38,610 bases of DNA from Gammaproteobacteria bacterium (GTDB lineage: Bacteria; Pseudomonadota; Gammaproteobacteria; GCA-001735895), in contig JAACFA010000010.1 in the NCBI GenBank assembly GCA_009937625.1, positions 1-38,610 on the forward strand. Reading direction: 5' to 3'. Below the pieces are notes generated by a model. It saw only the letters and a list, made by a program, of their open reading frames with translations, had not been told where the DNA came from and made no database searches. A program made the translations under genes and the position numbers. How positions within the stretch are numbered: the first letter of the stretch is position 1; every line of letters begins with the position of its first letter. Shown piece by piece: positions 1-38,610 of this stretch.

Positions 1-1027
1 CGCCAAGATAAAGATCGACGCGATCAGGGTCTATTTGCGATAACGGCGCGCGGCCGATAGCCATAATGAATCGACCCCAGTTCGGATCCGATGCAAATAG
101 CGCAGTTTTTACCAGGGGCGATTCGGCGATGGTAAACGCGACACTGCGCGCGTCGCTCTCGCTGACGGCACCATCGACCCTGACCTCGACGAATTTGGTC
201 GCGCCCTCGGCATCTCGAATTATCGCCTGTGCGAGTTTTTCGAATACCAGCTGCAGAGCCTGGCAGAATTCTTCCTGGCTGCGATTGACCCGCACTCCAG
301 AAGCGCCGGTGGCGATCAATACGCAGGAGTCGTTGGTCGAGGTATCGCCGTCGACGGTTATCGAGTTAAAACTGCCTTTAACCATTTGGCCGAGCATTTG
401 CGACAGTTCGTCCTGCTCGATGGCGGCGTCGGTGGCGATGTAACTGAGCATCGTCGCCATATCCGGCTTGATCATACCCGAACCCTTCGCCATACCGGTT
501 ATGGAAACGGCTTTACCGTCGATATCGAGCTCGAGGCTAACCGCCTTGGGCAACGTATCGGTCGTCATGATACCCTGTGCGGCCTCGAGCCAGTTGTCTG
601 CTGCGAGCCGGGCAAGCAGTTCGGGAATCGCTTGCTTTATCGGCGCAACCGGCAACGGTTCGGCAATCACCCCGGTTGAAAAAGGTAGCACCTGCTCGCG
701 TGTCGTGTCGGTGAGTTCGGCAACGGCTTCACAGCATTCAGTTGCATCACGCAGCCCCGCGGCACCGGTACCCGCATTGGCATTGCCGGAGTTTATCAAC
801 AGGAAACGAGCCTCGGGCTCGAGGGCTAGATGTTGCTGGCACAACTTGACCGGTGCGGCACTGAAATGGCTCTGGGTAAACACGGCAGCCAGGCTCGCGC
901 CGGGCGCAATTTCGAGCAACACCAGATCTTTCGTAGTGCCGTCGCTCTTGATTCCACTATGCATTGCCGCGAGGCGGATACCCCTTACCGGGTGGAGCTT
1001 CTGCGGGGTCTGCAAGCCTACAGCCAT
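1..1027 (-). CDS. argJ: ArgJ, ornithine acetyltransferase / N-acetylglutamate synthase (3' end outside window)
   Basis: ArgJ moves the acetyl group from N-acetylornithine to glutamate, and in bifunctional forms also uses acetyl-CoA, in cytoplasmic arginine biosynthesis. About 342 of the usual ~400 residues are present; the C-terminus lies beyond base 1. The translated start is MAVGLQTPQKLHPV. The self-cleavage signature KGSGMIKPDMATML is present; in the family the chain breaks before the Thr of ATML, which becomes the catalytic nucleophile. Further conserved blocks are INSGNANAGTG and SDPNWGR. The ATG lies 10 nt after the secA stop codon and its Shine-Dalgarno AGGAT overlaps that stop (TAG), so argJ is probably translated from the secA transcript. 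The secA-argJ order is also seen in Pseudomonas. Confidence 0.95.
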   Translation of the reverse strand, partial: MAVGLQTPQKLHPVRGIRLAAMHSGIKSDGTTKDLVLLEIAPGASLAAVFTQSHFSAAPVKLCQQHLALEPEARFLLINSGNANAGTGAAGLRDATECCEAVAELTDTTREQVLPFSTGVIAEPLPVAPIKQAIPELLARLAADNWLEAAQGIMTTDTLPKAVSLELDIDGKAVSITGMAKGSGMIKPDMATMLSYIATDAAIEQDELSQMLGQMVKGSFNSITVDGDTSTNDSCVLIATGASGVRVNRSQEEFCQALQLVFEKLAQAIIRDAEGATKFVEVRVDGAVSESDARSVAFTIAESPLVKTALFASDPNWGRFIMAIGRAPLSQIDPDRVDLYLG

Positions 1028-1037
1028 GGATTAAATC

Positions 1038-3731
1038 CTACAGTTTACCGTGGCATTGCTTGAATTTTTTGCCCGAACCGCACCAGCAGGGTTCGTTGCG
1101 ACCCATCTTGCGCTCCTTGCGCACAAATGGCTGCGCGGAATCTTCAGCCGGCTGCTGCTCTTCCAGCGGGTTTAGCGCGCTGGCATGCTCCATCTTGATT
1201 GCCTGCTCCGGCTGATGGCTTTGCTCCAGCGCCTCGACCTGCTCCTCGCCGCGAATCTGAACGCGGGTCATCGCCTGCACGGCCTCGTAGTTGATGCTGT
1301 CGAGCATACTGGTAAACATTTCGAAAGACTCGCGCTTGTACTCCTGAACCGGATTCTTTTGCGCATATCCGCGCAACCCGATACCCTGGCGCAGGTAATC
1401 CATCGCGGCCAGGTGCTCCTTCCAGTGACGATCGAGGATCATCAAAGTGATCTCTTTCTCCACACGAGCAATCAGTTCCTCGCCGAGCATTTCGGTCTTG
1501 GCCTGATAGGCCTGTTCGAAATGCTCGATGATTCGATCGAGGATTTCCTCGTCGCTGATCTGGTCTTCCTGCTCGAGCCAGTCGTTAATCGATAACTCGG
1601 TGCCGAACTCGCTGGCCAGCGTCTGCTCCAGACCTTCGATATCCCATTGTTCGTCCAGCGAATTGACCGGTACATGGGCACGGAACACGCCTTGCAGCAC
1701 ATCCTTGCGCATATTGCCGATGGCCTCGGAGATACTCTCGCTATGCAGCAGATCGTCTCTTTGCTGGTAGATGACCTTACGCTGGTCATTGGCTACATCG
1801 TCGTATTGCAGCAGCTGCTTGCGGATATCGAAGTTATGCGCTTCAACCTTGCGCTGCGCGTTTTCGATCGCGCGGCTAACCCAGGGGTGCTCGATGGCCT
1901 CGCCCTCTTCCATGCCCAGCTTTTGCATCAGCCCGGCCACTTTTTCGGAGGCGAAGATACGCATCAGGCTGTCTTCCATCGACAGGTAAAAACGTGACGA
2001 GCCGGGATCACCCTGGCGCCCGGAACGGCCGCGCAACTGGTTGTCGATACGCCGTGATTCATGGCGCTCGGTGCCGATGATATGCAGCCCTCCGGCCTCG
2101 ATCACCTTGTCGTGTCGCTGCTGCCATGCCTCGGTCAGGGTCTGGCGCTGCGCCGCCTGGTCCTCGGGTATCTCCTTTAAATCGACTTCGAGATTACCGC
2201 CAAGCACGATATCGGTGCCGCGGCCGGCCATATTGGTTGCGATGGTAACCGTGCCGGGAATACCGGCGTCGGCAATGATCCTGGCCTCACGCTCATGCTG
2301 CTTGGCATTGAGTATCTGGTGCTTGATCTTGACCTTGTCGAGCAGGCCCGACAGGTGCTCCGAGGTTTCCACCGACGTGGTTCCGACCAGCACCGGTTGA
2401 CCGCGTTGCACGCAGTCACGAATGTCGTCGATGATTGCCTCGAACTTTTCCCGTGTCGTCAGGTAGATCAGGTCGCCCATATCCTCGCGAATCATCGGTT
2501 GATTGGTCGGCACCACGACGACCTCGAGGCCGTAAATCTGCTGAAACTCGAAAGCCTCGGTATCGGCGGTGCCCGTCATGCCGGCGAGCTTGTTGTAAAG
2601 CCTGAAGTAGTTCTGAAAGGTAATCGAGGCGATAGTCTGATTTTCGTGCTGGATGCTGACGCCTTCCTTGGCCTCGATCGCCTGGTGAAGACCCTCGGAC
2701 CAGCGCCTGCCCGGCATGGTGCGGCCGGTAAATTCGTCGACGATGACAATACTGCCGTCCTGCACGATATAGTCTACATCGCGGTTGTAGATCGCATGCG
2801 CTCTGAGACCCGCGGTCAGGTGGTGCACCAGGGCTATATTGGCGGCATCGTAAAGACTTTCGCCCTCGCTCAGCAGTCCCGCCGCAACCATTAACCGCTC
2901 GGCAGTGTCATGCCCCGATTCGGTCAGAAAGGCCTGTTTGGATTTTTCGTCGACACTGTAATCCCCGGGACCGTCTTCGGATTCGACCCGCGTCAACTGC
3001 GGGATGATGCTGTTGATACGGCTGTATAAATCGGAGCTGTCACTGGCCTGACCGGATATGATCAACGGCGTGCGCGCTTCGTCGATCAGAATCGAGTCGA
3101 CCTCGTCGACGATGGCATAGTTAAGCTCGCGCTGCACCCGCTCCTCGAGCGTGAAGCAGAGGTTATCGTGCATGTAGTCGAAGCCGAACTGGTTGTTGGT
3201 GCCATAGGTAATATCTGCCTGGTACGACTCGCGCTTGGTGTCATAATCCATCGTACTCAACACCACGCCGACGCTCAAACCAAGAAAATTGTAAATCTGA
3301 CCCATCCATTCGGCGTCCCGCTCGGCCAGGTAATCGTTGACGGTGACGATATGCACGCCCTTACCGCTGATCGCATTAAGATAGGCCGGCAGGGTAGCCA
3401 CCAGGGTCTTGCCTTCGCCGGTGCGCATCTCGGTGATCTGATTATTGTGCAGGATCATGCCGCCGATAAGCTGGACATCGTAATGGCGCAGGCCCAACGT
3501 GCGCACCGAGGCTTCGCGGCACACTGCAAAGGCTTCGTCGAGCAATTGCTCGAGCGTCTCGCCGGCGGCAAAGCGTTTACGAAATTCCTCGGTCTTCTGA
3601 GCTAGTTGCGCATCCGCGAGCGCCTGCAATTCGGGCTCCAGCTGATTGATGCGGGAAACACGCTGCTTGAGTTTCTTGATGATTCGGTCATTACGAGTGC
3701 CGAACACTGTTTTTATGGCTTTAGACAACAT
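1038..3731 (-). CDS. secA: SecA, preprotein translocase ATPase
   Basis: SecA is the ATP-driven motor that pushes unfolded preproteins through SecYEG at the inner membrane. The 897-residue protein has the usual length. It shows Walker A in [13 protein letters not shown], the DEAD-like box in [14 protein letters not shown], the preprotein-binding and helical-scaffold regions, and a C-terminal zinc-binding tail [16 protein letters not shown] that in E. coli contacts SecB and lipids. ATG start with [15 protein letters not shown], which is typical. No SecM-like arrest peptide is seen upstream; the 85 nt before the gene hold only a 7-bp inverted repeat (CTTGAAA, two bases, TTTCAAG, at 3775-3790). 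The upstream gene is the M23 peptidase and the downstream gene is argJ. Confidence 0.98.
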
Positions 3732-3818
3732 CGTACGACTGCTTCAACAGAACTGCTATCAGAAGTGGAGTTTACTTGAAAGGTTTCAAGCGGGCCGCTG
3801 AAATAAACGACGCCTTTA

Positions 3819-4733
3819 TCAATTCGCAGCGCGAATAAATCGCACAGGATTTATCTCGCGTCCGTTCTTCAGCACTTCAAAGTGCACGTGCGGACCCGTA
3901 GAACGGCCTGATGAGCCAATTTCAGCAATTTGAAAACCTTTCTCGACTGTATCACCCACCGATACCAGCAGGCGTGAATTATGCGCATAGCGAGTCGTAT
4001 AACCGTTACCGTGCGCGATGTCGATAACGTTACCGTAACCATAGCGCTTGCCAGCGTAGGTGACCACACCCTTGGCAACTGCAATTACCTGGCCGCCCAG
4101 ATTCCCGGCAAAATCGATACCTTTGTGCATTTCTCGCCGCCCTGAAAGCGGGTGGGTACGCATGCCGTAATAGGACGAAATCCAGCCCTTGGTAATCGGA
4201 CGGCCACTGGGCTGAATTTCCTTTTGCAGGTTTTCGTCCAGCACCAGGTTCTCCAGCACCGCGAGCTGATTCTCCCGGTTTTCGAGTTCGAAGCTCAACT
4301 GCTCGATTGCCTGTGACAATTCATCCGGTTCCAGTCCCATGTTGCTGATGGTTTCGGGTCCGCCCAGGGCGGGGGTCAGATCGAAATCGAACTCGGCCTT
4401 GTCGATACTGGCCATGCGCACCAGCTTGCGCCCCAGGGCGTCGAGTCGCATCACGTGCGCCTGCAGCAGACCGATACGCGACGATAACGCGTCGATGTTG
4501 GCATCGGCCTCTTGGCGGATATGTTTGAGTTGTACCTGCTGACGATGAACGTCCGCCTGCCACTCGTCGATCAGGGCCTGGTTGTCCTGGCTTGGATTCA
4601 GGGTGTAACCAACGTAAACGGAACCCGACACCATCAGCCCGAGCATTACGGTCATCACCAGCAAATGCAGCGGCTTTTTAAGATTCAGTCCGCAGATTTG
4701 GCCTCGATTTGATGACAGAAACAGTATATTCAC
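3819..4733 (-). CDS. M23 family murein metallopeptidase, membrane-anchored
   Basis: Predicted LytM/M23 zinc peptidase or regulator acting on peptidoglycan in the periplasm. The GTG at 4733 is preferred because AGGTG lies just upstream and the protein then begins MNILFLSSNRGQ; a longer ATG reading from 4769 would overlap lpxC. The 304-residue protein has one N-terminal transmembrane segment (about residues 20-42, LHLLVMTVMLGLMVSGSVYV), a predicted coiled-coil (about 55-165) and a C-terminal M23 domain. Zinc-ligand motifs are present: HKGIDFAG (H-x(3)-D) and GPHVHFEV (HxH), so it is probably catalytically active. The gene sits between lpxC and secA, as a homologous gene does in Pseudomonas. Confidence 0.9.
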   Translation of the reverse strand: MNILFLSSNRGQICGLNLKKPLHLLVMTVMLGLMVSGSVYVGYTLNPSQDNQALIDEWQADVHRQQVQLKHIRQEADANIDALSSRIGLLQAHVMRLDALGRKLVRMASIDKAEFDFDLTPALGGPETISNMGLEPDELSQAIEQLSFELENRENQLAVLENLVLDENLQKEIQPSGRPITKGWISSYYGMRTHPLSGRREMHKGIDFAGNLGGQVIAVAKGVVTYAGKRYGYGNVIDIAHGNGYTTRYAHNSRLLVSVGDTVEKGFQIAEIGSSGRSTGPHVHFEVLKNGREINPVRFIRAAN

Positions 4734-4740
4734 GGGGCAC

Positions 4741-5626
4741 CTATATCGCCGCTTCCACAGGCTGCGCATAGGATATCGGCGCGGTCGAGGCGTCCTTGAA
4801 GGTCACCTCTTCCCAGGCCTCGGTGTCGGCCAGCAAGGCCAGCAACAGTCGATTATTGAGCGCGTGTCCCGACTTATAGCCGGAAAAGGCGCCGATGAGA
4901 CTGTGACCGAGTAGATATAAATCTCCGATAGAATCCAGGATCTTGTGCTTGACGAACTCGTTGTCGTAACGCAAACCATCTTCGTTCAATACCCGGTAAT
5001 CATCGAGCACTATGGCATTGTCCTGACTGCCACCGAGCGCGAGATTATTGGCCCGCAGATACTCGATATCTTTTTGAAAACCGAAGGTGCGGGCACGGCT
5101 CACCTCTTTGACGAACGAGGTGGTGGAAAAATTGATTTGACAGGTTTGCTTTTGCCGGGTGAAGAAAGGATGGTCGAAATCGATTTCGAAACTGACCTTG
5201 AAACCATCGAAAGGCTGGAATTCGACCCACTTGTCGCCTTCTTCGACCCGCACCGTCTTTTTAATTTTGATGAATTTCTTAGCCTTATTTTGCTCCACGA
5301 TTCCAGCAGACTGAATCAGGAAGACAAAAGGTCCGGAGCTACCGTCCATAATCGGCACTTCGTCGGCACTCAACCGCGATTGCTGACAGCAGGTGTTCGA
5401 CCGTCGAAATACGCACACCGTCCTCCACCAGCGTGGTCGACAAATTGGTATCACCGACTTTTTCGGGACGGGCCAGAATTTCGACTGGAACTTCCAGATC
5501 GATGCGACGGAAACGGATACCGGAATCGATTGGTGCCGGTCGCAGTGTCAAATACACTTTTTTACCTGTATGCAAACCCACACCCATGGCGCGAATGACA
5601 TTTTTCAACGTGCGCTGTTTAATCAA
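4741..5626 (-). pseudogene. lpxC: lpxC, UDP-3-O-acyl-GlcNAc deacetylase, broken by ~29-nt frameshifting deletion
   Basis: LpxC is the zinc deacetylase that commits precursors to lipid A; it is normally single copy and essential. The N-terminal 84 codons ([20 protein letters not shown]... to EHLLSAIA) are in one frame. The rest ([18 protein letters not shown]... to the C-terminus) is in another. The expected GLGIDN(A/I)YVE segment is missing at the junction near 5374. Comparison with remembered E. coli and Pseudomonas proteins implies about 29 nt lost, and the observed frame change fits a loss of 3n+2 nt. All catalytic residues survive in the two halves: the EHL zinc ligand (H78), [14 protein letters not shown] and SGHALNN. 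The N-terminal half is read from TTG at 5626 (gives MIKQRTLK) with GGGAAG upstream. The C-terminal half alone spans 4741-5454. A real mutation or an assembly error would look the same. Confidence 0.85.
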
Positions 5627-5661
5627 AATCGCTTCCCAACTTATATGAATAAATTCAGATA

Positions 5662-5691
5662 GTTAGCGCTGTTGGCTCTTATGCCGCTAAC
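5662..5691 (-). repeat. Inverted repeat in lpxC leader
   Basis: GTTAGCG (5662-5668) and CGCTAAC (5685-5691) form a perfect 7-bp stem with a 16-base loop, ending 35 bases upstream of the lpxC TTG. There is no T-tract, so it is not a clear terminator. It could be a leader hairpin or an operator. Confidence 0.35.
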
Positions 5692-5700
5692 CGGCCGACA

Positions 5701-5729
5701 ATGATGGCTGATTTCCAACCGAAAATCAA
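5701..5729 (-). promoter_or_regulatory. Weak candidate sigma-70 promoter for lpxC
   Basis: On the minus strand TTGATT (5724-5729) and CATCAT (5701-5706) are separated by 17 bases, each matching four of six consensus positions. An 8-base repeat ATTGATTT occurs twice just around the -35 (5723-5730 and 5733-5740), and the 10-bp palindrome AGAACGTTCT lies at 5741-5750. The assignment is tentative. Confidence 0.25.
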
Positions 5730-5886
5730 TCCAAATCAATAGAACGTTCTAATAAATGCCTGAAATCTCAGAAACTTTCCATACCTTAAAGCTAGCACAA
5801 ATTGGCGAAAATGCATCAATCCTGCCCATGATTTTGCCTGATTTTCGACTTCTGCAGCGGCTTACGCTGCTTGGCCGGAACGAAGT

Positions 5887-5931
5887 AAGCCCAATACCGG
5901 AAACGATGCCGATTAACGAGGCAAGATCCAT
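5887..5931 (-). pseudogene. 5' remnant of a motA/pomA-like flagellar motor gene
   Basis: Fifteen codons on the minus strand read MDLASLIGIVSGIGL, closely resembling the N-terminus of MotA/PomA stator proteins (PomA starts MDLATLLGLIGGF). An excellent Shine-Dalgarno GGGGAG stands 4 bases before the ATG at 5931, and a sigma-28-type promoter lies further upstream. After codon 15 the frame continues to a stop near 5749 but no longer resembles MotA and is basic and low in hydrophobicity. In another frame from 5887 to 5816 the sequence reads FVPAKQRKPLQKSK and ends at a TGA, which could be the tail of a second, unidentified gene joined here. I infer a deletion or rearrangement breakpoint. Confidence 0.6.
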
Positions 5932-5973
5932 AGTACTCCCCAATGCGCCGTAACAGAACTGATGACGCCCTAT

Positions 5974-6000
5974 AGATCGGCCGCAAAGCGGGAATCTTTA
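5974..6000 (-). promoter_or_regulatory. Sigma-28 (FliA) type flagellar promoter upstream of the motA remnant
   Basis: The minus strand carries TAAAGATT, 11 bases, GCCGATCT. The E. coli FliA consensus is TAAAGTTT-N11-GCCGATAA, so the spacing is exact and 12 of 16 or more positions match. The -10 element ends about 43 bases before the remnant's ATG, a normal leader length. This independently supports the motA reading. Confidence 0.75.
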
Positions 6001-6135
6001 AACCCGGCGATCATTTTTCGGTAGTGCTCCGACAATCAAAACCGGGGAAATCAGGCGGACGCGGGACCCGGCGCAGCCTTTCGTTAATTTGGCAAAATTC
6101 GTTGTCCGGGCACTGGATTGGCGGCCCCGGCAGAC

Positions 6136-6699
6136 TCAGCAGCGGATGAAGTGTTCGCGGTAGTACTTCATTTCATCGATCGATTCGAGAATATCGTCCA
6201 GCGCCAGGTGCGCGCCCTTCTTGGAAAACCCGGAGACCAGCTCGGGTTTCCACAAGCGTGCCAGTTCCTTGAGTGTACTCACGTCGAGATTGCGATAATG
6301 AAAGAACGCTTCCAGCTCGGGCATCAGCCGGGCCATGAAACGACGGTCCTGGCAAATACTGTTACCGCACATCGGTGATTTACCGGCGGGCACGTATCGG
6401 CGCAGAAACTCGAGGGTTTCGCGCTCGGCATCCGCGATACTGCTGTCGCTCTGCCTGACTCTCTCGGTCAGTCCCGAGTTGCCATGGTGACGCGTGTTCC
6501 ATTCATCCATCGTGTTCATGATCGATGCCGGATGATGGATGGCGATGACCGGACCCTGCGCCAGCACCCTGAGCCTGGGGTCGGTAACCACGGTCGCAAT
6601 CTCGATGATCTGATCCGTTTGTGGATCCAGGCCAGTCATTTCGAGATCGATCCAGATCAGGTTGTCATCTTCAATTAACGTCATGTCGTCGGGCTTCAT
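6136..6699 (-). CDS. orn: Orn, oligoribonuclease
   Basis: Orn is a cytoplasmic 3'-5' exoribonuclease that clears two- to five-base RNAs, including pGpG made by breakdown of cyclic di-GMP. The 187-residue protein has the DEDDh layout: [11 protein letters not shown] (D18, E20) near the N-terminus, an internal Asp in SICQDRRFM, and the C-terminal H-x(4)-D in [11 protein letters not shown]. Translation may start at ATG 6699 or five codons later at 6684 ([15 protein letters not shown]); neither has a strong ribosome-binding site. The gene is divergent from the M48 protease, and the orn/rsgA neighbourhood is common in gammaproteobacteria. In this genome Orn would complete c-di-GMP turnover begun by phosphodiesterases, though the nearby HD-GYP enzyme type can also make GMP directly. 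Confidence 0.96.
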
Positions 6700-6751
6700 A
6701 TGAGTGCAATATGCGCTAAACTATAGCAAGTTTTTGCTGGCTGGTAGGCTA

Positions 6752-8011
6752 ATGCATCTGTTCACCACAGTTTTTTTGAGTTTTGTTGCCGCATCGGTGC
6801 TGGTTCGCCTGTGGTTAAGTCAACGCCAGGTCAATCATATCCGCGCGCACTATGCCGAGGTGCCCGCCGCTTTCGCCGAAAAGATCTCGCTCGAGGATCA
6901 TCACCGCGCCGCGGACTACAGTTGCGCCAAGTTACGGGTGGGCCGGGTTACCCTCGCCTGGGAGACGCTGTGGCTGCTGCTGTGGACCATCGGTGGCGGG
7001 ATTAACCTGATCGACCAGTGGTGGACCGGTTACGAATACGGTCCGCTGGTTACCGGCATCGCGGTGATTTTTTCACTCATCCTGATCACGTCGATTCTCG
7101 ATCTGCCGTTTTCGCTTTACCAGACCTTTGTCATCGAAGAACGCTTTGGCTTCAATCAAACGACTCTCAAAACCTGGCTGCTCGATCTGGTGAAGACGGC
7201 ACTACTGGTGATCCTGATCGGGACTCCGCTGGTGGCGGCGATACTGTGGTTGATGAACCAGGCTGGCGCCAACTGGTGGCTCTATGCGTGGCTGCTGTGG
7301 ATGAGTTTCAGCCTGGTCATGATCTGGGCCTACCCGGCGTTAATAGCTCCCCTGTTCAACAAGTTCAGTCCGCTACAGGACGCAACGCTGCGCACCCGCA
7401 TAGAGAACCTGCTGCAGCGCTGCGGTTTTCAGAGCCAGGGCGTGTTTGTCGTCGACGGCTCGCGGCGATCGTCGCATGGCAACGCCTATTTCACCGGCTT
7501 TGGCCGCAACAAGCGTATCGTCTTTTTCGACACCCTGCTGGAATCCCTGTCGGCCGACGAGGTAGAAGCGGTGCTGGCGCACGAACTCGGGCACTTCAAG
7601 CGCAACCACATCAGGAAATCGCTGCTGTTATCGAGCGTTGTTTCCCTGGCTGGATTCGCGTTACTGGCCTGGCTGATGTCTTCCGACTGGTTTTATAGCT
7701 CGCTCGGCGTGGAGGCCGCATCGACCCACGCCGCGCTGATTCTGTTCATGACGATCATGCCGGTATTCACCTATTTCGTTAGTCCGCTGTTCTCGGCACT
7801 GTCGCGCAAACATGAATTCGAAGCGGATGAATTTGCGCATTCCAATAGCGACTACAAGGCGCTGATCTCGGCCCTGGTAAGCCTCTACCGGGAAAATGCC
7901 AGTACCCTGACGCCTGATCCTGTGCATTCGATGTTTTACGATTCGCATCCTCCGGCGATGATCCGCATCGGGCATCTCGAAGCCATCGCCGCCGCTGAAC
8001 CGTCCGGTTAG
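6752..8011 (+). CDS. M48 family (Ste24/CAAX-type) integral membrane metalloprotease
   Basis: Predicted zinc endopeptidase of the inner membrane, related to yeast Ste24 and bacterial M48A proteins. The start at 6752 (MHLFTTVFLSFV) has GTAGG upstream; a longer reading from 6704 is possible. The 419-residue chain has several hydrophobic segments, the HELGH zinc motif at about residues 277-281 (VLAHELGHFKRNH) and the third ligand in EFEADEFA (E355). The substrate is unknown; CAAX prenylation itself is not expected in these bacteria, so general membrane-protein quality control is the likely role. It lies between orn and rsgA and probably shares a promoter region with divergent orn. Confidence 0.9.
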   Translation: MHLFTTVFLSFVAASVLVRLWLSQRQVNHIRAHYAEVPAAFAEKISLEDHHRAADYSCAKLRVGRVTLAWETLWLLLWTIGGGINLIDQWWTGYEYGPLVTGIAVIFSLILITSILDLPFSLYQTFVIEERFGFNQTTLKTWLLDLVKTALLVILIGTPLVAAILWLMNQAGANWWLYAWLLWMSFSLVMIWAYPALIAPLFNKFSPLQDATLRTRIENLLQRCGFQSQGVFVVDGSRRSSHGNAYFTGFGRNKRIVFFDTLLESLSADEVEAVLAHELGHFKRNHIRKSLLLSSVVSLAGFALLAWLMSSDWFYSSLGVEAASTHAALILFMTIMPVFTYFVSPLFSALSRKHEFEADEFAHSNSDYKALISALVSLYRENASTLTPDPVHSMFYDSHPPAMIRIGHLEAIAAAEPSG

Positions 8012-8054
8012 CGCGACTTGCGGCCTGTTACCCTTTCGATGAGCAAGCCTCTAG

Positions 8055-9011
8055 ATGGCAAAGCGCAGGCTTAGCCAGCAGCAGAGAAATCGGATTCAGG
8101 CGGCCCAGCACGCCATTTTGGAGCACGATGACTACGGCCACGGGCTGGTCGTTTCTCACCAGGGCGGTCAGATTCTGGTCGAACTCCAATCGGCAACAAC
8201 TATCGAATGCAAGATCAAGTCCAACCTGGGCACCATCGTCTGCGGCGATCGTGTTGCGATCGAAACCACGGCGCAACAGCAACATCGGGTCGTCGGGATA
8301 CTGGAGCGCGATAACCTGTTACGGCGCGTCGACGGATTCGGCCAGGTCAGATCCGTCGCGGCCAACATCAGTCAGCTATTCGTGTGCCTTGCGGTTTCTC
8401 CCGAACCCAACCTTTTCCTGCTCGATCAGTACTTGCTGTCGGCAGAGCAACAGCAGATCGAGGCCCGCATTCTGCTCAACAAGATCGATCTCGCCACGGC
8501 CGGCGAGGACCCGTTCGGGCTGCGCCAGATTTATCAGCCGCTGGGGTACCGGCAGGTCGATACCAGCGTTATCTCGGGTGTCGGCATGGAAGAATTTAGC
8601 GCACTGTTACCGGGCCAGGTATCGGTGCTGAGCGGAGTCTCCGGGGTCGGAAAATCTTCGCTGACCAGCTGGCTCCTGCCACAGGAAGAAATCAAGATCG
8701 CAAGTATTTCCGCAGCCAACGAAGAAGGACGACACACCACCCGCGCCAGCCGTCTGTATCACTTACCCGGCGGCGGGGATTTGATCGACACCCCCGGGGT
8801 CCGCGGATTCAGCCCGTTCATCGATGACAGCAGGCCACTGGCCCTCGGGTTCAGGGAAATCAGGGAAATCGGGAACGGCTGCCGCTTTCACAACTGCCTG
8901 CATCGCAATGAACCGAAATGCGCGGTGATCGCGGCGGTCGACTCCGGTGTCATCGCGCAATCCCGCTATCAAAATTACCAGAAAATGCTGCGGCAGCTAG
9001 CGGCTGGTTAG
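8055..9011 (+). CDS. rsgA: RsgA, ribosome small subunit-dependent GTPase
   Basis: RsgA checks late maturation of the 30S subunit and releases RbfA using GTP. The 318-residue protein shows the circularly permuted GTPase order typical of this family: NKIDL (G4) precedes GVSGVGKSS (G1 P-loop) and DTPGVRGF (G3). An N-terminal OB-fold covers about residues 30-105. The C-terminal zinc knuckle is CRFHNCLHRNEPKC (C-x4-C-x-H-x5-C). The stop codon overlaps the stop of the convergent HIT gene in the four bases TTAG at 9008-9011. The gene follows the M48 protease by 43 bases on the same strand, so they are probably co-transcribed. Confidence 0.96.
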   Translation: MAKRRLSQQQRNRIQAAQHAILEHDDYGHGLVVSHQGGQILVELQSATTIECKIKSNLGTIVCGDRVAIETTAQQQHRVVGILERDNLLRRVDGFGQVRSVAANISQLFVCLAVSPEPNLFLLDQYLLSAEQQQIEARILLNKIDLATAGEDPFGLRQIYQPLGYRQVDTSVISGVGMEEFSALLPGQVSVLSGVSGVGKSSLTSWLLPQEEIKIASISAANEEGRHTTRASRLYHLPGGGDLIDTPGVRGFSPFIDDSRPLALGFREIREIGNGCRFHNCLHRNEPKCAVIAAVDSGVIAQSRYQNYQKMLRQLAAG

Positions 9012-9355
9012 GAGGCCGAAATACCGCGCAACTGCCTGCCGCCAACCAGGTGCATGTGCAGGTGGAATACTTCCTGGCAGCCGTGGCGATTGCAGTTGAT
9101 TACCAGTCGATAACCGTCCTCGGCTATGCCTTCGTCGAGCGCGATCTTTTGCGCGGCCAGCACCATCTCGCCAATCAGCTCGGCCTGCCCGGGCTGAATA
9201 TCGTTGACCGTCGCAATTTCAACCTTCGGAATAACCAGCACATGCGTCGGCGCCTGTGGATTGATATCGCGGATCGCGATTATGTCATCGGTTTCATAGA
9301 CAATATCGGCCGGCAGTTCGCGTTTGATTATCCGGGTAAATAAAGTATCGGACAT
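9008..9355 (-). CDS. HIT family protein (HinT-like nucleoside phosphoramidase)
   Basis: Small 115-residue histidine-triad hydrolase. The active-site triad is FHLHMHLVGGR (HxHxHxx) near the C-terminus, and the N-terminal DTLFTRIIKRELPADIVYE block is typical of HinT-type enzymes, which cleave purine nucleoside phosphoramidates and aminoacyl-adenylates. The start ATG at 9355 has GAGGGA upstream. It lies 26 bases after recR in the same direction and meets rsgA tail to tail with overlapping stop codons, leaving no room for a separate terminator. Confidence 0.93.
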   Translation of the reverse strand: MSDTLFTRIIKRELPADIVYETDDIIAIRDINPQAPTHVLVIPKVEIATVNDIQPGQAELIGEMVLAAQKIALDEGIAEDGYRLVINCNRHGCQEVFHLHMHLVGGRQLRGISAS

Positions 9356-9381
9356 GAGTTTCCCTCTGTGGTTTTCTGGAA

Positions 9382-9978
9382 CTAGTCGATTTTCTGGCGT
9401 CCGGTCAGGGCGCGCGACAGGGTTCCACCGTCGACGAATTCTAGCTCTCCCCCTAGCGGGATACCGCGCGCCAGGCGGCTACTGGTAATGCCCTGCCGGG
9501 TCGCGAAGTCGGCGATATATTGCGCGGTAATATCACCTTCGACGGTCGCGCTGGTGGCGAGAATGACTTCCTCGATACCGTCTTCGCGCAACTGCCGCTC
9601 AAGATCCTCCAGGCCTAGCTGCGCCGGTCCGAAGCCGTCCAGCGGCGACAGCCGTCCCAGCAAAACGAAGTAACGGCCGCGGAATGCCGCCGAGGATTCG
9701 ACCGCCAATACATCGGCCGGAGTTTCGACGACACAGATGATATTTTGCTCCCGCCCCTCGTCGCTGCAGATATCGCATAAGTCCGAATCCGAGAAATTGC
9801 GGCATTTGCCGCAGTGTCGGACCGTATCCAGCGCCTGGGTTATGGTCTCGGCAATGCGGCGGGCGCCCTGTTGATCGCGCTCCAGCAAATGCAGGGCCAT
9901 TCGCTGCGCCGATTTCTGCCCGACTCCCGGCAGGCATTTCAAGGCCTCGATCATCTGCTCCAGGCTGGACGACGACAT
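9382..9978 (-). CDS. recR: RecR, recombination mediator protein
   Basis: RecR forms ring-shaped tetramers that, with RecO, load RecA onto SSB-coated single-stranded DNA at gaps. The 198-residue protein has the N-terminal helix-hairpin-helix (LKCLPGVGQKSAQRMA), a four-cysteine zinc motif (CGKCRNFSDSDLCDIC) and a Toprim domain (ICVVETPADVLAVE onward to EVILATSATVEGD). The start lies 3 bases after the ybaB stop, with no independent Shine-Dalgarno sequence, which points to translational coupling in a dnaX-ybaB-recR operon, the same order as in E. coli. Confidence 0.97.
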   Translation of the reverse strand: MSSSSLEQMIEALKCLPGVGQKSAQRMALHLLERDQQGARRIAETITQALDTVRHCGKCRNFSDSDLCDICSDEGREQNIICVVETPADVLAVESSAAFRGRYFVLLGRLSPLDGFGPAQLGLEDLERQLREDGIEEVILATSATVEGDITAQYIADFATRQGITSSRLARGIPLGGELEFVDGGTLSRALTGRQKID

Positions 9979-9981
9979 CGA

Positions 9982-10305
9982 TTAAAACGGCAGCTTGAAA
10001 CCGGGTGGCAAGTTGAGCCCGGCCGTCATTTCCTGCATTGCCGCCTCGTTGGATTTAGCGACCTTGTGCACCGCATCGTTGACCGCAGCAGCCACCAGGT
10101 CCTCGAGCATTTCGATGTCTTCGCCCACCAGCGACGGATCGATGGTAACCCGATTGACTTCGTGAGTGCCGCGCATTACTACCGCAACCATGCCCCCACC
10201 GGATTCCCCGGTTACCTCCTTGTTGGCCAGTTCGCTTTGCGCTTTTTGCAGGTTTTCCTGCATTTCCTGCGCCTTTTTCATCATATCGCCGAGCGCACCT
10301 TTCAT
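9982..10305 (-). CDS. ybaB: YbaB/EbfC family nucleoid-associated protein
   Basis: Small dimeric DNA-binding protein of 107 residues, full length for the family. The N-terminal helix ([22 protein letters not shown]) and the [18 protein letters not shown] strand region are characteristic. YbaB homologues bind DNA with little or moderate sequence preference and are almost always placed between dnaX and recR, as here. The Shine-Dalgarno sequence (GAGG) overlaps the dnaX stop codon, so it depends on dnaX transcription and probably on translational coupling. Confidence 0.95.
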
Positions 10306-10315
10306 TAGCTTAACC

Positions 10316-12079
10316 TCATCTTTTACCGGTATTTTCGATCTTCACAACACTGCTTTCGTCGAGTTCGGCTGAAAATGCCTGTTGCAGTTTCAGCACCACC
10401 CTGTCTTCCCGAATCGCATCTATCGCCGCCAGCCGTTCCTGCTCCAGCCGCCGCAGTTTTGCCTGCAGCGGAGTTTCGCCGGTCAACGAGTCCCTGGCGC
10501 TCAATTCAAGCTGCAATGATACCCCAAGTTTTTCCTCGAGGGCCCGCCTAATTTCGGATTCGATTAGCGGGTTTACAAGGTCCTGGATCTCGGGCAGCAA
10601 AGCCAGTTTCAAGTGCTCGTCCTGCCAGGATTCGAGCGAACTGTTAGCGACAATCTCCTGCGCCAGCCCGTCCAGGCCGAGATCATAGGCCAGTTGGTGC
10701 CATTCGAGTTCCGCTCCGGTGGCGGCATCGTGTTCGGCCAGGCCCGGCTCCCCGGACGAAGCGGCTTTTGCCGCGGCCGAGGTAACGTCATCTGATTCGG
10801 GGCCAGCATTGTCGACTTCGACGGCGAAGTCACCGGCCTGGCTGGTCTCGGCTGACTCCCGGTCGCCGTCGGACTCGGGATTGGCGGCGCTAAGGATGGG
10901 CTTCGGCGATGGTTGATCATCCCGGGGTCGCGGCTTTAGGCCCGACGAGATTTCAGGCTTTTTTTTTACTTCGTGCTCGGCGCCAGCGGTTTCCGACGGA
11001 GGAGAGAAAGCAATCAGGCGCAACATCAGCATTTCGAAGCCGGCCGCCTCGTCAGGACTGATCAACAGGTCGTGCCGGCCCTGCAGCATAATCTGGTAAT
11101 ACAACTGGATCTCTTCGGGTGACCAGGCCGCACTATACTGCTGCAGCAATTCGCTCGAGATAACGCTGTCGTCGACCAGGGAGGGATCGCTCTGGTAGAG
11201 CGCTACCTGCTGCAGCAGGGACAGCATTTCGGCACAAACGCGCTGGTAGTCGGGATTATGTTCGATCACCGCACGGGCCTCGCGCAACAGCGTCGCCGCC
11301 TGCTGCTCCTGCAGCGCATCGAACAGGCGCTGCAGGTAATCGCGCGAAATAGAACCGAGCATAGCCTCTACCGCATCCTGCCTGACGGCGCCACCGCCAT
11401 AGCCAATCGCCTGGTCCAGCAGGCTGAGCGCGTCGCGCATGCTGCCATCGGCCGCCGCTGCCAGCTGCCCGAGAGCCGCGACGTCGGCATCTACCGATTC
11501 CTGCTCGGTGAGGAACTGCAGCTGTGACAATATCTGCGCCCGCGACATGCGCTTGAGGTTGAACTGCAGGCAACGGGACAAGACCGTTACCGGAACTTTT
11601 TGCGGGTCTGTGGTCGCTAGCAGGAATTTGATATGCGGCGGCGGCTCTTCCAGGGTTTTCAACAAGGCGTTAAAACTGTGCCTGGACAACATGTGGACTT
11701 CGTCGATCAGGTAAATCTTGAAACGACCGCGGGTGGGGGCGTACTGCACGTTGTCGAGCAGTTCGCGCATATCGTCTACCCCGGTGCGCGAAGCGGCGTC
11801 GATCTCGATCAGGTCGACGCTACGGCCTTCATCGATCTCGCTGCAGGAAGAACAGCTGCCACAGGGTTCCGACGTGATGCCCTGCTCGCAGTTGAGCGAT
11901 TTGGCGAAGATGCGCGCAATCGTCGTCTTGCCAACGCCGCGGGTGCCGGTAAACAGATAGGCATGATGCAGTCGATTACTGTCGAGTGCGTTGACCAGCG
12001 CCTGCAGCACATGCTCCTGACCAACCATTTGTTGAAAATTGGCCGGCCGCCATTTGCGCGCTAATACCTGGTAACTCAT
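10316..12079 (-). CDS. dnaX: DnaX, DNA polymerase III tau subunit (with probable frameshifted gamma form)
   Basis: DnaX is the AAA+ clamp-loader ATPase that also ties the replicative polymerases together. The 587-residue full product (tau) shows Walker [12 protein letters not shown], a zinc motif with four cysteines (CEQ...CGSCSSC), Walker [10 protein letters not shown] and the sensor block [18 protein letters not shown]. Domains I-III end near residue 360; a low-complexity acidic linker (about 375-460) leads to the tau-only C-terminal region. A run of nine A's codes V371-KKK374. A -1 shift or one extra A there gives KKKA then TGA, i.e. a gamma form of about 375 residues. First gene of the dnaX-ybaB-recR operon; the SRP RNA gene lies just upstream on the same strand. 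Confidence 0.97.
10959..10967 (-). promoter_or_regulatory. A9 slippery run in dnaX (programmed frameshift or transcriptional slippage site)
   Basis: On the coding strand the codons are GTA AAA AAA AAG CCT. Shifting -1 reads GTA AAA AAA AAA GCC TGA, an immediate stop. E. coli uses A AAA AAG with ribosomal slippage, and Thermus thermophilus uses an A9 run with transcriptional slippage; both make gamma. No strong stimulatory hairpin or upstream internal Shine-Dalgarno is obvious, which favours the slippage-by-RNA-polymerase model here. Confidence 0.65.
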
Positions 12080-12120
12080 TCAGATTCAGTGGGGGTGGCT
12101 TAATCAACCGGAAAACTGGC

Positions 12121-12231
<111 letters not shown>

Positions 12232-12316
12232 ATTGCAAGAGCGAGAGTGTAGTCATGGCGTCTAATTAACCCGAGAATATGGCGCGCCAGTTGCAGTAGA
12301 CAGAGATCTTTCCAGT

Positions 12317-12790
12317 ATGGGCAAGAAAAAATCCAAAGCTCCCGCCAACACGATCGCGGTCAATCGCATTGCCCGCCACGATTATTTCATCGAAGACGAG
12401 ATCGAGGTCGGGATCGTGCTCGAGGGCTGGGAAGTCAAAGGCCTGCGTAGCGGCAACCTGCAGCTCAAGGAGAGCTATGTCATGGTCAAGGACGGGGAGA
12501 TCTGGCTGATCGGCGCTCACATCAGCCCGCTAAACAGCGCTTCCACTCATGTCAAACCCAATCCGACCCGAACCCGGAAGCTGCTCGCCCATCGAGGTGA
12601 AATCGACCGCCTGGTCGGCATGGTCGAACGCAAGGGTTACACGCTGGTCGCGTTATCGGCCTACTGGAGCCGCGGTCGCGCCAAACTCAAGCTTGGCATC
12701 GCCAAGGGCAAGAAGGCGCACGACAAGCGCGCCAGCATCAAGGATCGCGACTGGAAACGCGACCAGGCCCGCATGCTCAAATCCTCCTGA
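12317..12790 (+). CDS. smpB: SmpB, tmRNA-binding protein
   Basis: SmpB binds tmRNA and delivers it to stalled ribosomes for trans-translation. The 157-residue protein has the OB-fold core ([36 protein letters not shown]) and the basic C-terminal tail that enters the mRNA channel ([20 protein letters not shown]). Length and start ([23 protein letters not shown]) are typical. It is divergent from the SRP RNA gene. tmRNA itself (ssrA) is not in the following intergenic region, which instead contains two large palindromic elements. Confidence 0.97.
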
Positions 12791-12798
12791 CTCCCAGG

Positions 12799-12945
12799 GC
12801 AGCCTCGGGGAAGGGGTTTTCAAAAGACGCTACCGACCGGCGCAAGCGCCGGTCGGTCCATCCCTGGAATCGCTTGGACCCCGATGCGTCGGACCGCGGC
12901 ATCCATGCCTCGGTACACTTTTGAAAACCCCTTCCCCGAGGCTGC
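12799..12945. repeat. Palindromic element 1: 28-bp perfect inverted repeat enclosing GC-rich hairpins
   Basis: The outer arms are 12799-12826 (begins GCAGCCTCGGGGAAGGGG) and 12918-12945, perfect reverse complements over 28 bases, with 91 bases between. Inside, ACCGACCGGCGC (12832-12843) pairs perfectly with 12846-12857, CCGA/TCGG pair at 12881-12892, and ACCGcGGCAT (12893-12902) pairs with ATGCCtCGGT (12905-12914). No open reading frame or T-tract fits. It lies 8 bases after smpB. It could be a non-autonomous mobile or ERIC-like repeat, or a structured RNA or barrier between convergent genes. Confidence 0.85.
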
Positions 12946-13059
12946 TAACGATCGTCAACCAACCTTTGAAACACTTATTACCGTCCTGGTTCCATTTTTG
13001 GAGTGTGTAAAAAATCAATAAATGAAGCATTGCTTCCCCGCAATTGAGGGCAATATCCA

Positions 13060-13254
13060 GGCAACCGATAGAATCGCTCGCGACCTCAAGACCGGGTGCC
13101 GAAAAAGGGGTTATTTTTTAGGGTCAGGCCGCACGGACGCGGCCTGTGGCGATCCGCGACAGGGATGTCGCGTATCGCCTTGCCCTGAAAAATAACCCCT
13201 TTTTCGGGAAGCCGCAGGCCACCCGGTCAGTCGCGAGTGATTCTATCGGTTGCC
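13060..13254. repeat. Palindromic element 2: ~56-bp interrupted stem enclosing two hairpins
   Basis: Three paired blocks close the element: 13060-13084 with 13230-13254 (25 pairs, one G-T), 13090-13097 with 13221-13228 (8 pairs), and 13101-13123 with 13183-13205 (23 pairs, one G-T). Two hairpins sit inside: CAGGCCGC (13125-13132) with GCGGCCTG (13139-13146), and GGCGATcCGCGAC (13148-13160) with GTCGCGtATCGCC (13167-13179). Both G-T pairs would be G-U in plus-strand RNA but C-A mismatches in minus-strand RNA. The layout parallels element 1. Nothing coding is recognised. Confidence 0.85.
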
Positions 13255-13353
13255 GTTGGGACGGTGCCGCAAGCCGGCTTGTCAGCACAATATTTTTTGG
13301 AGGATTTTCTCCAGCGATTTCCCGGGAAGGCATCCGGGATAGTGCCAGTGAGC

Positions 13354-14052
13354 TTACTTCCAGGCGGGGTCGTCGTGCTGGGTTGCGAGGAACTCGATGT
13401 ATTCGCGGTTAGCCTGCTGTGCGACTTCGTCGACCGGCCATAGCGGTAGCGGTTGCCCGGATTCGATGCGCTGAATCTCGACCTGCTCGTGCTGGGTGCC
13501 ACCGCCCTGCTCCGCGTCGAGCCCGAGACTGGTCTGACCGCCGGTCATTGCCAGGTAGACATCGGCCAGAATGCGCGCATCGAGCAGCGCACCGTGCAGG
13601 CTACGTTTGCTGTTATCGATATCGTAGCGCTTGCACAGAGCATCGAGATTATTCTTCTGGCCCGGATGTTTTTGCCGGGCCAGCAACAGCGTGTCGAGAA
13701 TGGTGCAGCTTTCCTGCAGCGGTGCCGCCGGTGGTTCCAGCAGTGACAGCTCGTTGTCCAGAAATCCGACATCGAACGCGGCGTTATGAATTACCAGCTC
13801 GGCACCAGCGACGTAGTCCATAAAATCCTGCGCCAGTTCCTCGAAGCGCGGCTTGTCCTGCAGGAAATCGCTGCTGATGCCGTGAACCTCGAAGGCGCCG
13901 CTATCGATTTCCCGCTCCGGATTGACGTAATAGTGCCAGTGGTTGCCGGTAACGCGACGGTTTACCATTTCGATACAACCGATTTCGATAATGCGGTGCC
14001 CCAGGCTAACCTCGAGCCCGGTGGTTTCGGTATCCAGTACGATCTGTCTCAT
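13354..14052 (-). CDS. dnaQ: DnaQ, DNA polymerase III epsilon (proofreading) subunit
   Basis: Epsilon is the 3'-5' exonuclease that removes misincorporated bases in the replicative core. The 232-residue protein has DEDDh residues in the expected order: DTETTGL (D7, E9), HNAAFDVGF (D94), and HGALLDAR (H153, D158). The C-terminal segment after residue ~175 is the flexible polymerase-binding tail. The start codon lies 2 bases after the rnhA stop, and GAGGG overlaps that stop, so rnhA and dnaQ are co-transcribed here, whereas in E. coli they are divergent. The 3' end faces the palindromic region. Confidence 0.97.
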   Translation of the reverse strand: MRQIVLDTETTGLEVSLGHRIIEIGCIEMVNRRVTGNHWHYYVNPEREIDSGAFEVHGISSDFLQDKPRFEELAQDFMDYVAGAELVIHNAAFDVGFLDNELSLLEPPAAPLQESCTILDTLLLARQKHPGQKNNLDALCKRYDIDNSKRSLHGALLDARILADVYLAMTGGQTSLGLDAEQGGGTQHEQVEIQRIESGQPLPLWPVDEVAQQANREYIEFLATQHDDPAWK

Positions 14053-14054
14053 GT

Positions 14055-14492
14055 CTAGCCCTCTGCGTCGATCGCGGCGTTCGCCAGTTGATCGGCAAGC
14101 TCGTTACCCTCGATTCCGGAATGGCCTTTTACCCAATTCCAGTCGATGCTATGTTCGGCAACTTCTTTATCCAGCAGCTGCCAAAGGTCATAGTTTTTGA
14201 CCGGCTTCTTCGCCGCAGTTTTCCAGCCATTACGTTTCCAGTTCGAAATCCAATCGCTGATACCCTGCATGACATACTTCGAATCGGTATAGATTTCCAC
14301 ATCACAGGAACGATTCAACGCGCGCAATCCTTCGATTACCGCGGTCAACTCCATGCGATTATTGGTCGTCTCGGGATCGTAGCCATGCAGCGTCTTGCGG
14401 TTATCCTGGTAACTAAGAACAACCCCCCAGCCACCCGGACCCGGGTTGCCGCGGCAGGCGCCGTCGGTATACATCACGACCTTGTTGCTCAT
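14055..14492 (-). CDS. rnhA: RnhA, ribonuclease HI
   Basis: RNase HI cuts the RNA strand of RNA-DNA hybrids, removing R-loops and primers. At 145 residues it is slightly shorter than E. coli RnhA, yet the catalytic residues fall on identical numbers: D10 ([16 protein letters not shown]), E48 (NNRMELTAV), D70 (IYTDSKYV), H124 (VKGHSG) and D134 (NELADQ). The basic-protrusion helix region ([16 protein letters not shown]) for hybrid binding is present. It is the middle gene of a methyltransferase-rnhA-dnaQ run and begins 7 bases after the methyltransferase stop. Confidence 0.98.
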
Positions 14493-14499
14493 GCCCGAC

Positions 14500-15264
14500 T
14501 CAAGAATCGTACTTCATGCCACGGCCGACGCTGGGGCGGGCAATCTTGGCGGGCAGTATCTTGCGCGTTACCCAGCGGTGCCGTACCGGGGTCAAGGGTG
14601 AAATATTCTTACTGTAGAACAGCAGGTTTACGCTACCCAGCAGCGGCAACCAGTTGCGGGTTCCCTTTTCCAGCCATCCCAGGTGCCGCGTAACCGATGG
14701 TTTTTGAATGGGTGGCAAATACCCGGCCCGAAAAAAATGGTCCTGATCGAAACCGAGCAGCCGCATCCAGTCATCGATCCGCCTGGCAGTATATAAGTGG
14801 CCCGTGAAAGGTACCTGTTCCAGCCACGACTGCAGGAAATGACGTAATCCCCAAAGCGACACCGGATTGAAGTCGATGATAATCAGTTTTCCTTCCGGAA
14901 TCAGAATGCGAAACGCTTCGCGCAGCACCGCGTGCGGCTCGGCGGTATTCGATAGATGATGCATCAGGATGACCAGATCGACACTATCCGACGCAATCGG
15001 CAGCATCGACGGATTGGCGTGCACTTTTGCCACCGATTCGATCTCGTCGAGGGTAAACTGGTGTTTCACGCGGCAGCTTTGCTGCAGGCGACCCGCCAGT
15101 TGCGGGCAACCGATCTGCAACGAATAATAGCCAAATGTCGTCGACAGAATCGGGCTGATACGCTCTTCCAGCTCGTTGAACAAAAACTGTCCGGTTTCTC
15201 CGAGATACCAGTCTTCGATACTGGCAAATCCTTTTTTTTCAGAGGCTTGTCGCCAAAATCTCAT
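14500..15264 (-). CDS. SAM-dependent class I methyltransferase, YafS-like
   Basis: Predicted methyltransferase of 254 residues with unknown substrate. Class I features: a weak motif I region ([12 protein letters not shown]), an acidic strand-2 area, [20 protein letters not shown] (post-II/motif II block) and [16 protein letters not shown]. The placement next to rnhA and dnaQ is shared with E. coli yafS, which has the same domain, so orthology is likely. The start ATG at 15264 follows [11 protein letters not shown]-type N-terminal text. It is divergent from mltD with only 63 bases between. gloB, found between mltD and yafS in E. coli, is missing. Confidence 0.85.
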
Positions 15265-15292
15265 TTGAAACTTACGAATCAGCAGTTACAAT
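15265..15292 (+). promoter_or_regulatory. Candidate sigma-70 promoter for mltD
   Basis: TTGAAA (15265-15270) and TACAAT (15287-15292) are separated by 16 bases, each matching five of six consensus positions. A start point near 15299 would leave a leader of about 29 bases before the mltD ATG. Confidence 0.6.
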
Positions 15293-15327
15293 CTATATAT
15301 TCTAGCTACTAAAGCCGATCGATACTA

Positions 15328-17130
15328 ATGTTTATCAAGCAAAAGCCCCGCTCCGGGGAAAGGAACATCTTTGCCGCCGCATTGATCGCGTCGATGCTAG
15401 CTGGGTGTGCGAATTCAGGCACTACCCCAACCAGGCAAAACGAGGCCGCCACAACGCCAGCGATAACGTCGGAATCACAGACAACCTCCGCGCCACTGCT
15501 GGATAAAGACGATAATTCTGCTGCAGTCGTTACGCACGAGAAGCAACCAGATTCGGCCGAGGTTGCGGCTGCGAGCGCCCCCGATCCGGCGGCCGCGTCG
15601 TTGTCCCTCGACGTCGAATTTGAAGCAGAACAGGCCGCATTAGCGCATGCAAAACAACAGCAGGAAGAAGCCGCGGTAGTGGCCGCGATCAAGGCTTCGC
15701 TGGCGGAAACGCGCAACAAGCATAACGCCTGGTATCGGCTGCAAAACGGAATGCAACTGGCAGCGGTTGACAATCCTCGTGTCCGGGCACAGCTCAAGTG
15801 GTTTCTCGAGCATCCGGGTTACATGCAGCGCGTGATGGAGCGCGCTCGACCGATTTTACCGTTCGTACTCGACGAACTCGAGCAACGCGGCCTGCCGACA
15901 GAACTGGCCCTGCTGCCGATCGTGGAATCCGCTTACCAGGCCTTCGCCTACTCGCACGGTCGGGCCTCCGGCATGTGGCAGATCATTCCGTCGACGGGTC
16001 GTTTTCTCGGGCTCAAGCAGAACTGGTGGTACGATGGCCGCCGCGACATCATCGAATCGACGCGCGCCGCGATCAACTACCTGGACAGCCTCGCGCAACA
16101 GTTCAACGGCGATTGGGAACTGGCGCTGGCCGCCTACAATGCCGGCCCGGGGAAGATACGTAATGCCGTGCGTTACAACAAGAAACGCAAGCGTCCCACG
16201 GATTTCTGGCACCTGACCAGGATTCGCAAGGAAACCCGCAATTACGTACCCAAGATGTTCGCGCTCAGGGAATTGTTCGCCCACCCGGACAAGTACCAGC
16301 TGAACCTGGTCCCGGTCGGTAACGAAGTCAGTTACGAAATCGTCGAGCTCGATGGACAGATCGACCTGGCGCTGGCGGCGGATCTCGCCGGCATTTCGGT
16401 CAACCAGTTGTACCAGTTGAATCCGGCATTCAATCGCTGGGCGACGGCACCTGAGGGACCGCATCGATTGTTGCTGCCTCGCGGCAGCGCTGAGCAATTC
16501 AGGATAGAGGTTGCCAAGGTACCGCCGAGCAAGCGTATCAACTGGGTGCGGCACAAGATCAGAAACGGCGAGACGCTGAGCCATATTTCGAACAAGTACC
16601 GAACCTCGGTTGCCTTGATAAAGGACGTGAACAATATCCGCGGCACCAATATACGTGCCGGCAAGTACCTGATGGTTCCCACCGCAACCAAGTCGCTTAA
16701 GAGTTACACGCTAAGCGAGAATTCTCGCATCGCTCAAATTCAGAATACCAATCGCTCGGGTACCAAGCGGGTGCACATCGTCCGTCCCGGTCAGAGCCTG
16801 TGGAGTATTTCCAGAAACTACGGCGTCACCACCAAGGCGCTGGCCAAGTGGAACGGGATGGCGCCGATCGACACGCTTCGGGTTGGCCAGAAACTGGTGG
16901 TATGGACCAAAGGCGAGCTGACGCATACCGCCAGTATCAACCAGACGCGTCCCACCAATGCATTGCATGCGCTGCGCTACACCGTCCGTAAAGGGGATTC
17001 GCTATATCGGATCGCCGATCGTTTCAATATCCGCGTAGCCGACATCAAGCGCTGGAATAGAATCGGAAAATATCTGCAACCCGGCCAGAAACTCAAGCTC
17101 TACGTCGATATAACAAGCCAATCGGGATAA
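15328..17130 (+). CDS. mltD: MltD, membrane-bound lytic murein transglycosylase with three LysM repeats
   Basis: MltD cleaves peptidoglycan glycan strands with formation of 1,6-anhydro-MurNAc ends. The 600-residue precursor has a lipoprotein signal ending SMLAGC (modified Cys27, followed by Ala, so outer-membrane sorting is expected). A long Ala/Glu-rich linker reaches about residue 120. The SLT domain (about 180-300) contains the catalytic Glu200 (LPIVESAYQ), GRASGMWQIIPSTGR and ALAAYNAGPGKI. Three LysM repeats, each with an N[GR]-x-[ST]L-type start, lie at about 408-452, 481-525 and 550-597. Two or three LysM copies are usual. It is alone on its strand, divergent from the methyltransferase. 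Confidence 0.95.
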   Translation: MFIKQKPRSGERNIFAAALIASMLAGCANSGTTPTRQNEAATTPAITSESQTTSAPLLDKDDNSAAVVTHEKQPDSAEVAAASAPDPAAASLSLDVEFEAEQAALAHAKQQQEEAAVVAAIKASLAETRNKHNAWYRLQNGMQLAAVDNPRVRAQLKWFLEHPGYMQRVMERARPILPFVLDELEQRGLPTELALLPIVESAYQAFAYSHGRASGMWQIIPSTGRFLGLKQNWWYDGRRDIIESTRAAINYLDSLAQQFNGDWELALAAYNAGPGKIRNAVRYNKKRKRPTDFWHLTRIRKETRNYVPKMFALRELFAHPDKYQLNLVPVGNEVSYEIVELDGQIDLALAADLAGISVNQLYQLNPAFNRWATAPEGPHRLLLPRGSAEQFRIEVAKVPPSKRINWVRHKIRNGETLSHISNKYRTSVALIKDVNNIRGTNIRAGKYLMVPTATKSLKSYTLSENSRIAQIQNTNRSGTKRVHIVRPGQSLWSISRNYGVTTKALAKWNGMAPIDTLRVGQKLVVWTKGELTHTASINQTRPTNALHALRYTVRKGDSLYRIADRFNIRVADIKRWNRIGKYLQPGQKLKLYVDITSQSG

Positions 17131-17175
17131 AGCCGGGCGGACCGTGATCCACCTCTGATTATTTGGTAGCAGTAG

Positions 17176-17204
17176 TTGCTTTATCGGATACCAAGCGCCA
17201 AAAT
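17176..17204 (+). promoter_or_regulatory. Weak candidate promoter for the cNMP-binding/rhodanese gene
   Basis: TTGCTT (17176-17181), 17 bases, CAAAAT (17199-17204). This is the best sigma-70-like pair in the 117-base gap after mltD; no terminator is evident in the same gap. Confidence 0.3.
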
Positions 17205-17247
17205 AGTCATTTATTTATGCCGCATGCACAGGATTTCCGAATAAGAC

Positions 17248-18303
17248 ATGAGCCTTGAAATTGATCCCAAACAAATAAAATCACTCTCACCGATCAATTC
17301 TCTGAATCCTGAAAACGCTCAAGAATTAATCAAAAAAATAACCGCTACCCAGATACAGCCCGGGCACTATATTTTCAAGAAAGGCGACCTGGACAAGTTC
17401 CATGTGTACCTGCTACAGGGAGAGGTCGAACTGGTGCAGGACAAGAAAATTGTCAAGGTCATCAAGGCGGGCTCCCCCGATGGATTGCAGCCCATCGCCC
17501 ACGGCTTTCCGCGCCCGGTATCGGCGCGCGCCAAATCCGCGGCCGTAGTTACCAAGATCAATAGCGACATGCTCGATATCATGCTGACCTGGGATCAGAC
17601 CGGCAGCTATTCGGTCGAAGCGGTTGACGAGGAAGACGACGAAACTGACTGGATGACGCGAATCCTGCAAACCCGGGCTTTCCATCGCATCCCTCCGGCC
17701 AACATCCAGGCGATGTTTATGCGCATGGAATCGGTAAGTTACAAACCCGGCGAAAAAGTCATCGAACAGGATGCCGAGGGCGATTACTTTTACATCATCA
17801 AGGAAGGCCGCTGCCTGGTAACCAGGTCTACCCCCGCCAATCCCAACGGTGTCAAGCTTGCAACCCTGTCGGTGGGGGACAGCTTCGGTGAAGAAGCCCT
17901 GATTTCCGACAGCAAGCGTAACGCTACAATTACCATGCTTACCGATGGCCACCTGATGCGACTCAACAAGGAGGATTTCAACTCCCTGCTAAACGAACCG
18001 CTGCTTAACTGGGTCGATTACGACGAAGGCAAGAAGCTGGTAGCGGAGGGTGCGGTCTGGTTCGATGTGCGATTGCCGACAGAGCACAAGGCCAAACACA
18101 TCAAGGGCAGTATCAACATTCCGTTGATTTTTTTGCGCATGAAGGCAAATTCGCTCGACACCGACAAGAAATACGTTATTTACTGTGATACCGGTCGCCG
18201 CAGCTCAGCCGCTTCATTTCTGCTGAACGAAAAAGATATCGAAACCTATGTATTAAGGGACGGAGTCGATACCGCCGAGCCTGCTGACCTCGTAACCGCC
18301 TGA
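17248..18303 (+). CDS. Protein with two cyclic-nucleotide-binding domains and a C-terminal rhodanese domain
   Basis: Predicted 351-residue cytoplasmic cNMP sensor with a sulfur-transfer or redox output. The first cNBD (about residues 20-120) begins PGHYIFKKGDLDKFHVYLLQG but its phosphate-binding cassette is degenerate. The second (about 148-258) has FGEEALISDSKRNATI, keeping the Gly-Glu and the Arg that normally hold the cyclic phosphate. The rhodanese domain (about 262-345) has an active-site loop C313-DTGRRS. An acidic linker (DEEDDETD) joins the two cNBDs. It lies beside a kinase/cyclase operon, so cAMP made by the CHASE2 cyclase is a natural ligand candidate; that link is inferred. There is no DNA-binding domain, so it is not a CRP-type regulator. 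Confidence 0.88.
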   Translation: MSLEIDPKQIKSLSPINSLNPENAQELIKKITATQIQPGHYIFKKGDLDKFHVYLLQGEVELVQDKKIVKVIKAGSPDGLQPIAHGFPRPVSARAKSAAVVTKINSDMLDIMLTWDQTGSYSVEAVDEEDDETDWMTRILQTRAFHRIPPANIQAMFMRMESVSYKPGEKVIEQDAEGDYFYIIKEGRCLVTRSTPANPNGVKLATLSVGDSFGEEALISDSKRNATITMLTDGHLMRLNKEDFNSLLNEPLLNWVDYDEGKKLVAEGAVWFDVRLPTEHKAKHIKGSINIPLIFLRMKANSLDTDKKYVIYCDTGRRSSAASFLLNEKDIETYVLRDGVDTAEPADLVTA

Positions 18304-18328
18304 GTCTCTGACAGGCATCATTTGACAA

Positions 18329-19930
18329 CTAGCCTGCATATCCCGGGATCAGGCTTTCATCGATTTCATCTATCTGTTCTGGGTCCAGAAACTCTTCCGC
18401 ATAATCCAGGTAAACCCTTTCACGGATGAACACTTCAAAGATATCCGGATCGATGTGCTGATCTTTTTTCATGCGCCCCATGATCTTGAGACACTCGGAT
18501 AACTTCTTGCCTTTCTTGTAGGGTCGGTCGCTTGCGGTCAGCGCTTCAAATATATCCGCGACCGCCATGATGCGCGCCTGCACCGACATCTCGTCGCGAC
18601 GCAGTCCGCGTGGATAACCGCTGCCGTCCATTTTTTCATGATGCCCGCCGGCATACTCGGGCACATTCTGCAAGTTCCTCGGAAACGGCAGGGATTCAAG
18701 CATCTTGATGGTAGCAACGATGTGATTGTTGATTACCTCGCGTTCAGCCTCGTTCAAGGTGCCACGTTTAATACTGAGATTTAACACTTCGTCCTCGGTT
18801 AACAGCGGCCTGCGCCGGCCCCAGGCGTCGAGCCACTCGACCTGGGCCAGCTGCTGTACCCGTGCAATATCTTCGTCATGCATGGATTCACCACCGACGT
18901 TGACCTCGCGCAGAAACTCGAAATCCCGTCGATACTGTTGGCATTTCCGCTCGTAAACGATACGCGCCTGCTCGTTGGATTGCCCTGCCCCGCCAACTAT
19001 ACAACTACGCAGATATTCGATCTCGGCATCACGATTAAGGATTTCGAAGCGTGCTTCCAGGGCATGAATTCGATCGTAAATCGTTTCCAGTTTAGTCGAC
19101 TTGTCCATCACGTGCTCAGGCGTAACCACCTTGCCGCAATCGTGCAACCAGGCGGCGGTCTCGAGTTCGTAGCGATCCTTGTCGGTTATCCTGAAATTTT
19201 TAAGCGAACCCCGTTGCGTCCGATGCGCGGCCTCGGCCAACATCATCGTGAGCACCGGAATGCGCCGACAGTGCCCGCCGGTATGGGGTGACTTGTCGTC
19301 GATCGCCGATGCTATCATTCGGATAAAAGATTCGAACAACATCTGCAGCTCGGAAATCAACCGGCGCTGCGTAAGCGCAACTGCCGCCTGCGAGGCCAGC
19401 GACTCAGCCAACTGCTGTTCAACCGCGCTGAACGGATTAACTTCGCCGGTTTCGATATTCCGGGCGTTTATCAACTGCAGCACGCCGATGATTTCCTGCT
19501 CATGATCCTTGAGCGGAAAGGTCAGCATCGACCGTGTTCGGTATCCCGTCTTGCTATCGAAGTCACGAGTACCGGAAAAATCGAAACCATCCTCGTTATA
19601 GGCATCGGCTATGTTTATAGTTTCGCCTGACAACACGCAGTGGGTAACGACGTTGCTGTGATTCTCGCGGCCATCGACGACCAGGGGAATGGCCGGAAAG
19701 GTGATTTCATTACCCGAGGTGCCGCCCATCTGGATACCGAGCGAATCGTTGGAAATGATCTCGAAACTGAGCTTGTCGTCCTGTAGGAAATAAAGCGAAC
19801 CGCCATCCGCATGAGTTAAAGATTTTGCGCCCATCATAATTAACTCGAGCAGCCTGGGAGTATCGTTTTCCGCCGACAACGCGATACCGATCTCGTTAAG
19901 CCGTTCGATTCTCTGGAGCAATTCTGACAT
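18329..19930 (-). CDS. GAF domain / HD-GYP c-di-GMP phosphodiesterase-like protein
   Basis: Predicted 533-residue cytoplasmic signalling phosphodiesterase. The ATG at 19930 (MSELLQRIERLNEIG) is preferred over an upstream TTG at 19981. An N-terminal GAF domain (about 10-185) precedes an HD-GYP domain with WLHDCGK (H263, D264) and the full signature HHEKMDGSGYP (430-440), so it is expected to hydrolyse cyclic di-GMP. Between HD and the next metal His (NNHIVATIKML, about H403) there are about 139 residues instead of the usual 30-40, a predicted helical insert rich in charged residues. The gene converges on the cNMP/rhodanese gene (25-base gap) and is divergent from the kinase operon. Confidence 0.9.
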   Translation of the reverse strand: MSELLQRIERLNEIGIALSAENDTPRLLELIMMGAKSLTHADGGSLYFLQDDKLSFEIISNDSLGIQMGGTSGNEITFPAIPLVVDGRENHSNVVTHCVLSGETINIADAYNEDGFDFSGTRDFDSKTGYRTRSMLTFPLKDHEQEIIGVLQLINARNIETGEVNPFSAVEQQLAESLASQAAVALTQRRLISELQMLFESFIRMIASAIDDKSPHTGGHCRRIPVLTMMLAEAAHRTQRGSLKNFRITDKDRYELETAAWLHDCGKVVTPEHVMDKSTKLETIYDRIHALEARFEILNRDAEIEYLRSCIVGGAGQSNEQARIVYERKCQQYRRDFEFLREVNVGGESMHDEDIARVQQLAQVEWLDAWGRRRPLLTEDEVLNLSIKRGTLNEAEREVINNHIVATIKMLESLPFPRNLQNVPEYAGGHHEKMDGSGYPRGLRRDEMSVQARIMAVADIFEALTASDRPYKKGKKLSECLKIMGRMKKDQHIDPDIFEVFIRERVYLDYAEEFLDPEQIDEIDESLIPGYAG

Positions 19931-20260
19931 TCGTTGATACCCGACCTGCAATGGGAAACGGGATTTTTCGGTGCAGATCAAATCAAGTCTAGGTCAATCG
20001 ACTGGCAATTCAAATTGGTAATCTTAATCAACTTTTTAGGGCTAAGCTCTGGTAAAAATGGGCATACGACCTTATAGTCTAAGGCCATCGCGATTTAATT
20101 GGTGGGCGGGTAGACTTCAAGCTGTTAACCAGTTCATGGTGATCGTATAAACTATTGAATAATATACGATTTGAATTCTGGTTTTATCCAGTCGCAAGTC
20201 CTGCAACAAACCACGACAAACAGCAGGACGGCTAATAATAATTTGAACTATGGAGACGGT
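19931..20260. other. Divergent control region between the HD-GYP gene and the kinase operon
   Basis: 330 bases without a gene. On the plus strand TGTTAA (20123-20128), 17 bases, TATAAA (20146-20151) is a possible kinase-operon promoter, followed by an AT-rich stretch (ATTGAATAATATACG) and a long leader of about 100 bases. On the minus strand TTGAAT and TAGACT with 16 bases between are a weak candidate for the HD-GYP gene. No terminator or RNA motif is recognised. Confidence 0.35.
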
Positions 20261-22891
20261 ATGAGAACCCGTTTTTGGAGTAGCGACTGGTTCGCAGGGC
20301 TGACGATTACCATCGTGGTGGTCCTGTTTTCGGGTGCGGCCCCGTTCCAGAGTCTCGAACGCAGCTTCTACGACTGGGGCGTCCGATCTACCGACCGTGT
20401 ACCTACCGAAAAAATTGCCGTGATCGCTATCGACGATGCCAGTATCGATAATATCGGGCGCTGGCCCTGGCCGCGAGATCTGCATGCCGAACTGATCGAC
20501 CGACTATCCGCAGGCGGCGCCAAGGTCATCGGTCAGACCGTTTTTTTCCTGGAGCCGCAGATAGATCCCGGAGCGCTGTATATTCGTGAACTAATCGAAT
20601 TTTTCTCCAACGCCAGCTTCGGCGATATCGCCGCAGATGTCGACGCGTTGGGGGCAATGCTGGAATTCGAAGGTAACAACAAGGCAGTGACCGAAATTCT
20701 CGAGTTTTACCTGCAATCCAGTATGAATACTCGTCTTAGTCAGGATATCGAAACCCTGAAATCGAGCCTGTTCGAGGCCGAGCAAGCACTCAACACCGAC
20801 GCCAAGCTTGCGGCCAGTATCGAAAATGCCAGCAACGTTGTGCTGGCGATGGTGTTCTACCTGGGTATTCCACGCGGCAAACCGGATGCAGAGCTACCCG
20901 GTTTCGTGCTCAATAATTCGATCAGCCAGGTGCGCGACCGGGTATCCGCACAGGCTAACGGGTTCTACCCGATCTCCACCGTTGCCGCACTGCCGCCAAT
21001 CGACGACGTCGGTCAATTTGCCTCGGCAATTGGGCATTTGAATACGCTGCCGGATCTTGATGGCGGTGTCCGCTCCGAACCTCTGGTATTACAGCATTAC
21101 GATCGCTACTACCCTTCCATATCGCTGCAGATAGCAGCCAAAAGCCTTAATCTCGACGTCAATGATATTCGGATAAATCTTGCCGAGAGCGTGGAACTCG
21201 GATCTTTGACCATCAAGACCGACTCGCAGCTGCGAATGAATACCTTTTTCTATTCCGGTAACCAGAGCTTCCCCGCCTTTCCGGTAGATTCCTACTACGA
21301 CGTGTTTACCGGCAAGATTCCGATCGAGAAATACAAGGATAAAATTGTCCTGATCGGGCCCACGGCAACCGGTGTCGGAACTCCCCAGGTAACGCCTATC
21401 GACCCATCGATGGCACCGGTGCTGACGCTGGCGCACTCGATTTCGAGCATACTCAACGAGGATTTCTTTATCGAGCCGGAGTGGGGTTTCTGGGCCCGCC
21501 TCGGCGTGTTCCTGCTGGTCGCACTTTACCTGATGCTGTTGATGCCGCGTCTCAAGGCGGGAGTCGCGTTTGTCGTCTCACTGGCGCTGGTGCTGGCGCT
21601 GGTAGTCACGCACTACTTGTTGATGACCACCAACACCATGTGGATCCAGGTGATGACGCCCGGAGCCCTGCTGGTCATTGGTTACCTGCTGATAACCACC
21701 AAGCGCTTCCTGGTGACCGAGCGCGGCAAGGCAAGATCGGACGAAGAATCAGCCGAGAGCAATCGTATGCTGGGTATCGCGTTTCAAACCCAGGGGCAGC
21801 TCGACATGGCATTCGAAAAGTTCCGCAAATGCAGCCCGGTGGATGAGCAGGTGCTGGAGGCAATGTACAACCTGGCGCTCGATTTCGAACGCAAGCGCCA
21901 GTTCAACAAGGCCACTTCGGTGTATCAGTACATGACGCAGCATGAGAAAGGCTTCCGTGACGTCGAAAACAGAATGGGCCGGGCACAAAAAATGGAAGAG
22001 ACCGTCATGCTGGGTGGCAGCGGCGCTCATGCCGGCGGCACCCTGATGCTGGACCAGGGTGGTGTCGAGAAACCGATGCTGGGTCGCTACGAAGTCGAAA
22101 AAGAACTCGGCAAGGGCTCGATGGGCATCGTGTATCTCGGAAAGGACCCAAAAATAAGCCGCGTGGTTGCGATCAAGACCCTGGCGCTGGCCCAGGAATT
22201 CGATGCTGACGAACTGGAAGAGGTCAAGCAGCGTTTTTTCCGTGAAGCCGAGACCGCGGGACGTCTCAATCATCCCAACATCGTCACTATCTACGACGCT
22301 GGCGAAGAACACGACCTGGCTTACATTGCGATGGAATTCCTGCAAGGGCATGACCTCGCGAGATACTGCAAACCTGACAACTTGTTGAAGATGCGCCTGG
22401 TGCTAAGTATCGTTGCGCGCGCCGCCGAGGGTCTCGATTACGCCCATCGGCAAAACGTTGTGCACCGCGATGTCAAGCCGGCGAATATCATGTACGAACC
22501 GGAATCCGATACCGTCAAGATCACCGATTTCGGCATCGCTCGCATCACCGATTCCAGTAAAACCAAAACCGGAACGGTACTGGGCACACCCTCGTACATG
22601 TCACCGGAGCAGTTAGCCGGAAAGAAAGTGGACGGCCGTTCCGACCTGTTCTCGCTGGGTGTCATGCTGTACCAGATGCTGTCGGGCTCGTTGCCGTTCA
22701 AGGCCGACTCCATGGCCAGCCTGATGTTTAAAATTACTAACGAGGAGGCGGCGGACGTCAGAACGCTTCGCCCTGAAGTGCCAGAGACCCTGTCGGCGGT
22801 TATCAACAAGGCCTTGACCAAGGACGTGGAACAGCGCTATCAAACCGGAATTGAATTTGCGAATGCGCTAAAAGCGTTTTTAAAGAGCTAG
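20261..22891 (+). CDS. CHASE2-domain transmembrane serine/threonine protein kinase (PknB-like)
   Basis: Predicted 876-residue membrane receptor kinase. The ATG at 20261 is chosen because GGAG stands 7 bases upstream. Order: TM1 (about 10-27), CHASE2 sensor outside the membrane (about 30-395, starting IAVIAIDDASIDNIGRWPW) with a ~95-residue insert (97-191), three further TMs (about 408-484), a TPR-like region (about 500-570), a linker with T581-VML and T594-LML, and a complete Hanks-type kinase domain (609-876). Kinase residues are intact: GKGSMG loop, VAIK (K639), HRDVKPAN (D737), DFG (D756), GTPSYMSPEQ. First gene of the operon with PP2C, FHA and cyclase genes. The ligand is unknown. Confidence 0.93.
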   Translation: MRTRFWSSDWFAGLTITIVVVLFSGAAPFQSLERSFYDWGVRSTDRVPTEKIAVIAIDDASIDNIGRWPWPRDLHAELIDRLSAGGAKVIGQTVFFLEPQIDPGALYIRELIEFFSNASFGDIAADVDALGAMLEFEGNNKAVTEILEFYLQSSMNTRLSQDIETLKSSLFEAEQALNTDAKLAASIENASNVVLAMVFYLGIPRGKPDAELPGFVLNNSISQVRDRVSAQANGFYPISTVAALPPIDDVGQFASAIGHLNTLPDLDGGVRSEPLVLQHYDRYYPSISLQIAAKSLNLDVNDIRINLAESVELGSLTIKTDSQLRMNTFFYSGNQSFPAFPVDSYYDVFTGKIPIEKYKDKIVLIGPTATGVGTPQVTPIDPSMAPVLTLAHSISSILNEDFFIEPEWGFWARLGVFLLVALYLMLLMPRLKAGVAFVVSLALVLALVVTHYLLMTTNTMWIQVMTPGALLVIGYLLITTKRFLVTERGKARSDEESAESNRMLGIAFQTQGQLDMAFEKFRKCSPVDEQVLEAMYNLALDFERKRQFNKATSVYQYMTQHEKGFRDVENRMGRAQKMEETVMLGGSGAHAGGTLMLDQGGVEKPMLGRYEVEKELGKGSMGIVYLGKDPKISRVVAIKTLALAQEFDADELEEVKQRFFREAETAGRLNHPNIVTIYDAGEEHDLAYIAMEFLQGHDLARYCKPDNLLKMRLVLSIVARAAEGLDYAHRQNVVHRDVKPANIMYEPESDTVKITDFGIARITDSSKTKTGTVLGTPSYMSPEQLAGKKVDGRSDLFSLGVMLYQMLSGSLPFKADSMASLMFKITNEEAADVRTLRPEVPETLSAVINKALTKDVEQRYQTGIEFANALKAFLKS

Positions 22892-22904
22892 TCCTGGTAG
22901 TCAT

Positions 22905-23729
22905 ATGAACTTGCAAAACAAGATAACGATAAAAGGCCTGACCGATACCGGCATGGTTCGCAGCAAGAACGAGGACGCCATAGGTTACGACAGCGCTCTG
23001 GGTCTCGTGGTGCTCGCGGATGGGATGGGCGGACATCGCGGAGGCGAAATAGCCAGCAGCATGACGGTCGACGCCATCATCGAGCGGATGCAGCAGCACT
23101 TGCCCGAAATCACTCCCGGAGAGGTAGACGAAGCTAGCGGCTTCTCGTTGGAATCGATTTGCATTCAGGATGCCGTTGTCGCCGCCAACGAACTTGTCTA
23201 CAAGACAGCCGAAGCTAACGCAGAACAAAAGGGTATGGGCACCACTATCGTGGTGTTGCAGTTTTACAACAATTCCTTTTCACTCGCCCACATTGGCGAC
23301 TCACGCTGCTATCGACTGCGTAACGGAAAGTTTGAGCAAATTACCAAGGATCACTCGCTGCTGCAGGAGCTCATTGATCGCGGATTTTATACGCCCGAAG
23401 AAGCTCGTAATTCGATGAATAAAAATCTCGTTACGCGTGCTTTGGGTATCGATCCGATCGTCATGCCAGACATTCAGGAAGATATAGTCCTGAAAAATGA
23501 TATATATCTGCTATGTTCAGACGGACTAACCGATCTGGTTGAAGATGAAGATATATACTACACTATTAAGGAATTTAGTGCTAATCTAGAAGAAGCTGCC
23601 AAGCAATTGATTACAAAGGCAAACCAGAATGGTGGAAAGGACAATATTTCGGTAATGCTGTGCCGAATTGACGAAGATTTTTCGACCAAGCAGGGCTGGT
23701 TCAAAAAGTTCGCCGCTTGGTTCGATTAA
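22905..23729 (+). CDS. PP2C-family serine/threonine protein phosphatase
   Basis: Predicted 274-residue soluble metal-dependent phosphatase that would reverse phosphorylation by the kinase encoded 13 bases upstream. Metal and phosphate residues of the PPM family are present: the Arg/Asp block GMVRSKNEDA (D24), LADGMGGHRGGE (D39-G40), GDSRCYR, KDHSLLQELIDRG, CSDGLTD (D206) and GGKDNISV (D246). No membrane segment is seen. Related stand-alone phosphatases (PstP, PppA, Stp types) are partners of bacterial Hanks kinases. Likely co-transcribed with the kinase. Confidence 0.94.
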   Translation: MNLQNKITIKGLTDTGMVRSKNEDAIGYDSALGLVVLADGMGGHRGGEIASSMTVDAIIERMQQHLPEITPGEVDEASGFSLESICIQDAVVAANELVYKTAEANAEQKGMGTTIVVLQFYNNSFSLAHIGDSRCYRLRNGKFEQITKDHSLLQELIDRGFYTPEEARNSMNKNLVTRALGIDPIVMPDIQEDIVLKNDIYLLCSDGLTDLVEDEDIYYTIKEFSANLEEAAKQLITKANQNGGKDNISVMLCRIDEDFSTKQGWFKKFAAWFD

Positions 23730-23773
23730 CGGAATACACCCAGTAGAAACTACTCTAGAGGCTGGATAATAAC

Positions 23774-24496
23774 ATGGTCGCAAAACTGATCACTACATCA
23801 AGCACGGGCGAAAAAACCGAGTACGAGTTGGTCAACGAAACAACTACGATTGGGCGCAAACCAGGCAATGACATACAAATCGATAATTTGTCCGTCAGTG
23901 GCAGACACGCGCAGGTCATTACCATTCTTGAAGATTCTTTCCTGGAAGACCTGGGTAGCACCAATGGCACCTACGTTAACGGCAAACTGGTCAAAAAGCA
24001 TGCCCTGGAAAACGGCGACAATATTACGCTTGGCAAGTATCAGATTACCTATCAAAACAATTCCGGCGGCGGCGAACAGGATTTCGAGCAAACCATGATC
24101 ATCCGCCCTGGCGAAGCGGGCATGCCCGAAGAAGCTGGCGGTAGAGAAATCGACAAGTCGGTACAGAAAATTTCTGCCGCTATCGCCTCCGAGGCAGCCA
24201 CGACTGCCGCCTCACCCATGGCGAACCGGGAAGCCTGCCTGCAATTACTGAGCGGGGCCAACGCCGGTAAGGAACTGGTACTAACCAAGGCACTGACCAC
24301 GATTGGTCAACCCGGGGTGCAGGTAGCCGCAATTACCCGCCGGCCTCAGGGCTTCTTTCTGATTCACGTCGATGGCGGCCCGAATAATAGCGTGCCTAAA
24401 GTCGGCGGCTCGCCGATCGGATCAAACGCGCACGAACTCAAAAGCCACGACATCATCGAAGTCGCTGGCGTAAAGATGGAATTCTACCTCAAGTAA
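23774..24496 (+). CDS. FHA domain protein with a second, degenerate FHA-like domain
   Basis: Predicted 240-residue cytoplasmic phosphothreonine reader. The N-terminal FHA domain (about 10-95) carries all the hallmark residues: IGRKPGNDIQI, LSVSGRHAQV and LGSTNGTYVNG. A linker has the motif EQTMII (T107) and an Ala-rich stretch. The C-terminal half (about 155-240) is FHA-like in pattern (LLSGANAGKELVL, TTIGQPG, GSPIGSNAHELKSHDIIEVAG) but has lost the GR and SxxH residues needed for phosphothreonine. It follows the phosphatase by 44 bases and precedes the cyclase by 43, so it probably acts as the adaptor of this kinase/phosphatase pair. Confidence 0.9.
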   Translation: MVAKLITTSSTGEKTEYELVNETTTIGRKPGNDIQIDNLSVSGRHAQVITILEDSFLEDLGSTNGTYVNGKLVKKHALENGDNITLGKYQITYQNNSGGGEQDFEQTMIIRPGEAGMPEEAGGREIDKSVQKISAAIASEAATTAASPMANREACLQLLSGANAGKELVLTKALTTIGQPGVQVAAITRRPQGFFLIHVDGGPNNSVPKVGGSPIGSNAHELKSHDIIEVAGVKMEFYLK

Positions 24497-24539
24497 CAAA
24501 TCTCAATACTGCTCGTCCGAACTCCACCCGGGAGCATAA

Positions 24540-26771
24540 ATGCAACTGCAGCGCATAGTCAGACTCGTACTTAGCGCCTTCATCCTGCTTGTGTTGCTGA
24601 TCGATACCTCGGGGCTTTACAAGTACCCGTTTATCAAGCAACTCGAGGACTGGACCTACGATGCCAGGCTCAATTTCACTCGCAGCGACACCATCGACGA
24701 GCGTATCGTCATTGTTGATATCGATGAGAACTCACTAGCCACGGTTGGCCGCTGGCCCTGGGGTCGTGACAAGCTGGCGACCATCGTCGACAACCTGTTC
24801 AATCTCTATGAAGCCAACGTCGTGGGCTTCGATATCGTTTTCGCGGAGAAAGACACAAGTTCGGGTCTGGAAATGTTTGAACAGCTGGCGCAGAATTCGC
24901 TCAAGAACAATGCACAGTATCAACAGGCGCTCGATGAAATTCGACCCAGCCTCAAACACGATGAAATCTTCGCTGACAGCCTGATAGGTAAAAATGTCGT
25001 TCTCGGGTATTACTTCAAGACGAAACTCCAGCAAGGTGAAACCGGCGTTACCGGTCTGCTGCCGCCGGCGTTAACCAGGATGGACATTCAGTGGAGCGAA
25101 CGCCTGCCCATCAACAACGCGCTAGGCTACGGCGGTAACCTCGAGATACTGCAATCCGCGGCCAGGTCAGGCGGTTACTTCGATAACCCTTTTGTCGACG
25201 CCGACGGCGTGTTTCGCCGCGTACCCCTGGTACAGTCCTACGAGGGCTATTTGTTTGCCTCGCTGGCGCTAGCCGTCACTCAGGCTTACCTCGATTCAGG
25301 AGGGGTCGAACTGGAAGTCGAAACCGAGGGTACGCGCGGGGACAAGGAATATTACGCACTCGAAACCATTAAACTCAAGGATCATCACATCCCGGTCGAC
25401 GCCAATGGCGCGGTGTTCGTGCCCTATCGCGGCCGACAGGGTAGCTTTCCGTATATCCCGGCCCACGAAGTGCTGAGCGGTAACGCCGATCCGCTGGCGC
25501 TGAAGGATAAAATAGTGCTGGTGGGCACCACGGCTCCGGGTCTGCTCGACCTGCGCTCGACACCGGTGCAAAACATTTATCCCGGGGTAGAGGTGCACGC
25601 CAATATTATTTCCGGCATTCTCGACGATCGAATTAAACACAAGGCGGCCTGGACAGTCGGTTACGAGTTTGTCCTACTGGTAATCATAGCTATCGCGATG
25701 GCCTTACTGCTGCCCCTGCTTTCTCCGCTACTCGCAGCCGTCGGGACGCTCGGACTGACAGGAATTGTGCTGGCGGGAACCTTTATCGCATGGTACTCCA
25801 ATCTAATACTGCCGTTAGCCAGTCCCTTGCTGCTGATCCTGATGATGTTCATCATGCACATGTCCTATGGTTTCTTCATCGAGTCGCGAGGCAAGCGCCA
25901 GCTAGCCCATCTGTTCGGCCATTACATTCCCCCGGAACTGGTCGACGAAATGAGCGAGTCGCCCGAGCAATATTCGCTCGAGGGTGAAAATCGCGAAATG
26001 ACCGTTTTGTTTTCCGACGTGCGCGGTTTTACCTCCATTTCGGAAGGAATGGACCCAAAACAGCTGACCCAGCTCATGAATGCGCTGCTAACCCCCATGA
26101 CAAGGGTTATCCATAAGAATCGCGGCACCATCGACAAGTACATGGGTGACGCCATAATGTCATTCTGGGGCGCGCCATTGGCCGATTCCGAGCACGCCAG
26201 GCACGCGCTTTACGCGGCGATGGAAATGATGGATGAACTCAAGATAATGCAGGAAGATTTCAAACAGCGCGGCTGGCCAGAGGTCGATATCGGCATCGGC
26301 ATAAACACCGGTGACATGAACGTCGGTAACATGGGTTCGGAATTTCGCATGGCCTACACGGTGCTGGGTGACGCGGTGAATCTCGGCTCGAGACTCGAGG
26401 GCCTGACCAAGAACTACGGGGTTAATATTATTGTCAGTGAAACCACCAAGAATGTGATTCCCGAGTTCGTATTTCGCGAGCTCGACCTGGTGCGGGTCAA
26501 GGGCAAGAATGAACCGGTAGCAATATTCGAACCGGTTGGTCACAAGAACGATCTGGATAAATCGATTACTTCGGAGCTTACCGCTTACAAGCAAGCATTA
26601 AGGTATTTTCGCGCCCAGTCGTGGGACAAGGCGGAACCCGATTTCTTTAACCTTAACCGCACCCATCCCGAGCGCCTGCTTTATCAGGTGTACCTGGATC
26701 GAATCGCGGTTTATCGCAAGGAGCCGCCAGGCGAAAACTGGGACGGCGTGTTTACCCACACCACCAAGTAA
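24540..26771 (+). CDS. CHASE2-domain class III adenylate cyclase
   Basis: Predicted 743-residue membrane receptor cyclase making cAMP. GGGAG precedes the ATG. TM1 (about 5-24), an extracytoplasmic CHASE2 sensor (about 40-350; IVIVDIDENSLATVGRWPW matches the kinase's start of the same domain), three TMs (about 372-450), then the cyclase homology domain (about 485-665). Metal aspartates D493 (LFSDVRGFTS) and D537 (DKYMGDAIM), adenine-selecting K533 and D611, and transition-state N614 and R618 (DAVNLGSRLEG) are all present, which predicts an active homodimeric adenylate rather than guanylate cyclase. The C-terminal ~75 residues look helical, perhaps TPR-like. Last gene of the kinase operon; converges on avtA with 15 bases between. 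Confidence 0.93.
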   Translation: MQLQRIVRLVLSAFILLVLLIDTSGLYKYPFIKQLEDWTYDARLNFTRSDTIDERIVIVDIDENSLATVGRWPWGRDKLATIVDNLFNLYEANVVGFDIVFAEKDTSSGLEMFEQLAQNSLKNNAQYQQALDEIRPSLKHDEIFADSLIGKNVVLGYYFKTKLQQGETGVTGLLPPALTRMDIQWSERLPINNALGYGGNLEILQSAARSGGYFDNPFVDADGVFRRVPLVQSYEGYLFASLALAVTQAYLDSGGVELEVETEGTRGDKEYYALETIKLKDHHIPVDANGAVFVPYRGRQGSFPYIPAHEVLSGNADPLALKDKIVLVGTTAPGLLDLRSTPVQNIYPGVEVHANIISGILDDRIKHKAAWTVGYEFVLLVIIAIAMALLLPLLSPLLAAVGTLGLTGIVLAGTFIAWYSNLILPLASPLLLILMMFIMHMSYGFFIESRGKRQLAHLFGHYIPPELVDEMSESPEQYSLEGENREMTVLFSDVRGFTSISEGMDPKQLTQLMNALLTPMTRVIHKNRGTIDKYMGDAIMSFWGAPLADSEHARHALYAAMEMMDELKIMQEDFKQRGWPEVDIGIGINTGDMNVGNMGSEFRMAYTVLGDAVNLGSRLEGLTKNYGVNIIVSETTKNVIPEFVFRELDLVRVKGKNEPVAIFEPVGHKNDLDKSITSELTAYKQALRYFRAQSWDKAEPDFFNLNRTHPERLLYQVYLDRIAVYRKEPPGENWDGVFTHTTK

Positions 26772-26786
26772 TCCGGGATTCGAAAT

Positions 26787-28025
26787 TTACCAGCAGGCGC
26801 GCAATTCACGCGCCAGTATTTCGATGCCCTTCGCCAACTCGTCCTCGGTCTGCACATAGTTCATTCGCACACAGCTTTCCGCGTGCTGCGTTGGCTGCGA
26901 CTGACCCGGGAAAAAATACTTTCCGGGAACTATCAGCAGGCCCTGTTGCTTTAGGCGTTGATACAATTCACTGCTGCTTACCGCAAGATTTTCGAACCAT
27001 AGCCACAAAAACATCGAACCTTCGGGTTTGTGGATATGCAGCCGCGGATCATCAATCGCTTGCCGCAGCAGCCTGACCGCCAACTCCGAGCGCTGTCGAT
27101 AAAACGGGCGTATTACCTCGTCACAAAGGCCGAGCAAGGCATCTTCGGCAATCAACTGACCGAGAATCTCTGCACCCAGCCCCGATGGCGCCAGGCTGGT
27201 TATCGCGGTCATGTTCGAAAAATACTTAATCACTTCCTCGTTGGCGATTACGATGCCGGTACGGGCTCCCGGCATTCCCAGCTTCGACAGGCTCATGCAC
27301 ACGATACAGTTGTCGTTCCAGAACGGCTTGGCCTCGCTGAAAATGATATCGGGGAACGGGGTACCATAAGCGCTATCGATTAGCAGCGGAACGTCGTGGC
27401 AGCGCGCAACCTTGTCGAGCTGCGCACACTCCTCGTCGGTAAGGACATTGCCGCTCGGGTTAGTTGGGCGTGAAACACAAATCAGTCCGGTCGTTGCGTC
27501 TACCTGCAGATTTTCGAAATCTACCAGGTACTTGAAAAACCCGTCTTCGAGATGCTGGATTTTAGCTTCCTGGCTAGTGATCAGACCGTCCTCGATACCG
27601 ACATCGCTATAACCGATATACTCGGGTACCAGCGGTATGAGCACCCGCTTCTGCAGCGAGCCCGCTTTGCCCGCGAACGAATTGAACAGGATAAAGAACG
27701 AACTCTGACTGCCGTGGGTCAGGGCTATATTGCGGCTAGTGATATTCCAGCCGTATTGCCGCCGAAAAAAATCGGCGAGCGTTTCGAGGAAGCCGGAGTT
27801 ACCTTGCGGGCCATCATAATTAGCCAGAGTTTCGATCAATCTGCCCGACTGCTGCAGTTTCACCAACACGTTCTCGAGTACCGCCCTGACCTCGGGAATG
27901 TCGGCGGGATTGCCGCCTCCCAGCATTATAACTTCGGGTTGTGCCAATCCTTCACTCAAATCGTCCATCAGGTGGGTTATGCCTGAGTATCCGCGAAAGC
28001 GTTCTCCAAAGTCAGAAAGGTTCAT
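26787..28025 (-). CDS. avtA: AvtA, valine-pyruvate aminotransferase
   Basis: PLP-dependent transaminase moving an amino group between valine or alanine and the matching keto acids. The start at 28025 (MNLSDFGERFRGYSGITHLMD) has AAGGGA upstream; a longer reading is unlikely. The 412-residue protein resembles E. coli AvtA over its length: IMLGGGNPADIPE, NYDGPQGNSGFLETLADFF, PLVPEYIGYSDVGIE, CVSRPTNPSGNVLTDEE, the PLP-lysine block SLSKLGMPGARTG and KPEGSMFLWLWFENL. It is divergent from the thioesterase; a 7-bp inverted repeat sits in its leader. Confidence 0.93.
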   Translation of the reverse strand: MNLSDFGERFRGYSGITHLMDDLSEGLAQPEVIMLGGGNPADIPEVRAVLENVLVKLQQSGRLIETLANYDGPQGNSGFLETLADFFRRQYGWNITSRNIALTHGSQSSFFILFNSFAGKAGSLQKRVLIPLVPEYIGYSDVGIEDGLITSQEAKIQHLEDGFFKYLVDFENLQVDATTGLICVSRPTNPSGNVLTDEECAQLDKVARCHDVPLLIDSAYGTPFPDIIFSEAKPFWNDNCIVCMSLSKLGMPGARTGIVIANEEVIKYFSNMTAITSLAPSGLGAEILGQLIAEDALLGLCDEVIRPFYRQRSELAVRLLRQAIDDPRLHIHKPEGSMFLWLWFENLAVSSSELYQRLKQQGLLIVPGKYFFPGQSQPTQHAESCVRMNYVQTEDELAKGIEILARELRACW

Positions 28026-28038
28026 CGTGTCCCTTAGC

Positions 28039-28058
28039 ATTGTAGTTGACGCTACAAT
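28039..28058 (-). promoter_or_regulatory. Inverted repeat ATTGTAG-N6-CTACAAT in the avtA leader
   Basis: A perfect 7-bp inverted repeat with a 6-base spacer ends 13 bases upstream of the avtA ATG, just before its Shine-Dalgarno sequence. It overlaps the downstream part of a weak promoter pair on the minus strand (TTGCAA 28080-28085, 17 bases, CGTAAT 28057-28062). It could be an operator for either divergent gene or an RNA hairpin next to the ribosome-binding site. Confidence 0.45.
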
Positions 28059-28170
28059 TACGGACAGCAACCAAAAAAATTGCAACTGTTTTTAGCGCCG
28101 AACTTGATCTGGGTTCTGGTTGACTCGTTAAATCAATCTGGCACCATTCGTTTCGGGAGGCGGAATTCGA

Positions 28171-28572
28171 ATGCAGTATTCTCACGAACTGGAGTTCAAA
28201 GTGCGCGACTACGAATGCGATATGCAAGGTGTCGTCAATAACGCCGTTTATCAGAATTACCTGGAACACGCGCGCCATGAGTTCCTGCAGTCTCGTGGAA
28301 TCAACTTTGCCGAAGTGACCTCGGCGGGTATTCACCTGGTGGTTGTTCGGGCAGAACTCGATTACAAAAAATCGCTGGCCAGCAATGATCGGTTCATTGT
28401 CCGCAGCCTGCTGCGTCCGGTATCGAGGATTCGCTTCGAGTTTCGGCAGGACATCTACCGCTTGCCAGATGATACCCTTATGCTCGCAGCGCGCGTCACC
28501 GGTACCTCGCTAAATGAATCAGGGCGCCCGTTTTTGCCCGAGGCATTGAAGCAGCTTTTTAGCAACGACTAG
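28171..28572 (+). CDS. Acyl-CoA thioesterase, 4HBT (hotdog fold) family
   Basis: Predicted 133-residue cytoplasmic thioesterase of the YbgC/FadM type. The signature is FKVRDYECDMQGVVNNAVYQNYLEHARHEFL cut here to its key parts: Asp in DYECD and the GVVNNAVYQNYLEHAR helix that hold the active site. GGGAGG lies about 11 bases before the ATG. The substrate cannot be told from sequence. It is divergent from avtA and 178 bases ahead of fabI; a lipid-metabolism link with fabI is possible. Confidence 0.9.
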   Translation: MQYSHELEFKVRDYECDMQGVVNNAVYQNYLEHARHEFLQSRGINFAEVTSAGIHLVVVRAELDYKKSLASNDRFIVRSLLRPVSRIRFEFRQDIYRLPDDTLMLAARVTGTSLNESGRPFLPEALKQLFSND

Positions 28573-28698
28573 CAACCGGCTCGGTGCGATGCTCGCTAAG
28601 CCTGCGCCTGTCGAAAGGCTAATAACAAACCAGTACGGGCCGGGCTTGATAGATCACTTTACGCTGCGGATAAAAAACGGTTGGAACAGGTTTTGTGA

Positions 28699-28727
28699 TT
28701 GCATGCGACGCTGGAGGCTGACAAAAT
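28699..28727 (+). promoter_or_regulatory. Candidate sigma-70 promoter for fabI
   Basis: TTGCAT (28699-28704), 17 bases, CAAAAT (28722-28727), with the ATG 23 bases further on behind GGGAG. The 126 bases before this pair hold no feature I can name. Confidence 0.4.
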
Positions 28728-28750
28728 AGATTCTATTTGCGGGAGCAAGC

Positions 28751-29536
28751 ATGGGTTTTCTAGCCGGTAAAAAAGCACTAATCGTTGGTATCGCCAGCAA
28801 TCGATCTATCGCTTACGGCATCGCGCAGGCGATGCATCGCGAGGGTGCTGAACTCGCCTTCAGCTACGCTAACGATAAATTAAAACCACGAGTAGAAAAA
28901 TTCGCCGCCGAGTTCGACTCCGATGTCGTGTTACCCTGCGACGTCACCAGTGATGAGGAAATCACCGCTTTGTTCACTCAACTGGGGGACCGCTGGGACA
29001 GGCTCGATGCCCTGGTACACTCGGTGGCTTTCGCACCGCGCGAGGCCCTGGCAGGAGACTACCTGGAAAACCTCGATCGCGAGGGCTTTCGCATCGCACA
29101 CGACATTAGTTCCTATAGCCTTGCCGCGATGGCCAAGGCTGCTCGACCCATGATGCAGAACACCAATGGCGCGATTATCACCATGACCTATCTCGGATCG
29201 GAAAGAGCGCTGCCGAACTACAACATCATGGGCGTTGCCAAAGCCAGCCTCGAAGCGAATGTGCGCTACCTGTCGGCAGCGCTAGGGCCGGAAGGTATCC
29301 GCGTCAATTCGATTTCGGCAGGGCCGATCAAGACCCTGGCCGCGGCTGGCATTGGAAATTTCAAAAAGATTCTCGATGAAGTTGCCAGTAACGCGCCATT
29401 AAGACGGAACGTGACCATCGAGGAAGTGGGTAACGCCGCGGCTTTTCTTTGTTCAGACCTCGCCGCGGGCATCACCGGCGAGAATATCTACGTCGACTCC
29501 GGCTACAATATCGTTAGTATGGGCGTGCTCGAATAG
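28751..29536 (+). CDS. fabI: FabI, NADH-dependent enoyl-ACP reductase
   Basis: FabI performs the last reduction of each cycle of type II fatty acid synthesis. The 261-residue SDR-family protein has the nucleotide motif [14 protein letters not shown], and the catalytic Tyr/Lys pair in [18 protein letters not shown] (Y147, Y157, K164; E. coli numbering is one less). The residue matching E. coli G93 in the triclosan-site loop is Ala93 (HSVAFAP). C-terminal [19 protein letters not shown] is typical. It converges on ppiD with 36 bases between, the same neighbourhood as in Pseudomonas. Confidence 0.97.
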
Positions 29537-29572
29537 CGACCCGGGAACATTCGCCGCGGGAGAGGCATTTAC

Positions 29573-31450
29573 CTAGAGGTCTTCTAGTGGCGTTCTAACG
29601 ACTTCTGCGCGGCTGGAAAGCATTTTCGTGGCAGACTGGTACTCGGAAGCGCTGAGGGCCTCTGCGAGGCGATCAAGCGCCTCCTGATCGACATCGCTAT
29701 CGTTTGACATAACCGCCGATAATTCCACAATCACATATTCACCGGTCGCTAGCGAAAGTCCTTCGTAAACGGCCCCCTGCTCCGGTCTGGGCAGTTTAAA
29801 CGCCAGATCGCGAATGGCGGTATCGATTTCCGCCTGCTGGCGCTGAACGAATCCGAGATCATCGATCGACGATGACCATTCCTGCGCCAGGTCATCCAGC
29901 GATTTCCCGGCTTCCAGCTCGGCCAGCGCGGCAGTACCGGTACTGCGGCCCAAGTCTTGCAGCTTTATTAGCGCCAGTTCATTCCTGACCTGTTCCCTGA
30001 CCTGCTCCAGGGGCTTCTGCTCGGCAGGTTTGAACTGGTTCAATCGCAGGAATACCACCCGCTCGTTACCCAGTTCAATGGCTTCGCTATTGAGACCCTG
30101 CTGCAGCACCTCAGGAGAGAAAGCGGCTTGACGAATTTTACTTTCGGCCCCGATCCCCTCGGCGGAGAAGCGGCCAAACCAGTCACTGGTCTGCAGCTTG
30201 AGACCGAATTGCTCGGCTGCAGGCAACAGGGAATCCGGCTGCTCGTAGGCTAGATTCGCCAGGTTTTCGACCAGGTCGTAGATCTGGCTTTCAGCCAGTT
30301 CCGCCCTGATTTCATCCTCGAGGCTGGCCTGCAAAGACTCGAAGGATTTGGTTTCACCCCCGCTGATGGAATGCAATTTTATCAGGTGCCAACCGAATCC
30401 GGTCTTGACCGGTTCGCTAAGTTGATCGACCTCCAGCGCAAACAGCGCAGCTTCGAATGTCTGAACCATGATGCCACGCTCGATCTCTCCGAGGTTACCG
30501 CCATCGCTGGCCGAGCCCGGGTCCTCGGAAAATTCACGCGCCATGTCTGCGAAACTTTCACCATTGACGATACGGTCGCGAATCTCGGTAATCCTGCTCA
30601 GGGCCTGGTCGCTGTCCTCGTCCCCGGCCTTTACAAGTATGTGGCTGGCTTCTCTGATTTCGGCGCTGGAGTAAGCATCGATATTGTCCTGGTAGCGCGC
30701 ATACACCTCATCTCGATCGACATCGATACCCTTTTTCACATCTTCCAGGGTTACTTCGATATAGTCGATTTTTACCTGCTCCGGGCTACTGTAGCGCGCA
30801 GCCTGGGCCTGGTAATGCTGCTCGATTTCGCTATCGTCGATCTGGATATCCGCGGCATTGGCGACGAATTTTAAAGTTCTGATCTTTCGAGTCTGGCTGC
30901 TCAGGCTATTGAATTTTTTACGGGTATAGGGGAGTACGAACGAAGTCGACGTAATACCGGTTTCGAACTGACCCATCGCACCATTGGTCCTGAGTTCCTG
31001 TTCGAATCCGAGCGGCGAGTACCCGAGAGAGCGCAACTGCGCCTCGTAAATTGCGGTATCGAACTGACCGTCTCGCTGAAACACATCCATGTCACGGATA
31101 ATCTGGTTTAACTCGGCGTCGCCGATACGATAACGCTGTTCCTGAATGTACTGGCGCAACGCAAGTTCATCGATCAATTGCCCGCGCACCTGCTCGCGCA
31201 GCATGGTCTCGTTGCCGAAAGATTCCGGGATGACGCCGCCGAAAAGTTGCGCCAGGCGCTGCCGGTAATTGGCGTAGGCCTGATCGAGGTCGCGTGCAGT
31301 TATCTCTTCGCCGTTGACGGTCGCGGCGGGCGGAATCTCACCACCTCCAAGGTACGAGTTAACCCCCCAGAGCGCGAATGGGATACTGATCAGAAAGATT
31401 ATGCCGTAGGCAATCCATCCCGTTACTTTATCTCGAATTGCTTGCAGCAT
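29573..31450 (-). CDS. ppiD: PpiD, periplasmic chaperone / peptidyl-prolyl isomerase anchored in the inner membrane
   Basis: PpiD helps folding of proteins leaving the Sec translocon. The 625-residue protein has a single N-terminal anchor (about 13-31, IAYGIIFLISIPFALWGV), a SurA/trigger-factor-like chaperone region starting ATVNGEEITARDLDQAY, and one parvulin domain (about 265-360: REASHILVKAG, DPGSASDGGNLGEI, GFGWHLIKLH). The last ~240 residues form a second chaperone-like region. The gene follows hupB and two tRNAs, the E. coli hupB-ppiD order with the tRNAs inserted. Confidence 0.94.
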   Translation of the reverse strand: MLQAIRDKVTGWIAYGIIFLISIPFALWGVNSYLGGGEIPPAATVNGEEITARDLDQAYANYRQRLAQLFGGVIPESFGNETMLREQVRGQLIDELALRQYIQEQRYRIGDAELNQIIRDMDVFQRDGQFDTAIYEAQLRSLGYSPLGFEQELRTNGAMGQFETGITSTSFVLPYTRKKFNSLSSQTRKIRTLKFVANAADIQIDDSEIEQHYQAQAARYSSPEQVKIDYIEVTLEDVKKGIDVDRDEVYARYQDNIDAYSSAEIREASHILVKAGDEDSDQALSRITEIRDRIVNGESFADMAREFSEDPGSASDGGNLGEIERGIMVQTFEAALFALEVDQLSEPVKTGFGWHLIKLHSISGGETKSFESLQASLEDEIRAELAESQIYDLVENLANLAYEQPDSLLPAAEQFGLKLQTSDWFGRFSAEGIGAESKIRQAAFSPEVLQQGLNSEAIELGNERVVFLRLNQFKPAEQKPLEQVREQVRNELALIKLQDLGRSTGTAALAELEAGKSLDDLAQEWSSSIDDLGFVQRQQAEIDTAIRDLAFKLPRPEQGAVYEGLSLATGEYVIVELSAVMSNDSDVDQEALDRLAEALSASEYQSATKMLSSRAEVVRTPLEDL

Positions 31451-31490
31451 TTATCTTGTCGTCACTTGTTACAGGTACCAACATGTCGAA

Positions 31491-31507
31491 GCGCTCGTAA
31501 CGAGCGC
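31491..31507 (-). other. Hairpin between tRNA-Asp and ppiD
   Basis: GCGCTCG, three bases, CGAGCGC forms a perfect 7-bp stem 9 bases after the tRNA-Asp 3' end. There is no following T-tract, so it is more likely a processing or attenuation structure than a full terminator. Confidence 0.4.
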
Positions 31508-31516
31508 ATTCAATGA

Positions 31517-31593
31517 TGGCGGAGTGGACGGGACTCGAACCCGCGACCCCCGGCGTGACAGGCCGGTATTCTAACCAACTGAACTACCACTCC
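31517..31593 (-). tRNA. tRNA-Asp (anticodon GTC)
   Basis: 77 bases on the minus strand including an encoded CCA. The acceptor GGAGTGG pairs with CCACTCC, the D-arm has GTTCAGTTGGTTAGAA, the anticodon loop is CTGTCAC (GTC), and the T-arm is GGGTTCGAGTCCC. It follows tRNA-Val by 8 bases in the same direction. Confidence 0.97.
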
Positions 31594-31601
31594 TGTATGG
31601 A

Positions 31602-31677
31602 TGGTGGGTGCTGACGGGATCGAACCGCCGACCCTCGCCTTGTAAGGGCGATGCTCTCCCAGCTGAGCTAAGCACCC
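31602..31677 (-). tRNA. tRNA-Val (anticodon TAC)
   Basis: 76 bases on the minus strand with encoded CCA. The acceptor GGGTGCT pairs with AGCACCC, the D-arm is GCTCAGCTGGGAGAGC, the anticodon loop is CTTACAA (TAC) and the T-arm is GGCGGTTCGATCCCGTC. It begins 21 bases after the hupB stop, so both tRNAs are probably cut from a hupB-tRNA-ppiD transcript. Confidence 0.97.
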
Positions 31678-31698
31678 GGTCTAGCCAAAAAAGGGGCG

Positions 31699-31971
31699 CT
31701 AGTTTACTGCGTCTTTCAGAGCTTTGCCAGCCTTAAATGCCGGGACTTTGGAAGCTTTAATCTGAATGGTTTCTCCGGTGCGAGGATTGCGTCCAGCGCG
31801 CGCTTCACGCTGACGCACCAGGAACGTTCCAAAGCCAACGATGGTGACTTGATCACCGGATTTAAGCGCCTGGGTTACTGACGCGATTACGCCATCAACA
31901 GCACGAGAAGCATCAGCTTTACTTAAATCTGCCGCGCCTGCAACAGCATCAATCAATTCAGATTTATTCAT
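31699..31971 (-). CDS. hupB: HupB, DNA-binding protein HU beta
   Basis: HU is an abundant dimeric nucleoid protein that bends DNA. The start at 31971 ([18 protein letters not shown]) gives the standard 90 residues; an upstream in-frame start at 32031 would add 20 residues and is rejected. The DNA-binding arm signature is [22 protein letters not shown], followed by [22 protein letters not shown]. The gene follows lon and has its own strong promoter in the gap. A hairpin (GCCC, three bases, GGGC, at 32008-32018) lies in its leader about 37 bases before the start. Confidence 0.97.
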
Positions 31972-32108
31972 TAGTTTTTTCCATTTGGTTAAGTTGATAT
32001 ATTTATTGCCCGAAGGGCGGACAGGCAACACAAGTCTAAATTTTGCTTGTTATCGTTGCTTAATAGCGAGCCTTTTTATCTCGCGTCATCCCCCGTCCAG
32101 AGCGTCGA

Positions 32109-32137
32109 ATTAAACCAACAGCAGCGGTTACGGTCAA
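32109..32137 (-). promoter_or_regulatory. Sigma-70 promoter for hupB
   Basis: On the minus strand TTGACC (32132-32137), 17 bases, TTTAAT (32109-32114), each matching five of six consensus positions. The leader to the hupB ATG would be about 130 bases. Just upstream, AGGC/GCCT followed by TTTTA (about 32140-32156) may be a weak lon terminator. Confidence 0.65.
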
Positions 32138-32186
32138 CCATAAAAGGCCAAAAAGCCTAAATAAATCGTATTATTTACGCTAACTG

Positions 32187-34625
32187 CTAGTGCGCCCTGA
32201 CTCTGGACGACTTTTTATCTTTCTCTTTCGTCTTCGGTGTTGCAGTGCCTGCCTCGGTTTTTTTCGGCAAAGGCGTCGGCTGATGCGCCAGCGCGACTTC
32301 GAGCACCTGATCGATCCAGCGCACCGGTATTATTTCAAGCTTGGCTTTAATATTATCCGGGATTTCCGCCAGGTCTTTTTCGTTTTCCTCGGGGATCAAA
32401 ACCGTGGTAATACCACCGCGGTGAGCTGCCAGCAGTTTCTCCTTGAGCCCGCCTATCGGCAACACTTCGCCGCGCAGAGTTATCTCACCGGTCATGGCAA
32501 CCTCGGCCTTCACCGGTATCTCGGTTAGCGCCGAAACCAGTGCGGTACACATGCCGACACCAGCACTGGGACCATCCTTCGGCGTAGCGCCTTCAGGAAC
32601 GTGAATGTGGATATCCTTGTTCTCGTTAAAATCCGGATTTACCCCGAGAATTTCGGCGCGGCTACGCACTACCGTCATCGCCGCCTGTATCGACTCTTTC
32701 ATGACGTCGCCCAACTGCCCGGTCTGGACAAACTTGCCCTTGCCATCGACGACAGCCGATTCGATAGTCAGCAATTCTCCGCCGACCTCGGTCCATGCGA
32801 GACCGGTCACCTGGCCGATCTGATCCTTTTCATCCGCCGAACCGAAGCGGAAACGCTTCACGCCGAGATACTTCTCGATGTTTTTCGGGCTTATGGTCAG
32901 CTTGCTCGTGCTCGGCTCCAGCAACATCATCTTGACCGCCTTGCGGCATATCTTGGAAATCTCGCGCTCGAGATTACGCACCCCGGCCTCGCGCGTGTAG
33001 CGCTGAATTATCTCGAGCACCGCATTTTGCTTGATGTCGATCTCGTCCAGTTTGAGGCCGTTCTCCTTGATCTGCTTGGGGATCAGGTACTTCATTGCGA
33101 TATTCAGCTTCTCGTCCTCGGTGTAACCCGGAATACGGATTACCTCCATCCGGTCGAGTAACGGCCCGGGGATATTCATACTGTTTGAGGTTGCAACAAA
33201 CATGGTATCGGACAGATCGAATTCGACCTCCATGTAGTGGTCGGCAAACGTATTGTTCTGTTCCGGATCGAGCACCTCGAGCAAGGCCGAGGCCGGATCG
33301 CCACGAAAATCCATCGCCATCTTGTCGATCTCGTCGAGCAGAAACAGCGGGTTCCTGACCTTTACCTTGGCGAGGTTCTGGATGATTTTACCCGGCATGG
33401 AGCCAATATAAGTACGTCGATGGCCTCTGATCTCGGACTCGTCACGCACGCCACCGAGCGACATGCGAGAAAACTTGCGATTGGTGGCACGCGCGATCGA
33501 ACGACCGATCGAGGTCTTGCCCACGCCGGGCGGCCCCACCAGGCATAATATAGGGCCTTTCAGTTTGCGCACACGCTGCTGTACCGCGAGATACTCGAGG
33601 ATACGCTCCTTAACCTTATCGAGCCCGTAATGATCTTCTTCCAGCACTTTCTCGGCCTGCGCCAGGTCGCGTCTGATTTTTGATCGTTTCTTCCAGGGAA
33701 CGCTGACCAGCCAGTCGATGTAATTGCGCACCACGGTGGCCTCGGCCGACATGGGCGACATCATTTTCAGCTTGTTGAGTTCCGAGTCGGCTTTTTCGCG
33801 GGCCTCCTTGGGCATACCGGACTCTTCGATTTTCTTTTGCAGATCCTCGACCTCGTTGGGCGCGTCGTCCATGTCACCGAGTTCTTTCTGAATCGCCTTC
33901 ATTTGCTCGTTCAGATAGTACTCGCGCTGGCTTTTTTCCATCTGCTGCTTGACTCGGCCACGGATCCGCTTCTCGATCTGCATCAGGTCGATTTCGCCTT
34001 CGATCTTGCTCATGATGTGTTCGATGCGCTCGCGCGGATCCTGGATTTCCAGGATTTCCTGCTTTTCGTCCAGTTTCAACGACATGTGCGCGGCAATGGT
34101 GTCAGCGAGACGGCTGGGATCATCGATTCCAGACAAAGACGTCAAAATTTCGGGAGGCACTTTCTTATTCAGCTTGACGTACTGATCGAACAGATTGAGC
34201 ACCGAGCGCAGCAGCACTTCGGCCTCGCGATCATCGACCAGGCCGGATTTTTCAAGCACCTTGATCGCGGCGGAATAATACTCGTTGGTTTCCAGCAGAC
34301 TATCGACGACAACGCGATCGCCGCCCTCTACCAACACCTTTATGGTGCCATCGGGAAGTTTTAGCATTTGCAGAATAGTCGACAGGGTGCCTATCTGGTA
34401 CAAATCTTCCTGCCCCGGATCATCCACTTCTGCATTTTTTTGCGCTAGCAGCAGAATTTTCTTGTTATCGGCCATCGCCGCTTCGAGCGCCAGGATCGAT
34501 TTCTCCCGACCGACGAAAAGCGGGATTACCATGTGGGGATAGACGACGACATCGCGTAACGGCAGCACCGGGATCAATTGTCTGTCCGGCTGCTCCGCGA
34601 GCAGGTTACTTTGATAATCTGACAT
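32187..34625 (-). CDS. lon: Lon, ATP-dependent serine protease
   Basis: Lon degrades misfolded and short-lived regulatory proteins in the cytoplasm. The 812-residue protein has the N-terminal substrate domain ([24 protein letters not shown] trimmed to its key part [14 protein letters not shown]), a coiled-coil, the AAA+ module ([22 protein letters not shown]) and the protease domain with the Ser-Lys dyad S687 ([10 protein letters not shown]) and K730 ([11 protein letters not shown]), matching E. coli S679/K722. A C-terminal tail of about 28 charged residues ([12 protein letters not shown]) extends beyond E. coli Lon. GAGAGG precedes the ATG. Transcribed after clpX, also from its own heat-shock-type promoter. 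Confidence 0.98.
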
Positions 34626-34654
34626 AAATGCCTCTCGCTTGAAATCTCGAGTTT

Positions 34655-34682
34655 ATATGGGTGTCGAAAGTCCATTTTCAAC
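34655..34682 (-). promoter_or_regulatory. Sigma-32 type heat-shock promoter for lon, overlapping a sigma-70 pair
   Basis: On the minus strand GTTGAAA (34676-34682), 14 bases, CCCATAT (34655-34661). The sigma-32 consensus is CTTGAAA-N11-16-CCCCATnT, and E. coli lon has such a promoter. The same -35 with an 18-base spacer reaches TATAAA, a good sigma-70 -10. The element is about 30 bases before the lon ATG. Confidence 0.7.
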
Positions 34683-34707
34683 CCGGCTCTCAACCAGCGA
34701 TCTAGGC

Positions 34708-35982
34708 TTACTCGTCAGAAGCCACCCGCTGCATTTCTCCGCCCTCGTAAATGACGTAGGGCTGGGCATGACCTTCGATGACCGCGGCGTCGACAACGAT
34801 CTTGCTCACGTTATCCATCGCGGGTAAATCGTACATGATTTCCAGCAGGGTATTTTCCAGGATAGTGCGCAAACCGCGCGCGCCGGTTTTGCGTGCCATC
34901 GCTTTCTTCGCAACCGCGCTCAGCGAATCTTCGCGAAACTCGATTTCACAGCCTTCGATCTCGAACATTTTCTGGTACTGCTTGGTGATCGCGTTCTTCG
35001 GCTCTGTCAGAATCTGTACCAGGGCGTTCTCGTCCAGTTCCTCGAGTGTAGCCACCACTGGCAAACGTCCAACGAATTCGGGAATCAAACCGTACTTGAT
35101 CAGGTCTTCCGGCTCTACCTTGCTGATGACTTCACCAAACAGATCTTTCTTGTCCTTGCTTTTAACATCGGCGCCGAAACCGATACCACCTTTCTCCGAG
35201 CGATTCAGAATCACCTTGTCGAGACCGGCAAAGGCACCGCCGCAAATGAACAGAATCTTGCCGGTATCAACCTGCAGGAATTCCTGCTGCGGATGCTTGC
35301 GGCCACCCTGGGGCGGAACCGAGGCGATCGTGCCCTCAATCAACTTTAACAGCGCCTGTTGCACGCCTTCACCCGAAACATCGCGGGTGATCGACGGATT
35401 GTCTGATTTACGCGAAATCTTGTCGATTTCGTCGATATAGACAATGCCGGTCTGCGCTTTTTCGACATCGTAATCACATTTTTGCAGCAATTTCTGGATG
35501 ATATTCTCGACATCTTCACCGACATAGCCTGCCTCGGTCAGCGTGGTTGCATCGGCAATCGCGAACGGCACGTTTAGCAGCCTGGCCAAAGTTTCCGCCA
35601 GCAGGGTCTTACCCGAGCCGGTTGGACCAATAAGCAGGATATTACTCTTGGAAAGCTCGATATCGTCCTTGATATGCCCCACTTCGAGGCGTTTATAGTG
35701 GTTGTATACGGCTACAGAAAGCACCTTTTTGGCGCGGCTCTGCCCGATCACGTATTCATCGAGAACTTTAAAAATTTCGTGGGGGATCGGCAGTTTGCTT
35801 TCCGCATCGTCGCCGCTTTCGTGGATTTCCTCGCGAATTATGTCGTTACAGAGGTCGACACACTCGTCGCAGATAAAAACCGAGGGTCCTGCGATAAGTT
35901 TTCGAACTTCATGCTGGCTTTTGCCACAAAACGAGCAATAAAGCAGCTTTTCGTCCTTATTCTTGGATCTATCGTCACTCAT
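34708..35982 (-). CDS. clpX: ClpX, ATPase and specificity subunit of ClpXP
   Basis: ClpX unfolds tagged proteins, including ssrA-tagged ones, and feeds them to ClpP. The start ATG at 35982 ([16 protein letters not shown]) is preferred over a TTG two codons upstream. The 424-residue protein has the N-terminal four-cysteine zinc domain ([22 protein letters not shown]), Walker A GPTGSGKT, pore loop GYVGED, Walker B YIDEIDKI, and the RKH loop GGRKHPQQ. It lies between clpP and lon, the usual order, with its own promoter. Confidence 0.98.
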
Positions 35983-36017
35983 ACACAACTACCGAAATCT
36001 AGTGCCCAATTGGCTCG

Positions 36018-36046
36018 ATAATATTAGACCGAACCGTCGAGCACAA
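36018..36046 (-). promoter_or_regulatory. Candidate sigma-70 promoter for clpX
   Basis: On the minus strand TTGTGC (36041-36046), 17 bases, TATTAT (36018-36023), ending 35 bases before the clpX ATG. An AAAAAGCTTTTTTTT stretch just upstream might also work as a weak terminator for clpP. Confidence 0.5.
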
Positions 36047-36099
36047 CCGAAAAAAAAGCTTTTTGATCGGTGATTCACAGATAAATCGCCGCAGATTAT

Positions 36100-36774
36100 C
36101 TATTCTGTGTCACCCTTCTCATCAGGGTCGGCACGCGAAGATAAAACTTTATCGATAATTCCGTATTCCACAGATTCTTCGGCGCTCATGAAGTTATCGC
36201 GTTCAGTGTCCCGATCGATAACGCTTTCCTCGTTACCGGTATGCGAGGCGAGCAGCTTGTTGAGCCTGGCACGCACCGCCAGGATTTCCTTGGCATGAAT
36301 TTCGAAATCGCTCGCCTGGCCCTGGAATCCGCCCAATGGCTGGTGAATCATGACGCGCGAATGCGGCAGGCCATAACGCTTACCGTCACAGCCACCAGCC
36401 AGCAATATGGCGCCCATGCTAGCGGCCTGGCCGGTGCATAACGTGCTGACGTCCGGCTTGATGAACTGCATGGTATCGTAGATCGCGAGCCCCGCAGTCA
36501 CCGAGCCGCCCGGGCTGTTGATATAAAGCGAAATATCCTTATCCGGGTTCTCGGATTCAAGAAACAACAGCTGCGCCACAATCAGGTTAGCCATATGATC
36601 CTCGATCGGCCCAACCACGAAAATCACGCGCTCCTTCAGCAGTCTCGAGTAAATATCGTAGGCTCGTTCGCCGCGAGCGGATTGCTCCACGACCATCGGT
36701 ACAAGGTTCGCTTGCGGATCGTTATAGCCGGTCATAATTGAGCTTAGTTCGGCTCTGCGAAGGTTATCTTTCAT
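36100..36774 (-). CDS. clpP: ClpP, ATP-dependent Clp protease proteolytic subunit
   Basis: ClpP forms the two-ring serine-protease chamber for ClpX (and ClpA if present). The 224-residue reading includes an N-terminal propeptide before [23 protein letters not shown] (cut to [20 protein letters not shown]). The catalytic triad is S119 ([11 protein letters not shown]), H144 (MIHQPLGG) and D193 ([12 protein letters not shown]), with the same spacing as E. coli S111/H136/D185. Neither ATG 36774 nor the internal ATG 36735 has a strong ribosome-binding site; the longer is listed. It follows tig by 25 bases. Confidence 0.97.
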
Positions 36775-36799
36775 GGGGTATCAGGGTCTCTTGAGTGGA

Positions 36800-38104
36800 T
36801 TACAGGTTACCGTTCATCAAGTCTTCGAAACTACCTTGTTTTTCGGTCACGCTGGCTTTTTCTAAAATATGGGCAACGACCTGGTCTTCAAGCACCATGC
36901 TTTCCAGGCCGGATCGCGCCTGTTGATTCTGCCGGTAATAATCGCGTACCTGGTCCGGCTGCTCGTAGGCGACCGCCATTTCCTCGATGGAGGCATCGAC
37001 AAGTGATTGATCCAGATCGATTTTCTCTTGTCGGATCACTTCCGAAATCAACAGTCCGAGCTGCACCCGCCGGGTCGCCTCTTCCCTGAACAACTCGTCA
37101 GGCAGGCTAGTTTCATCCATGGCGGAGGGATCCTGGCCCATACGCTGCGCCGCCTGCGTCCTCAGGGATTTCACCTCTTCGGCAACCAGAGCGCTGGGCG
37201 CAATGATCTCGTTATGCTCGAGCAAGCCGCTCATTGCCTTGTTCTTGATGTCCTGCTTCAGGCGGTCATTCTTCTCTTTTTCCATGTTGGCACGAATATC
37301 GGCACGCATCTTGTCGAGATCGCCGTCGTCTACACCAAAACTCTTTGCAAATTCCTCGTCCAGTTCAGGTAATTCCGGTTCTGAAACACGGGTAGCCTTG
37401 AGCGTAAATTCTGCCGTCTTCCCGGCCACGTCCTTGCCGTGGTAATCTTCGGGAAAATTCACCTCTACCGTCTTTTCCTCGCCCGCCTTGACGCCTTCGA
37501 GGCCAGCCTCGAATTCCGGCAGCATCTGCCCGGCACCGATTTCAACCGCCATATCCTTGCCGGCGCCACCCTCGAAAAGCTCGCCATCGATTCTTCCTTC
37601 GAAATCGACCATCACCTGGAAACCTTTCTTGGCAGCCGACCTGGTCTCTTTCCAGGTCTTACGCTGCTCGCGCAACTTCAACAGCATATCCTCGAAATCC
37701 TGATCCGTAATCTCGACCACGGGCTTTTCCAGCTCGATCGCCTCAAACTCGAGTTTTTCGATCTCCGGATACACCTCGAATGTAGCCGTGTAGGACATAT
37801 CCTCCTTGTCTTCACTGCTGATCGAATCGATGCTTGGCATTCCGGCTGGTCGCACTTTTTCCTGGATCAGGGCTTCCTGATAGCTGGATTCGATGACGTC
37901 GCCTATCACTTCCTGCCGGACGTGGCCGCCAAACTTTTGCTGGACCACCTTCAACGGCACCTTGCCGGGGCGGAACCCGTCTAAACGGACGGTTTTACTC
38001 AAATCCTTGAGCTTTTTTTCTACGGCCTCGGTGACCCGTTCCGACGGTACCTGCACCGTCATTCTGCGTTCAAGGCCCTCGAGGGTTTCGATTGATACTT
38101 GCAT
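36800..38104 (-). CDS. tig: Trigger factor, ribosome-associated chaperone
   Basis: Trigger factor meets nascent chains at the ribosome exit tunnel. The 434-residue protein has the ribosome-binding loop GFRPGKVPLKVVQQKFG (about residues 43-59), the FKBP-like isomerase domain (about 155-245: VMVDFEGRIDGELFEGG, MLPEFEAGLEGVKAGE) and the C-terminal arms (EEVKSLRTQAAQRMGQDP). Starts MQVSIETLEGLERRMTVQVP. It is the first gene of the tig-clpP-clpX-lon block; GAGA precedes the ATG weakly. Confidence 0.97.
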   Translation of the reverse strand: MQVSIETLEGLERRMTVQVPSERVTEAVEKKLKDLSKTVRLDGFRPGKVPLKVVQQKFGGHVRQEVIGDVIESSYQEALIQEKVRPAGMPSIDSISSEDKEDMSYTATFEVYPEIEKLEFEAIELEKPVVEITDQDFEDMLLKLREQRKTWKETRSAAKKGFQVMVDFEGRIDGELFEGGAGKDMAVEIGAGQMLPEFEAGLEGVKAGEEKTVEVNFPEDYHGKDVAGKTAEFTLKATRVSEPELPELDEEFAKSFGVDDGDLDKMRADIRANMEKEKNDRLKQDIKNKAMSGLLEHNEIIAPSALVAEEVKSLRTQAAQRMGQDPSAMDETSLPDELFREEATRRVQLGLLISEVIRQEKIDLDQSLVDASIEEMAVAYEQPDQVRDYYRQNQQARSGLESMVLEDQVVAHILEKASVTEKQGSFEDLMNGNL

Positions 38105-38435
38105 GTTAATTCTCGTGAATTTTAGGCTGAGAGAAAAATGTATATTACGACCGGTCGAACTTGTATGCCGATATCGGAGAAGTGCTGCGACACTGGGCGA
38201 TGTCCCAAAGTGGCGCGGATTATACCCACGTCAATGTCTGTTGTCAGCCAGTTTTTGTGCCAATTCAAGCCTGTCAATTTGGCGCCAGAGCCTATAATCC
38301 GAGCTTAACAACAGCGACCGAACCGAACTTCGAAGTGTTGACTCTGCAAACGGCGATAAACTGTCGACATCGCGCCAGTCTGTATCATCCCGGCGCTCGC
38401 CCGGCGATCGCGGCTAAATACAACAAAACACAACG
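38105..38435. other. Divergent intergenic region between tig and the terminal sensor-like gene
   Basis: 331 bases without a recognised gene. The plus strand has CTGTCA (38271-38276), 16 bases, TATAAT (38293-38298), a likely promoter for the terminal gene with a ~130-base leader. On the minus strand TAATAT and TATACA near 38138-38150 might serve tig but lack a good -35. An open frame at 38161-38439 has no start signal and no known resemblance. Confidence 0.4.
38271..38298 (+). promoter_or_regulatory. Candidate sigma-70 promoter for the terminal membrane protein gene
   Basis: The -10 TATAAT is a perfect consensus and CTGTCA matches four of six -35 positions at 16-base spacing. It would give a leader of about 130 bases before the ATG at 38436. 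Confidence 0.4.
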
Positions 38436-38610
38436 ATGACTCAGGCAGCCCCTCCGTCCAGCAAAGGCGGTATCGCACGCCGGCTGATTCTGGCAATGGT
38501 CTTGTTCAGTTCCCTGATCACGCTGATCGTAACCGCGATTCAACTCTATCGCGACTACAATCGGGATCTGCTGCTGATCGATTCCCAGCTGAAACAGATA
38601 CAGGACGTGC
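38436..38610 (+). CDS. N-terminus of a membrane sensor-like protein (runs off the window)
   Basis: Only 58 codons are present: MTQAAPPSSKGGIARRLILA followed by a hydrophobic segment (about residues 17-38, LILAMVLFSSLITLIVTAI) and then a charged, helical stretch (QLYRDYNRDLLLID). This short cytoplasmic tail, transmembrane segment and periplasmic helix is how many sensor histidine kinases and diguanylate cyclases begin. The domain that would decide lies beyond base 38610. No Shine-Dalgarno sequence is visible before the ATG. Confidence 0.6.
   Translation, partial: MTQAAPPSSKGGIARRLILAMVLFSSLITLIVTAIQLYRDYNRDLLLIDSQLKQIQDV

Follow-up and report, generated by a model that had tools for sequence, protein, structure and literature searches.

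The window analysed here, a 38,610-nt stretch of a gammaproteobacterial genome (assembly GCA_009937625.1, contig JAACFA010000010.1), contains four genes that follow one another on one strand in the order CHASE2–Ser/Thr kinase, PP2C phosphatase, FHA protein, and CHASE2–class III cyclase (Table 1). Open reading frames at exactly the coordinates given in a first-pass annotation, together with Pfam matches, confirm its description of four co-directional neighbours, and the family matches support its view that a writer, an eraser, and a reader of phosphothreonine form a real set with a second-messenger receptor. The kinase gene starts with an ATG at 20261, preceded by a GGAG Shine-Dalgarno sequence, and the short intergenic gaps of 13, 44, and 43 nt make co-transcription of the four genes likely. 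Upstream are two genes that the first-pass annotation overlooked and that, judged from the gene maps described below, belong to the same island, encoding a GAF-HD-GYP protein and a CNB-CNB-rhodanese protein. In the latter, the second CNB domain carries FGEEAL...RNA and the rhodanese loop reads CDTGRR. The downstream region from 26787 to 34625 is occupied by housekeeping genes (aminotransferase, thioesterase, FabI, PpiD, HU, and Lon), the order of which is kept in same-genus relatives.

Table 1. Features of the island, with positions in the window.
Feature	Length	Coordinates	Strand	Basis or remark
CNB-CNB-rhodanese protein	351 aa	17248..18303	+	Candidate cAMP reader
GAF-HD-GYP protein	550 aa	18329..19981	-	HDCGK and HHEKMDGSGYP intact; divergent neighbour of the kinase
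CTGGTAA-N16-TTATAGT element	30 nt	20049..20078	+	Putative kinase-operon promoter
CHASE2 receptor Ser/Thr kinase	876 aa	20261..22891	+	Pfam; solved relatives
Juxta-catalytic motifs E-E-T581-V-M-L and G-G-T594-L-M-L		22001..22058	+	Predicted autophosphorylation and FHA docking sites
PP2C phosphatase, Stp1/IreP/PstP type	274 aa	22905..23729	+	Pfam, NCBIfam, metal Asp
FHA protein	240 aa	23774..24496	+	Pfam, AlphaFold2, Foldseek
Linker motif D-F-E-Q-T107-M-I-I-R		24083..24109	+	Predicted to be phosphorylated by the kinase and bound by FHA
CHASE2 class III(b) adenylyl cyclase	743 aa	24540..26771	+	Pfam, residue alignment

Most same-genus relatives retain the candidate promoter ahead of the kinase, with drifting flanks. 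It was rejected as a regulon marker, as it has a single exact copy genome-wide and yields 11 matches against 10 in a reversed control. A CRP-like site near the operon was also rejected (6 matches versus 11.9 expected, all outside the kinase promoter region), and a generic scan for sigma-70 promoters and terminators gave no excess over shuffles.

The kinase consists of a CHASE2 domain (residues ~17–423; Pfam, 3e-50), a TPR-like stretch recognized by eye (~490–560), and a PknB-like kinase domain (606–870; Pfam Pkinase, 3.4e-58). Its best solved relatives are PknB, StkP, and PknA, and the Lys of VAIK and the Asp residues of HRD and DFG are conserved in 55/55 sequences, making it PknB-type by catalytic residues and similarity. 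It misses the cut-off of the PASTA kinase equivalog (Stk1/PknB; 308.7 bits versus 450) and has CHASE2 in place of PASTA repeats. The phosphatase matches PP2C in Pfam (5.3e-15) and passes the NCBIfam cut-off for Stp1/IreP (6.4e-75; 251.6 bits, cut-off 230); PstP is its closest known relative, and its metal-binding Asp residues are conserved in all 79 sequences. The cyclase matches CHASE2 (5e-59) and Guanylate_cyc (9.8e-23), and its metal Asp, purine Lys/Thr, and transition-state Asn/Arg residues are conserved in 37/37 sequences. Since K533 and T607 align with the purine-binding residues of the adenylyl cyclases CyaB and CyaC, whereas the guanylyl cyclase Cya2 has Glu and Gly, the enzyme is predicted to be adenylyl, and this pair with the two metal Asp residues points to class IIIb. 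The alignments of kinase, PP2C, and cyclase thus bear out the earlier statement that no catalytic residue is missing. A second CHASE2 kinase paralogue, ~43% identical, occurs in same-genus genomes (L023–L026, L051, and L052), has often lost the equivalent of T581 (NAVVLG, DVLVLG), and in L051 and L052 has no triad genes recognized nearby.

The FHA protein contains a canonical FHA domain (residues 1–97; Pfam, 1.2e-21), a disordered linker (98–150), and a second beta domain (151–240). An AlphaFold2 model shows two beta domains at a pLDDT of 75.7, with the linker below 50. Foldseek and sequence comparison place the first domain closest to GarA/OdhI with the phosphothreonine pocket kept, and 21 diverse relatives all share the pocket residues G27, R28, S42, H45, and N64. 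The second domain lacks these residues; from our reading of its sequence pattern, with no separate fold match, it appears to resemble FHA. The protein scores 67 against the OdhI model (cut-off 200), and its short N-terminus has no ETTS motif of the GarA/OdhI type. Instead, a conserved threonine motif is located C-terminal of the FHA domain. The near-invariant consensus around T107 is [DE]-F-E-K/Q-T-M-I-I, and T107 is aligned in 63/63 loci of 35 families, though the flanks differ in the divergent L244/L245, L250, and L257, where the alignment could slide. At 80% redundancy T107 is present in 23 of 24 sequences, and linker columns outside 103–112 reach at most 0.58. The FHA protein of the Olavius algarvensis Gamma 3 symbiont is 96% identical to that of the window.

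Similar motifs are found in the kinase, where E-E-T581-V-M-L-G and G-T594-L-M-L stand just N-terminal of the catalytic domain. Some FHA domains accept the pattern pT-x-x-I/L, and T581 and T594 of the kinase as well as T107 of the FHA protein all fit it. T581 is kept in 47/55 CHASE2 kinase sequences (18/19 at 80% redundancy) and T594 in 43/55; their loss from the remaining 8 and 12 sequences, respectively, suggests that docking may be partly redundant or family-dependent. A pattern scan matched positions 107 and 114 of the FHA protein and T581 of the kinase, with no match in PP2C, CNB-rhodanese, cAMP phosphodiesterase (PDE), or GAF-PilB proteins. A threonine trigger in the cyclase was rejected, as its single match is the catalytic-core strand MTVLFSD and it has no linker motif. 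In one locus, L084, the CNB-rhodanese, HD-GYP, and kinase genes are missing between MltD and PP2C-FHA-CYC (CYC, cyclase), and the 3.4 Mb searched of this genome gave no Pkinase match, compared with 3 and 14 in two other genomes searched alike. The linker in L084 reads NSKQGLATKL, so that the threonine motif is gone, and the phosphothreonine pocket is retained. Loss of the linker motif accompanies loss of the kinase in this one case, a single MAG-type record.

The first-pass annotation would have been refuted had no relative kept the genes together; the neighbourhood is kept in many. Same-genus loci maintain the order MltD–CNB-rhodanese–HD-GYP (minus strand)–kinase–PP2C–FHA–cyclase where contigs cover the region. 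Across the class, 127 of 370 sampled genomes (96 of 272 genera) encode a member of the FHA family, and 114 of the 370 encode cyclase relatives (E<=1e-80). Linkage was counted in genomes with an FHA match of at least 200 bits and a cyclase match of at least 660 bits, the lists being matched by hand. The two genes are within 10 kb of each other in 27 of the 40 genomes having both, spread over 14 families. The window's own family is one of these, and leaving it out gives 23/36 genomes in 13 families. Because a 20-kb neighbourhood is less than 1% of a genome, fewer than one linked genome is expected by chance. Judged from these gene maps, the neighbourhood is ancient.

In a survey of 63 loci from 35 families, chosen by FHA score, the FHA gene is accompanied by PP2C in 34 families, by a CHASE2 kinase in 25, by a partial or non-CHASE2 kinase ORF in 5, and by the cyclase in 14. 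The cyclase may be co-directional with FHA, convergent, or separated from it by one or more genes, depending on the family. Hence the proposed set does stay together, but the conserved unit is the triad with a looser island around it and no fixed four-gene operon; the mostly convergent or distant position of the cyclase argues for a cAMP branch less tightly held than the triad. An analysis of domain distances likewise found kinase, PP2C, and FHA tight and the cyclase looser, with cyclase-domain distances correlating poorly with those of PP2C and FHA (0.23 and 0.16).

In 8/35 families a GAF-HD-GYP gene, and likewise in 8/35 a CNB-rhodanese gene, is located no more than 10 kb from FHA. Betaproteobacterial loci add genes for the PDE and a GAF-PilB ATPase. 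In the Gallionellaceae-type loci L104 and L119 the order is kinase–PP2C–FHA–cyclase–PDE–CNB/rhodanese–GAF-PilB–GAF-HD-GYP, followed in L119 by a pilin, and other betaproteobacterial loci are shorter versions of this cluster. The PDE-like gene matches Lactamase_B_2 and PDEase_II, the class II cAMP phosphodiesterases. Thus, one betaproteobacterial cluster would hold the predicted maker, reader, and breaker of cAMP. The window's genome has one PDE homologue (47%), which is unlinked; its candidate GAF-PilB homologue was rejected, as only an unlinked PilB without GAF was found.

Taken together, the locus is probably an inherited island in which two membrane inputs are coupled; a PknB/GarA-like phosphothreonine switch would stand next to a cAMP/c-di-GMP circuit. 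A periplasmic event would act through the kinase CHASE2 domain to activate the PknB-like kinase, which may then autophosphorylate T581 and T594, located after the TPR-like stretch and before the kinase domain. The canonical FHA domain would dock on these pT-x-x-I/L sites and position the linker T107 for phosphorylation. Once formed, pT107 may be bound by an FHA domain, either within one molecule, as in GarA/OdhI, or in trans; such binding would switch the partner held by the FHA protein, probably via its degenerate second domain. PP2C, from its family, is expected to remove the phosphate marks. On the other branch, the CHASE2 class IIIb cyclase is predicted from its residues to make cAMP. The CNB-rhodanese protein would serve as cAMP reader, the class-II-like phosphodiesterase would remove the messenger, and the GAF-HD-GYP protein may contribute c-di-GMP turnover. 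The triad mechanism is moderately supported, whereas cross-talk from kinase to cyclase has no direct support, as the cyclase carries no matching linker motif. It is also possible, though more tentatively proposed, that the triad is an undescribed and widespread proteobacterial switch, in which an FHA protein bearing a C-terminal FEKTMII trigger, as well as another FHA-like domain that does not bind phosphothreonine, is paired obligately with a CHASE2 kinase and PP2C and wired to a full cAMP circuit and HD-GYP. In betaproteobacteria its output might be an ATPase of the type IV pilus/type II secretion type; this output on pili or secretion is suggested by the betaproteobacterial loci only.

The coupling of the two branches is where other readings apply. 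The kinase triad and the adenylyl cyclase may be independent systems that share the locus by inheritance, with phosphorylation and cAMP uncoupled. This is a serious possibility, if not the expected one, given the varying orientation and distance of the cyclase, the 13/40 genomes in which FHA and cyclase are unlinked, the lack of a kinase-type threonine motif in the cyclase, and the two CHASE2 domains, which are unrelated beyond family level. However, linkage persists in 14 families through convergent, co-directional, and gene-separated arrangements, the cAMP reader and PDE genes gather at the locus too, and the CHASE2 domains show weak co-divergence. The first-pass annotation instead proposed that kinase and cyclase answer one ligand as mixed CHASE2 dimers. 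Both receptors carry CHASE2, their genes are linked, and their CHASE2 distances have a partial correlation of 0.36 (P 0.012, from residual permutation and not strictly valid), which falls to 0.20 with all controls. Yet the two domains are only 24% identical and form separate kinase-type and cyclase-type groups in a midpoint-rooted tree, which rules out local duplication as their origin, and the conserved unit often occurs without the cyclase. One signal received by mixed complexes is thus unproven and appears unlikely. Only one further CHASE2 protein was found in this genome (L142:1-1907, contig C264). It is unrelated, has a cyclase-like domain without the usual FSD motif (FSTCLATDMQGF) and adjoins a FecR-like/TPR protein.

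Proteobacterial sets of Hanks kinase, PP2C, and FHA are best known from type VI secretion. That the island is the threonine-phosphorylation pathway of such a system is highly improbable and largely refuted. The triad is present, as in PpkA/PppA/Fha, where the three are co-encoded, and its linker threonine recalls Thr-362 of Fha1; in Pseudomonas aeruginosa one threonine of that system's FHA protein serves as a substrate (PMC5995506). However, a search of the genome, which is 93% complete, gave no match to the sheath gene PF05591, and against the TagH model the FHA protein reaches 45 bits (cut-off 120); membership of the set in a type VI system was rejected on these grounds. Moreover, no Tss gene occurs in the annotated parts of the loci.

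The preferred reading, an island with a phosphothreonine switch beside a cyclic-nucleotide circuit, draws its closest parallel from PknB-GarA/OdhI and PstP of Actinobacteria, which share a PknB-type kinase, a PstP-type PP2C, and a GarA-like FHA domain. In GarA the regulatory threonine lies outside the FHA fold (PMC12321487), as does the predicted one of the island protein. The systems differ in that the ETTS of GarA is N-terminal to the FHA domain, while in the island protein the motif comes after that domain and precedes a second one; PknB has PASTA repeats where the island kinase has CHASE2; the island triad adjoins a cyclase; and GarA is described as unique to Actinobacteria. The island cyclase shares its catalytic fold and purine-binding Lys and Thr with the class IIIb enzymes CyaC of Spirulina and CyaB of P. 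aeruginosa, from which it differs by its CHASE2 input. Likened by description, the CHASE2 cyclases CyaD1, CyaD2, and CyaK of Sinorhizobium meliloti act with NsrA; a plant protein is sensed by way of an outer-membrane barrel, and their cAMP acts in symbiosis (PMC13001267). Their cAMP reader is the CRP-type Clr, and no kinase triad is described with them. Among papers available without subscription, none was found on a CHASE2 kinase/PP2C/FHA/cyclase cluster. Ordinary parts are combined here in a conserved and apparently undescribed assembly. Judged from the spread of the FHA family, this kind of kinase/PP2C/FHA set, here without type VI genes and beside cAMP and c-di-GMP genes, occurs widely. 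T107, T581, T594, and R28 are concrete residues to mutate, and relatives in Gallionellaceae or Sulfuricella that can be cultured open phosphothreonine/cyclic-nucleotide coupling to a direct test.

Other genes recur at the surveyed loci. In many families MutS is a near neighbour of PP2C-FHA or of the kinase (L089, L091, L093, L107, L118, and L204–L207), and an HtpG-like Hsp90 accompanies GAF-HD-GYP in L049 and L093. A 3-kb contig titled Klebsiella pneumoniae (L090, CAMCBY010000518.1) carries PP2C-FHA and a convergent cyclase ~50% identical to that of the window, and is probably a mis-binned environmental sequence. In L221, L229, and L240, a gene of ~900–1000 aa between FHA and cyclase has a start resembling a HAMP-type membrane sensor, so that the island of some families may include a two-component sensor.
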